Assembly (NCBI GenBank): GCA_016290885.1
Contig: JAEEVN010000009.1
Location: 1-42,710, forward strand
Origin: Caryophanales bacterium
GTDB taxonomy: Bacteria; Bacillota_I; Bacilli_A; RF39; UBA660
DNA length: 42,710 nucleotides
Direction: 5' to 3'
How positions within the stretch are numbered: position 1 is the first letter of the stretch; every line of letters begins with the position of its first letter. Of this stretch, positions 1 to 42,710 are shown piece by piece. The position numbers and the translations under genes were made by a program. Below the pieces are notes generated by a model that made no database searches, had not been told where the DNA came from, and saw only the letters and a list, made by a program, of their open reading frames with translations.

Positions 1-645
1 CCACCAGAAATGATTTTAGATATGTATAAAACACTTACTACAGAAGATTATGACTGTGTTGCATTACATTCACCAGATCATAAAGATTATGGATTTGTAC
101 GTAAATTATTTACTAAAATGTGGTATAGCTTAATAGGTAAAATATCTACTACTAAACAAGTAGCAGGAGCTAGAGATTTTAGATTAATGAAAAGAAAAAT
201 GGTTGATGCCATAATTAGTATGAAAGAATATAATAGATATTCTAAGGGTATATTTAGCTTTGTTGGATATAAAACTAAATGGATAAAGTATGAAACACCA
301 AAGAGAGTAGCAGGTAAGACTAAATGGAGTTTCTGGAAGTTATTTAAGTATGCATTAGAGGGAATTCTTGCATTCTCTACAACTCCATTAGTAATGGCTG
401 CAGTATTTGGTCTAATACTATGCTTTATTGCTTTTGTAGCAATAATAGTAATTATTGTTAAGACACTAGTATGGGGTGATCCAGTAGGTGGATGGCCATC
501 ACTTGCTTGTATAATAATATTTACTAGTGGACTACAATTATTCTTCTTAGGAATAATTGGTATGTATTTATCAAAGACTTATTTAGAAGTAAAGAATAGA
601 CCTATATATTTTGTTAGGGAGACAGAAGAAGATTTAAAAAAATAA
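1..645 (+). CDS. GT2 family glycosyltransferase, C-terminal part (cut by left edge)
   Basis: This is the C-terminal part of a membrane-anchored GT2 (GtrB/DPM1-like) glycosyltransferase; 214 residues are visible. The reading frame is open to base 1 and begins PPEMILDMY. In the family this follows the DxDLQD metal-binding motif, so the catalytic N-terminus lies outside the window. Visible parts are the rest of the GT-A domain, the conserved RVAGKTKWSFWKL amphipathic segment, and two membrane helices (about residues 126-155 and 165-194) that hold the enzyme at the membrane. The complete paralogue at 2979-3935 has the same layout (FAGESKYPLKKM, then two helices). Such enzymes usually load a sugar from a nucleotide donor onto undecaprenyl phosphate; the sugar here is unknown. 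It ends 9 nt before the next glycosyltransferase, so the two are probably cotranscribed. Confidence 0.85.
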   Translation, partial: PPEMILDMYKTLTTEDYDCVALHSPDHKDYGFVRKLFTKMWYSLIGKISTTKQVAGARDFRLMKRKMVDAIISMKEYNRYSKGIFSFVGYKTKWIKYETPKRVAGKTKWSFWKLFKYALEGILAFSTTPLVMAAVFGLILCFIAFVAIIVIIVKTLVWGDPVGGWPSLACIIIFTSGLQLFFLGIIGMYLSKTYLEVKNRPIYFVRETEEDLKK

Positions 646-654
646 GGAGGCTTT

Positions 655-1608
655 ATGGCTGACATTAGTGTAATAATACCAGTATATAATGGTGAAAAAT
701 ATATTAAAAAATGTTTGGATTCAGTAGTTAATCAAACTAAAAAAGAAATAGAAATATTAGTTGTTAATGATGGCTCTACTGATAAAACTGAAGATATTAT
801 AAAATCAATTAATGATTCTAGAATTAAATATTTTAAAAATACTAATCATGGAATAGGTTATACAAGAAACTATGGTATATCTAAGAGTAGTGGTAAATAT
901 ATTATGTTTGTAGATAGTGATGATTATATAGATGAAAAAGAATGTGAACTATTATATACCAAGTGTATTAATGATGATTTAGATATCAGTATGTGTGATT
1001 TCTATAGAGTATATGATAAATCAAAGGTAAGAGTAAACTTACCTGATTTTGAAGATTCTTCATTAAAAGAAAACCCAGATATTATTACTGAAAATCTTAA
1101 TCCATGGGGTAAACTATATAATAAAAAGATGCTTATAGATAATAATATTAAGTTTGTAGAAAACTTAAAATATGAAGATGCTCCTTTTGTTATAGAGTCT
1201 TTTTGCTCTGCTAAAAAGATAGGTAAAGTTAATGAACCTCTTCACTATTATGTAATACATAATAATAGTGAAACTACTGTCAGAGACAGAAGATGCTTTG
1301 ATATATTAAAGATAGTTAATAAGATTAGAAAATATACTAAAAGTAAAGACTATCTAAAAGAGAAAATAGATAAACTTACTGTCAGAATATTAACTAACTA
1401 TACTATTCAACAAAGAGTTCAACCAAATAAAAAAGATGCAATGGAATTTATCGATGAAGCATTTGATTATTTAAAGAAAGAAGTGCCTGATTATAAGAAA
1501 AATAAATATTATGAAAACAGAGGCAAAAAGAGAATAATAGAAAAGAGTAAATTCTTAACTAAATTATACGTAAGTCTATACAGGAGGAAACATGAAGTTA
1601 ATAAATAG
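655..1608 (+). CDS. GT2 family glycosyltransferase (EpsH/EpsJ-like)
   Basis: A 317-residue cytoplasmic GT-A transferase that probably adds a sugar to a lipid-linked surface polysaccharide. Residues 4-14 are the nucleotide-binding ISVIIPVYNGE strand. VNDGSTD (about 37-43) and FVDSDDYID (about 85-93) are the donor-binding and DxD metal motifs of family 2. There is no obvious membrane segment, and the C-terminal third is helical and lysine-rich. AAGGAGG lies at a good distance before the ATG. Its last six codons overlap the start of the next gene (ATG 1592), which suggests translational coupling. Donor and acceptor sugars cannot be read from the sequence. Confidence 0.85.
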   Translation: MADISVIIPVYNGEKYIKKCLDSVVNQTKKEIEILVVNDGSTDKTEDIIKSINDSRIKYFKNTNHGIGYTRNYGISKSSGKYIMFVDSDDYIDEKECELLYTKCINDDLDISMCDFYRVYDKSKVRVNLPDFEDSSLKENPDIITENLNPWGKLYNKKMLIDNNIKFVENLKYEDAPFVIESFCSAKKIGKVNEPLHYYVIHNNSETTVRDRRCFDILKIVNKIRKYTKSKDYLKEKIDKLTVRILTNYTIQQRVQPNKKDAMEFIDEAFDYLKKEVPDYKKNKYYENRGKKRIIEKSKFLTKLYVSLYRRKHEVNK

Positions 1609-2938
1609 AATTAAGAAAATTGAAGCAAAGACATGGATAAAAGTTATATTAGCATCAATTTTTTTAATGATGTTAGTATTAAATTTTTTAACGCCATTAA
1701 TTGCTGATGATTTTTCATATGGAATAGGAGTAGATCAAAAGAGAATTACAAATGTAATGGATATAGTAAACAGAATGATTGATCATTATTTTGGTTGGGG
1801 TGGACGAATTGTATCCCATACTTTTGCGTGCACTTTTTTGATGCTCCCTAAAGTAATATTTAATATATTGAATTCAGCTGTATATACTACATTAATTTAT
1901 TTAATTTATAAGATATCAAAAGGAAAAAGAAAAGAGGAAAAACCACTTCTTTTACTTGGAATACATTTTATCTTATACTTTTTAACACCAGTATTTGGAC
2001 AAAATTGTATATGGTTAGTTGGGGCATGTAATTATATATGGACTACATGTATTATACTTTTATTAGTTCATAGTATTCTATCGAAGAATGATAAGAAAGA
2101 TAGCATAATAAGATTAATAGCAATGTTCCTATTTGGGGTAATCTCTGGATGGACAAATGAAAATACATCTTTCGGATTAATTACAATATTATCTTCAATT
2201 CTTATAATAGATAAAATCAATAAAGAAAAAATTCCAAAATGGAAAATTAGTGGATTAATTGGATCAATAATAGGATTTATAATAATGATTGCAGCTCCTG
2301 GTAATTATGTAAGAAGTGCAGAATTCGTAGACAATGATTTTATAATAATTAAGTGGATTAAGAGATTTATAGAATGTACTATGGGTATGGGCAAATATTG
2401 TACTATATTTATAGCAGCACTAGTAATCTTAATTACAATTTATATCTTTAATCATAAAAAAATAAATAAATATGTTTATGGTTTTATTCTAGGAGCAATA
2501 CTATCTGTATATTCCATGGTTTTATCTCCTTCTTTCCCAGAAAGAAGTTGGTTTGGTGTAATTGTATTTTTTACTATAGCAATAATGATTCTTCTATATG
2601 ATATAGAAAAAATAAGTAAGATTTTTAAACCAATAATCATTGATGCAATAATTATATCTTCGTTTGTTTATATAGTTGATTTTATTTCATTAGTAAAGGA
2701 TATAAATGGATTAAGAATGACATGGAATGATAGAATTGAATTGATTAAAAATAGTGATGGAGAAAATCCTATTATTTTATCTCCATATTATACTAATAAT
2801 AGTAAAAATCCTAATTATGGTTTAGCAGACATAGTTCATAACCAAAATGATTGGCCAAATAGAGATATTGCTAGATATTATGGGCAAAAAGAATTAATCA
2901 TAGACTATATGGATGGAACCACAGAGGATGTGGAATAA
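1592..2938 (+). CDS. DUF6056-like polytopic membrane protein
   Basis: A 448-residue protein with about ten to eleven hydrophobic helices and little outside the membrane. The early motif TPLIADDFSYG (about residues 33-43) sits just after the first helix, and an acidic pair there is typical of DUF6056/GT-C-like membrane proteins found in surface polysaccharide loci. I infer a lipid-linked sugar transferase or polymer-processing role, but no catalytic proof is visible. The start is the ATG 1592 behind AGGAGG, overlapping the upstream glycosyltransferase by 17 nt. About 30 nt separate it from the next glycosyltransferase, so it belongs to the same operon. Confidence 0.65.
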   Translation: MKLINRIKKIEAKTWIKVILASIFLMMLVLNFLTPLIADDFSYGIGVDQKRITNVMDIVNRMIDHYFGWGGRIVSHTFACTFLMLPKVIFNILNSAVYTTLIYLIYKISKGKRKEEKPLLLLGIHFILYFLTPVFGQNCIWLVGACNYIWTTCIILLLVHSILSKNDKKDSIIRLIAMFLFGVISGWTNENTSFGLITILSSILIIDKINKEKIPKWKISGLIGSIIGFIIMIAAPGNYVRSAEFVDNDFIIIKWIKRFIECTMGMGKYCTIFIAALVILITIYIFNHKKINKYVYGFILGAILSVYSMVLSPSFPERSWFGVIVFFTIAIMILLYDIEKISKIFKPIIIDAIIISSFVYIVDFISLVKDINGLRMTWNDRIELIKNSDGENPIILSPYYTNNSKNPNYGLADIVHNQNDWPNRDIARYYGQKELIIDYMDGTTEDVE

Positions 2939-2978
2939 ACTTTAAAAATAATAAACTTTATTAATAGGAGTGATAAAA

Positions 2979-3935
2979 ATGAAAAAAGAATCAATATTAT
3001 ATGTTGTAATTCCTTGCTATAATGAGGAAGAAGTTCTAGAAGAAACAACAAGACAATTAAAAATTAAGATGGAGAAATTAATAAAAGATAAGAAAATTTC
3101 ACCTAAGAGTAAAGTAATGTATGTTAATGATGGTTCAAAAGACAAAACTTGGGAAATAATCAAAGAAATACATAAAAAAGAACCATTATTTACAGGTGTG
3201 ACATTATCTAGGAATAGAGGACATCAAAATGCATTATTAGGTGGCTTAATGACTGCTAAAAACTATGCTGATGTAATAATCAGTATGGATGCAGATCTAC
3301 AGGATGATATTAATGCAATTGATGGAATGTTAGAAAAATATTATGACGGCTGTGATATAGTATATGGTGTTAGAAGTGCTAGAAAGAAAGATACTTTCTT
3401 TAAGAGAGTAACTGCAGAAGGATTCTATAAGTTTATGAGTGCTTTAGGAGTAGATTGTGTTTATAATCATGCTGATTATAGACTAACATCAAAAAGAGTA
3501 TTAGAAGAATTCTCTAATTTCAAAGAAGTTAATTTATTCTTAAGAGGAATGTTCCCACTAGTTGGATTCAAATCAGATGTAGTTTATTATGAACGTAATG
3601 AAAGATTTGCTGGAGAATCTAAATATCCACTTAAGAAAATGCTTAATTTTGCATGGGACGGAATAACTTCATTTAGTGTAAAACCATTAAGATTAATTGC
3701 AAGTTTTGGGGTATTTACAATACTAGTAAGTTTAGGATTATTAATATATTCAATAGTTATGTTAATTCTTGGGCAAGCATTTACTGGTACTAAATTCTTA
3801 GCTATATCTATTTGGTTCCTAGGAGGAGTACAACTAGTAGGACTTGGCGTAGTAGGAGAATATGTTGGTAAGATTTATAGTGAAACTAAAGCTAGACCAA
3901 GATACATAATTTCAGAAAATTTAGAAGAAAAATAA
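2979..3935 (+). CDS. GT2 family glycosyltransferase, GtrB/DPM-like
   Basis: A 318-residue membrane glycosyltransferase expected to transfer a sugar from a nucleotide donor to undecaprenyl phosphate at the inner face of the membrane. The N-terminus has the VVIPCYNEEEVL strand, VNDGSKDKT, and SMDADLQDD (metal-binding DxD). Further on come the amphipathic FAGESKYPLKKM segment and two C-terminal helices (about 232-258 and 268-292), ending in YSETKARPRYI. I chose ATG 2979 because AGGAG (2966-2970) ends 8 nt upstream; the in-frame GTG at 2970 overlaps that ribosome-binding site. It is a full-length paralogue of the truncated gene at the left edge, so two sugars may be lipid-loaded by this locus. 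Confidence 0.88.
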   Translation: MKKESILYVVIPCYNEEEVLEETTRQLKIKMEKLIKDKKISPKSKVMYVNDGSKDKTWEIIKEIHKKEPLFTGVTLSRNRGHQNALLGGLMTAKNYADVIISMDADLQDDINAIDGMLEKYYDGCDIVYGVRSARKKDTFFKRVTAEGFYKFMSALGVDCVYNHADYRLTSKRVLEEFSNFKEVNLFLRGMFPLVGFKSDVVYYERNERFAGESKYPLKKMLNFAWDGITSFSVKPLRLIASFGVFTILVSLGLLIYSIVMLILGQAFTGTKFLAISIWFLGGVQLVGLGVVGEYVGKIYSETKARPRYIISENLEEK

Positions 3936-3973
3936 TATAATTCAATATTATATAAAAAAAGAAAGAGGTTTAT

Positions 3974-5482
3974 ATGAAAGAAACAAAGAAAAAACTTAGC
4001 TTTGAATCACTATTAAAATTAATACCTATACTATATGGAATAATGTTTCTTATAGTATTAGTATTACTATTATTCTTTTCTGGAATCCCTTATTATTTAA
4101 AAAGAGAATATCTTATTAGTAATATATTTGTATTGATACCGTTCTTTATTTTTGTCTTCCTATTTTGTAGATTCTATAAAGATAAAGAAATAAATGATCA
4201 TAATTTCAAGAAAATACTATTAGTATTGTTTTTGGCCATAGGTGTTCTTCAAATTATATTGATAGTAAATACTTATTTTTATACAAGTTGGGATGTTAAA
4301 GTAATTAGAGAACTAGTTGATACATATGTCAAAACAGGTACAGTAAAAGAAGATTATTATTTATCCGTTTATCCTAATAATATATTATTAACAGCTATAT
4401 TAGCATTTATTAGAAAGCTTCCTTTTATTGGGAAATACTATATTACAACATTAATAATTAATGCTTTTTTAGTTAATATATCTGGCGTATTTACTGCATT
4501 AACTATAAAGAATTTAAAGAATTCAAAAGCAGCAATAATTGGGTACATTATTATGTTACCACTTGTGTTACTAAGCCCATGGATTAATATTCCGTATTCA
4601 GATACATTTGCGCTACCATGTGTAACTATATTAATGTATTTATATTCAAAGGATAAGAAATTAAGGGATTATGTATTGATTGGTTTTGTTTCGTTTGTAG
4701 GATACAAAATAAAACCTACAGTTATAATTTTACTAATTGCGATTATTATAATAGAATTTATTTCTAACATAAAAAACATAAACAAACATTCAATTAAAAA
4801 ATACCTTAAAATAGGTGGAGTATTTATAGTAGGTATAGTTTGCGGAGTATTAATTAATAAGGCAAGTGCTATTTATTTAAGATTTAAACCTGTCTCATAT
4901 GCTAAACCATTTACTTTCATACATTATCTTGCGATGGGACAAAATGATGAAACGTTAGGTGCTTATAGTCAACAAGATAAAGATGATACAATCATTTATG
5001 GAAAAAGAAATGATTTGTCAAAAATTAAAAAAAGGGTACTAAGTAGAAATTTTTCTCAAACAGTATCATTTTATTCGAAGAAGACATTATTAAACTTTAA
5101 TGATGGTAGTTTTTCTTGGGGAGTAGATGGAACACCAAGCTTTTTCTATAAGAAATCAAAGGCACCAAATAATTTTGCTAAATTTTTAAGACAAATATAT
5201 TATGGTGATGGTAAGTACTATGATTTATTTTTACAAGTGCAAAATTATATTTGGCTAATAGTGTTGCTATTGTGTCCTTTCATAATAAAGAAGGATAATA
5301 ATAAAAAAGAATTTGTAATTATGCTTTCTGTTTTTGGATTAGTATTATTCTTAACACTATTTGAACCAAGAACTAGGTATATGTACTGCTATTCAGGAAT
5401 ATTTATAATTGCAGCAGTATTAGGGTTATTTAATTTAAAAAATATGATTGATAGCAAGCTGGCTAAACGTAAGAGTCAATAA
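3974..5482 (+). CDS. GT-C-like integral membrane glycosyltransferase
   Basis: A 502-residue protein with roughly ten to twelve hydrophobic helices. The first large loop contains TSWDVKVIRE (104-113) and YPNN (133-136). An acidic residue there and the YPNN signature resemble GT-C fold membrane transferases of Firmicutes (PMT/TIGR03766-like), which use a lipid-phosphate sugar outside the membrane. A soluble loop lies between about 320 and 415. In this cluster a GtrB-like enzyme (2979-3935) would make the lipid-linked donor and this protein would use it. That division of labour is known for GtrB/GT-C pairs but is inferred here. Its stop codon lies in the loop of a strong terminator, so it closes this transcription unit. 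Confidence 0.65.
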   Translation: MKETKKKLSFESLLKLIPILYGIMFLIVLVLLLFFSGIPYYLKREYLISNIFVLIPFFIFVFLFCRFYKDKEINDHNFKKILLVLFLAIGVLQIILIVNTYFYTSWDVKVIRELVDTYVKTGTVKEDYYLSVYPNNILLTAILAFIRKLPFIGKYYITTLIINAFLVNISGVFTALTIKNLKNSKAAIIGYIIMLPLVLLSPWINIPYSDTFALPCVTILMYLYSKDKKLRDYVLIGFVSFVGYKIKPTVIILLIAIIIIEFISNIKNINKHSIKKYLKIGGVFIVGIVCGVLINKASAIYLRFKPVSYAKPFTFIHYLAMGQNDETLGAYSQQDKDDTIIYGKRNDLSKIKKRVLSRNFSQTVSFYSKKTLLNFNDGSFSWGVDGTPSFFYKKSKAPNNFAKFLRQIYYGDGKYYDLFLQVQNYIWLIVLLLCPFIIKKDNNKKEFVIMLSVFGLVLFLTLFEPRTRYMYCYSGIFIIAAVLGLFNLKNMIDSKLAKRKSQ

Positions 5483-5504
5483 TTATTGACTCTTTAATTT
5501 TTTG
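5471..5504 (+). terminator. Intrinsic terminator after the GT-C-like gene
   Basis: A perfect 10-bp stem AAGAGTCAAT/ATTGACTCTT with loop AATT is followed by TAATTTTTT. The stop codon TAA (5480-5482) lies at the stem-loop junction. Confidence 0.85.
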
Positions 5505-5533
5505 AAAAAAAGAGTAAAACTGTTTGATATATG

Positions 5534-5560
5534 TAGACAATAAAACTAAAATGTTATAGA
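5534..5560 (+). promoter_or_regulatory. Putative promoter of the SGNH/acyltransferase pair
   Basis: An extended -10 TGtTATAGA (5552-5560) has a weak -35 TAGACA (5534-5539) 15 nt upstream. It lies between the preceding terminator and the SGNH gene. The short spacer makes the -35 doubtful. Confidence 0.4.
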
Positions 5561-5588
5561 ATACCTAATAGATTATTGGAGTGGTAAT

Positions 5589-6341
5589 ATGAAAAAACAG
5601 AGTAAAAAGAGAAAAACAAAAAAGAATATTAAAACTAAAAATAATAAGGTGTTAATAATGCTTAATTTAATTCAAACAGCATTGATAATTGTACTTGCAT
5701 TATTTATATGGAATACAGAAACAGAAATTAAAAATATCGAAAAGGACAAAGAAAAAGCTGTTAAAGAAGTAAAAACTAAACAAGGCAAAAACTATGTTTT
5801 ATTAGGAGATTCAATTACTGATTGGTATCCTATTTCTGATTTTTTTGATGATGATACACCAATTATAAATAGTGGATTTGCAGGATATAAAACAAAAGAT
5901 TTATTAAATAATCTTGATGAAACAGTTTATAGATATAATCCTACCAAGGTATTTATTCAAATAGGTACAAATGATTTAAACAGTGATGACTCAAATAGTG
6001 AAATAGCATATGACAATATTTTAGAATTAATCAAAGAGATTAAAACAAATAGGCCATATGCAGAAATATATTTAGAGTCTATATATCCAGTAAATCAAGA
6101 TTGTGAGAAAACTAATAAACAATCTACTGGAAAAAGAGAAAACAAAGAAATAGTTAAATTAAATAATAAATTAAAAGAATATAGTAAAGAAAATGGTGTT
6201 ACATATTTAGATATGTATAACAAATTATCTGATGAAAACGGAAACCTAAAACCAGAATATACTTATGACGGATTACATTTAAATTCAGATGGATATTCAA
6301 AGGTTTCAAACGAAATTAAAAAATGTATTGAGGAGAATTAA
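5589..6341 (+). CDS. Membrane-anchored SGNH/GDSL hydrolase
   Basis: A 250-residue esterase/acyltransferase of the SGNH superfamily held outside the membrane by one N-terminal helix. After a very basic start (KKQSKKRKTKKN), helix 21-41 is the anchor, then a charged linker, then the catalytic domain. Block I is GDSITDW with Ser75, block III is IGTNDL with Asn128, and block V is DGLHLNSDGY with Asp227 and His230, so the catalytic set looks complete. The gene ends 1 nt before the GTG of an acyltransferase-3 gene. In many bacteria the two domains are fused and together O-acylate surface glycans, so I infer transfer or removal of acyl groups on the polymer made by the neighbouring glycosyltransferases. 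Confidence 0.82.
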   Translation: MKKQSKKRKTKKNIKTKNNKVLIMLNLIQTALIIVLALFIWNTETEIKNIEKDKEKAVKEVKTKQGKNYVLLGDSITDWYPISDFFDDDTPIINSGFAGYKTKDLLNNLDETVYRYNPTKVFIQIGTNDLNSDDSNSEIAYDNILELIKEIKTNRPYAEIYLESIYPVNQDCEKTNKQSTGKRENKEIVKLNNKLKEYSKENGVTYLDMYNKLSDENGNLKPEYTYDGLHLNSDGYSKVSNEIKKCIEEN

Positions 6342-6342
6342 A

Positions 6343-7413
6343 GTGAATAAGAAGAGAGAATTATATAGTGATATTCTAAAAATTATCGCAATATTTTTAG
6401 TTGTAGTTATTCATGTAATGGCTTTATATAGAGATAAATATTTCTACACAAATGGTAAATATTATGCACTTTTAACATTTGTTGATTCATTTACTCGCAT
6501 AGCGGTTCCTATTTTCTTTATGATAACAGGAACATTTATGCTATCTAAAACAACTGAAAAATATAGTGATTATTTTAAAAAAAGAATACCTAAACTATTG
6601 ATTCCCTTCTTTTTAATTTCAATTTTTTATTATATATATGAATGCAATAAAGTAGGGGCATCTTTAAGTATTAAAGATTTTATATTGGCATTCTTAAATG
6701 GTAGTATAAAATATCATTTATGGTATATGTATGCAATTATATTAATATATTTAATAATTCCTTTTTTACAAGTATTAGTACAAAACTTGGATAGAAAAAA
6801 ATTATTGTATTTAATAATAATTATATTTATATTATCAAATGTCTTTAATACAACATATTTATTAACAAATAGATATGAATATGGTATGTTAAAAGCATTT
6901 ACTTTACCAAATATATTTTCTCATATTAATTGTTTATTTATAGGGTATTATTTACATAAATATGAGATATCAAAGAATAAGAGAAGAGTACTTGGTATAT
7001 TATCAATTATATGCATATGTATGATACCAGTTGCAGATCATTTCTTTGTTGATGGTTCTAGAAATGATGAGATGCTTGTAGTAACAAGTATATTCCCAAT
7101 AATACCTGCAGTATTCTCATATTTATTTGCAAAAGAATATTTTAAATTTAAAAAAGAAACAATATTTACAAAGATAATTCCTATTATTTCATCATGTACT
7201 TTATATATTTATATGATACATGTATATATAATAGAAAAATTTGAAAAAGATTTATCAAAGCATTGGATAAGCGATGGATTAAAACAAGATATATTAAGAA
7301 TAATTTTAGTTACAATTGTTTCATTTATAGTATCAGTATTAATATCTTATCTAATAGTTACAATTCAAAGCTTAATAAAAAAATTAGTATTAAAAAAACA
7401 AGAAAAGAAGTAG
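6343..7413 (+). CDS. Acyltransferase family 3 membrane protein
   Basis: A 356-residue protein of the acyltransferase-3 family (OafA/WecH-like) with about ten membrane helices. These enzymes move an acyl group, usually acetyl, from acetyl-CoA across the membrane for O-acylation of cell-surface glycans. Helix 1 carries the family signature ILKIIAIFLVVVIHV with its conserved His (His24). I place the start at GTG 6343 because AGGAG (6331-6335) lies 7 nt upstream and the N-terminus then matches family length. The longer in-frame ATG at 6289 would run deep inside the SGNH gene. It is coupled to the SGNH hydrolase, and its stop lies in the terminator loop. Confidence 0.83.
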   Translation: MNKKRELYSDILKIIAIFLVVVIHVMALYRDKYFYTNGKYYALLTFVDSFTRIAVPIFFMITGTFMLSKTTEKYSDYFKKRIPKLLIPFFLISIFYYIYECNKVGASLSIKDFILAFLNGSIKYHLWYMYAIILIYLIIPFLQVLVQNLDRKKLLYLIIIIFILSNVFNTTYLLTNRYEYGMLKAFTLPNIFSHINCLFIGYYLHKYEISKNKRRVLGILSIICICMIPVADHFFVDGSRNDEMLVVTSIFPIIPAVFSYLFAKEYFKFKKETIFTKIIPIISSCTLYIYMIHVYIIEKFEKDLSKHWISDGLKQDILRIILVTIVSFIVSVLISYLIVTIQSLIKKLVLKKQEKK

Positions 7414-7429
7414 TCTTTTCTTTTTTTTT
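7401..7429 (+). terminator. Intrinsic terminator after the acyltransferase-3 gene
   Basis: Stem AGAAAAGA/TCTTTTCT with loop AGTAG is followed by a run of T. The gene's TAG stop is in the loop. Confidence 0.8.
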
Positions 7430-7443
7430 AGTTAAAAATATTA

Positions 7444-7449
7444 TATAAT
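7444..7449 (+). promoter_or_regulatory. Putative -10 box of the GT2-GT4 gene
   Basis: TATAAT lies about 30 nt before the ATG, downstream of the terminator. There is no clear -35 and no TG extension. Confidence 0.4.
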
Positions 7450-7478
7450 TATATATAGTAAAGTTTAGGAGATTAATT

Positions 7479-9761
7479 ATGGATTATAAAAAGAAACCAG
7501 GTCAAAGAATAGAAAAGATAGGCACAGTATTAAATAATGAAAAACCTACAATTAGTATAGTTACACCATTTTATAATGGTGGTAAGACCTTAATGGAAAC
7601 TGCTAATTCTGTATTTAGTCAAACATATCCATATTTTGAATGGATAATAGTAGATGATGGCTCTAAAGAAGAAGATTCTTTAAAAGAATTAGCTAAATTA
7701 GAAAAGATGGATAATAGAATTAAAGTATTTCATAAAGAAAATGGTGGTCCATCAGTAGCAAGAGATTATGGTATAGAACATTCAGAAGATACTAAATATG
7801 TATTCTTCTTAGATTGTGATGATATTATAGATAAAACAATGCTAGAATGCTTATATTGGACACTTGAAACACATCCTGAAGCATCATTTGCATATACTAC
7901 AATGGTTAACTTTGGAGATAGAGAATTTATCTGGGAACAATGGTTAACTGTTGAAAGAGAAATGGTTGAAAATGTCATTTGTATAGCTTCAATGGTTAAG
8001 AAAAGTGATTTGCTTGAAGTAGGTTGCTTTGGTCTTAAGGAAAAAGGATTATATGAAGATTGGAACTTATGGTTAAAATTACTTAAAGCAGGTAAAATTC
8101 CAATTAGAGTAAGCGATAAATTATTCTGGTATCGTATAAATAGTACAGGAGAATTCTCACGTGCTAATCAAAATAAAAAAAGAGCAATGAAGTATATCAA
8201 AGAAACTGCTAAAGGTATAAAAAATAATGTTGATATAATTCAATTCCCTCGTGAGGGAAGTAAATATGATACAGTAAATGAACTTAATATGGTAGTTCCT
8301 ATGTATAAAAGGGATAATAATAGAAAAAATATATTATTTATATTCCCTTGGATGGTAGTAGGAGGAGCAGATATATTCAATCTTGAATTAATTAAAAGAT
8401 TAGATAAGAAAAAATATAATCCAATTATTATTACAACTACCCCAAATATAAATGAATTTGAACAAGAATTTAAAGAATATGCAGAATGTGTTTATGATAT
8501 GTCATCATTCTTAGATAGAAATGCATATATTAACTTTGTTGATTACATAATGGAAAGTAGAAATATTGATGAAGTAGTAGTAAGTAACAGTCAATATGGA
8601 TATTATATGGTTCCATATTTAAAAGGTAAATATCCAAAAGTACCTTTTATAGATTATATTCATTCTATTGATTCTGCAGATCCAAGAGAAGGTTTTGGAA
8701 GATGTACTATGGATGTTGATAAATATCTTTCGGGAACTTATGTATGTAATAATTTTACAAAAAAACAATTAGAAACTAATTATAATAAGAAGAATGTTAA
8801 TACATTATATATAGGTACTGATGATGAAAGATTTGATCCTGAAAAGTATGATAAAAAGGAATTATTAAAGAAATATAATCTTCCAAAAGATAAACTAATT
8901 ATTACAATGATTGCACGTTTATCAGATGAAAAAAGACCGGAGATGTTTGTAGAAATATGCAAGAGAATTCATGAAAAACATCCTAATACTTATTTCCTTA
9001 TTGGAGGAGATGGCCCATTAAAGAAAAAAGTAGAAAGATTAGTGGATGATAACTTTAGAATGCTTGGAATGGTATCTAATTCTGAAGAAATATATAAAGT
9101 TAGTGATATAACAATAAATTGTTCATCTCTTGAAGGACTTGCTTTAACATCATATGAATCACTTGCTATGGGAGTACCGGTAGTATCTACTGATGTAGGT
9201 GGTCAAACTGAACTTATCGATTCATCAGTAGGAGGTGTAGTTCACTATAATGAAAATGCAGATAAAGATACATATAATAAAGAAATAGATGAATATGTAG
9301 AAGAAGTAGGTAGAGTAATAAAAGATTTAGATAATATTAAATCTAATTGCCGTAAGAAAATTCAAAAAGGATTCTCATATAAGATAATGGTTAAGAATTT
9401 TGAAAAAGTTCTTGATGAAAATATTGAAAAAGAAAAGAATACTAAGGGATTTCCTCATGGATATATAGACTATAACTTTGCAGTAGAAGCATTAACTAAA
9501 TCATATTTCTATTTTGTTAAATATTATGTAGTTAATACATTCGGTATACCATATGATGGATATAACTATAGAAAGAAAGAAAAAGTTAGTAAATTCAAAG
9601 CTCTTTTATATAAAAAATATGCTAATCATGATGCGGATATTATATTTAATTTTTTAAGAGGAGTTAGAAGAACTCTTAGAGAATTTGTAGTAGCAGCTAA
9701 ATTCTTTATTAAATCAATACCAGCATCAATTAGACTAATATATAAATTAATATTTAAATAA
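7479..9761 (+). CDS. Two-domain glycosyltransferase (GT2 + GT4 fusion)
   Basis: A 760-residue protein joining two glycosyltransferases. The N-terminal GT-A domain (about 25-260) shows ISIVTPFYNGG, VDDGSKEED and FFLDCDD metal-binding residues. The second part (about 282-640) is a GT-B domain of family 4: NILFIFPWMVVGGADIF opens it, MIARLSDEKRPEMF lies mid-domain, and SLEGLALTSYESLAMGVP (near 550) is the EX7E donor site. A basic tail of about 110 residues ends in an amphipathic stretch that could touch the membrane. It probably adds two successive sugars to a surface glycan. It is monocistronic, lying between two terminators. Confidence 0.85.
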   Translation: MDYKKKPGQRIEKIGTVLNNEKPTISIVTPFYNGGKTLMETANSVFSQTYPYFEWIIVDDGSKEEDSLKELAKLEKMDNRIKVFHKENGGPSVARDYGIEHSEDTKYVFFLDCDDIIDKTMLECLYWTLETHPEASFAYTTMVNFGDREFIWEQWLTVEREMVENVICIASMVKKSDLLEVGCFGLKEKGLYEDWNLWLKLLKAGKIPIRVSDKLFWYRINSTGEFSRANQNKKRAMKYIKETAKGIKNNVDIIQFPREGSKYDTVNELNMVVPMYKRDNNRKNILFIFPWMVVGGADIFNLELIKRLDKKKYNPIIITTTPNINEFEQEFKEYAECVYDMSSFLDRNAYINFVDYIMESRNIDEVVVSNSQYGYYMVPYLKGKYPKVPFIDYIHSIDSADPREGFGRCTMDVDKYLSGTYVCNNFTKKQLETNYNKKNVNTLYIGTDDERFDPEKYDKKELLKKYNLPKDKLIITMIARLSDEKRPEMFVEICKRIHEKHPNTYFLIGGDGPLKKKVERLVDDNFRMLGMVSNSEEIYKVSDITINCSSLEGLALTSYESLAMGVPVVSTDVGGQTELIDSSVGGVVHYNENADKDTYNKEIDEYVEEVGRVIKDLDNIKSNCRKKIQKGFSYKIMVKNFEKVLDENIEKEKNTKGFPHGYIDYNFAVEALTKSYFYFVKYYVVNTFGIPYDGYNYRKKEKVSKFKALLYKKYANHDADIIFNFLRGVRRTLREFVVAAKFFIKSIPASIRLIYKLIFK

Positions 9762-9783
9762 GCGATTTATCGCTTATTTTTTA
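9756..9783 (+). terminator. Intrinsic terminator after the GT2-GT4 gene
   Basis: A perfect 10-bp stem AAATAAGCGA/TCGCTTATTT with loop TTTA is followed by T. The stop codon is in the left arm. Confidence 0.88.
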
Positions 9784-9823
9784 TGTAAATAATAAAAAAA
9801 TAATATCTAATATTATTAGTATA

Positions 9824-9832
9824 TGTTATAAT
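9824..9832 (+). promoter_or_regulatory. Extended -10 promoter of mraY
   Basis: TGtTATAAT with no recognisable -35, about 29 nt before the mraY ATG. Confidence 0.6.
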
Positions 9833-9860
9833 TAATAATAGGCAAAGGATGTGTTAGAAA

Positions 9861-10853
9861 ATGTATGTATTAACAAAATCAGTATTAGCATTAATGATAG
9901 GATTCATTATATCTTCTGTTTTTGGTTTATTTTTTGTTCCATTTATGAAAAAAATGCATTTTGGACAAGTAACAAGCAAATATGTAAAACAACATAAAGG
10001 AAAGAGTGGAACTCCTACTATGGGAGGCTTAATATTTATAGTATCTACATTAATTACAATAGCAGCATTAGTTTTAACAAATAAGATGAATCTTTCTACT
10101 AACTTATTTATAGTTTTATTCGTATTCCTTGGATATGCTGTAATAGGGTGGGTTGATGATTTTCTTAAACTAAAATTTAAATCTAATGAAAAAGGATTAA
10201 CAAGACTACAAAAGTTTATAGCGCAGATAGTATTAGCAATCATTATTTTCTATTTATACATAAAAGATGGATCAAATCCTAATGTAGAAATTATAGGTTT
10301 AAATATTAATCTTCATTTAGGATTCTTATATGGTTTCTTTATATTATTTATGCTTGTAGGTACAAGTAATGCAGTTAATTTAACTGATGGAGAAGATGGA
10401 CTTGCTGCAGGATTATCTGTTATAGCATTTGGTGTATATGGTATGATTGCATGGAGTTCTTCATGGTTATCTGGATATGATTCAATAGCAATATTCTGTT
10501 TTATATTAGTAGGTGGACTCCTTGGATTCCTTGCATTTAATTCATATCCTGCTAAAATATTTATGGGTGATACAGGATCACTTGCTCTAGGTGGAACACT
10601 TGCTATGATAGCAATGCTTACAAGAAGAGAATTCTTACTTGTTATAGTAGGAGGAGTATTTGTTATTGAAACATTATCAGTAATACTTCAAATAGCATCA
10701 ATTAAAATTAGAGGTAAAAGAATAATCCCAATGGCTCCACTTCATCATTCATTTGAAAAATTAGGATGGAATGAACCTGATATAGTTAAACTATTCTATG
10801 TAGCAGGATTCATATTAGGAGCAGTATCTATTATATATGGAGTTTGGATTTAG
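9861..10853 (+). CDS. mraY: Phospho-N-acetylmuramoyl-pentapeptide transferase MraY
   Basis: A 330-residue, ten-helix membrane enzyme that moves phospho-MurNAc-pentapeptide from UDP to undecaprenyl phosphate to form lipid I. Family motifs in order are KSGTPTMGG (cytoplasmic loop), GWVDDFLKLKF with the catalytic Asp pair, NAVNLTDGEDGLAAG, MGDTGSLALGG and the APLHHSFEKLGW loop. Two positions differ from the usual forms: TDGEDG where TDGLDG is common, and HHS where many homologues have HHH. A small membrane-protein gene follows at 14 nt. The usual murD neighbour is absent. Confidence 0.95.
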   Translation: MYVLTKSVLALMIGFIISSVFGLFFVPFMKKMHFGQVTSKYVKQHKGKSGTPTMGGLIFIVSTLITIAALVLTNKMNLSTNLFIVLFVFLGYAVIGWVDDFLKLKFKSNEKGLTRLQKFIAQIVLAIIIFYLYIKDGSNPNVEIIGLNINLHLGFLYGFFILFMLVGTSNAVNLTDGEDGLAAGLSVIAFGVYGMIAWSSSWLSGYDSIAIFCFILVGGLLGFLAFNSYPAKIFMGDTGSLALGGTLAMIAMLTRREFLLVIVGGVFVIETLSVILQIASIKIRGKRIIPMAPLHHSFEKLGWNEPDIVKLFYVAGFILGAVSIIYGVWI

Positions 10854-10867
10854 AAAGGAAGGAATTT

Positions 10868-11278
10868 ATGGCTAAAAGTAAAGTTGAAAAAGTTAACAAA
10901 ACAATAACTGGGATGGAATTAAAATATGAAACTATATTAGTATATCTATTAAGTTTCTTAGGATTAATATTTGCATTTATGAAAAATGAAAAAGTATCTA
11001 ATGATGCAAGATTTCATTATAAACAATCAGGAGCAGCTTTCTTAGTATATCTTGGTGTATCTATAATAGAATCTATACTTGGTGCTATTGCATTTGCATT
11101 TGCATTCTCACCATTATTTATAGTATCAGTATTATTTACTATAGTTACTAGTGTAATTGGATTAGTTTCATTAGCAGTATTTATTCTTTCAATAATTGCA
11201 GTTATTAAAGCATTTAATGATGAAAGATTTGAGATACCAGTAGTTAATAATATAGCTAATGCTATTTGGAAAGAGTAA
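10868..11278 (+). CDS. Small Tic20/DUF4870-like membrane protein
   Basis: A 136-residue protein with a lysine-rich N-terminus and about three or four helices. The pattern (short first helix, a loop with NDARFHYKQSGAAF, two long helices, then the end DERFEIPVVNNIANAIWKE) resembles DUF4870/Tic20-like small membrane proteins, where a HxxQ/Kxx loop and a final IP segment are typical. Function is unknown. I chose ATG 10868, preceded by AAGGAAGGAA, rather than an in-frame ATG at 10844 that overlaps mraY. It shares the mraY transcript and ends at a terminator. Confidence 0.6.
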   Translation: MAKSKVEKVNKTITGMELKYETILVYLLSFLGLIFAFMKNEKVSNDARFHYKQSGAAFLVYLGVSIIESILGAIAFAFAFSPLFIVSVLFTIVTSVIGLVSLAVFILSIIAVIKAFNDERFEIPVVNNIANAIWKE

Positions 11279-11281
11279 AGT

Positions 11282-11308
11282 AAAAGAAGAAAAATATTCT
11301 TCTTTTTT
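11282..11308 (+). terminator. Intrinsic terminator between mraY and murG units
   Basis: Stem AAAAGAAGAA/TTCTTCTTTT with loop AAATA runs directly into the T tract. Confidence 0.85.
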
Positions 11309-11316
11309 ATTTGCTA

Positions 11317-11325
11317 TGATATAAT
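11317..11325 (+). promoter_or_regulatory. Extended -10 promoter of murG
   Basis: TGaTATAAT follows 8 nt after the T tract. Transcription should start near 11332, only a few bases before the murG start codon. Confidence 0.6.
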
Positions 11326-11340
11326 TATTATGGTGATATG

Positions 11341-12408
11341 ATGAGAGTAATAGTTTCTGCTGGTGGAACAGGAGGGCATATATATCCTGCTCTAGCAATT
11401 ATAAATAAGATAAAAGAACATAATAAAGATGCAGAATTTTTATATATAGGTACTACAACTAGAATGGAAAAAGATATAATACCAAGTCATAATATTGATT
11501 ATGTAGGGCTTGATACTTATGGAATACAAAGAAAACTAAGCCTTAATAATATAAAAGCAGTATTTAAATTTTTAAGTGCTATAAAAAAATCTAAAAAAAT
11601 AATAAAAGATTTTAAACCAGATATAGTAATTGGATGTGGTGGTTATGTTATGGCTCCAGTTATTTATGCTGCTAAAAAATGTGGATGTAAAACTTTAGTA
11701 CATGAACAAAATAGTGTTTTAGGATTATCAAATAAAATAATGCTTAAATATACAGATACATTATGTACTTCGTTTAAGAGTATGAAAGTTGATAATGTAA
11801 ATGTAGTTTATACGGGTAATCCTCAAGGAGACAGTGTACATAATTTAGTACCTTATTCAAAAAGAAAATTTGGATTAACTGATGATAAAAAATTAGTATT
11901 AATAGTAATGGGTTCTTTAGGATCTAAAACAGTTAATGAAGTATTACAAAAATCATTGACTAAATTTGATCCTAGTTATGAAGTATTAATAGTAACAGGT
12001 AAAGATTATTATGAAGATTATAAAAAGATTAAAAGAACAAGTAATGTATTTATAGAACCTTTTATAGATAATTTAAATAGATTATTTAGTAAAACTGATT
12101 TATTAGTATCAAGAGCAGGTGCTACTACTATAAGTGAATTAATAGGGACTAATACTCCAACTATATTTATTCCAAGCCCTTATGTAACTGAAAATCATCA
12201 ATATAAGAATGCTATGGATTTAGTAAATAATGGAGCAGGTAGAATAATTGAAGAAAAGAATTTAACTACAGAAAGTCTAATAAAAGAAATAAATGAATTA
12301 ATTAATAATGAAGAAGAATTAAAAGAAATTAAATCTAATTTAAAGAAATTAGAAGTATTTGATGCAGGGGAGAAAATATATAACGAAATAGAAAAGTTGG
12401 TGAAATAG
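11341..12408 (+). CDS. murG: UDP-GlcNAc:lipid I GlcNAc transferase MurG
   Basis: A 355-residue GT28 (GT-B) enzyme at the inner membrane face that adds GlcNAc to lipid I, making lipid II. MRVIVSAGGTGGHIYPALAI is the N-terminal glycine-rich loop. VIGCGGYVMAPV, HEQNSVLGLSNK and the donor-binding SRAGATTISELIG and PSPYVTENHQYKNA segments all match MurG. Two ATGs are possible (11338 and 11341). I prefer 11341 because it restores the usual MRV start and better spacing from GGTG. Little room remains for a leader, so it may be nearly leaderless. murB follows one base after the stop. Confidence 0.95.
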   Translation: MRVIVSAGGTGGHIYPALAIINKIKEHNKDAEFLYIGTTTRMEKDIIPSHNIDYVGLDTYGIQRKLSLNNIKAVFKFLSAIKKSKKIIKDFKPDIVIGCGGYVMAPVIYAAKKCGCKTLVHEQNSVLGLSNKIMLKYTDTLCTSFKSMKVDNVNVVYTGNPQGDSVHNLVPYSKRKFGLTDDKKLVLIVMGSLGSKTVNEVLQKSLTKFDPSYEVLIVTGKDYYEDYKKIKRTSNVFIEPFIDNLNRLFSKTDLLVSRAGATTISELIGTNTPTIFIPSPYVTENHQYKNAMDLVNNGAGRIIEEKNLTTESLIKEINELINNEEELKEIKSNLKKLEVFDAGEKIYNEIEKLVK

Positions 12409-12409
12409 C

Positions 12410-13291
12410 ATGATAGAAAAAGAAAACATTAAGACAAATGAAAGTTTAAAAGACCATACAACTTATAAAGTAGGAGGAACTTGTAAATATTTTATTACTC
12501 CTAAAGATCTAGAAGAATTAATAACTTTAATAAAATATTTAAAAAAGAATAATATGAAATATATGATTCTTGGTAATGGTTCTAATACTATATTTTCATC
12601 TAAAGAATATGATGGAGTAATTATTAATCTAAGTAATTTAAATTCTATGAAAATAGAAGGAGATAAAATAGATGTAGAAGCAGGATACCAATTAATTAAA
12701 CTATCTATGGATGCTTTAAATAATGGATTAAGTGGGCTTGAATTTGCAGCAGGTATTCCTGGTAATATAGGTGGTGCAATCTTTATGAATGCAGGTGCTT
12801 ATAAAAGCGATATGTCTAATTTAGTAGAAACAGTTACTTTTCTAGATGAAAATCTTGAATTAAAGACATTACCTAAAGAAGAATTAGATTTTTCTTATAG
12901 AAAAAGTTTATTCCAAAAGAATAATTATATTATTATAAGTACAGTATTAAAACTAACACCAGGTGACAAAGATGAAATAAAAGCATTAATGGATAAGAGA
13001 AAACAAAGAAGAATAGATTCACAACCTCTTGAGTATCCTTCTGCAGGATCAGTATTTAGAAATCCCTCTGAAGATATATTTGCAGGCAAATTAATTGAAG
13101 ATTTAGGATTAAAAGGATATACAATAGGTGGAGCTCAAATCTCTGAAAAACATGCTAATTTTATTATAAATATTGGTAATGCTACAGGAGAAGATATTAA
13201 AGCTTTAATAGATTTAGTTAAGTCTAAAGTTAAAGAAGAATATAATATAGATTTACATGTAGAACAAAGATTTATTAATTTTGAGGATTAG
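12410..13291 (+). CDS. murB: UDP-N-acetylenolpyruvoylglucosamine reductase MurB
   Basis: A 293-residue FAD enzyme that reduces UDP-GlcNAc-enolpyruvate to UDP-MurNAc with NADPH. Visible motifs are TTYKVGGTCKYF and GNGSNTIFS in the FAD domain, GLEFAAGIPGNIGGAIFMNAG, the PSAGSVFRNP loop with the catalytic Ser, and GGAQISEKHANFI. A late Glu in DLHVEQRF is the expected proton donor. Length and the AGSVFRNP loop fit a type II MurB as in Firmicutes. It overlaps nothing upstream, and the ftsQ start follows 1 nt after its stop codon. Confidence 0.95.
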   Translation: MIEKENIKTNESLKDHTTYKVGGTCKYFITPKDLEELITLIKYLKKNNMKYMILGNGSNTIFSSKEYDGVIINLSNLNSMKIEGDKIDVEAGYQLIKLSMDALNNGLSGLEFAAGIPGNIGGAIFMNAGAYKSDMSNLVETVTFLDENLELKTLPKEELDFSYRKSLFQKNNYIIISTVLKLTPGDKDEIKALMDKRKQRRIDSQPLEYPSAGSVFRNPSEDIFAGKLIEDLGLKGYTIGGAQISEKHANFIINIGNATGEDIKALIDLVKSKVKEEYNIDLHVEQRFINFED

Positions 13292-13292
13292 T

Positions 13293-13970
13293 ATGAAAAA
13301 AAAGAAGAAAAGGAAGATTAGATTAAAAAGAGTAGCATTAGCAATATTACTATTATTAATTCTATCTCTAGTAATATATGCAATTAGTTTCTTAAAAGTA
13401 AGAACTTATTATGTTTATAATAATAAATACTTATCTGATGAACAAGTATTAGATATATTAAAACTTAATAAAAAATCTTCATTTTTATTCGTAAATACAT
13501 TAACTGAGAAAGCAATAATTAATAAAAACAAAAGAATTAAAGATGTTAAGATAAAAAGAACTTTAGCATTAGAAGCAAAAGTATATGTTACTGAATATAA
13601 GATATTATTCTTTGATGAAAAGAATAATTATAGTGTTATAGAAAATGGAGATACCATTAGTTATAAATATGATAATGCCCCTGTTTTAGTTAATGAAATA
13701 GAAGACAAAGAAATATATAAGAAGTTTTTAAAGAAGATGAATAAAGTAAATTTAGATATATTAGATGTAATATCTGAAATTAAATATGTTCCTAATGGAA
13801 TAGATAAAGAAAGATTCTTATTTTCTATGAATGATGGTAATTATGTATATGTTACTATTTCTAAATTAACTAAGATAAATGAATATAGAAGTGTAATAGA
13901 TTCGGTTGAAAATAAAAAAGGTATATTATACCTAGATTATGGTAATTATTTTGTACCAAAAGAAAACTAA
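13293..13970 (+). CDS. ftsQ: Cell-division protein FtsQ/DivIB
   Basis: A 225-residue bitopic protein of the divisome. After a strongly basic N-terminus (KKKKKRKIRLKR) there is one helix (about 16-35). Next is a POTRA-like segment (about 36-105: KVRTYYVYNNKYLSDEQVL, VNTLTEKAII, KRIKDVKIKRT) and a beta-rich domain, as in DivIB. I chose ATG 13293 behind GAGG; a TTG at 13281 in the same frame overlaps that site. It partners the peptidoglycan genes upstream and the ftsA-ftsZ unit downstream. Sequence identity in this family is always low, so the call rests on topology, POTRA pattern and position. Confidence 0.82.
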   Translation: MKKKKKRKIRLKRVALAILLLLILSLVIYAISFLKVRTYYVYNNKYLSDEQVLDILKLNKKSSFLFVNTLTEKAIINKNKRIKDVKIKRTLALEAKVYVTEYKILFFDEKNNYSVIENGDTISYKYDNAPVLVNEIEDKEIYKKFLKKMNKVNLDILDVISEIKYVPNGIDKERFLFSMNDGNYVYVTISKLTKINEYRSVIDSVENKKGILYLDYGNYFVPKEN

Positions 13971-13987
13971 AAAGTTTTCTTTTTTTT
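13958..13987 (+). terminator. Intrinsic terminator after ftsQ
   Basis: Stem AAAAGAAAACT/AGTTTTCTTTT with an AAAA loop is followed by T. The ftsQ stop codon overlaps the end of the left arm and the loop. Confidence 0.85.
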
Positions 13988-14017
13988 ATGAAAATACTAG
14001 GTAATATAACAATATTA

Positions 14018-14026
14018 TGGTATAAT
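14018..14026 (+). promoter_or_regulatory. Extended -10 promoter of ftsA-ftsZ
   Basis: TGgTATAAT lies 26 nt before the ftsA ATG; no -35 is visible. Confidence 0.6.
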
Positions 14027-14051
14027 TAATACTAATATAGGGAGGACCTTT

Positions 14052-15293
14052 ATGCGTAAGATTTATTCTTCAATTGATATTGGATCTAGTTTTATAAAGA
14101 TAGTTGTTCTTGAAGAATTAGATAAGAATTTAAATATATTAGCAAATGTTAGTTATCCTTCTAAAGGTATTAAAGATGGAATGATAGTAGAACTAAAAGA
14201 TGCTGTTATTTCATTAAAAGAAGCTTTAGCAGAAATAAATAAATCTCTAGGTGTAAAAATAGATAAAGCTATTACTAGTGTGCCTATAAATGATGCTAGA
14301 TATGCTATTACTGAAGGTTATACTACAATAACAGGAGAAGATAAAATAGTTACATCTGAAGATATATTAAATTCACTTCAAGCATCAATATATAATAAGA
14401 TTCCTGAAAAAGAAGAATTAGTTACAGTTATGCCTATTAAATATATAATTGATGATAGAGCAGAAGTAAAAAATCCAAGAGGAATACACGCAGATAAATT
14501 AGGTGTTATCTCTATGATGATTACTGCTCCAAAAATAAATATATATAAACAAGTTAGTTTATTATCACAAGCAGGAGTAGAAGTAGTTGATATATTATTT
14601 AATTCTATTGGAGATTATTGTGCTCTAAAAGAAAAAGAATTTGATAAAGAAAGTGTTGGAGTCATAAATATTGGAACAGATAAAACTGAAGTATCTATAT
14701 TTAGTAATGGAATACTTAGAGATTCTAATATAATTCATATGGGCTCTAGCTTAATTGAAGAAGATTTATCATATGCATATAACATTAGTTTAGATAAAGC
14801 ATCTGGTTTAAAAGATATGTTTATTATGTTTGATAGAAACACTGCATCTCAAAGTGAAATTTATGAAACAAAAGATAAAGCTAATATAAAAGTTAAAATT
14901 AATCAATATGAAGCTAGTGAAATCGCTTTAAATAAACTAAAAGAAATATTAGAAAAAGCAAAAAAAGAGATAAATTACTTAACAAAAAAGGAAATTAGTT
15001 ATATAATTATTACAGGTGGTATAGTAAACGTACCAGGTTTTAATGAGATTGCAAATGAAGTTTTTGGAGACAAAGTAGTTAATAAAAATTTCGATGTAAT
15101 TGGAATTAGAAATTATGTATATACGTCAAGCTATGGAATGATTAAGTATTTTATTGAAAAATTAAAACTTCGTGGCAGAGAATATACTATGTTTAACGAA
15201 GATAAGGAATATAAATTAGTCGAAGAAAGGAAAAACAATAAGGGATTTAGTTTTAGTAAATTCTTTGGATATTTTTTTGAGAAGGAGGAGTAG
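14052..15293 (+). CDS. ftsA: Cell-division protein FtsA
   Basis: A 413-residue actin-fold ATPase that tethers FtsZ filaments to the membrane. SSIDIGSSFIKIVV is the phosphate-1 motif. The 1C/SHS2 insertion spans about residues 85-165, GVINIGTDKTEVSIF is phosphate 2, and IIITGGIVNVPGFNEI is the adenosine motif. The C-terminus NKGFSFSKFFGYFFEKEE forms the expected amphipathic membrane-binding helix. GGGAGG gives a strong ribosome-binding site. ftsZ begins 3 nt after the stop. Confidence 0.95.
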   Translation: MRKIYSSIDIGSSFIKIVVLEELDKNLNILANVSYPSKGIKDGMIVELKDAVISLKEALAEINKSLGVKIDKAITSVPINDARYAITEGYTTITGEDKIVTSEDILNSLQASIYNKIPEKEELVTVMPIKYIIDDRAEVKNPRGIHADKLGVISMMITAPKINIYKQVSLLSQAGVEVVDILFNSIGDYCALKEKEFDKESVGVINIGTDKTEVSIFSNGILRDSNIIHMGSSLIEEDLSYAYNISLDKASGLKDMFIMFDRNTASQSEIYETKDKANIKVKINQYEASEIALNKLKEILEKAKKEINYLTKKEISYIIITGGIVNVPGFNEIANEVFGDKVVNKNFDVIGIRNYVYTSSYGMIKYFIEKLKLRGREYTMFNEDKEYKLVEERKNNKGFSFSKFFGYFFEKEE

Positions 15294-15296
15294 GTT

Positions 15297-16361
15297 ATGG
15301 CATTAGAAATCGATCAATTAGCAAAAATTAAAGTAATCGGTGTTGGTGGCGGTGGTAATAACGCTGTTAACAGAATGATAGAGTCAGGGGTTAAGGGAGT
15401 TGAATTTATTGTTGCTAATACTGATAGACAAGTATTAAATAGTTCAAAAGCTGATATTAAGATTCAACTTGGTAAAACTGGACTAGGAGCAGGAGCTGAT
15501 CCTGAAGTAGGAAGAAAAGCTGCTGAAGATTCAAAAGAAGAAATTACAGATGTACTTAAAGGTGCAGATATGGTATTTGTTACTTGTGGTATGGGTGGAG
15601 GAACTGGTACTGGAGCTGCTCCAGTAATTGCAGAAATTGCTCAAGAACTTGGAGCACTAACTGTAGGTATAGTTACTAAACCATTCGCATGGGAAGGAAA
15701 ACCAAGAAGTAGACATGCAGAAGAAGGATTAGAAAGATTAAAAGGACATGTTGATACATTAATTATTATTCCAAATGATAGATTAAGAGAAATAATTGAT
15801 AAATCTACACCAATGACTGAAGCATTTAAAGAAGTAGATAATGTTTTAAGATTAGGTGTTCAATCTATATCAGACTTAATTGCTGTTACTGGATTAATAA
15901 ACCTAGACTTTGCAGATGTTAAAACAGTTATGTCTAATAAAGGAGATGCACTTATTGGTATAGGCGTTGCAACTGGTGAAAATAGAGCTATTGAAGCTGC
16001 TAAACAATCAGTAAGTAGTCCATTACTTGAAACTGATATTAGAGGAGCTACTGATGCTATTATTAATATTACTGGTGGAACTAACTTAAGTTTATTTGAA
16101 GTTGAAGATGCTGTAGAAGTAGTAAGAGAAGCTGCTGGTACAGATATTAATACAATCTTCGGAGCTGTTATTAATGACAGTTTAGGAGATGATATAATAG
16201 TTACAGTAATTGCTACTGGATTTGATCAAAATAAAGATAACTTAGAAAATACAATGCTTGAACAAGTAATTGATATGGGACCAAATACAGTAGATACTTC
16301 ATCAAATGATGATGATGAATTCGATATTCCAGACTTTTTAAGAAATAGAAGAAATTTATAA
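15297..16361 (+). CDS. ftsZ: Cell-division GTPase FtsZ
   Basis: A 354-residue tubulin homologue that forms the division ring. [16 protein letters not shown] binds nucleotide, [16 protein letters not shown] is the tubulin signature, and [11 protein letters not shown] with the following loop supplies the T7 catalytic Asp. A short acidic linker leads to the C-terminal peptide [15 protein letters not shown], which binds FtsA and other partners. The linker is brief, so the protein is somewhat shorter than the approximately 380 residues common in bacilli. No terminator is obvious before the next promoter. Confidence 0.97.
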
Positions 16362-16368
16362 AAAACTA

Positions 16369-16397
16369 TTTACAAAATATAATATTTAATTTATAAT
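16369..16397 (+). promoter_or_regulatory. Promoter of infC-rpmI-rplT
   Basis: TTTACA (16369-16374), a 17-nt spacer and a perfect TATAAT (16392-16397). Start expected near 16404. Confidence 0.75.
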
Positions 16398-16403
16398 ATA
16401 GAA

Positions 16404-16547
16404 GAATTTTAAAAGGAAAGAAGATTTTGTATCTCACCTGATTGCATATAGTAATAGGTAAAAAGCCACTAATTTTTATTAAATTAATATGGTTTTTAGG
16501 TGAATACAAATATCTTGTATTCACTTTTTTAATGGAGGTGCTGAAAT
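16404..16547 (+). promoter_or_regulatory. L20-type attenuator leader of infC operon
   Basis: The leader carries two mutually exclusive structures. TTGTAT(c)TCACCT (16427-16439) can pair with AGGTGAATACAA (16498-16509). Those same bases form the left arm of a perfect 10-bp terminator hairpin, GTGAATACAA/TTGTATTCAC, followed by TTTTTT (16500-16530). Between them lies an internal hairpin (AAAAAgCCA...TGGTTTTT, with AATTT/AAATT inside). Position and design match the ribosomal-protein L20 leader of Firmicutes, where L20 binding favours termination. The family match is by architecture, not by a covariance search. Confidence 0.75.
16500..16530 (+). terminator. Regulated terminator in the infC leader
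   Basis: A 10-bp perfect stem with loop ATATC and six T. It sits before the infC ribosome-binding site and competes with the upstream antiterminator strand. Confidence 0.85.
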
Positions 16548-17081
16548 ATAGCTAAAAATAATGAACTTTTAAAAAACGAGCAAATACGTGCTAATAATGT
16601 AATGGTTATTGGACCTAATGGAGAACAATTAGGAGTTAAACCATTACAAGATGCTCTTACTCTTGCAAATGCTGCAGGATTTGATTTAGTACAAATGGGT
16701 GGTAGTCCTGATGAGCCAGTTTGTAAATTAATGGACTATAACAAATATAAGTATGAAAAAAATAAGAAACAAAAAGAAGCAGCTAAGAAACAAAGAAGTA
16801 CTAATGCAGAATTAAAAGAATTTAGATTCTCAGTTAGTATCGATGTACATGACTTTAATACTAAAGTTAATCAAATGGTTAAATATTTAGAAAAGGGTCA
16901 TAGAATAAAAGCAACTATAAGATTTAGAGGAAGAGAAATGGCACATACTGAACTTGGTAAAGAAGTTCTAAATAGGATTGCAGAAGCAATCAAAGAATAT
17001 GGTGTTATTGAAAAAGATGCAGTTATGGAAGGTAGATTCATGTATATGATGGTAGCACCAATAAAGAAGGAAGGTAAATAA
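16548..17081 (+). CDS. infC: Translation initiation factor IF-3 (AUA start)
   Basis: A 177-residue factor that binds the 30S subunit and checks the start codon. The N-domain starts at the codons for IAKNNELLKNEQIRANNV and continues VIGPNGEQLGVKPLQDAL; the C-domain contains RFSVSIDVHDFNTKV and IKATIRFRGREMAH. No ATG, GTG or TTG exists in frame between the TGA at 16542 and ATG 16602, which would remove 18 conserved residues. ATA 16548, 9 nt after GGAGG (16534-16538), is therefore the start. Rare AUU/AUA starts in infC are known to permit self-repression by IF3. It heads an operon with L35 and L20. Confidence 0.9.
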   Translation: MAKNNELLKNEQIRANNVMVIGPNGEQLGVKPLQDALTLANAAGFDLVQMGGSPDEPVCKLMDYNKYKYEKNKKQKEAAKKQRSTNAELKEFRFSVSIDVHDFNTKVNQMVKYLEKGHRIKATIRFRGREMAHTELGKEVLNRIAEAIKEYGVIEKDAVMEGRFMYMMVAPIKKEGK

Positions 17082-17082
17082 T

Positions 17083-17289
17083 ATGGCTAAAATTAAACAA
17101 AAAACACATAAAGCAACTGCTAAGAAATTTAAAATCAGAAATAGTGGATCTGTAAAATATAAAAGAGCAGGAGCTAACCACAATACAGTTGGTTATTCAT
17201 CAAAAAGATTAAGAAAATTAAGAAGTGCACATGGTTTATCAAGTGCAGATAACAAGAGAATCAAGAAGTTACTTGATAGAATGAGATAG
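17083..17289 (+). CDS. rpmI: Ribosomal protein bL35
   Basis: A 68-residue basic 50S protein of normal length. It begins [16 protein letters not shown] and ends [17 protein letters not shown], with the RKLRSAHGL segment near the C-terminus, all typical of L35. It starts one base after infC and is followed 10 nt later by rplT. Confidence 0.93.
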
Positions 17290-17299
17290 GAGGGTAATT

Positions 17300-17836
17300 A
17301 TGGCAAGAGTTAAAACAGGTTATACAACTAAACAAAGACATAAAAAGATATTAAAAGCAGCTAAGGGTTATTTTGGAAGTAAACATAGATTATATAAAAC
17401 TGCAAAAGAACAATTAATGCATTCTGGTGTTTATGCTTTTAGAGATAGAAGAGCTAAAAAGAGAGACTTCAGAAAATTATGGATAACAAGAATTAATGCT
17501 GAATGTAGAGTTAATAATATTAGTTATTCTAAATTTATTGATGGTTTAAATAAAGCAGGAGTTATAATTAATAGAAAAATGCTAGCTGAAATGGCAGTAT
17601 CTGATAAAGAAGCATTTGCTAATTTAGTTAAATTAGCTAAAGATGCTTTAGAAGGAAAAATGCCTAAAGAAGCTAAAGTAGCTAAAAAAGAAACAGTTAA
17701 AGAAGAAAAGAAAGAAACAGTAAAAAAAGCAGCACCAAAAAAAGAAACTACAACTAAAAAGACTACTGAAAAGAAAGCTACAACTAAGAAAACTACAACA
17801 ACTAAAAAAGCTACAACTAAAAAGGCTACTAAATAA
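17300..17836 (+). CDS. rplT: Ribosomal protein bL20 with a Lys/Thr-rich tail
   Basis: Residues 1-118 are a complete bL20 ([52 protein letters not shown]). It assembles 23S rRNA early and should repress this operon through the leader. Residues 119-178 are an extra low-complexity tail built from K, T, A and E, with KKTT/KKATT-type repeats. bL20 normally ends near residue 118, so the tail adds about half its length. The frame is continuous and no other start signal lies inside, so it is an extension rather than a separate gene. Confidence 0.93.
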
Positions 17837-17868
17837 TAAAGAAAGTTAAAACTTTCTTTATTTTTTTT
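17835..17868 (+). terminator. Intrinsic terminator of infC-rpmI-rplT
   Basis: A 13-bp perfect stem AATAAAGAAAGTT/AACTTTCTTTATT with a two-base loop, then a T tract. Confidence 0.9.
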
Positions 17869-17878
17869 ATTTTTTATA

Positions 17879-17907
17879 TTGAAAAAATGTATTATTTATG
17901 ATAATAT
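17879..17907 (+). promoter_or_regulatory. Promoter of the tRNA pair
   Basis: TTGAAA (17879-17884), a 17-nt spacer and TAATAT (17902-17907) with TG just upstream. tRNA-Ile begins 10 nt later. Confidence 0.7.
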
Positions 17908-17916
17908 TACTTTCGT

Positions 17917-17993
17917 GGACCCTTAGCTCAGTTGGTTAGAGCATCCGGCTCATAACCGGGCGGTCGTAGGTTCGAGTCCTACAGGGTCCACCA
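17917..17993 (+). tRNA. tRNA-Ile2 (anticodon CAT, lysidine type)
   Basis: A 77-nt cloverleaf with encoded CCA. The acceptor is GGACCCT/AGGGTCC with discriminator A, the D arm GCTC/GAGC, the anticodon stem TCCGG/CCGGG with loop CTCATAA, and the T arm GTAGG/CCTAC. The sequence, notably GGACC-acceptor and GGCTCATAACC, matches the minor isoleucine tRNA of Firmicutes rather than elongator or initiator Met. If so, TilS converts the CAT anticodon C to lysidine to read AUA codons, which are very common here. Confidence 0.85.
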
Positions 17994-18007
17994 CTTTTTT
18001 AATATAT

Positions 18008-18092
18008 GCAGGTGTGGCGAAATTGGCAGACGCATCAGCCTTAGGAGCTGACGCCGCAAGGCATGGGGGTTCAAGTCCCTTCACCTGCACCA
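18008..18092 (+). tRNA. tRNA-Leu (anticodon TAG)
   Basis: An 85-nt class II tRNA with a long variable arm and encoded CCA. The acceptor is GCAGGTG/CACCTGC, the anticodon stem TCAGC/GCTGA with loop CTTAGGA, so the anticodon is TAG reading CUN codons. It lies 14 nt after tRNA-Ile2 and shares its transcript. Confidence 0.95.
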
Positions 18093-18101
18093 TATAAAAA
18101 T

Positions 18102-18127
18102 AATCAATCGTAAGATTGATTTTTTTT
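18102..18127 (+). terminator. Terminator of the tRNA operon
   Basis: Stem AATCAATC/GATTGATT with loop GTAA, then seven T. Confidence 0.88.
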
Positions 18128-18170
18128 GTATATATATTATATAATACATATTAAAGAAAAAGGTGATATC

Positions 18171-18665
18171 ATGAAAATTATTAAAGATGGATATGTCTAT
18201 GTACAACTAGAAGATATAAACTATTTATTAGGAAAAGATAATATTCCAAGAGATGTTTTAGAATCATTTGGATTAATAGAAGCAAGAAACTGTACTAGAT
18301 ATCATTTTATTAAAATTACTGAAAAAGCCGCAATGAAATATATTGAATATGCTGATTGTATTGAAGATTATGATAAATTAAATGGTAAATCTCCAAAGGA
18401 ATTATCTGAATTAATAGATGTTCTTAATAGTAAAATAGAAGAAGCTAAAAAGGATTTATATGAGGCTACTAAATCTCAAAAAGCCAAGATGTACAGTGCA
18501 ATATGCTGCGATTTAACATATAGAAGATCACAAGTTGAAACATTTTATGATCTTAGACAAGGTTTGATATCGGATATAGAATTCCCAAGTGATGTTAAAC
18601 CACCTAAGAAACCAATGAAGAATATTTTTAAGATGATTATAGATAAATTTAAAAAAGACGAATAA
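18171..18665 (+). CDS. Unknown protein, first of two tandem paralogues
   Basis: A 164-residue soluble, charged protein that I do not recognise. It begins with a short beta pattern, DGYVYVQLEDINYLLG. Then come TRYHFIKIT, a central helical and probably coiled-coil stretch (about 85-130, KLNGKSPKELSELIDVLNSK), YRRSQVETFYDLRQG and a proline-rich end. The same order is found in the next gene (YLYIQLKDIRYI, QFIKVEDPE, CLVDY, QIQNFIYYKNG), so they are diverged duplicates. I chose ATG 18171 behind AAGGTG; an in-frame TTG at 18126 lies in the tRNA terminator. There are no membrane helices or signal peptide. Confidence 0.75.
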   Translation: MKIIKDGYVYVQLEDINYLLGKDNIPRDVLESFGLIEARNCTRYHFIKITEKAAMKYIEYADCIEDYDKLNGKSPKELSELIDVLNSKIEEAKKDLYEATKSQKAKMYSAICCDLTYRRSQVETFYDLRQGLISDIEFPSDVKPPKKPMKNIFKMIIDKFKKDE

Positions 18666-18678
18666 ATCGTCTTTTTTT
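18651..18678 (+). terminator. Terminator between the tandem paralogues
   Basis: Stem AAAGACGA/TCGTCTTT with loop ATAAA, then T. The upstream stop codon is in the loop. Confidence 0.82.
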
Positions 18679-18679
18679 A

Positions 18680-18688
18680 TGTTATAAT
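18680..18688 (+). promoter_or_regulatory. Extended -10 promoter of the second paralogue
   Basis: TGtTATAAT begins 2 nt after the terminator T tract, where a -35 would otherwise lie. Confidence 0.6.
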
Positions 18689-18707
18689 TATTATATCAGG
18701 AGGATAC

Positions 18708-19241
18708 ATGAGAATTTTTAATGCAGAGGAAGATTATCTATATATTCAATTAAAAGACATACGTTATATTAACGCAAGAAAGGATTTAAAAACCCCTAGA
18801 ACATTATTAAGACTAGTTTGGGAATCAGGATATCCAAATATTAATAGTGAGAATCAAAATCAATTTATTAAAGTAGAGGATCCCGAACTAAAAAGTTTTA
18901 TTCTTCAATTATGTTGTCTAGTTGATTATAATCAAATTAGAAATTTATCAATAAAGAAATTAACTGCTACTAAGGATTATTATAAAGAAACTCAAGATAT
19001 TCTAAGAGGAAAACTTCCAACTGCTAAAACAGAAGAAATACAAAGCCTTGAAACTGGTATAATAGATTTAGAAAATAGACAAGATCAAATACAAAATTTT
19101 ATATATTATAAGAATGGTGTATTTGGAATTGACAGTTTAGTTTTACCAGAAGGAGTTGAATATCCTACTAAGGGAAGAACTCTTAAATATATATTAGATA
19201 AAAGAAAATATGACAAGGAACATAATAAAAAGGCAGCATAA
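18708..19241 (+). CDS. Unknown protein, second tandem paralogue
   Basis: A 177-residue soluble protein of unknown function, a diverged copy of the gene just upstream. Shared landmarks are YLYIQLKDIRYI near residue 11, FIKVEDPELKSFI, a Cys-Leu-Val-Asp-Tyr core, a long central helix (about 85-125), QIQNFIYYKNGVFGIDSL, and a GVEYP turn followed by a basic tail. AGGAGG precedes the ATG. Each copy has its own promoter and terminator, so they are expressed separately despite being neighbours. No catalytic motif is evident. Confidence 0.75.
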   Translation: MRIFNAEEDYLYIQLKDIRYINARKDLKTPRTLLRLVWESGYPNINSENQNQFIKVEDPELKSFILQLCCLVDYNQIRNLSIKKLTATKDYYKETQDILRGKLPTAKTEEIQSLETGIIDLENRQDQIQNFIYYKNGVFGIDSLVLPEGVEYPTKGRTLKYILDKRKYDKEHNKKAA

Positions 19242-19253
19242 TGTCTTTTTTTT
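19227..19253 (+). terminator. Terminator after the second paralogue
   Basis: Stem AAAAAGGCA/TGTCTTTTT with one G-T pair and a six-base loop holding the TAA stop, then T. Confidence 0.7.
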
Positions 19254-19254
19254 A

Positions 19255-19263
19255 TGCTATAAT
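19255..19263 (+). promoter_or_regulatory. Extended -10 promoter of pta
   Basis: TGcTATAAT starts 2 nt after the terminator T tract; no -35 is visible. Confidence 0.6.
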
Positions 19264-19284
19264 AATATTATAGTAGGTGAATAT

Positions 19285-20217
19285 ATGAATTTTATAGATA
19301 ATATAAAAGAAACAATTAAATCTAATGATAGGAAGACAATAATATTAACTGAAGGTGAAGATTTAAGAGTAGTTGAAGCAATAGAAAAAGTATTAGATTA
19401 TTGTAATATTATAGTTATTGGCAAATTAATTAAAGATATCCCAGGAGTTAAAGTAATTGATCCAAGAGAATATATAGATTCTTTTTCTAAAGAATTATAT
19501 GAACTTAGGAAACATAAAGGTATAACTCCAGAAGATGCAAAAGAATTATTAATAAACAATAATATGTATTTTGCATGTATGTTGCTTTTAAATAATATAG
19601 GAGATGGAATAGTATCAGGAGCATCACATCCTAGTATGGATACTATAAGACCAGCTTTAGAATTAATAAGAGCTAAAAACAAATTAGTTTCTTCATTCTT
19701 TTTAATGGATGTAAATAATAAATTATATTTATTTAGTGATCCTGCTTTAAATATAAATCCAAATAGTGAAGAACTTGCATGGATTGGTATAGAATCAAGT
19801 TATACATATAAAAAATTAACTAATAAAGATTCGATTACTGCATTTTTATCATATTCTAGTTTAGGAAGTGGTAAAGGAGAATCAGTAGATAAAGTTAAAG
19901 AAGCAGTTAATATTGCTAGAAATATAGATCCATCTTTAATACTTGATGGTGAATTACAAGTAGATGCTGCTATTAATAAGACTGTATCTAGTATAAAGGC
20001 ACCAAATTCAAGAGTAAATGGTGAAGCTAATGTATTAATATTCCCAGATATAAATTCAGGTAATATAGGCTATAAATTAGTAAAAGAATTTGCAAATGCA
20101 AAATGTTATGGACCAATATTACAAGGATTAAATAAACCTGTTAATGATCTATCTAGAGGATCAAATAGTGATGAAATAGTAGGTACTATATTATTAACAT
20201 GTTTGCAGGCTTTATAG
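19285..20217 (+). CDS. pta: Phosphate acetyltransferase
   Basis: A 310-residue cytoplasmic enzyme interconverting acetyl-CoA and acetyl phosphate in fermentative ATP production. Recognisable Pta segments are KTIILTEGEDLRVVEA at the start, GDGIVSGASHPSMDTIRPAL, AFLSYSSLGSGKGESVDKV, LDGELQVDAAI, PNSRVNGEANVLIFPDINSGNIGYKL and GPILQGLNKPVNDLSRG near the end. Length is close to the 320-330 typical of the short form. The start is ATG 19285 after GTAGGTG; an earlier in-frame ATG lies inside the preceding gene. No ackA is in the window. Confidence 0.93.
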   Translation: MNFIDNIKETIKSNDRKTIILTEGEDLRVVEAIEKVLDYCNIIVIGKLIKDIPGVKVIDPREYIDSFSKELYELRKHKGITPEDAKELLINNNMYFACMLLLNNIGDGIVSGASHPSMDTIRPALELIRAKNKLVSSFFLMDVNNKLYLFSDPALNINPNSEELAWIGIESSYTYKKLTNKDSITAFLSYSSLGSGKGESVDKVKEAVNIARNIDPSLILDGELQVDAAINKTVSSIKAPNSRVNGEANVLIFPDINSGNIGYKLVKEFANAKCYGPILQGLNKPVNDLSRGSNSDEIVGTILLTCLQAL

Positions 20218-20230
20218 TTTGTGATATAAT
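20203..20230 (+). promoter_or_regulatory. Promoter of the ArsP_2-like exporter gene
   Basis: TTGCAG (20203-20208), a 16-nt spacer, then TGaTATAAT (20222-20230). The -35 lies inside the end of pta. Confidence 0.55.
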
Positions 20231-20251
20231 TATCTAGCGAAGGAGAAATAT

Positions 20252-21100
20252 ATGAGTGAATTTTTAGATATTGTAAAAGATACATTAATTGATGGACTTA
20301 AATTGTTGCCATTTTTATTTATTACATTTATATTAATGGAATTACTAGAACATAAATTTGGTGATAAATTAAATAATAAATTAAAAAAAGTAAATAAAAT
20401 AGGCCCAATATTTGGTAGTATGCTTGGTATAATTCCACAATGTGGAATTAGTGCAAGTGCAAGTAATTTTTATATTACTAGAGTTATTAGTTTAGGAACA
20501 TTAATATCAGTATATTTATCTACATCTGATGAAATGTTACCTATATTAATTGGACATAATGCTTCTATAGTACTAATAATTAAAATATTACTTGTTAAAT
20601 TTATTACAGGATTAGTATTTGGTTTTATAATTGATCTTATTTTTAGAAAAAAAGAAAAAGAAGATATAAAAGATTTCTGTGAACTTGAAGATTGTGATTG
20701 TAATCATGGTGTACTTAAATCAAGTATTATTCATACATTAAAAACATTTTTATATATATTAATAATTTCATTTTTATTAAATCTAGCAATGTTCTATTTT
20801 GGAGAAGATTTATTATCAAAAATACTTATGAAGAATAATCCATTTGGAGTAATAATAACTTCATTAATAGGATTAATACCAAACTGTTCATCATCAGTAT
20901 TATTAACAGAATTATACTTAAATGATATTATTTCTATTGGTAAATTACTAAGTGGTGTACTAGTAAATGCAGGAGTAGGATTATTAATATTATTTAGATT
21001 TAATAAAAATAAGAAAGAAAATTTCAAAATAATAGGAATATTATTAGCAATAGGTGTATTAGTAGGATTTATTTTTGATATATTAAAAATTACTTTTTAG
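20252..21100 (+). CDS. ArsP_2-like heavy-metal exporter
   Basis: A 282-residue membrane protein with about seven to eight helices in two similar halves. GIIPQCGISASASNFYITRVISLGTL in the first half and LIPNCSSSVLLTELYLNDIISIGKL in the second are mirrored P-x-C motifs typical of the ArsP_2 family of putative metal/metalloid exporters (also called putative manganese transporters). Between them a cytoplasmic loop (about 140-153) is rich in Cys, Asp and His (CELEDCDCNHG), a plausible metal site. The substrate cannot be read from sequence. The gene is translated from AAGGAG and followed 9 nt later by an unknown membrane protein, probably in one operon. Confidence 0.75.
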   Translation: MSEFLDIVKDTLIDGLKLLPFLFITFILMELLEHKFGDKLNNKLKKVNKIGPIFGSMLGIIPQCGISASASNFYITRVISLGTLISVYLSTSDEMLPILIGHNASIVLIIKILLVKFITGLVFGFIIDLIFRKKEKEDIKDFCELEDCDCNHGVLKSSIIHTLKTFLYILIISFLLNLAMFYFGEDLLSKILMKNNPFGVIITSLIGLIPNCSSSVLLTELYLNDIISIGKLLSGVLVNAGVGLLILFRFNKNKKENFKIIGILLAIGVLVGFIFDILKITF

Positions 21101-21109
21101 GAGGTATAT

Positions 21110-22027
21110 ATGAAAGTTAATCGTTTAATGCTATTTATAACTTCAATATTAACTTTACTAATGGCAGTATTATATCCATTAGCAAAGATTCTATTACAAA
21201 TAAAAAATATACAGAATTTATATTTAAGTTTTGGAGTTATATTCTATTTATTAATTATGATAATAATAGCAATAACTGATGTAGTGTTAGTTATATATTT
21301 TATAAGATATATAATTAAAAATAATATTAATAAAAAAGTATTATGGATTATATTAATATTATTATTTAATGTATTTATAATTCCATATTTCTATATGAAA
21401 TATGTAGAAAAAGAAGAAAGTATTTTATTTAATACAATGTTATATATAATACCAATGCTTCTTTATTTAGTAGTATTCGGATATGGCACTTATGTATATA
21501 CTGATTTATATAACCAAAAGAAAGAAGAAGAAAAAATAATAGAAGCTACTAAAAATTATTATTCTACAAAAGATACTAAAACAACATTTACATTTGGATA
21601 TGGATATAAACAAAAAGATGTTGGTGAATATGATTTATATGTCATTAATACTGATAAATCAATAGTATTTTCAGCATTTACATATAATACTATTGATTAT
21701 GAACAAAAAACAGTAGATGAATTCCTAAATAAAGGTATTGAAGATTTAAAAGTAGGTAAAAAGAATTTTATAGAATTTAGTAAGAAAAAAGAAATAAAAG
21801 GAGATAACTATTTAATAACTACAGTATCTTATGAAGGAGAAGCAGAAGTAAAAACTAAGAATAAGGTTTCTACTTCAGATTGTATTTATAAACTATCAGT
21901 TATTTCATTTGATAGTGATCCTGGATACTTAGTTTATGTAATAGAAGTTGTTACAAAAGCTAACTATAATGACTATAAAACCGAGCTATTAGACATATTA
22001 AAATCAGTTTCTGTTAATTTTAATTAA
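21110..22027 (+). CDS. Membrane protein with extracytoplasmic domain, unknown function
   Basis: A 305-residue protein I do not recognise. Four N-terminal helices (about 8-28, 42-66, 76-97 and 105-128) are followed by a charged linker and a soluble domain (about 145-305) with alternating strands and a late helix (NYNDYKTELLDILKSVSVNF). The soluble part loosely resembles PsbP-like folds in Firmicute lipoproteins, but I see no diagnostic motif. It starts behind AGGAGG, 9 nt after the ArsP_2-like gene, and ends at a strong terminator. It lies just before the peptide-export locus, but the terminator argues against shared transcription. Confidence 0.65.
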   Translation: MKVNRLMLFITSILTLLMAVLYPLAKILLQIKNIQNLYLSFGVIFYLLIMIIIAITDVVLVIYFIRYIIKNNINKKVLWIILILLFNVFIIPYFYMKYVEKEESILFNTMLYIIPMLLYLVVFGYGTYVYTDLYNQKKEEEKIIEATKNYYSTKDTKTTFTFGYGYKQKDVGEYDLYVINTDKSIVFSAFTYNTIDYEQKTVDEFLNKGIEDLKVGKKNFIEFSKKKEIKGDNYLITTVSYEGEAEVKTKNKVSTSDCIYKLSVISFDSDPGYLVYVIEVVTKANYNDYKTELLDILKSVSVNFN

Positions 22028-22056
22028 AAAAATTCCCCAAAGTAGGGGAATTTTTA
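22025..22056 (+). terminator. Strong intrinsic terminator before the peptide-export locus
   Basis: Stem AAATTCCCC/GGGGAATTT (extended by A-T pairs) with loop AAAGTA, then T. One of the few GC-rich stems in the window. Confidence 0.9.
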
Positions 22057-22089
22057 TTTTTACCGAGAATAATATTATTGGAGGTGAAA

Positions 22090-24066
22090 ATGAGATATGT
22101 AAAACAATCAGGTATAAGAGATTGTGGGATTACATGCTTATATAACATTATTAGGTTCCATAAAGGAGATGTTTCGATAGAAAAATTAAGAGAATTATCT
22201 CATACTAATGAAAATGGAACATCAATATATAATTTAATGGAAACATCTAAATCTTTAGGATTAAATGCTAAAGCATATAGATGTGAACTTAATGATTTAT
22301 CTAAAGTAGAGTTTCCCATAATAGCTTATATAAAACTAAATAATTATTATCATTTTGTTATTATAAAAGATGTTGAAGTAGATAATATTCTTGTATTTGA
22401 TCCAATTAGAGGAGATATATCTTATACAATAGATGAATTTCTAAAAGATTGGCAAAATATAATTATTACTTTTAAAAAAGAAGGTAAAATTGTCAATGAA
22501 AATACTTATTATTTTGATTATTTGAAGGAGCTAGTTTTAAATAATAAGAATTTAATGATTATACTTCTTATAATATACTTAGTAATAACTATTATAGATA
22601 TTTCATATTCTATTGTTTTAAAGCAAATAATGACTTCTAAAAAAATTCTATTTGTTTCCATACTTTCGTTATTCATATTAAAAATATTTTCTTATTGCAT
22701 TAATAATAAAATTGCTTTGAAATTTAATAATAAAATTGATGATGACTTATCTAGTAAGATTTACAAAAAATTATTTTCTCTTCCATACTCTTATTACCAT
22801 AGTAGACCAGTAGGAGATTTATTATCTAAGATTAATGATTTATATTATGTAAAAGATTTTTTAAATCTATTAACATCATCTTCTGTAATTGATGCATTAT
22901 TAATAATTTTTATTTTGATTTTTATATTATTCACATCATTTAAAATGTTTATAATTCTACTATTTTGTTCAATAGTTTATTTTCTATTTGACTTCCACAC
23001 CCTTAAACACGAAATTAAAAAACTAAATGAATTAAAAGAAAGTTATTCTAATAATAATGCTACATTAACAGATAATGTTTTAGGTATAGATACTATTAAA
23101 AATTTAAATATTGAGAATAAAGTTATAACTAGTCAATTAAAAAACTTTCATTCATATCAGCACTCATACTATACTTATAATACTTATTTAATACATAAAT
23201 CTACAATACTATTAGTTATTTCATATATTCCTATGTTAGTTTTATTAACAAATAAATATACTAGTGGAGAATTAATTATGTTATTTAGTTTACTAACAAC
23301 ATACTTTTCTTCATTAAATAATATTACTTTATTAATAAGAAAATATATGGATGCTAATTTATCTTATAAAAGATTAAATGATTTATTAAATTATGAAATA
23401 ACTAACGATACAAATAAAGTTATAAAAGATATTCAAAATATTAAATTTAATAATATAAACTATAAAATAAATAATAAGATATTAATTAACAATTTTACAT
23501 TAAATATTAATAAAGGAGATAATATATTTATATCAGGTAAAAACGGAGTAGGTAAATCAACTATATGTAAATTATTAATTAAAAATCTACCTATAAAAAA
23601 TAATAATATTTTTATTAATAATATTGATCTAAATGATATAAAAGAATCCTCTGTTAAAAATAATATAAGTTATGCATCACAAGATGAATATATATTTCAA
23701 GATACTATAAAAAATAATATTATTTTAAATAAAAATGTATCAAGTAGTGAGATTAACAAAGTATTAAAAGTAACAGAACTAGATAAAATGTTAAAAAATA
23801 AGAATATTAGTTTAGATTATTTCTTAGAAGAAAATGGTCATAATCTAAGTGGTGGTGAGAGACAAAAAATATTGCTTGCAAGAACTTTACTTAGAAAAAC
23901 GGATTTTGTTGTATTTGATGAAACTACTAGTGAAATAGATGTAGAAACTGAAAGAAAAATAATTAAGAATATACAAACTGAATACAAAAAGACAATGATA
24001 TTTATTTCACATAGAGATTCAAATATAGATTTGTTTAATAAGAAAGTTTATTTAAAAGGGGGATAA
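22090..24066 (+). CDS. C39-peptidase ABC peptide exporter (PCAT)
   Basis: A 658-residue peptidase-containing ABC transporter that should cut double-glycine leaders and export the freed peptide. Domain order: C39 peptidase (1-130) with Gln6, Cys12 in RDCGITC, His88 in HFVII and Asp104 in FDPIRGD; a six-helix membrane domain (about 150-440); and an ATPase (about 455-658) with Walker A GKNGVGKST, Q-loop YASQDE, signature LSGGERQ, Walker B FVVFDETTSEID and H-loop SHRD. All key residues are present. GGAGGTG supports ATG 22090 rather than an in-frame TTG at 22078. A GG-leader peptide gene starts 2 nt after its stop, an obvious substrate. Confidence 0.92.
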   Translation: MRYVKQSGIRDCGITCLYNIIRFHKGDVSIEKLRELSHTNENGTSIYNLMETSKSLGLNAKAYRCELNDLSKVEFPIIAYIKLNNYYHFVIIKDVEVDNILVFDPIRGDISYTIDEFLKDWQNIIITFKKEGKIVNENTYYFDYLKELVLNNKNLMIILLIIYLVITIIDISYSIVLKQIMTSKKILFVSILSLFILKIFSYCINNKIALKFNNKIDDDLSSKIYKKLFSLPYSYYHSRPVGDLLSKINDLYYVKDFLNLLTSSSVIDALLIIFILIFILFTSFKMFIILLFCSIVYFLFDFHTLKHEIKKLNELKESYSNNNATLTDNVLGIDTIKNLNIENKVITSQLKNFHSYQHSYYTYNTYLIHKSTILLVISYIPMLVLLTNKYTSGELIMLFSLLTTYFSSLNNITLLIRKYMDANLSYKRLNDLLNYEITNDTNKVIKDIQNIKFNNINYKINNKILINNFTLNINKGDNIFISGKNGVGKSTICKLLIKNLPIKNNNIFINNIDLNDIKESSVKNNISYASQDEYIFQDTIKNNIILNKNVSSSEINKVLKVTELDKMLKNKNISLDYFLEENGHNLSGGERQKILLARTLLRKTDFVVFDETTSEIDVETERKIIKNIQTEYKKTMIFISHRDSNIDLFNKKVYLKGG

Positions 24067-24068
24067 TT

Positions 24069-24200
24069 ATGAAAGAATTAAATATTAATCAAGCAAAAAA
24101 ATTATATGCAGGAGGTTTTTCTGCAGCAGCATTTGCTGCAATAGTAAGTGGCGTATCATTCGTGGTTGGAATTTTAGATGGGCTAAGGAAACCCAAATGA
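24069..24200 (+). CDS. Double-glycine leader peptide 1 (bacteriocin-like)
   Basis: A 43-codon gene, too short for most gene finders, with ribosome-binding site AGGGGGA 5 nt before its ATG. The leader MKELNINQAKKLYAGG (16 residues) ends in Gly-Gly. The 27-residue core starts FSAAAFAAIVSG, is mostly small and hydrophobic with a membrane-helix look, and ends in the cationic GLRKPK. It starts 2 nt after a C39-peptidase exporter. The second peptide gene at 27800 shares 11 of 16 leader residues and FSA after the cut, which argues strongly that this is real. Function as bacteriocin or signal is inferred. Confidence 0.85.
   Translation: MKELNINQAKKLYAGGFSAAAFAAIVSGVSFVVGILDGLRKPK
24105..24124 (+). 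repeat. 20-nt direct repeat copy 1 (leader cleavage region)
   Basis: The 20 bases TATGCAGGAGGTTTTTCTGC encoding YAGGFS are identical at 27836-27855, so the two peptide genes share a duplicated, conserved leader segment. Confidence 0.9.
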
Positions 24201-24349
24201 CAAAATCTCAAAAATATCGAATGTCCCGTATATTTAAAAGGAAAACATTTGATACTAATCCTAAAAAAAGATGTAATTATGTCCATCAAATTGTAAGGTT
24301 TGAGGCATATTTAACAATTGATAGTCAGTATAATGACAAATTTAAATAA
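24197..24349 (+). CDS. Small basic ORF coupled to peptide 1 (possible immunity protein)
   Basis: A 50-codon frame whose ATG overlaps the stop of peptide 1 (ATGA), a classic coupling arrangement. The product is very basic (about thirteen Lys/Arg against four acidic), begins MTKSQKYRMSRIFKRKTF, has one Cys and no membrane helix. Its codons CGA, CGT, AGG and TCC are unusual beside the AGA/TCA preference of neighbours, so it may be foreign or non-coding. Small ORFs after bacteriocin genes often give immunity, but nothing here proves this. A terminator follows about 40 nt later. Confidence 0.4.
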   Translation: MTKSQKYRMSRIFKRKTFDTNPKKRCNYVHQIVRFEAYLTIDSQYNDKFK

Positions 24350-24388
24350 CTATTTGATTTAACAAAAAAATATTTTTCCAATTAACTT

Positions 24389-24418
24389 GACTTTGGACCC
24401 TAATGGTCCAAAGTTTTT
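24389..24418 (+). terminator. Terminator of the exporter-peptide 1 unit
   Basis: Stem ACTTTGGACC/GGTCCAAAGT with loop CTAAT, then T. The rest of 24350-24542 holds only this hairpin, the next promoter and a short leader. Confidence 0.9.
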
Positions 24419-24455
24419 GGTTGACATTATATTTATACTTTTTGTTTTCAAATTA

Positions 24456-24484
24456 TTGTCACATTATACCGTTTTTGTTATAAT
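24456..24484 (+). promoter_or_regulatory. Strong promoter of the BspA-like surface protein
   Basis: TTGTCA (24456-24461), a 17-nt spacer and TATAAT (24479-24484) preceded by TGt. The roughly 50-nt leader has a small CGGA/TCCG hairpin (24514-24528) just before the ribosome-binding site. Confidence 0.8.
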
Positions 24485-24542
24485 TAAAATGAATAATAAT
24501 CTAAAATAGAAACCGGAATAGAAATCCGATAGAGGTGAACTT

Positions 24543-27500
24543 ATGAGAAAAGTAGGGAGAAAGAAAAAATCAAGAATAATAAAGACTAGATTATTTACAA
24601 TGTTATTTGCATTGTTATTTGTTGTGTCTTTATTTACAAGCTTTAAGGCTGCGGCTGAAACTAAACCATTTAGTTTAAGTTCAGCAACAATATCTGATAA
24701 ATCTTCAGGAGTAACTGGAAGTATATCTAGTTTTACTGATGAAGAAGTTATTAATGATATTACATTCCATAAACTAAATGATTATGCTACTTTCAAATTA
24801 GTTATAAAAAGTAACCTTAGTAGAGAAATAACTATTTTAGAAATAACAGATGATAATAGTAATAGTTATATAGACTATGAATATGATAAACATGAAAATG
24901 AAAAAATAACAGCAGGATCTAATTTAAACTTTGAAGTGAAAGCAGTATATAAAAATGCAGTAACTGATACTTCAAAAAGAAATCAAACAAATAATGTTAA
25001 GTTCACAATTAAATATTTAGATAATAATGAACAAAAAGAAGCTGATATAACAGTTAATCCAAAGACAGGAGATAATATTCATATAAGTTATATATTATTA
25101 GTAATATCTTCAATTGGACTAGCTACATCAATCGCATTAGATAAGAGAAGAAGAAATAGAAAATTATCTAAATTAGCAGTATTAATCTTAACAGGATTAG
25201 TATTAAGTCCAGTAGTTGTTAAAGCGGCTACATTTGCATATGAAATAACATTTAAATCAACTATAGGATTATATGATAAAGTAGTAGTTACAATAGATGA
25301 TAAAGTAAATCCAGTAACAACTCAAACAATAGACTATAATACAAAAATAGATAGTCTACCAAGTCCTACAAAAGAAGGATATACATTAACTAAATGGACA
25401 GTAGGTACAAGTGATTTTGATATTAATGAAAATATAACAAGTGATATAACTATAGAAGCAAATTATAGAAAGAATAATTATACTATTAGATTTGCTCCTA
25501 ATGTTCCAGTAGGTGGAACATTAGATCCAACTACATCTATGGCAGACATGAATATGGAATATGGTGAAGAAAAGAATCTATTACCAAATGGATATTTAGT
25601 AACAGGATATTTATTTGATAGTTGGAATACTTCATCAGATGGAACTGGAACTAAATATGAAGATATGGATGCAGTTAAGAATTTAACTACAACAGATGGT
25701 GAAATAGTTACATTATATGCAAGATGGGGAGCAACTCCATATACAGTAATATTTGATAAAAATAGTAGTCAAGCAACTGGAACAATGAATAATATTTCAA
25801 AAGAATATAACGAAACATTTAATTTACCAGCAAATACATATACAAGAAATGGATATAACTTCAATGGATGGAATACAGCTTCTAATGGAACAGGTATTCA
25901 TTATGATGATGAACAATCAGTTAAGAATCTAGATATAGATGGAGAAATTACTTTATATGCTGAATGGTCTCCTACATTAATTACAATAACATTTAATATT
26001 AATACAGATGATCCAGAAGCATCTGGAACAATGGCAGGACAAATTGTAGTATTTGATGTTCAAAACCAATTAAATGAAAATGAATATACAAGAACAGGTT
26101 ATGCTTTTGATAGCTGGAATACTGAACCAGATGGATCAGGAATCAAATATGATGATAAAGCAGATATAACAAACGTATTCTTAGATAACACTACTTTATA
26201 TGCACAATGGGCTGTAACACCATATACAGTAATCTTTAATAAAAATGGTGGAACTGGTTCAATGGATAATCAAGAAATAGCATATGGTCAACAAGTAGCA
26301 TTAACTAAGAATACATATACTAGAGAACACTATAAATTCCTTGGATGGAATACTCAAGAAGACAAACAAGGTTCTCATTTTGATGATGAAGAATTAGTTA
26401 AGAATCTTGATATAGATGGAGAAGTAAATCTATATGCAGAATGGATAGAATTAACTTCAACACTTCAAACTGGTGGAAATGTTAATGCAATCATTAAAAA
26501 TATAAATGCAGATGCAACAGAATTTAAACATTATACAGGAACACCCGATTTTGATAACATAAATGGAGAAGAAATAATATCTTCAGATGAAGCTAATTTT
26601 CCAACATATGCATGGAATGATAATGGAACAATTTATTGGTGGTCAGAAGCTGAAAAAGTTTATATTAATGAATCTGGTGATTCAATGTTTAGAAATTTAA
26701 CTTCAATAGAAAGCATTGATTTACTAGGTTTAGACTTTAGCAATAATATCACATTAAATAGGATGTTTGCGTTTGATAGTTCATTAACTGAAATTAAGAA
26801 TAGTAATTTAATGAATACACCAAATGTTACATCACTATCACATATGTTTTATGATTGTAGTGGTATGGAAGAATTAGATTTAAGTGGTTGGGATACAAGT
26901 AATGTTAATAATGTTGATAACATTTTCGTAGGTATGACAAATTTAAAAGTCTTGAAACTAAATGGTTGGAATTTAACTAATTTTAGTAATAATTTGACTT
27001 TACCAACTTCATTAACTAGTATTAGTATGAGAGATGCAATTGCTGGCGAAGACATGTCTAATTTCTTTGCAAATCTTGAAAATTTAAAAAATATTGACTT
27101 AACAAACTTTGATACATCAAATACAACAAAAATGAATGGAATGTTTAACAAATGTAGTAGCCTAGAATCATTAAATATATCAAGTTTTAATACTGAAAAT
27201 GTAACAACTATGAGTGGTATGTTTGGATATTGTTCTAGTCTTAATACACTAGATGTTTCCAACTTTAATACAAAAAAAGTTTCTAATATGTATGGTATGT
27301 TTGCTCATATGGATTCATTACAGAATTTAAATGTATCAGGATTTAATACAGAAAAAGTCGAAACTATGAATAGAATGTTCTCATTCTCATATGCACTTAG
27401 CGATTTAGACATTAGTTCATTTAATACAAGTAATGTTACAGATATGGAATCAATGTTCCATTATTCAAAAGTAAAACACATATATGTAAGTGAAAATTTT

Positions 27501-27683
27501 GTTACAAATAATGTAACATCTTATAATTATATATTTGGAGTAATGTCAACAGAATTAAAAGGTGGAAAAGGAACACAATGGAGTTCATCATTACAAAGTA
27601 ATAAAGATTATGCTTGTATAGATGATCCAGATAACGGAAAGCCAGGATTATTTACTGATATAGCTGATAAACCACAACCATAA
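24543..27683 (+). CDS. BspA/InlB-repeat surface protein with internal sorting-like signal
   Basis: A 1046-residue exported protein. Residues 1-38 are a basic signal peptide ending near AAA. A first domain (39-170) leads to NPKTGD (172-177), a helix (180-199) and KRRRNRK, which together look like a sortase sorting signal placed internally. A second hydrophobic segment (210-227) ends VVVKAATF like another signal peptide. Then follow five Listeria-Bacteroides (InlB/Flg_new) repeats (about 245-634), each ending in a LYAEW-type motif. A BspA-like region (about 690-1010) has repeated MFxxCSSLxxLDxSxFNTxxVxxM units (DUF285). The C-terminus PGLFTDIADKPQP has no anchor. It probably binds host or bacterial surface partners. 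Confidence 0.85.
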   Translation: MRKVGRKKKSRIIKTRLFTMLFALLFVVSLFTSFKAAAETKPFSLSSATISDKSSGVTGSISSFTDEEVINDITFHKLNDYATFKLVIKSNLSREITILEITDDNSNSYIDYEYDKHENEKITAGSNLNFEVKAVYKNAVTDTSKRNQTNNVKFTIKYLDNNEQKEADITVNPKTGDNIHISYILLVISSIGLATSIALDKRRRNRKLSKLAVLILTGLVLSPVVVKAATFAYEITFKSTIGLYDKVVVTIDDKVNPVTTQTIDYNTKIDSLPSPTKEGYTLTKWTVGTSDFDINENITSDITIEANYRKNNYTIRFAPNVPVGGTLDPTTSMADMNMEYGEEKNLLPNGYLVTGYLFDSWNTSSDGTGTKYEDMDAVKNLTTTDGEIVTLYARWGATPYTVIFDKNSSQATGTMNNISKEYNETFNLPANTYTRNGYNFNGWNTASNGTGIHYDDEQSVKNLDIDGEITLYAEWSPTLITITFNINTDDPEASGTMAGQIVVFDVQNQLNENEYTRTGYAFDSWNTEPDGSGIKYDDKADITNVFLDNTTLYAQWAVTPYTVIFNKNGGTGSMDNQEIAYGQQVALTKNTYTREHYKFLGWNTQEDKQGSHFDDEELVKNLDIDGEVNLYAEWIELTSTLQTGGNVNAIIKNINADATEFKHYTGTPDFDNINGEEIISSDEANFPTYAWNDNGTIYWWSEAEKVYINESGDSMFRNLTSIESIDLLGLDFSNNITLNRMFAFDSSLTEIKNSNLMNTPNVTSLSHMFYDCSGMEELDLSGWDTSNVNNVDNIFVGMTNLKVLKLNGWNLTNFSNNLTLPTSLTSISMRDAIAGEDMSNFFANLENLKNIDLTNFDTSNTTKMNGMFNKCSSLESLNISSFNTENVTTMSGMFGYCSSLNTLDVSNFNTKKVSNMYGMFAHMDSLQNLNVSGFNTEKVETMNRMFSFSYALSDLDISSFNTSNVTDMESMFHYSKVKHIYVSENFVTNNVTSYNYIFGVMSTELKGGKGTQWSSSLQSNKDYACIDDPDNGKPGLFTDIADKPQP

Positions 27684-27707
27684 GAAGAGTGAAAACTCTT
27701 CTTTTTT
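27682..27707 (+). terminator. Terminator after the surface-protein gene
   Basis: Stem AAGAAGAGT/ACTCTTCTT with loop GAAA, then T. Confidence 0.88.
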
Positions 27708-27799
27708 GTTTATAAAAAGAAAAATGATTCAGATTTGTCGCACCTCACATTTATTGTTTTGTCATTGGAGGGAATCGCAAGAATTCTAAGGTGTAATTA

Positions 27800-27961
27800 A
27801 TGAAAGAACTAAATATTAGAGAAACTAAATCAATGTATGCAGGAGGTTTTTCTGCTACATTACTAGGTTATGTTATAAAAGGATTTGGATTTTTTACAGA
27901 TCTTGGAAGATATTTAGGATCATCATTAAGAAGATTTTACGATCACAATTTATGCGACTAA
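27800..27961 (+). CDS. Double-glycine leader peptide 2 (bacteriocin-like)
   Basis: A 53-codon gene with AAGGTG upstream. The leader MKELNIRETKSMYAGG has the same length as that of peptide 1 and differs at five positions. The 37-residue core begins FSATLLGYVIKGFGFF, is Gly- and aromatic-rich, and ends RRFYDHNLCD with a single Cys near the C-terminus. The C39 exporter 3.7 kb upstream is the likely processing enzyme. It has its own terminator and no close exporter or immunity gene. A two-peptide bacteriocin with peptide 1 is possible, as are two independent peptides or pheromones. Upstream, 27708-27799 shows no firm promoter. Confidence 0.82.
   Translation: MKELNIRETKSMYAGGFSATLLGYVIKGFGFFTDLGRYLGSSLRRFYDHNLCD
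27836..27855 (+). repeat. 20-nt direct repeat copy 2 (leader cleavage region)
   Basis: Identical to 24105-24124 and in the same codon phase. Confidence 0.9.
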
Positions 27962-27986
27962 AGAGAAGATTTTCTTCTCTTTTTTT
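27960..27986 (+). terminator. Terminator after peptide 2
   Basis: Stem AAAGAGAAGA/TCTTCTCTTT with loop TTT, then T. It begins within the stop codon. Confidence 0.85.
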
Positions 27987-27994
27987 GGTATAAT
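27986..27994 (+). promoter_or_regulatory. Extended -10 promoter of recD2
   Basis: TGgTATAAT begins at the end of the terminator T tract and ends 7 nt before the recD2 ATG. Confidence 0.65.
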
Positions 27995-28001
27995 AATATT
28001 T

Positions 28002-30197
28002 ATGGGATATATTAAAGGTACATTTAGAAAAATTATATTTGAAGGTAATAACAACTATGTAGTTGGGTTATTTCGTATTAAAGAAACTGATATAGAAGAA
28101 TTATATGAGTTTGTTAATCGTGCAATAACAATTACTGGTTATTTTCATGAACTTACAATTGATGAAAAATATATCATGAATGGGGAAGTAACTATTAATA
28201 AAAGATATGGAATGCAGTTTAATGTAGATAGTTATGAAAGATTAATACCTGAAGGAAAAGATGCAGTCATTGAATTTCTATCTAGTGGTTTATTTAAAGG
28301 TATTGGAGAAAAGACTGCAGAAGACATAGTTAATACTCTAGGAGAGGATACTCTAAAATTAATCGAAGAATCTCCATCTAATTTATTAATGGTACCTTCA
28401 ATTAATGAAAAGAAAGCAAATAGTATTCATGAAACATTACTTAAATATAATGAAAGTTATAATATAATTATTTATTTAAATAGTGTAGGTTTTAATACTA
28501 AAGATTCTATGAGTATATATAATACTTATAAAGATAATAGTATTAATGTAGTTAAGAATAATGTGTATAGTATAACTGAAGAAATTGAAGATATTACTTT
28601 TCTTAAAATAGAAAAAATAAGACATAATCTAGGTATAGAAGATAATGATAAATATAGAATTATTTATTCAATTATATATGTAATGAAAAATCTATGTTTT
28701 AATCTTGGAGATACATATTTATCTATTGATGATATATATAATAAATTAATTGATATTCTTGGATTTGATTTTTCATTGCTTGATTTAGAATTTTATCTAT
28801 ATGAAATGCAAAAACTAGGTAAAGTAAAAATATATAATAATAAATATTTTTTATCAGAATATTATTTAGCAGAAGATAATATATCTAATACTTTATATTA
28901 TTTAACTAATAAGAAAGATACTAAAGTTAAAAATATTAATAATGATATAGAATATTTAGAATTAATGCTTGATATTAAATTTAATAACGAACAAAAGAAA
29001 GCTATTAAAGAAGCAATTATTAAGAATTTTAGTATTATAACTGGAGGGCCAGGTACTGGTAAAACTACTATTATTAAAGGCATAGTAGAATTATATAGAA
29101 AAATAAATAATTTACCATTCTTAGATTTGTGTAATAAAATGGCATTACTTGCACCTACAGGTAGAGCAGCTAAAAGAATGGGAGAATCAGCTTTAATGCC
29201 AGCATCTACTATACATAGATTCTTAAAATGGAATAAAGATACTAATACTTTTATGGTTAATTCTAATAATAAAAGTGATGTTGATTTTGTTATAATTGAT
29301 GAAGTTAGTATGATTGATACTATTTTGCTTGATAACTTATTAAAAGGCCTTAAAAAGGACGTTAAAATAGTTATGATAGGAGATTATAATCAACTTGAAA
29401 GTGTAGCCCCTGGTAAAGTATTAAAAGACTTAATAGATAGTGATATGGTTAATGTAATTAGATTAAATACTTTATATAGACAAAAAGAGAATTCTTATAT
29501 AGCTACTCTTGCTAAAGAAATTAAAGATAATGATTTAGATATTAATTTTACTAATAAAAAAGATGATTTTAATTTTATAGAAGCAGATAATTATAATATA
29601 AAAGGTGTTATTAAAGAATTATGTTTAAGAGCAAAAGAAAAAGGATTTGATTCAAGAGATATACAAATACTTGCTCCTATGTATAAAGGAGAAAATGGTA
29701 TAGATAATTTTAATATAATTCTTCAAGATATATTTAATCCTAAAATAGATCAAAATGAAATTAAATATTTAGATGTAATATATAGAGAAGGGGATAAAGT
29801 ATTAAAATTAGAAAATGATCCTGATAATAATGTATTTAATGGTGATATAGGTTATATTATAAATATTAAAGGTAATGAAATAACAATAGATTTTGATTCT
29901 AATATAGTTAAATATAATACTAAAGATTTAAATACTATTAAACATGCATATGCAATTAGTGTTCATAAAGCACAAGGTAGTGAATTTAAAATAGTATTTA
30001 TGCCTGTTACTATGTCTTATAAAGCAATGCTTTATAAAAAATTAATATATACAGGAGTAACTAGAGCAAAATATTCATTAACTTTAGTAGGATCAAAAGA
30101 AGCATTTATTTATGCAGTAAATAATACTAATGCTTATGAAAGAAGAACTAATCTAAAAGATAAATTATTAGAACAAATAAATGATATAATTGATTAG
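28002..30197 (+). CDS. recD2: RecD2-family ATP-dependent DNA helicase
   Basis: A 731-residue SF1B helicase (RecD2/YrrC) acting 5'-3' in DNA repair without RecBC. The N-terminal part (1-100) is the OB-like domain, followed by helix-hairpin-helix repeats (about 85-200, with GLFKGIGEKTAEDIV). The motor begins near 335 with Walker A GGPGTGKTT (about 348-356), then LLAPTGRAAKRM, VDFVIIDEVSMID (Walker B), MIGDYNQLESV, and near the end SVHKAQGSEF and YTGVTRAK. ATG 28002 gives the family N-terminus but no Shine-Dalgarno is visible, and the promoter leaves almost no leader. It overlaps nothing; the next gene starts 10 nt after its stop. Confidence 0.92.
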   Translation: MGYIKGTFRKIIFEGNNNYVVGLFRIKETDIEELYEFVNRAITITGYFHELTIDEKYIMNGEVTINKRYGMQFNVDSYERLIPEGKDAVIEFLSSGLFKGIGEKTAEDIVNTLGEDTLKLIEESPSNLLMVPSINEKKANSIHETLLKYNESYNIIIYLNSVGFNTKDSMSIYNTYKDNSINVVKNNVYSITEEIEDITFLKIEKIRHNLGIEDNDKYRIIYSIIYVMKNLCFNLGDTYLSIDDIYNKLIDILGFDFSLLDLEFYLYEMQKLGKVKIYNNKYFLSEYYLAEDNISNTLYYLTNKKDTKVKNINNDIEYLELMLDIKFNNEQKKAIKEAIIKNFSIITGGPGTGKTTIIKGIVELYRKINNLPFLDLCNKMALLAPTGRAAKRMGESALMPASTIHRFLKWNKDTNTFMVNSNNKSDVDFVIIDEVSMIDTILLDNLLKGLKKDVKIVMIGDYNQLESVAPGKVLKDLIDSDMVNVIRLNTLYRQKENSYIATLAKEIKDNDLDINFTNKKDDFNFIEADNYNIKGVIKELCLRAKEKGFDSRDIQILAPMYKGENGIDNFNIILQDIFNPKIDQNEIKYLDVIYREGDKVLKLENDPDNNVFNGDIGYIINIKGNEITIDFDSNIVKYNTKDLNTIKHAYAISVHKAQGSEFKIVFMPVTMSYKAMLYKKLIYTGVTRAKYSLTLVGSKEAFIYAVNNTNAYERRTNLKDKLLEQINDIID

Positions 30198-30207
30198 AGG
30201 AGATAAT

Positions 30208-33195
30208 ATGGATAATAAACAAATTGAAACTGAACAAATTAAAAATCTTAATATAAATTTAGAAGAAGCAAGAGAACATTTTCTTAAAAAAGAATATACT
30301 GAAGCTAAATCTATGATACAAAGTTTTTTAGAAGAAGCATTAACTTTAAATAAAGAAGATGAAACGCATAGATATTTTTCTTTTAGAAATATAATGGATT
30401 TTTATTATGTGACTCAAAAATTAAAACTTAATAAAAATATAATATGGACATCATTAAATTTTAGTTTAGCATATAATATGTTAAGTTATATGGCTAATGA
30501 AGAAAAAGAATATTCTAAATCAAGAGAATACTCTGATAAAGCAATTTATTACAATCCAGTAGCAACTATTTTCTATGCTGAAAAAGCAGAAACTTATAAA
30601 TATGAAAGAGACTTTGATAGTATGTATAAAGTTGCTAATGAATCTTATGAATATATATTCTATCATGGTGAACTTGCAAGATATTATAGAAATTTAGGTT
30701 TCTATTATACTGAAAAAAATATGTTTGATATTTCTTTTGCATTATATTTAATAAGTCTTCATTTTGAACTTAGTAGTAATGCTTATCATGAAATAGGATA
30801 TATAAGAAATAAATTAAATAATCCTAAATATACAATGACTACAGAAAAAGCATTAGAATTATTAAAACAATATAATATTCCTTTTGGTATTAAAGAAGAA
30901 AATAAAAATATAATTATAAATCTTTCTAATGAAAAAGAAGTATTAGAAAAGGATCAAAAAGCTAAAGAATATGTTACTAATGAATTAGAATTATATAATA
31001 AACCATTAGAAACTACAGAAGAATTACTTAGTCCAAATGAACCTCCAAAAATAACTTCTTCTGATATATTTGATGAAAATAAAATTATATTAGATGATTT
31101 AGATAGAGAGAGAAGAAGAAAAAATATAGAATTATTAAAGAATCAAAATATTATGTATCTTGAAGAAATGAAATCAATTCCAATTAATTCTGTAACTGCT
31201 CTTAGAACTAAAGAAGAAATAGTAAAAAGAATGCTTGGAGATTATGTTATATCATATTTCTGTATATTTATTGAAAACCCTAATTTTAATGGAGAAGCAG
31301 CATTAACTAGTTTAGATCAAAAATTTAAAATTAAGACTAATCTTAATCCGGGAGATATAGAATATGTTAATGCGATTATGAATAAAAAACTATCTCAAAC
31401 AGAAATAAGAAATAATAGCTGGCTTATTGAAGAATGTGCAGTATTAATGTGGGTATTAAGTTTAATAGATAAACCATCACAAAGTTCACAATGTGATCTT
31501 AATAAAATAAACTCTATATTAGCAAGTTTTAATTCATTTGAAGATTTATCATCAAAATGTATATTAAGATCAAAAGAAGAAATACTAGAACTATTAGATT
31601 TAATAACAAGATATCAATGGGCTTGTAGAGAATCAAGACTAAAAAATAAACAAATGCCTCCAGTAATCGAAGGAATACTTCAAGAAGAACAAAGAGGACT
31701 TGATTGGGCATTAAGTTTTAATATTAGTAAATTAATGAAAGAAAATATAGATATCAAATATGAAAAAGGTGATCTTTCATTTAAATTTAATGCTCCAACT
31801 AATTATATTCTTGATGTACCAAAACAAGCATTTAATCAAGATTTATTCTTAACAATAAAGAATCCAAAGACATTTGCATCTATATCATTCTATGATTTAG
31901 GAAAATGTACTAGTGAAGAATTTAATAATAAATATAATTCTGATTTAAATATGCATAAAGAAACAGGATTTAATGTAGCAGGAGAATATACATTATCATC
32001 TCTAAATTTAAAAGATGGTATAAAAGAATTGATAATTACTAGAAATATAGATAATATTTCTTTAGGAATGTCAAAATACTATTTCTTAATAAATGGACAT
32101 TTATTAGTATTAGAAGCTATGTTAAGTAATAAAACTAATTATAATGATTTATCTTCAGTTGAAAATGATTTAAATAATAAAGTAGCAGTTAATATAGCGT
32201 TATCAATAAAAGAATTAGATAAAGAAAATAAATTAGAAGAATTTACAAAAGTATCTATGGAAGAAACTAATTTTAAACTACATGCAGAACAACTAGATAT
32301 TCCAGTAATAAATGGATTTACTATAGAAAAAGAAAATACTATACCAAATATAGTATTTACTGCAACATATCAAGGTTCATTATTCACTGAACAACTTGTT
32401 TCAGATGGACCTATGAAACAAAATGAAACTTTTGAACAAAGAATCAACTTAGTAGTTAAAAATGCAGTAGAAACTATAAAACAATTCTCAAGTGATAATA
32501 ATGAAAATAGTATGTTCTATTACCAAGATTATACTAATAATACATTTAATTATAAAGTTTATGTAGTTGATACTATATATGATACAAAATTAGGTAAGAA
32601 GGTATCTAGAAGTCTAAATGCATTCTTTATAGAACCAAAATTTAATGATTTCTATCAATTTTCAATTTCTTCACCATTAATGGTAATGCCTATTAATAAA
32701 TTAAAATTAGGAGTAGTAGATTTAGAAACTGATGATTTAACTATTAAACTATATGAAATGTTAAAATTCATGATGGATAATTTAAAATATAAAGATACTA
32801 TAACTATGAATAATGTTGAAGTTCCATTTAAAGAAACTAATGATCCTAATATAATTGATGCAGACCCAAAACAATTATATAAAGCTGCAATAGAGAGTAG
32901 TGTAAGAGATTATTTAAATATTCAAGGTGTTTCTACTGAAGATGAAAAATATGTTAAAGATTTATATAGAATGATATTAGTATGTGGTGAATTTGAATCT
33001 CCTGTTGTAGATGAATATATATTATCTGATTATCTAAAAGATGATCAAAGAGTTCTTAATTTAGTAAAGAAATTTAGTGAAATTAATGCTAAACATTTCA
33101 ATAATGAATTAACTTATCAATCATTTTCTCTAGAAGATAATATAAATATTAGAAGATATATTGAAATATTAAGAAATTCATTTAAAAGACCATAA
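30208..33195 (+). CDS. Large TPR-like/DUF4272 protein, unknown function
   Basis: A 995-residue soluble protein. Residues about 1-230 are helical and TPR-like (EAREHFLKKEYTEAKSMI, YYNPVATIFYAEKAETYK). A lysine-rich linker precedes a DUF4272-like domain (about 325-510), recognised by ALRTKEEIVKRMLG, NNSWLIEECAVLMWVLSLID, LRSKEEILELLDLITRYQWACRES and QEEQRGLDWALSF. The C-terminal half (about 520-990) looks like two or more beta-rich units of one type (FNAPTNYILDVPKQAF; later NFKLHAEQLDIPVINGFTI). No signal peptide or catalytic motif is seen. The start is ATG 30208 behind AGAGGAG, so it is probably cotranscribed with recD2. Function unknown. Confidence 0.7.
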   Translation: MDNKQIETEQIKNLNINLEEAREHFLKKEYTEAKSMIQSFLEEALTLNKEDETHRYFSFRNIMDFYYVTQKLKLNKNIIWTSLNFSLAYNMLSYMANEEKEYSKSREYSDKAIYYNPVATIFYAEKAETYKYERDFDSMYKVANESYEYIFYHGELARYYRNLGFYYTEKNMFDISFALYLISLHFELSSNAYHEIGYIRNKLNNPKYTMTTEKALELLKQYNIPFGIKEENKNIIINLSNEKEVLEKDQKAKEYVTNELELYNKPLETTEELLSPNEPPKITSSDIFDENKIILDDLDRERRRKNIELLKNQNIMYLEEMKSIPINSVTALRTKEEIVKRMLGDYVISYFCIFIENPNFNGEAALTSLDQKFKIKTNLNPGDIEYVNAIMNKKLSQTEIRNNSWLIEECAVLMWVLSLIDKPSQSSQCDLNKINSILASFNSFEDLSSKCILRSKEEILELLDLITRYQWACRESRLKNKQMPPVIEGILQEEQRGLDWALSFNISKLMKENIDIKYEKGDLSFKFNAPTNYILDVPKQAFNQDLFLTIKNPKTFASISFYDLGKCTSEEFNNKYNSDLNMHKETGFNVAGEYTLSSLNLKDGIKELIITRNIDNISLGMSKYYFLINGHLLVLEAMLSNKTNYNDLSSVENDLNNKVAVNIALSIKELDKENKLEEFTKVSMEETNFKLHAEQLDIPVINGFTIEKENTIPNIVFTATYQGSLFTEQLVSDGPMKQNETFEQRINLVVKNAVETIKQFSSDNNENSMFYYQDYTNNTFNYKVYVVDTIYDTKLGKKVSRSLNAFFIEPKFNDFYQFSISSPLMVMPINKLKLGVVDLETDDLTIKLYEMLKFMMDNLKYKDTITMNNVEVPFKETNDPNIIDADPKQLYKAAIESSVRDYLNIQGVSTEDEKYVKDLYRMILVCGEFESPVVDEYILSDYLKDDQRVLNLVKKFSEINAKHFNNELTYQSFSLEDNINIRRYIEILRNSFKRP

Positions 33196-33227
33196 AAGAA
33201 AGTACAATGTACTTTCTTTTTTTATAA
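33194..33227 (+). terminator. Terminator of the recD2-DUF4272 unit
   Basis: Stem AAAAGAAAGTAC/GTACTTTCTTTT with loop AAT, then T. Confidence 0.9.
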
Positions 33228-33267
33228 TGTAAAGTTAATTTTTTTATAATTTTATATTTTTATTTTA

Positions 33268-33276
33268 TGGTATAAT
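33268..33276 (+). promoter_or_regulatory. Extended -10 promoter of the PrsW-yqeG unit
   Basis: TGgTATAAT, 24 nt before the ATG; no -35. Confidence 0.6.
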
Positions 33277-33299
33277 TTATTATAGTAGGAGTGAAAGGT

Positions 33300-34139
33300 A
33301 TGGGTAATATATTTGAAGTACTTGATTTTTCAAAATTATTAGTAGTCTTAATAACAACTATTTTACCTAGCATATTAATGCTTTCATTGATATTATACTC
33401 AGATAGAAAATCTAGAGAACCATTATCAATGATTTTAATATGCATTCTTTCGGGTGCTTTTACAATATGTTTCTCATTAATTATAGATAAATTAATAGTA
33501 ACATTAAACTTAGTTAATGCTTCTATGTTTCCTAGTCAAAACTCATATTCAGTATATAGAATAATGGTACTTGCAGGAGTAGAAGAATATGCTAAATTAT
33601 TAGTATTACATTTATTCTTATATAAAAATAAATCATATGATGATATATATGATGGATTTGTATATTCTTCAATAATTGCATTATCATTTTCAGTAATAGA
33701 AACTGTTATGTATGTATTTAGAGAACCTACATTTGCAGAAATGACATCTCTTGCAATACTTAGAAACTTTACATCTATTCCACTTCATATAGTTTGCGGT
33801 GTAGTAATGGGATATTTTGTTTCATTACAAAAATTCTCTAAAACTAAAGGAAGAAAACTATTATATTTATTAGCATCATTATTTATACCAACACTTGTAC
33901 ATACTATATATAATGTATTCTTCTCAATAATCTTAATAGATGCAACTAATACTTCAATAATTACTTTAATATTAATTATATTATTTGTACTAAGTATATA
34001 TTTTGTAGGAGTAATGTTCATATTAAAAACAAATAAATTAAATGTAACATTTATTAATAATGGATATTATCCAAAACATTATAAATTCTTAATGAGAAAA
34101 AATGATTATATATATGAAAAAATGAGGAGAATGACATGA
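33300..34139 (+). CDS. PrsW-family intramembrane metalloprotease
   Basis: A 279-residue membrane protein with about eight helices. SDRKSREPLSMI after helix 1, the paired acidic AGVEEYAKLLVL, DDIYDGFVYSSIIALSFSVIE and SIPLHIVCGVVMGYF with its conserved His are the PrsW (glutamic/metallo CPBP-like) motifs. PrsW cuts anti-sigma factor RsiW in Bacillus; the target here is unknown. ATG 33300 has AGGAG 8 nt upstream; the in-frame GTG 33291 overlaps that site. Its TGA overlaps the ATG of the yqeG-like gene. Confidence 0.82.
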   Translation: MGNIFEVLDFSKLLVVLITTILPSILMLSLILYSDRKSREPLSMILICILSGAFTICFSLIIDKLIVTLNLVNASMFPSQNSYSVYRIMVLAGVEEYAKLLVLHLFLYKNKSYDDIYDGFVYSSIIALSFSVIETVMYVFREPTFAEMTSLAILRNFTSIPLHIVCGVVMGYFVSLQKFSKTKGRKLLYLLASLFIPTLVHTIYNVFFSIILIDATNTSIITLILIILFVLSIYFVGVMFILKTNKLNVTFINNGYYPKHYKFLMRKNDYIYEKMRRMT

Positions 34140-34654
34140 TACCAGATGCATATTATGAAAATATATTTAAAATAGATTATGATAAATTAAAAAAAATAGG
34201 TATCAAGAATATTTTCTTTGATATAGATAATACTATTGTTCCTTATTATGAAAAAGAAATAAGTAAAGAAACAATTAAATTATTTAATAATTTAAAAAAA
34301 GATTTTAATGTATTTTTATTTAGTAACTCTGGAAGTAAAAGAGTATTAGGAATTGCAAATAAATTAGGAATAAATGCATATTATTCTTCAATGAAACCAT
34401 TAAAAAAGAATTATAAAAAGATAATGAATGTATTTAATAAAAAAGAATGTGTATTTGTAGGGGATCAGTTTATGACTGATGTATTTGGAGCTAAAAGAAA
34501 TAAATTAAATGTAATATTTGTAGATAGATTAAAAGATAAAGAACCTATATCTACAAAGTTTTGGAGATTATTAGAAAAATATTATTTAAATAAGTATAAA
34601 AAAAGAAATATATTTAAACTAAATGAATATTATGATAGATTGAGAGGTATTTGA
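34136..34654 (+). CDS. yqeG: YqeG-family HAD IIIA phosphatase
   Basis: A 172-residue cytoplasmic HAD phosphatase. FFDIDNTIVPYYEK gives motif I with the nucleophile Asp and the second Asp. FLFSNSGSKR is motif II, KPLKKNYKK supplies the motif III Lys, and FVGDQFMTDVFGAKR is motif IV. Length and motifs match YqeG; its physiological substrate is not firmly known. Translation is coupled to the PrsW gene by an ATGA overlap, and it lacks the usual yqeH/aroE neighbours of Bacillus. It ends with a genuine TGA stop. Confidence 0.88.
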   Translation: MIPDAYYENIFKIDYDKLKKIGIKNIFFDIDNTIVPYYEKEISKETIKLFNNLKKDFNVFLFSNSGSKRVLGIANKLGINAYYSSMKPLKKNYKKIMNVFNKKECVFVGDQFMTDVFGAKRNKLNVIFVDRLKDKEPISTKFWRLLEKYYLNKYKKRNIFKLNEYYDRLRGI

Positions 34655-34678
34655 AATTTATCAATTATATGATATAAT
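34651..34678 (+). promoter_or_regulatory. Promoter of the cohesin-like surface protein
   Basis: TTGAAA (34651-34656, overlapping the yqeG stop), a 16-nt spacer, then TGaTATAAT (34670-34678). Confidence 0.7.
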
Positions 34679-34701
34679 TTTATAGAATAGGAAGAGGTTA
34701 T

Positions 34702-35937
34702 ATGAAAAAGAGTTTTATTAAATTATTTTTACTGATAGGAATGTTATTTGTTGGAATGAATGTAGCATACGCTGATGATTCATTTACATTCAAAATAGGT
34801 GGAGCAGAAAATATTAAACCAGGAGATACTTTTGAAACTGCTATCTCAGTAGCTGGTGTAAGCGATGTGGACACATTGACTGGTTATACTATAAATATAG
34901 GGTTCGATGCTACTAAACTCACTTTGGTTGAAGGATATACATCATTAATTTCTGCTGAAAATGTTCAAATAAAAGAATCTGGTGTAATTGCAACAGTAAA
35001 GTTTGAAGCAAAAGAGGCAGCACCAGAGGGAACATTGTTAAAATTATCAGGAGAAAACATTCTAAATAATGATGAACCAATGGATTCAAAACATGTTACC
35101 TATAATGGCGGTACAGTAAAGATTAGACCATTATCAAATGATACAACATTAAAATCATTAAAGATACCTAATACAGTATTAAGCCCTGAATTTAACAAAA
35201 ATACAACTGATTATACTGCTACTGTAACTGATGTTACATCAGTAGATATAGAAGCAAAACCAAGTAATCAATATTCATCAGTTTGGATTACAGAAAATGC
35301 AAAAAACTTAGTAAAAGGTGTTAATGATGTAACAATAGTTGTTAAAGATGAATATGGTAATGAAAAATGGTATGGAATAAAAATAACATTAAATACAACT
35401 CCAACAGAAGAAGAATTAAAAGCACAAGATGCAACTCTTAAAACCTTAACAATAAAAGGACAAAAAATAGAATTTAATAGTACTGAAAAGAAGTATTATA
35501 TAAATGTAGATTATGAAACAACTAAATTAAATATAACTGCTACTCCAAATAATGAAGAAGCTGAAGTTAAAATAGTAGGTAATTCAAAATTTGTAGTAGG
35601 TAAAAATACAGTTAAAATAAATGTAACAAGTAAAGACAAAACAAAAACAGAAACATATCAAGTAATAGTAACAAGAGAAAAAGAAGAACAAGAAGTAGTT
35701 AAAACTTGTCCAGAAGAAACTAGTAAGAAAGAATGGATAATATTTACTGTATCATTAATATTAACATTTACTTTAGGAATAGTACTAGGATATTTCTTAT
35801 GTAGAAAAGAAGTTCTAAATAAATTATTCAAAAGAAAAAAGAAAGAAGAAACACCAGTAGAAATAGAAACACTATCTGATACTATTGATCTTTCTGATAC
35901 AGTTAATAAATTAGAAAATGAAAAGAAACAAGAATAA
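34702..35937 (+). CDS. Membrane-anchored cohesin-like/cadherin-like surface protein
   Basis: A 411-residue type I membrane protein. The signal peptide (1-24) ends VAYA. Residues 27-145 form a cohesin-like beta domain (GAENIKPGDTFETAISV, TGYTINIGFDATKLTLV, GVIATVKFEAKEAAPEGTLL). Two cadherin-like beta-sandwich repeats follow (about 148-232 and 240-330), each with NTTDYTATV or EKKYYINVDY-type strands and a GVNDVTIVV or GKNTVKINV end. Helix 347-367 crosses the membrane, followed by a basic and then acidic cytoplasmic tail of about 45 residues. A surface binding or scaffolding role is inferred; no dockerin or cellulase is in the window. It has its own promoter and terminator. Confidence 0.75.
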   Translation: MKKSFIKLFLLIGMLFVGMNVAYADDSFTFKIGGAENIKPGDTFETAISVAGVSDVDTLTGYTINIGFDATKLTLVEGYTSLISAENVQIKESGVIATVKFEAKEAAPEGTLLKLSGENILNNDEPMDSKHVTYNGGTVKIRPLSNDTTLKSLKIPNTVLSPEFNKNTTDYTATVTDVTSVDIEAKPSNQYSSVWITENAKNLVKGVNDVTIVVKDEYGNEKWYGIKITLNTTPTEEELKAQDATLKTLTIKGQKIEFNSTEKKYYINVDYETTKLNITATPNNEEAEVKIVGNSKFVVGKNTVKINVTSKDKTKTETYQVIVTREKEEQEVVKTCPEETSKKEWIIFTVSLILTFTLGIVLGYFLCRKEVLNKLFKRKKKEETPVEIETLSDTIDLSDTVNKLENEKKQE

Positions 35938-35951
35938 TATCTTGTTTTTTT
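35926..35951 (+). terminator. Terminator after the cohesin-like gene
   Basis: Stem AAACAAGA/TCTTGTTT with a six-base loop holding the stop codon, then T. Confidence 0.82.
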
Positions 35952-35969
35952 ATTGAAATTTTACAGAAT

Positions 35970-36034
35970 TTGACATAAAATATTAAAAAAATTAATTTTT
36001 TTCGAAAAAACAGGGGAATTTCAAGTTCTTTTCG
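35970..36034 (+). promoter_or_regulatory. Putative dnaG promoter and leader inverted repeat
   Basis: TTGACA (35970-35975) with TAATTT 17 nt later (35993-35998) is the best promoter. Just after it an inverted repeat, TTCGAAAA (36001-36008) with TTTTCGA (36029-36035), brackets CAGGGGAA. It is not followed by a T tract, so it may be a leader hairpin or protein site rather than a terminator. Confidence 0.45.
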
Positions 36035-36060
36035 AGAATATTATATATGGAGTGATTTTT

Positions 36061-37803
36061 TTGAGTAAACCATCATATGAAGAAATATTCGATATACAAA
36101 GAAAAATTAATATAGTTGATGTTATCAGAGATTACATCCCACTTACTAAGAAGGGCAAGAACTATTTTGGTATTTGTCCTTTTCATGATGACCATAATCC
36201 AAGTATGAGTGTATCTCCAGATAAACAAATGTATAAATGCTTTGTATGTGGGGCAGCAGGAAATGTATTTAACTTTGTAAAAGATTATAAAAATATTAAT
36301 TATTATGAAGCAGTTAAAGAAGTCGCTGATAAAGTAGGTATATCTATTAATATAGATACTTATAAACCAAAAGAAGATATTAAATTTAAAGATCAATATG
36401 ATATATATGATTTATCTAATAAATTTTATCAAAATAACTTAAATACTCCTTTAGGTAAAATTGCAAGAAATTATCTTACATCTAGAGATATAAATGATGA
36501 TATTATTAAAAAATTCCAAATAGGATTATCTTTTAATGATAATAAATTAACAGATCTATTAATTAATAAAGGATATTCAAAAGATTTATTAGTTAAATCA
36601 GGTATATCTGTTATTAGTAATGATGGTAAGATAAGTGATATATATAGAAATAGAATAATGTTCCCACTATGGGATACTAATGGTAAAGTAATTGGTTTTT
36701 CTGGAAGAATATATGAAGGTAAAGATCAAAGTAAATATATAAATACTATGGAAACAGATATATTTAAAAAAGGATCATTACTTTATAATTATGAAAATGC
36801 AAGAAAAAGTATTCTAGAAAAAGATGAAATAATTATTTGTGAAGGATTTATGGATGTTATTCGTCTTTATACTATTGGAGTAACTAATGCAGTTGCTACT
36901 ATGGGAACTGCAGTTACTAAAGAGCAATTAAATTTAATTAGAAAATTAACAAATAATGTAATACTTTTATTCGATGGAGACTCTGCTGGAGAAAAAGCTA
37001 CATTATCATTCATAGAGTTATCTAAAGATATTGATTTTAATTTAAATATAGTTAGATTAGAAGAGGATTTAGATCCAGATGATTATATTATTAAGAAAGG
37101 TAAAGATAAGATGATGGAACATCTATCTAAACCTATTAATGCATTTGATTATGCATTACTTAATTTAAAAAATAATTATAATTTTAATAATCCTGAGGAT
37201 GTATCTAAATTTATAAGTTCTATAACAGAAAAATTATCTAATATAGAAGATGATGTAATTAGAGATTTAGAAATTAAAAAAATATCTAAATTAACTGATG
37301 TAGATCCAGATATTATAAAATCTAAGATTAAGAAAAAAGATAAAGAAATAAAAATAGAAGTTAAACCTACAATTAAGTTTAAAGAAAATAAATATGATAA
37401 AGCATCTAAAGTAATATTATTTAATATGATTAGACATAATAATATAATTCAATATTATTTTAATAATTTAAGTTATCTACCTGATGAATTAGATAGAAAA
37501 CTAGCATCAGAAATTGTATTATTCTTTAAAAAGTACAATAGTTTTAATTTAGTTGACTTTATCACTTATCTAGGAGATAATAGTGAACTTGTAAAAAGAG
37601 TTTCTTATATTGATTCGCTTGAATTAAGTGAAAATTATACAATGGAAGAAATAGATAATTGCTTTGATACAATTAAAGAATTTTCTACTAAAAAACAAAT
37701 AGAAAATTTACAAGCAAAATTAAAGACTGAAACAAATGATATAGTAAGAAAAGAAATTGCTAAAAAAATAATAGATATTAAGTTAAATGAAGGGAAGAGA
37801 TAG
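36061..37803 (+). CDS. dnaG: DNA primase DnaG
   Basis: A 580-residue primase that makes RNA primers at the replication fork. The zinc-binding domain (about 37-65) has Cys and His in [10 protein letters not shown] and Cys in [11 protein letters not shown]. The catalytic core has the usual FQIGLSFND segment, GFSGRIYEG, and the Toprim motifs [11 protein letters not shown] and [12 protein letters not shown]. The C-terminal part is helical and should bind the replicative helicase. I place the start at TTG 36061 because GGAG (36049-36052) is 8 nt upstream; the in-frame GTG 36052 overlaps it. rpoD follows 2 nt after the stop, as in the Firmicute macromolecular-synthesis operon. Confidence 0.94.
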
Positions 37804-37805
37804 AT

Positions 37806-39125
37806 ATGGAAAAGACTATAGATATAACTAAAATAGAAAAAGAATTAAAGAAAGCTAGTAAAGGTAAAGGTTATGTTGCTGCAGATGTATTAAATACTTT
37901 CTTAGAAAGTGATGATATTACGCCTGAAGACATAGATGCAATATATGACTTTTTAGCAGAAAATGATATAGAAATAGTTTCTGAAGAAATAGAAGAACCT
38001 AAAAAAGAAAAGAAATCTAAAAAAGAAGAAACAAACATTAATAGTGATGGTACTATTAGAACACTTGATGAAAGAAAACAATCTTTACTTGAACTTGGTA
38101 AAAGTGTTGGATTCTTAACATTTGAACAATTAGCTAAAGAATTAAAAGGTCTAGAGATGGATTCTGAATCACTTGATGACTTATATAATTTCTTAAGAGA
38201 AAACAATATAGAAGTTGTTGAAGAAGGTGAAGATACTGATTCAGGAGAAGCATTAGATTTAGATATATCTGAAGAAAGTTTACCAAAGAATTTATCTATT
38301 AATGACCCAGTAAGAATGTATCTTAAAGAAATAGGACAAATATCACTTCTTAGTCTAGATGAAGAATTAGAATTATCTAAGAAAATTGAAGAGGGTGATG
38401 AAGATGCAAAAAGAAAACTTGCAGAATCAAACCTTCGTCTTGTTGTATCAATTGCGAAAAGATATGTAGGTAGAAATCTATCATTCTTAGACTTAATCCA
38501 AGAAGGTAATATTGGTCTTATGAAAGCAGTAGATAAATTTGATTCATCAAAAGGATATAAGTTTAGTACATATGCTACTTGGTGGATTAGACAAGCTATT
38601 ACAAGAGCTATTGCAGACCAAGCTAAGACAATAAGAGTTCCTGTTCATATGGTTGAAACCATTAATAAGTTAAAGAGAGTTCAAAGACAATTAACTCTTG
38701 AACTTAATAGAGAACCAACTGAAAAAGAATTAAGTGATAAATTAAAAATACCTGAAGAAAAAGTTAGAGAAATAATTAAGATAAGCTTAGACCCTCTATC
38801 ACTTGAAACTCCAATAGGTGAAGAAGAAGATTCTCATTTAGGAGATTTCGTTCAAGATAAGAATAGTTTAAGTCCAGAAGAATATGCAATTAATGAAGTA
38901 TTAAAAGATGAAATATCAGAAGTATTACTTACATTAACTGAAAGAGAAGAACAAGTATTAAAACTAAGATTTGGTTTAGTAGATGGAACTTGTAGAACTC
39001 TTGAAGAAGTAGGTATGATATTTGGAGTAACAAGAGAAAGAATTAGACAAATAGAAGCTAAAGCTTTAAGAAAATTAAGACATCCATCTAGAAGTAAAAA
39101 ATTAAAGGATTATTTGGTGGATTAA
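37806..39125 (+). CDS. rpoD: Primary sigma factor RpoD/SigA with duplicated region 1.1
   Basis: A 439-residue housekeeping sigma factor. Residues about 8-58 ([38 protein letters not shown]) and 90-138 ([38 protein letters not shown]) are two copies of region 1.1, joined by a Lys/Glu linker. Region 1.2 starts at [12 protein letters not shown] (168). Region 2 contains [26 protein letters not shown]-like sequence and [10 protein letters not shown]. Region 3.0 keeps the His and Glu of [12 protein letters not shown] that read extended -10 DNA. Region 4.2 is [20 protein letters not shown]. It is cotranscribed with dnaG and trmK. Confidence 0.95.
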
Positions 39126-39126
39126 T

Positions 39127-39813
39127 ATGAAATTATCAAAAAGATTACAAGCAATAGCTGATTTTGTATCTGAAACTGATAGAGTAATAGATATAGGTTG
39201 TGATCATGCTAATTTAGACATATATTTATGTGAATTATATAAAGATATCAAAATAATCGCATCAGATATACATGAAGGAGCACTAGAACAAGCTAGAACA
39301 AATATTGAAAAACATAATTTAACAAAAAGAATAGAAACTAGATTAGGAGATGGTTTAACAATAGTTAATCCATCAGAATTTGATACTATTATTATTAGTG
39401 GTATGGGATTTCATAATATTAAAAAAATATTATCAAATGCTCCTAAAATGATTAATTATCCTAAAATTATTATTCAAAGTAATACTGATGTAGTTAAATT
39501 AAGAACTTTTGTTACAAAACTAGGATATAAAATATCAAGAGAAGAATTAGTCTTAGATAATGAAATAATATATACAATTATTGAATTTACTAAAGGAGAA
39601 GAAAAATATAATTATTCTCAAAACTATTTTGGACCTAGAATATTAGAAAATAAAAATGAATTATTTTATGAATATTATTCTAAGAAATTATTAAAATATG
39701 AAAACTTATTACTTCAATTACCTGGTTATGAAATATTTAGTATTATGCATCATAAACATCTAATTAAAATAATTAGAAAAGAATTAACTAAAGTAAAAAA
39801 AGAAGATAAATAA
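39127..39813 (+). CDS. trmK: tRNA (adenine22-N1)-methyltransferase TrmK
   Basis: A 228-residue SAM-dependent enzyme that methylates A22 in tRNAs. KLSKRLQAIADFV, then VIDIGCDHANLDIYL (SAM motif I), IIASDIHEGALEQARTNI (motif II), TRLGDGL and DTIIISGMGFHNIKKIL match TrmK/YqfN; the usual second Gly of GMGG is Phe here. The C-terminal helical part ends in lysines. It begins one base after rpoD, the usual Firmicute position, and is followed by the glyQS promoter. Confidence 0.9.
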   Translation: MKLSKRLQAIADFVSETDRVIDIGCDHANLDIYLCELYKDIKIIASDIHEGALEQARTNIEKHNLTKRIETRLGDGLTIVNPSEFDTIIISGMGFHNIKKILSNAPKMINYPKIIIQSNTDVVKLRTFVTKLGYKISREELVLDNEIIYTIIEFTKGEEKYNYSQNYFGPRILENKNELFYEYYSKKLLKYENLLLQLPGYEIFSIMHHKHLIKIIRKELTKVKKEDK

Positions 39814-39842
39814 TTGATTTTAAAATAATAAAGATATATAAT
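39814..39842 (+). promoter_or_regulatory. Promoter of the glyQS T-box transcript
   Basis: TTGATT (39814-39819), a 17-nt spacer and TATAAT (39837-39842). Transcription should start near 39850, at the first base of the T-box. Confidence 0.75.
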
Positions 39843-39849
39843 TAATATA

Positions 39850-39981
39850 GAAAAGCAATGATGAAGGTTGGAAACTTCTAGCTATATATATAAGAGATGA
39901 TTCTTTTGAATAAGTAGGGTGGAACCGCGGAAATATTCGTCCCTATAATCAAAGGGGTCTTTTTTTGTTTAAGGAGGAAAT
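39850..39981 (+). promoter_or_regulatory. Compact glycine T-box riboswitch
   Basis: The T-box sequence AGGGTGGAACCGCGG (39916-39930) is unmistakable. Stem I is tiny: AGC/GCT (39854-39856, 39881-39883), then GAAG/CTTC (39863-39866, 39875-39878) capped by loop GTTGGAAA with the Gly codon GGA at 39870-39872. A stem III-like AAGAG/TTCTT hairpin follows. TAGGG (39915-39919) with CCCTA (39941-39945) makes the antiterminator, and CCCT with AGGG (39953-39956) makes the terminator before a T tract. Uncharged tRNA-Gly should permit glyQS transcription. Confidence 0.85.
39939..39967 (+). terminator. T-box-controlled terminator
   Basis: Stem GTCCCT/AGGGGT (with G-T pairs) and loop ATAATCAA, then T. The left arm is also the right arm of the antiterminator. 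Confidence 0.75.
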
Positions 39982-41352
39982 ATGGAAAAATTAACAATGG
40001 AAAAAATAGTTAATATTTGTAAACAATATGGATTTATATTTCAAGGATCTGAAATATATGATGGACTAGCTAATACATGGGATTATGGCCCATTAGGAAG
40101 TAGAATTAAGAATGCTATTAAAGATGCTTGGAGAAAAAGATTTATTCAAGAAAATGATAATTCTTATGAACTTGATGCATCTATATTAATGCATCCAAGA
40201 GTATGGGAAGCATCTGGTCATGTTGGTGGTTTCTCTGATCCATTAATGGATTGTAAAGAATGTAAAACTCGTCATAGAGCAGATAATCTTATTAATGATT
40301 TTACTGGTGATTCTAGAGGAGACAGTATGTCTCACGAAGAAATGGTAAAATTTATTAAAGATAATAATATTCCTTGCCCTAAATGTGGTAAATGTAATTT
40401 TACTGATATAAGAGAATTTAATCTTATGTTTGAAACTCATAGAGGTGTTATTAAAGATGATAAATCTATAGTATATTTAAGACCAGAAAATGCTCAAGGA
40501 GAATACGTTAATTTCTTAAATGTACAAAGAACTATGAGAGCTAAAATACCTTTTGGTATAGGTCAAATAGGTAAAGCGTTTAGAAATGAAATAACTCCAG
40601 GTAATTTTACTTTTAGAACTATTGAATTTGAACAAATGGAACATCAATTATTCTGTAAACCTGGTGAAGATATGCCTATATATGAGCATTATAAAGAATA
40701 TGCTAAAAAATTCTTCATGGATTTAGGATTACCTGAATCTAAATTAAGATATCATGATCATGAAAAATTAGTATTCTATGCTAAAGCAGCATGTGATATT
40801 GAATATGAATTCCCATTTGGTTTTGGAGAAATAAATGGTACTCATGATAGAACAGATTATGATTTATCTCAACATGAAAAATTCTCTGGTAAAGAACAAA
40901 AATATTTAGATCCAGAAACTAATGAAAAATATATCCCATATGTAGTAGAATCTACTGTAGGTCTTGATAGAACAGTACTTGCAGTATTATGTGAAGCTTA
41001 TGATGAAGAAACACTAGAAGATGGAACTACAAGAGAAGTAATGAGATTTAGCCCTTATTTAGCTCCATATAAAGTATCTATTCTTCCTCTTATTAAGAAG
41101 AATCATTCTGATAAAGCTAAAGAAGTATATAAAGAATTATCTAAATATTTTATGTGTACTTATGATGAATCAGGTAATATAGGTAAAAGATATAGAAGAA
41201 GTGATGTTATAGGTACACCATTTGCAATTACTATAGATGATGAAACAATTAATAATAATACTGTTACTTTAAGAGATAGAGATACTATGAAACAAATTAC
41301 TCTAAATCTTGATGAAGTTAAAGATTATGTGCTTAATAAGATTAATTTTTAA
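39982..41352 (+). CDS. glyQS: Glycyl-tRNA synthetase, dimeric class II type
   Basis: A 456-residue enzyme charging tRNA-Gly. YGFIFQGSEIYDGLANTWDYGPLG opens the class II core, with motif 1 near DASILMHPRVWEASGHV. A Cys-containing insertion (CKECKTRH, CPKCGKCNF) could bind zinc. Motif 2 is AFRNEITPGNFTFRTIEFEQMEHQ and motif 3 is VVESTVGLDRTVLAVL. The anticodon-binding domain begins near 360 (APYKVSILPL). This is the single-chain bacterial/eukaryote-like form, not the GlyQ plus GlyS pair. AAGGAGG precedes the ATG, and transcription is T-box controlled. Confidence 0.95.
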   Translation: MEKLTMEKIVNICKQYGFIFQGSEIYDGLANTWDYGPLGSRIKNAIKDAWRKRFIQENDNSYELDASILMHPRVWEASGHVGGFSDPLMDCKECKTRHRADNLINDFTGDSRGDSMSHEEMVKFIKDNNIPCPKCGKCNFTDIREFNLMFETHRGVIKDDKSIVYLRPENAQGEYVNFLNVQRTMRAKIPFGIGQIGKAFRNEITPGNFTFRTIEFEQMEHQLFCKPGEDMPIYEHYKEYAKKFFMDLGLPESKLRYHDHEKLVFYAKAACDIEYEFPFGFGEINGTHDRTDYDLSQHEKFSGKEQKYLDPETNEKYIPYVVESTVGLDRTVLAVLCEAYDEETLEDGTTREVMRFSPYLAPYKVSILPLIKKNHSDKAKEVYKELSKYFMCTYDESGNIGKRYRRSDVIGTPFAITIDDETINNNTVTLRDRDTMKQITLNLDEVKDYVLNKINF

Positions 41353-41378
41353 GAGATAAGTAATTATCTCTTTTTTTA
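41351..41378 (+). terminator. Terminator after glyQS
   Basis: Stem AGAGATAA/TTATCTCT with loop GTAA, then T. Confidence 0.87.
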
Positions 41379-41406
41379 TTGACTTATTTTATATATATGT
41401 TAAAAT
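41379..41406 (+). promoter_or_regulatory. Promoter of the attenuated ABC exporter
   Basis: TTGACT (41379-41384), a 16-nt spacer ending TGt, and TAAAAT (41401-41406). It begins at the last bases of the glyQS terminator T tract. Confidence 0.75.
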
Positions 41407-41438
41407 GAAAGTGAATTTAAAGAGAAAGGAGTGAGAAC

Positions 41439-41531
41439 ATGAATATAGAATTTTTTAAATTCAATTATTTATTTTTAGTTAGTAAGAAATTTAAGAGTGA
41501 ACATGTTTTTACTCCTGTTTTTGCTTGCTAA
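41439..41531 (+). CDS. 30-codon leader peptide upstream of the ABC exporter
   Basis: A short ORF with an excellent ribosome-binding site (AAAGGAG, 8-9 nt before ATG). The peptide begins MNIEFFKFNYLFLVSKK and ends VFTPVFAC. Its TAA stop is the base of the next terminator hairpin. It has no leader cleavage motif and is probably a regulatory leader peptide, comparable in arrangement to BmrB before BmrCD in Bacillus subtilis. A secreted peptide is a less likely alternative. Confidence 0.6.
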   Translation: MNIEFFKFNYLFLVSKKFKSEHVFTPVFAC

Positions 41532-41554
41532 CTACTATTTATAGTAGTTTTTTT
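41530..41554 (+). terminator. Terminator between leader ORF and ABC exporter
   Basis: A perfect 8-bp stem AACTACTA/TAGTAGTT with loop TTTA, then T. It overlaps the leader ORF stop codon. Confidence 0.85.
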
Positions 41555-41577
41555 AATGGAATAAAAGAGGTGATTAT

Positions 41578-42710
41578 ATGTTTAAAAATTTAAAAGAATT
41601 TAGCCCTTTAATAAACTTATTAAAGAAAGAAAAGAAGAAATTCATATTTTTCTGTTTATTACTATTTGCTGTAGAATCAGGTTCTATATTTTATGGTTAT
41701 TTAGCTGGATCTATAGTAGAAGAATTAACAACTTTACATTTAAAGAAAGCATTAATTCTTTTAGCAATATATTTTGTATATGAATTATCATTTGATACAT
41801 TATATATATTAGCTGAAACTGGTTTAGTAAAACTAGAAAGTAAATTAACAAGAATGATTGGTTATGAAGCATATGCTAAGGCATTAAATTTACCTTCGTA
41901 TGCCTATGAAAAAATGTCATCAGGAGAAATTATTAATAGAATTACTAATGATTCTGATGCATTATCATTTACTTTTAGAAAATTAATAGTAGCAGTTGGT
42001 GAAATAGTCGCAGCATTAATAATCCTAGTATATGTTTTCATAAATTCATGGATTGTTGGTACTGAAATAGTAATTATTATGATTACATTATTCTTATTAA
42101 TGAAATATTTTAATCCAAAAATGAAAGAATCACATTCTGCGAGAAAGAAAGAACAAGATAAGTTTACATCTCTTGTTACTGAATCAGTTAGAGGTATAAG
42201 AGAAATAAAAACTTTAGGTATTAAGTATAATTTATTAAACGAAATGAAAGATATAATTAAAGTATTACTAGATAAATCAATTAAAGAAATGGATTTATAC
42301 TGTAAATTTAATATATTTGCTAAAGTGCTTAGAACATTAATGGAAATAGGAGTTTTTGCCACTGCAGGTATACTTTTATATCGTGGTGAAGCAAGTTTAA
42401 CATTCTTTGTTTCAATGACTTATTATATTTATAGATATATGTATATGATTGATAATCTATCTGATTTAAATCAAACATATCAAAAGGTAGTAGTAGCATT
42501 AAAGAGAATTAATGAACTTGTATTAAATAGAAAATTTGAAGATGAAAAATATGGAGATATTTCTCTAAGAAAAGTAAATGGTGTTATAGAATTTAAGAAT
42601 GTATACTTTGGATACCCAGATGAACAAGATATCTTAAAGAATTTTAATTTAAAACTTGAACCTAATAAAAAGATAGCTATAGTAGGCAGATCTGGTCAAG
42701 GTAAATCTAC
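41578..42710 (+). CDS. ABC exporter, membrane domain plus start of ATPase (cut by right edge)
   Basis: The first 377 residues of an MsbA/BmrCD-like ABC half-transporter; the frame runs off the window in Walker A (IAIVGRSGQGKST). Residues 1-25 are a cytoplasmic basic stretch. Six helices with the usual long intracellular loops span about 20-310 (YEKMSSGEIINRITNDSDAL is the coupling region, and TESVRGIREIKTLGI is conserved). The ATPase begins near VIEFKNVYFGYPDEQDILKN. There is no C39 domain. The start is ATG 41578 behind AGAGGTG. The attenuator leader suggests an inducible multidrug or antibiotic exporter; a heterodimer partner may lie just beyond the window. Confidence 0.88.
   Translation, partial: MFKNLKEFSPLINLLKKEKKKFIFFCLLLFAVESGSIFYGYLAGSIVEELTTLHLKKALILLAIYFVYELSFDTLYILAETGLVKLESKLTRMIGYEAYAKALNLPSYAYEKMSSGEIINRITNDSDALSFTFRKLIVAVGEIVAALIILVYVFINSWIVGTEIVIIMITLFLLMKYFNPKMKESHSARKKEQDKFTSLVTESVRGIREIKTLGIKYNLLNEMKDIIKVLLDKSIKEMDLYCKFNIFAKVLRTLMEIGVFATAGILLYRGEASLTFFVSMTYYIYRYMYMIDNLSDLNQTYQKVVVALKRINELVLNRKFEDEKYGDISLRKVNGVIEFKNVYFGYPDEQDILKNFNLKLEPNKKIAIVGRSGQGKS

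Follow-up and report, generated by a model that had tools for sequence, protein, structure and literature searches.

Exporter and peptide genes in the window

The window analysed here, a stretch of 42,710 nucleotides from an assembled Caryophanales genome, carries a gene for a C39-peptidase ABC exporter and two short genes for GG-leader peptides, which we call A and B (Table 1). The two short reading frames, and their common leader (MKELNI at its start, YAGG and FSA at its end), had been pointed out in the original prediction made from this sequence. Their coordinates and translations agree with that account, and the 20-nt stretch tatgcaggaggtttttctgc is indeed identical at 24105-24124 in A and 27836-27855 in B. 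The A profile finds the window's A in its own genome with an E-value of 1.4e-18, and B matches the B profile with an E-value of 1.1e-21. A GxxxG-type motif is seen in both peptides, and B keeps its Cys as well. Neither window peptide was matched by any Pfam or NCBIfam model, TIGR03949 included.

Table 1. Features of the two-peptide locus in the window.
Feature	Position	Strand	Basis
C39-peptidase ABC exporter, PCAT type, 658 aa	22090..24066	+	Pfam, catalytic residues, closest solved structures
Peptide A precursor, truncated: leader MKELNINQAKKLYAG, core GFSAAAFAAIVSGVSFVVGILDGLRKPK; family end xRPLxC replaced	24069..24200	+	A profile
Insert splitting A and parting A from B, ~3.6 kb	24182..27746 (approximate ends)	+	Absent from G010, the closest relative
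Terminator-like hairpin in insert	24389..24415	+	Hairpin scan
Promoter-like site of inserted surface-protein gene, TTGTCA-17-TATAAT	24456..24484	+	11/12 matches, TG extension
Inserted surface-protein gene, Listeria-Bacteroides repeats and PARCEL/DUF285 repeats	24543..27683	+	Pfam, TIGR02167
Terminator-like hairpin after inserted gene, upstream of B	27682..27703	+	Hairpin scan
A 3'-end remnant, TFIVLSLEGIARILRCN and stop; stop overlaps ATG of B as in G010	27747..27800	+	A profile
Peptide B precursor, intact: leader MKELNIRETKSMYAG, core GFSATLLGYVIKGFGFFTDLGRYLGSSLRRFYDHNLCD	27800..27961	+	B profile
Terminator-like hairpin 3' of B	27960..27982	+	Hairpin scan

The exporter had been described as a C39 transporter with Gln6, Cys12, His88 and Asp104 that ends 2 nt before A, and this description was confirmed. 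All four residues are present, along with the Walker A, signature and Walker B motifs; Pfam models for Peptidase_C39 (PF03412, E = 9.5e-34), ABC_membrane (PF00664) and ABC_tran (PF00005) match the protein, and its stop codon at 24064-24066 leaves 2 nt before the start of A. An in-frame TTG is located at 22078, upstream of the exporter start. As in other PCAT/AMS proteins, the catalytic Cys, His and Asp and the oxyanion Gln are found together with fused transmembrane and ATPase domains. The closest solved structures are PCAT1 (4ry2, E = 2e-68) and ComA (8hf4), with which the exporter shares the three domains and the catalytic residues, and the window system has the canonical leader spacing. In contrast to PCAT1 and ComA, the exporter appears dedicated to one conserved peptide pair, and its best NCBIfam match, NF045998 (Mbov_0121, mycoplasma), reaches 301.6 bits, below the cut-off of 500. 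Judged by its sequence, it is an ordinary PCAT-type transporter, and it is the only protein of the window's genome with a C39 match.

Leader register and predicted cleavage site

In an alignment of 84 A and 89 B leaders anchored at the processing site, hydrophobic residues are found at -12 (99% of A and 97% of B), -7 (88% and 87%) and -4 (96% and 100%), a spacing that recalls the Leu(-12), Glu(-8) and Leu(-7) described ahead of the double Gly (PMC6363468). In this alignment the AG of the window's YAGG takes positions -2 and -1, and the final G is the first residue of the core; the B peptide of the closest relative reads YGG/N at the same site (the slash marks cleavage). The positions of the hydrophobic residues therefore indicate that the window peptides are probably cleaved at YAG/GFSA, with predicted cores of 28 and 38 residues. 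The leader spacing had been thought unusual (hydrophobic residues at -13, -11, -5 and -4), with cleavage at AGG/FSA and cores of 27 and 37 residues; the apparent anomaly arose because positions were counted from the second G, a misregister of one residue.

Distribution and conservation of the locus

We sampled 193 genomes of the order. A single-sequence search with A recovered a homologue in 138 of these; profile searches raised this to 182 genomes with A, and found B in 183 and the C39 domain in 185. All eight genomes that lack the C39 domain (G088, G090, G110, G138, G163, G167, G217 and G254) also lack A and B. The exceptions to co-occurrence are G076, with a weak C39 match and neither peptide; G013 and G262, with C39 and B, where A was not found; and G235, with C39 and A, where B was not found. 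Absence of the small reading frames from related genomes had been named as an argument against the prediction, and full-length orthologs of both recur across the order, well beyond what chance would give. Independently, a public collection of genomes was scanned with the B profile, yielding 64 loci with B, 62 of which also have A and 61 the exporter. These come from metagenome-assembled genomes labelled as uncultured Bacilli, Tenericutes, Firmicutes/Bacillota or Erysipelotrichaceae, and include Candidatus Faecisoma merdavium.

Outside the order, 340-odd genomes of the class and more than 370 of the phylum gave weak matches only, mostly to the leader part, and phage and plasmid collections queried with a single typical A or B gave no match. 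The cores of A and B thus appear specific, as sampled, to one order, which we infer, on the basis of genome size, of cell-wall genes in the window and of the labels of the scanned genomes, to be the GTDB order RF39 of small-genome, uncultured gut Bacilli, and the two-peptide secretion locus appears to be a near-universal chromosomal trait of that order rather than the isolated, undescribed-looking case it had been taken for. That A and B might be orphan peptides is ruled out by their homologues across the order. We also rejected a link to the orphan exporters of mycoplasmas (Mbov_0121 type), as only the leaders of A and B match outside the order; the inspected loci with such leader matches had unrelated cores and no related exporter within about 5 kb.

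In all 39 other loci read in detail, the exporter is followed by A and then B, which overlap or lie a few bases apart. The core patterns are AGxxFxIGxxDGxxRPLxC for A and DxGRSLGSAIRRIxxxxxC for B. GxxDG is present in 83 of 87 distinct A sequences, with a GxxxG-like motif in the remainder, and GxxxG in all 93 distinct B sequences; a Cys near the C-terminus is found in 86/87 and 93/93, respectively. Comparison of the A and B profiles showed that the leaders are common to both and the cores are not. Against solved structures, the A and B profiles had weak matches only, some of them to leaders (CtA peptide, E = 0.58 and 0.14). Estimates of dN/dS from nine related species were 0.14 for A, 0.09 for B and 0.15 for the exporter, and all three genes are under purifying selection. 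The locus sits among housekeeping genes such as rpsU, and its neighbours include no candidate immunity gene shared by all lineages and no conserved histidine kinase or regulator.

An accessory protein of 130-160 aa is encoded between the exporter and A in 67 of 105 loci. It has no Pfam match, and its AlphaFold2 model (pLDDT 86.6) shows one transmembrane helix ahead of a beta domain. The best Foldseek folds were the membrane-fusion proteins MacA, Spr0693, BesA and EmrA, with probabilities of 0.97-0.99 but E-values of about 0.1 and TM-scores of about 0.36, and the model is suggestive of a mini membrane-fusion-like protein. It is not a universal part of the system and is absent from the window's genus.

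Interruption of peptide A in the window

The window's A aligns with that of G010, whose exporter is 79% identical, up to position 24181 only, inside codon 38, and then continues as LRKPK and a stop. It is the sole one among the 87 distinct A sequences without a C-terminal Cys. The 3' end of the gene survives next to B as a remnant that scores 14.8 bits against the A profile, where the best unrelated of 1341 window segments scores 4.6. In G010, the last base of A is also the first of B (TAATG; 9601-9741 and 9741-9905 of locus L062). Neither the truncation of A nor its surviving 3' end formed part of the original prediction.

The gene in the intervening segment matches PF09479 (E = 5.1e-41), PF03382 (E = 3.1e-40) and the PARCEL repeat model TIGR02167; a horizontal distribution of PARCEL repeats has been described (PMC2996958). 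Eight terminator-like hairpins were found in the region against 0.6 expected. Promoter-like sites overall were no commoner than in shuffled sequence, and none was seen in positions 27704-27800. The left end of the insert showed no repeat elsewhere in the window's genome. About nine residues (S/TFxxxxxD/EG) are present on both sides of the break, so that it did not arise by plain insertion; it may have involved a short duplication, or recombination between copies of A.

As read here, A is damaged in the window, and B is probably cut off from the exporter transcript. With A split, its Cys lost and terminators placed between the exporter and B, the normal A/B pair is probably not made in this genome; the intact B could be expressed by read-through or from an unseen promoter. 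We considered whether the split is an artefact of assembly or binning, in which case the locus would be intact in the real genome, since the assembly is fragmented (52 contigs, 5% contamination) and the same insertion was not found in any second genome. This seems very unlikely to us: both flanks are syntenic with relatives (the exporter and the genes upstream of it to the left, B followed by RecD2 to the right), a promoter-like site and terminators lie within the insert itself, and the A remnant occupies the ancestral position with a diverged sequence.

A third gene related to B

In 63 of 104 loci, an additional reading frame of 42-62 aa, which we call C, begins close to where B ends and typically overlaps it by ~12 nt; further, more divergent copies exist. 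Searches for C in the window, its genome and its genus found none. C has an N-terminal membrane helix (single TM) and no GG leader. Over its final 30 residues it shows homology to the B core (hhalign probability 95, E = 3.5e-8). The C profile gave a median of 13.4 bits with B cores, compared with -0.8 with shuffled B cores and -0.4 with A cores, and GxxxG is present in 53/53 C sequences. With a pN/pS of 0.24, and 0.13 in the B-like part, C is under purifying selection. The simplest reading is that C, tethered to the membrane, would take the place of B as the partner of A in the producing cell, and it may protect that cell as an immunity decoy. To our knowledge, no described class IIb immunity protein has a C-terminal segment homologous to the core of a bacteriocin peptide, and a text search of an open literature library retrieved no paper on one. 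Among the immunity proteins of two-peptide bacteriocins (LagC, LciM and CbnZ; PMC6957408), CbnZ (42 aa) resembles C in being small with a predicted membrane helix; the C-terminal segment homologous to the B core sets C apart.

Comparison with class IIb bacteriocins and possible functions

A GxxxG motif in both cores is a stated mark of class IIb bacteriocins (PMC6957408). Two different, adjacent GG-leader precursors, also typical of the class, are found in the relatives, whereas in the window the pair is ~3.6 kb apart with A truncated; a dedicated C39 ABC exporter is present. A typical A member, from a relative, scored 39.1 bits against TIGR03949 (lactobin A/cerein 7B), for which the cut-off is 21.5. 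The lactococcin G alpha and beta models (NF038035 and NF038034) gave 21.2 and 16.0 bits with A member 1, below the cut-off of 37, and weak E-values only with other A members. The parts appear to follow the class IIb plan, with paired GG-leader precursors, GxxxG cores and a C39 exporter as in lactococcin G, plantaricins EF and JK and lactobin A/cerein 7B, and, in many loci, an accessory-like protein and a small membrane protein as candidate immunity factor. They are set apart by an order-wide, near-core distribution, by one conserved C-terminal Cys in each peptide and by a candidate immunity protein that is homologous to B, and the accessory protein is reduced or missing.

The original prediction held that one exporter matures both peptides, perhaps as a two-component bacteriocin. 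Order-wide co-occurrence, synteny and the GxxxG motifs strongly support both a single exporter serving A and B and a two-component, class IIb-like system, but the locus in the window itself is interrupted. We consider it probable that the window holds an interrupted copy of an order-wide locus encoding a class IIb-like exporter/A/B system, with C possibly protective. The exporter, by analogy with its family, would cleave each leader behind the aligned GG (AG in the window's genus) and export both cores. A would fold as a hydrophobic helix carrying GxxDG, B as an amphipathic one carrying GRSLG, and the two would probably pair in the membrane through these motifs, perhaps with the help of the C-terminal cysteines. 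The pair may then act on the membranes of related cells, while C would occupy A in the membrane of the producer. In the window, the 3.6-kb insert has split A, removed its Cys and placed terminators between the exporter and B.

A role as a class IIb-like two-peptide bacteriocin against related cells is, in our estimate, slightly favoured. Bacteriocins are normally patchy and diversifying, and a near-universal, strongly conserved distribution is unusual for one; moreover, no immunity gene is conserved in every lineage, and C and the accessory protein are missing from the window's genus. The main rival is that A and B are a secreted pheromone pair sensed by the same species, sharing the C39 exporter, with C as a membrane partner. 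Pheromones, ComC among them, are also carried by C39 exporters, the exporter of this locus is similar to ComA, and near-universal presence under purifying selection fits a core function, as does the failure to find a universal immunity gene. However, no histidine kinase or regulator is a conserved neighbour, two distinct helical peptides with GxxxG are typical of class IIb and not of known pheromones, and the sequence matches point to bacteriocin families, so we regard signalling as unlikely, though worth keeping in mind.

Spore formation is predicted for RF39, and A and B could be structural or developmental components of the producer's own envelope, for instance in sporulation. Conservation across an order of reduced genomes and the housekeeping neighbours such as rpsU would suit such a role, but the loss of the whole set in eight sampled genomes shows that it is dispensable, and a B-like C fits immunity or partner blocking better; we think an envelope role improbable.

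On the bacteriocin reading, a large uncultured gut lineage gains a specific secreted peptide pair, an exporter and a candidate immunity factor. Two papers on the order (PMC7301438 and PMC10868615) do not mention bacteriocins. A conserved, single-locus pair under purifying selection runs counter to the patchy pattern usual for bacteriocins, and raises the question of whether a lineage can have such peptides among its core tools. The mechanism of class IIb immunity has been called a mystery (PMC6957408, 2019), and the B-like C suggests a simple molecular logic for it. We tentatively propose, with more doubt than for the bacteriocin role itself, that the producer is protected by C, a leaderless, membrane-tethered homologue of B that would replace B beside A and block pores, as a near-core trait of the order. 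If this is true, C would provide immunity by mimicry of a bacteriocin subunit.

Genes bordering the exporter and the GG-leader peptides

Directly upstream of the C39 exporter lies a gene for a 305-aa protein whose N-terminal part has several membrane helices. In the window's genus, 11 loci extend that far, and all of them have this gene in the same position. This is also the genus that lacks C, the small single-TM candidate immunity protein, and the 305-aa protein gene is a possible replacement immunity gene where C is absent. The exporter gene is in pieces in G008 (locus L068, G008:C2), which nevertheless has intact precursors of both A and B; in G004 (locus L072, G004:C7) the contig ends inside the exporter gene.

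The surface protein carried by the insert in A contains an internal LPXTG-anchor-like region (approximately residues 172–205). A second membrane segment and repeat domains come after it, an arrangement that resembles a fusion of two surface-protein reading frames. The interval between B and RecD2, empty in the window, holds three large genes in the closest relative (L062); their products, of 711, 760 and 948 aa, appear similar in their first residues. This region looks like an insertion hot spot.

GG-leader peptides in other families

A distinct GG-leader peptide was observed in other families of the class (L229, L230 and L232), with no related exporter seen within approximately 5 kb of its genes. 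After the leader come a single TM helix and a segment rich in Ser and Gly, and the peptide closes with an aromatic end, as in YRLFMSSxGxxTLPGGFKFTW; these peptides look like a second conserved secreted family. Small complete genomes of family f4 carry paired tandem GG-leader ORFs (L227 and L228, translated with TGA as Trp). No C39 exporter lies within approximately 5 kb of them, and both ORFs of the tandem share an E-ILFV/ILYV-type end.

Coordinates of the features described (L numbers denote loci, numbered internally)
Feature	Location	Coordinates
305-aa protein gene	window	21110-22027
Inserted surface-protein gene	window	24543-27683
Three large genes between B and RecD2	L062	9963-17357
Distinct GG-leader peptide	L230	4931-5146
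Distinct GG-leader peptide	L232	4981-5169
Distinct GG-leader peptide	L229	5028-5195
Tandem GG-leader ORFs	L227	5106-5600
Tandem GG-leader ORFs	L228	5028-5525

Follow-up and report, generated by a model that had tools for sequence, protein, structure and literature searches.

The leader of about 110 bases that lies 5' of a glycyl-tRNA synthetase (GlyRS) gene in an uncultured gut bacterium is, with a probability of roughly 0.8, a novel and minimal kind of glycine T-box that attenuates transcription and would switch by capture of its Stem III. The window, i.e., the whole stretch of 42,710 nucleotides that was analyzed, is contig 30 of a MAG of 1.11 Mb that is 95% complete, and the parts of the leader as well as the two flanking genes are on its forward strand. 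The gene upstream is trmK (39127-39813; tRNA A22-N1 methyltransferase, PF04816, 152.8 bits), whose stop codon is directly 5' of the -35 box of the leader promoter. The gene downstream (39982-41352, ATG at 39982) follows a Shine-Dalgarno motif found in the sequence (AAGGAGG, 39971-39977). It had been labelled glyQS in the original prediction. This is wrong, since it is glyS, which encodes the dimeric single-chain GlyRS (456 aa; NF003211, TIGR00389). The gap between the two genes holds a leader region of ~130 nt that includes the promoter, a 30-nt hairpin, a linker, Stem III, the antiterminator, and the terminator. Within it, we place the T-box leader at 39850-39967.

The ultrashort Stem I (30 nt, 39854-39883) comprises an outer helix between AGC (39854-39856) and GCT (39881-39883), a kink-turn with AATGAT (39857-39862) on one side and TA (39879-39880) on the other, and the apical hairpin GAAG-GTTGGAAA-CTTC (39863-39878), in which a 4-bp helix (GAAG 39863-39866, CTTC 39875-39878) closes a loop at 39867-39874. 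The glycine specifier GGA (39870-39872) is in this loop, where the flanking T39869 and A39873 add to its complementarity with the tRNA-Gly(UCC) anticodon loop. It had been predicted in the loop of the 4-bp stem, where it is indeed present, and relatives keep a glycine codon. The stem is, in correction of the original prediction, larger than this hairpin, as it further includes the 3-bp outer helix and the kink-turn. A single-stranded linker (39884-39898), which leads to the G preceding Stem III, replaces Stem II. The RRRxG motif (AGATG, 39895-39899), Stem III (ATTC 39900-39903, GAAT 39908-39911), and the dinucleotide AA together span 39895-39913. The antiterminator (39914-39946) has a helix A1 (39914-39919 with 39941-39946), the T-box bulge TGGAACC (39920-39926; UGGAACC in the RNA), and a helix A2 (39927-39930 with 39937-39940) with the conserved G-U pair at its base. 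The 5' arm of the terminator (GATTCTTTTGA, 39899-39909) overlaps Stem III and pairs with the 3' arm (TCAAAGGGGTC, 39949-39959), which is followed by a tract of seven T (39960-39966), the two spanning 39949-39966. The canonical T-box core that had been noticed is present, from 39917 on, and is followed by the terminator and the start codon.

Relatives of the leader were collected from the regions upstream of GlyRS genes in 108 genomes of the family and 80 named relatives. After removal of repeats there were 120 distinct T-boxes, of which 115 compact ones were kept. We set aside three leaders with a long Stem I (L109, L119, and L128) and two that are unlike the others (L161 and L228). In L161, a leader linked to GlyRS, both the specifier (TGAA) and the T-box core are altered, and the element is apparently decayed. 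Many of the sequences are related, and the counts below represent non-independent events. The original prediction called for a covariance-model check, and the model built from these relatives (R1) finds the leader and reveals covarying pairs: in an alignment of 101 matches (A2), which was fitted to the model, both partners have changed in 18 of the 20 base pairs, with 239 double-changed cells vs 65.5 after shuffling. At E <= 1e-8, R1 matches 201 of the 288 genomes of the source's order, and the matched genomes of this sample all belong to one family. Across the class, 395 sampled genomes gave 40 matches at E <= 1e-7, 39 of them inside the family. The only match outside (G418) is by eye a long canonical T-box and was rejected as a compact leader, as were, for the same reason, the phylum-level matches above 44 bits that we examined, in a search that yielded genomes of the same class only. 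GlyRS is in the same short locus in 59 of the 62 best-hit loci (L232-L293, counted by hand), and for two of the remaining three the coordinates place the leader 1.4-1.5 kb upstream of GlyRS. Such conservation, as judged from sequence comparison, excludes a chance origin of the leader. Hence, the ultrashort Stem I glycine T-box with an apical GGA is borne out by comparative evidence across the whole family. Its description as a notable minimal glycine T-box holds for the build, but not as an isolated curiosity, since 83 of the 102 genera carry the leader.

An ordinary glycine T-box with a long Stem I (class II), starting further upstream inside trmK and with an overlooked 5' part, is an alternative to the minimal form, and four relatives as well as outgroups of the same class do have a long Stem I. 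We consider it extremely unlikely, for reasons that concern the end of the outer helix and the position of the promoter. In our MAFFT alignment (A1) the 3' strand of Stem I is placed wrongly, so the tests of this stem were redone by direct parsing, which covers 113 of the 115 leaders (L095 and L122, with GGT and one extra base, were unparsed). The outer helix has exactly 3 bp. Its outermost pair, which is T-A in 55 leaders, A-T in 43, G-C in 10, and C-G in 1, is formed in 109 of 113, vs a mean of 51.5 and a maximum of 69 after shuffling. The next two pairs are formed in each of the 113, and a pair beyond the outermost one in only 5. The outer helix is also 100% paired in alignment A2, which was fitted to the model and whose pairing counts thus lean towards it, direct parsing being the independent test of Stem I. 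The length of the stem is 28-32 nt in 112 of 113 relatives.

The promoter of the window (39814-39842) has a -35 box TTGATT (39814-39819), a spacer of 17 nt, and a -10 box TATAAT (39837-39842), with an inferred start near 39850, i.e., just 5' of Stem I. Its score of 10/12 is by itself not above chance, the AT-rich stretch having 6 promoter-like sites vs 8.1 expected. Independent support comes from the relatives, for which we scanned 108 of the 115 compact leaders (7 had less than 75 nt upstream). A promoter of at least 9/12 is present in 95 of them, and in 90 of these 95 the -10 box ends 9-23 nt 5' of Stem I. This kept position agrees with the predicted start near 39850 and supports a start close to Stem I. 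An outer helix that stops after 3 bp, without an extending pair, and a promoter this close to the stem together argue that a hidden long Stem I is excluded for the group. They also contradict a start inside trmK, which the original prediction had named as the case that would overturn it, and on these two grounds the long Stem I was rejected. In the window, the coding sequence of trmK itself reaches 39813.

The upper part of Stem I is also conserved. The apical helix has 3-5 bp, and its own arms pair over 3.85 bp vs 3.17 when swapped (highest swap 3.33), a modest covariation. Between the outer and the apical helix, the relatives have the kink-turn of T-box Stem I (Rfam consensus gCgaUGA...gGAGc), with GATGA-type bases in one strand and, in most of them, (A)GA opposite. 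The apical loop reads TGG[A/C]A: the T and the GG are invariant (113/113), and the base after the codon is A in 111. The third base of the specifier is A in 97 and C in 16 of the 113, and two further leaders have GGT. All 115 compact leaders thus keep a GGN specifier, always a glycine codon, which matches the GlyRS gene that follows, as in other T-boxes; the T at position -1 and the A or G at +1 are also conserved. The parser of the specifier maximizes pairing, so only its specifier counts were used, with the arm-swap test as control; L018 and L220 were unparsed in it. When isolated, the Stem I of the window is predicted to fold otherwise and to hide GGA (unpaired probability of 0.09; -6.1 vs -4.3 kcal/mol for the conserved fold), under energy rules that contain no kink-turn terms. 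The median unpaired probability of the specifier over the 115 relatives is 0.92.

According to computed energies, UUGGAA in the loop has six possible pairs with the tRNA-Gly(UCC) anticodon loop (-5.7 kcal/mol) and fewer with that of tRNA-Gly(GCC) (-3.2 kcal/mol). At the other contact, the bulge is UGGA in 110 of 115 relatives and its A matches U73, a base that, among the 27 tRNAs tallied in the genome, is found only in the two tRNA-Gly and in tRNA-Cys. In L073 (1501-1588), ARAGORN reports a tRNA with anticodon CUA and without an encoded CCA (labelled tRNA-Pyl), possibly a miscall or else a tRNA of unusual or suppressor-like type. One could consider the leader as a decayed T-box that lost its tRNA-binding arm and retained a plain terminator acting as a constitutive attenuator. 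This would account for the missing elbow motif and Stem II, and L161 does look decayed, but decay would not preserve the specifier, the bulge, the G-U pair, and the kink-turn, and these are conserved and covarying over 83 genera, together with the -1 T and the +1 A/G. It is thus a very unlikely explanation.

The core and the terminator of the leader inform on how the minimal T-box may switch. The RRRxG-Stem III-AA motif of the window was retrieved by regular expression in 86 of the 115 relatives, and the bulge is UGGA-AC[CA] or UGGG-AC[CA] in all 115. In alignment A2, Stem III is 99.5% paired and the antiterminator helices A1 and A2 98.5-99.3%. The terminator and its T-tract are conserved, which is not what is expected from the translational regulation of class III. 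We analyzed the terminator in 114 relatives, L105 being dropped as it has no T-run, and kept a few misplaced T-runs (e.g., L017, L021, L111, L186) in the means. The duplex between the terminator arm and Stem III has a mean energy of -11.1 kcal/mol, vs -7.1 when arms are swapped between species and -4.0 when the arm is shuffled, and the own arm beats the swapped mean in 99 of the 114. The same arm with the antiterminator strand gives -4.06 vs -3.9 kcal/mol when shuffled. As a result, Stem III is the preferred partner in 112 of 114 relatives, with covariation, a feature that the original prediction had missed. In the window, the fold of the terminator state has -29.7 kcal/mol and that of the Stem III-forced state -21.3 kcal/mol. 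A few relatives (e.g., L024, L078, L129) lack the Stem III hairpin and keep the long-range helix.

A point against the capture model is that the terminator and antiterminator helices do not compete for the same sequence, so that the switch requires Stem III as its contested part. The alternative is a working minimal T-box with a conventional switch, in which the terminator competes with the 3' strand of the antiterminator and the pairing with Stem III is incidental. The window does contain a weak hairpin of this type (GTCCCT/AGGGGT, 5-6 bp, -5.3 kcal/mol), and two long T-boxes of the same genome and most controls from other families are conventional. However, the 114 relatives favour the covarying Stem III duplex over an arm-antiterminator pairing close to its shuffled value, and on this basis the conventional terminator was rejected as the main one in spite of the window hairpin. 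We regard this alternative as unlikely.

The Stem III-pairing terminator occurs elsewhere in the genome. Six of its 11 long T-boxes favour Stem III by script, and a seventh (L004), which the script read on the wrong strand, pairs likewise when judged by eye. In these elements (L003-L008 and L010) the 3' arm of the terminator complements the 3' strand of Stem III and its flank, not the antiterminator strand; the unusual terminator thus extends beyond the glycine leader. It is found in 3 of 16 long T-boxes of other families and in 2 of 10 Clostridia leaders, some of them through early T-runs, which blur some of these control rows. Being frequent among the long T-boxes of its own genome and present in few of those of other families and Clostridia, the rewired terminator is a trait of the source's family. 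In L009, 5' of a GNAT-like gene, and L011, 5' of a cytidylate kinase gene, the terminator arm GTACTATCC complements by eye the T-box bulge GGATGGTAC, a third terminator arrangement within one genome. Several T-boxes of this genome (L005-L010) precede, by eye, small membrane, HD, CYTH, GNAT, or HAD-like genes, and not directly a synthetase.

The minimal leader lacks the two elements that usually reinforce tRNA binding. The linker has 13-17 nt in 101 of 104 relatives, which is too short for a Stem II with its S-turn and IIA/B pseudoknot, such as class III has; a linker without Stem II is what is found in class II. The elbow-binding double T-loop is absent, lost with the distal arm, and a Stem I of 28-32 nt is not the long one with the AGAGA/UGxRA motif of class II. 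In the available text of PMC10482949, the elbow motif, Stem II, or the two together strengthen tRNA binding by T-boxes, and in that of PMC7583486 the elbow motif is generally required by transcriptional T-boxes; both hold that binding is reinforced by one of these elements. Since both are absent here, the affinity of the minimal leader for tRNA could be too low. A protein gripping the kink-turn (L7Ae family, like YbxF) might replace the missing contacts. The kink-turn is the best kept part of the leader, and 39854-39883 has weak, sub-threshold Rfam matches to archaeal C/D-box RNAs. Yet a search for L7Ae-family proteins that was positive in 7 of 14 control genomes, including B. subtilis, gave none in this genome, an absence that is not certain because the genome is a 95% complete MAG. 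Such a protein is, in our view, quite unlikely.

We favour an RNA-only switch by Stem III capture. Sequence and covariation establish the anatomy, the glycine specifier, the promoter position, and the duplex between terminator arm and Stem III; we infer that the leader binds tRNA, that it responds to charging, and that the tRNA blocks the capture of Stem III. Transcription would start just 5' of the 30-nt Stem I. The latter would correspond to the kink-turn base of a T-box Stem I, capped by the specifier loop in the form of an apical loop; this would allow GGA and the flanking bases to form a kissing contact with the tRNA-Gly anticodon loop, through the 3 codon pairs and up to 6 pairs. The kink-turn and the linker of ~15 nt would let the 3' end of the tRNA reach the bulge, where UGGA pairs with UCCA. 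When tRNA-Gly is uncharged, its free end would dock, the antiterminator and Stem III would stack as one discriminator unit that holds Stem III, and RNA polymerase would read through to glyS. With charged tRNA, or without any, the 3' arm of the terminator would capture the Stem III segment into an 11-bp helix around the antiterminator hairpin, followed by the T-tract and termination.

As a long Stem I persists in some sister genera, the distal arm was probably lost on the way to the minimal form. A long Stem I with the same kink-turn, specifier, and core occurs in four relatives of the family, and the GlyRS leaders of other families of the class are also long. A rapidly built GlyRS tree of 76 rows, for which the thorough search was unfinished, has long and ultrashort forms interspersed, with 6 changes between them. 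We therefore rejected a clean single origin of the ultrashort form; cassette exchange or repeated loss are the alternatives.

The Rfam T-box model (RF00230) matches the leader at 39828-39947 with 37 bits (E 4.6e-7), far below its gathering cut-off of 93 bits, and none of the 8 relatives tested pass this cut-off. The remaining 11 T-boxes in this genome are ordinary ones and score 72.7-125.9 bits. The cut-off mirrors the long Stem I, and a lower score is compatible with a divergent member. Surveys based on it would therefore have overlooked the class. In titles and abstract openings of the open-licence literature, we found no earlier description of such a minimal form (further sources: PMC7778990, PMC2494555, PMC6197855). 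The available text of PMC10482949 distinguishes four classes of T-boxes: class I has a long Stem I and a Stem II, class II a long Stem I without Stem II (glycine), class III a short Stem I with apical specifier and a Stem II, mostly in translational elements, and class IV is intermediate. The present leader has a short Stem I with an apical specifier, no Stem II, and a transcriptional terminator, a combination that fits none of these. We lean towards a fifth class, derived from class II by loss of the distal arm, possibly repeatedly (also in Clostridia), and defined by two short RNA-RNA contacts only and a Stem III-capturing terminator. In such a class the kiss between apical loop and anticodon and the pairing of bulge and NCCA would hold the tRNA without elbow docking or Stem II, and the terminator would capture Stem III, part of the discriminator that reads the tRNA, instead of melting the antiterminator. 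A conserved transcriptional form without elbow motif or Stem II would set the minimum for RNA-only reading of tRNA, the terminator that would capture Stem III points to a second mode of coupling tRNA charging to termination, and a leader of ~110 nt suits kinetic and structural work.

Among the systems that we compared, three ultrashort glycine T-boxes from MAGs of Clostridia (L227, L229, L231) share the dimeric GlyRS gene, the kink-turn, the apical GGA or GGC, and the UGGA bulge. They differ in having, by eye, an extra small hairpin or pseudoknot-like insert after Stem I and conventional terminators. The loop of their hairpin could pair downstream (e.g., CUGUCU with GACA), possibly as a stand-alone IIA/B-like pseudoknot. 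Two other Clostridia GlyRS leaders (L218, L230) have a very short hairpin with GGA or GGC and no clear kink-turn. As described in the available text of PMC10482949 and PMC7583486, class III T-boxes (ileS of N. farcinica and M. tuberculosis) have, like our leader, a short Stem I without elbow motif, an apical specifier, and a kink-turn, but the examples are isoleucine-specific, the class is mostly translational, and it needs the Stem II with S-turn and IIA/B pseudoknot that our leader lacks. Class II (B. subtilis glyQS), as far as the available text of PMC10482949 describes it, is also glycine-specific, without Stem II, with a single-stranded linker, a kink-turn base, and transcription termination. 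It differs by its long Stem I with elbow-binding motif and internal specifier loop, whereas the present leader has a Stem I of 28-32 nt with an apical specifier, precedes a gene for a dimeric GlyRS, and has a terminator that pairs with Stem III.
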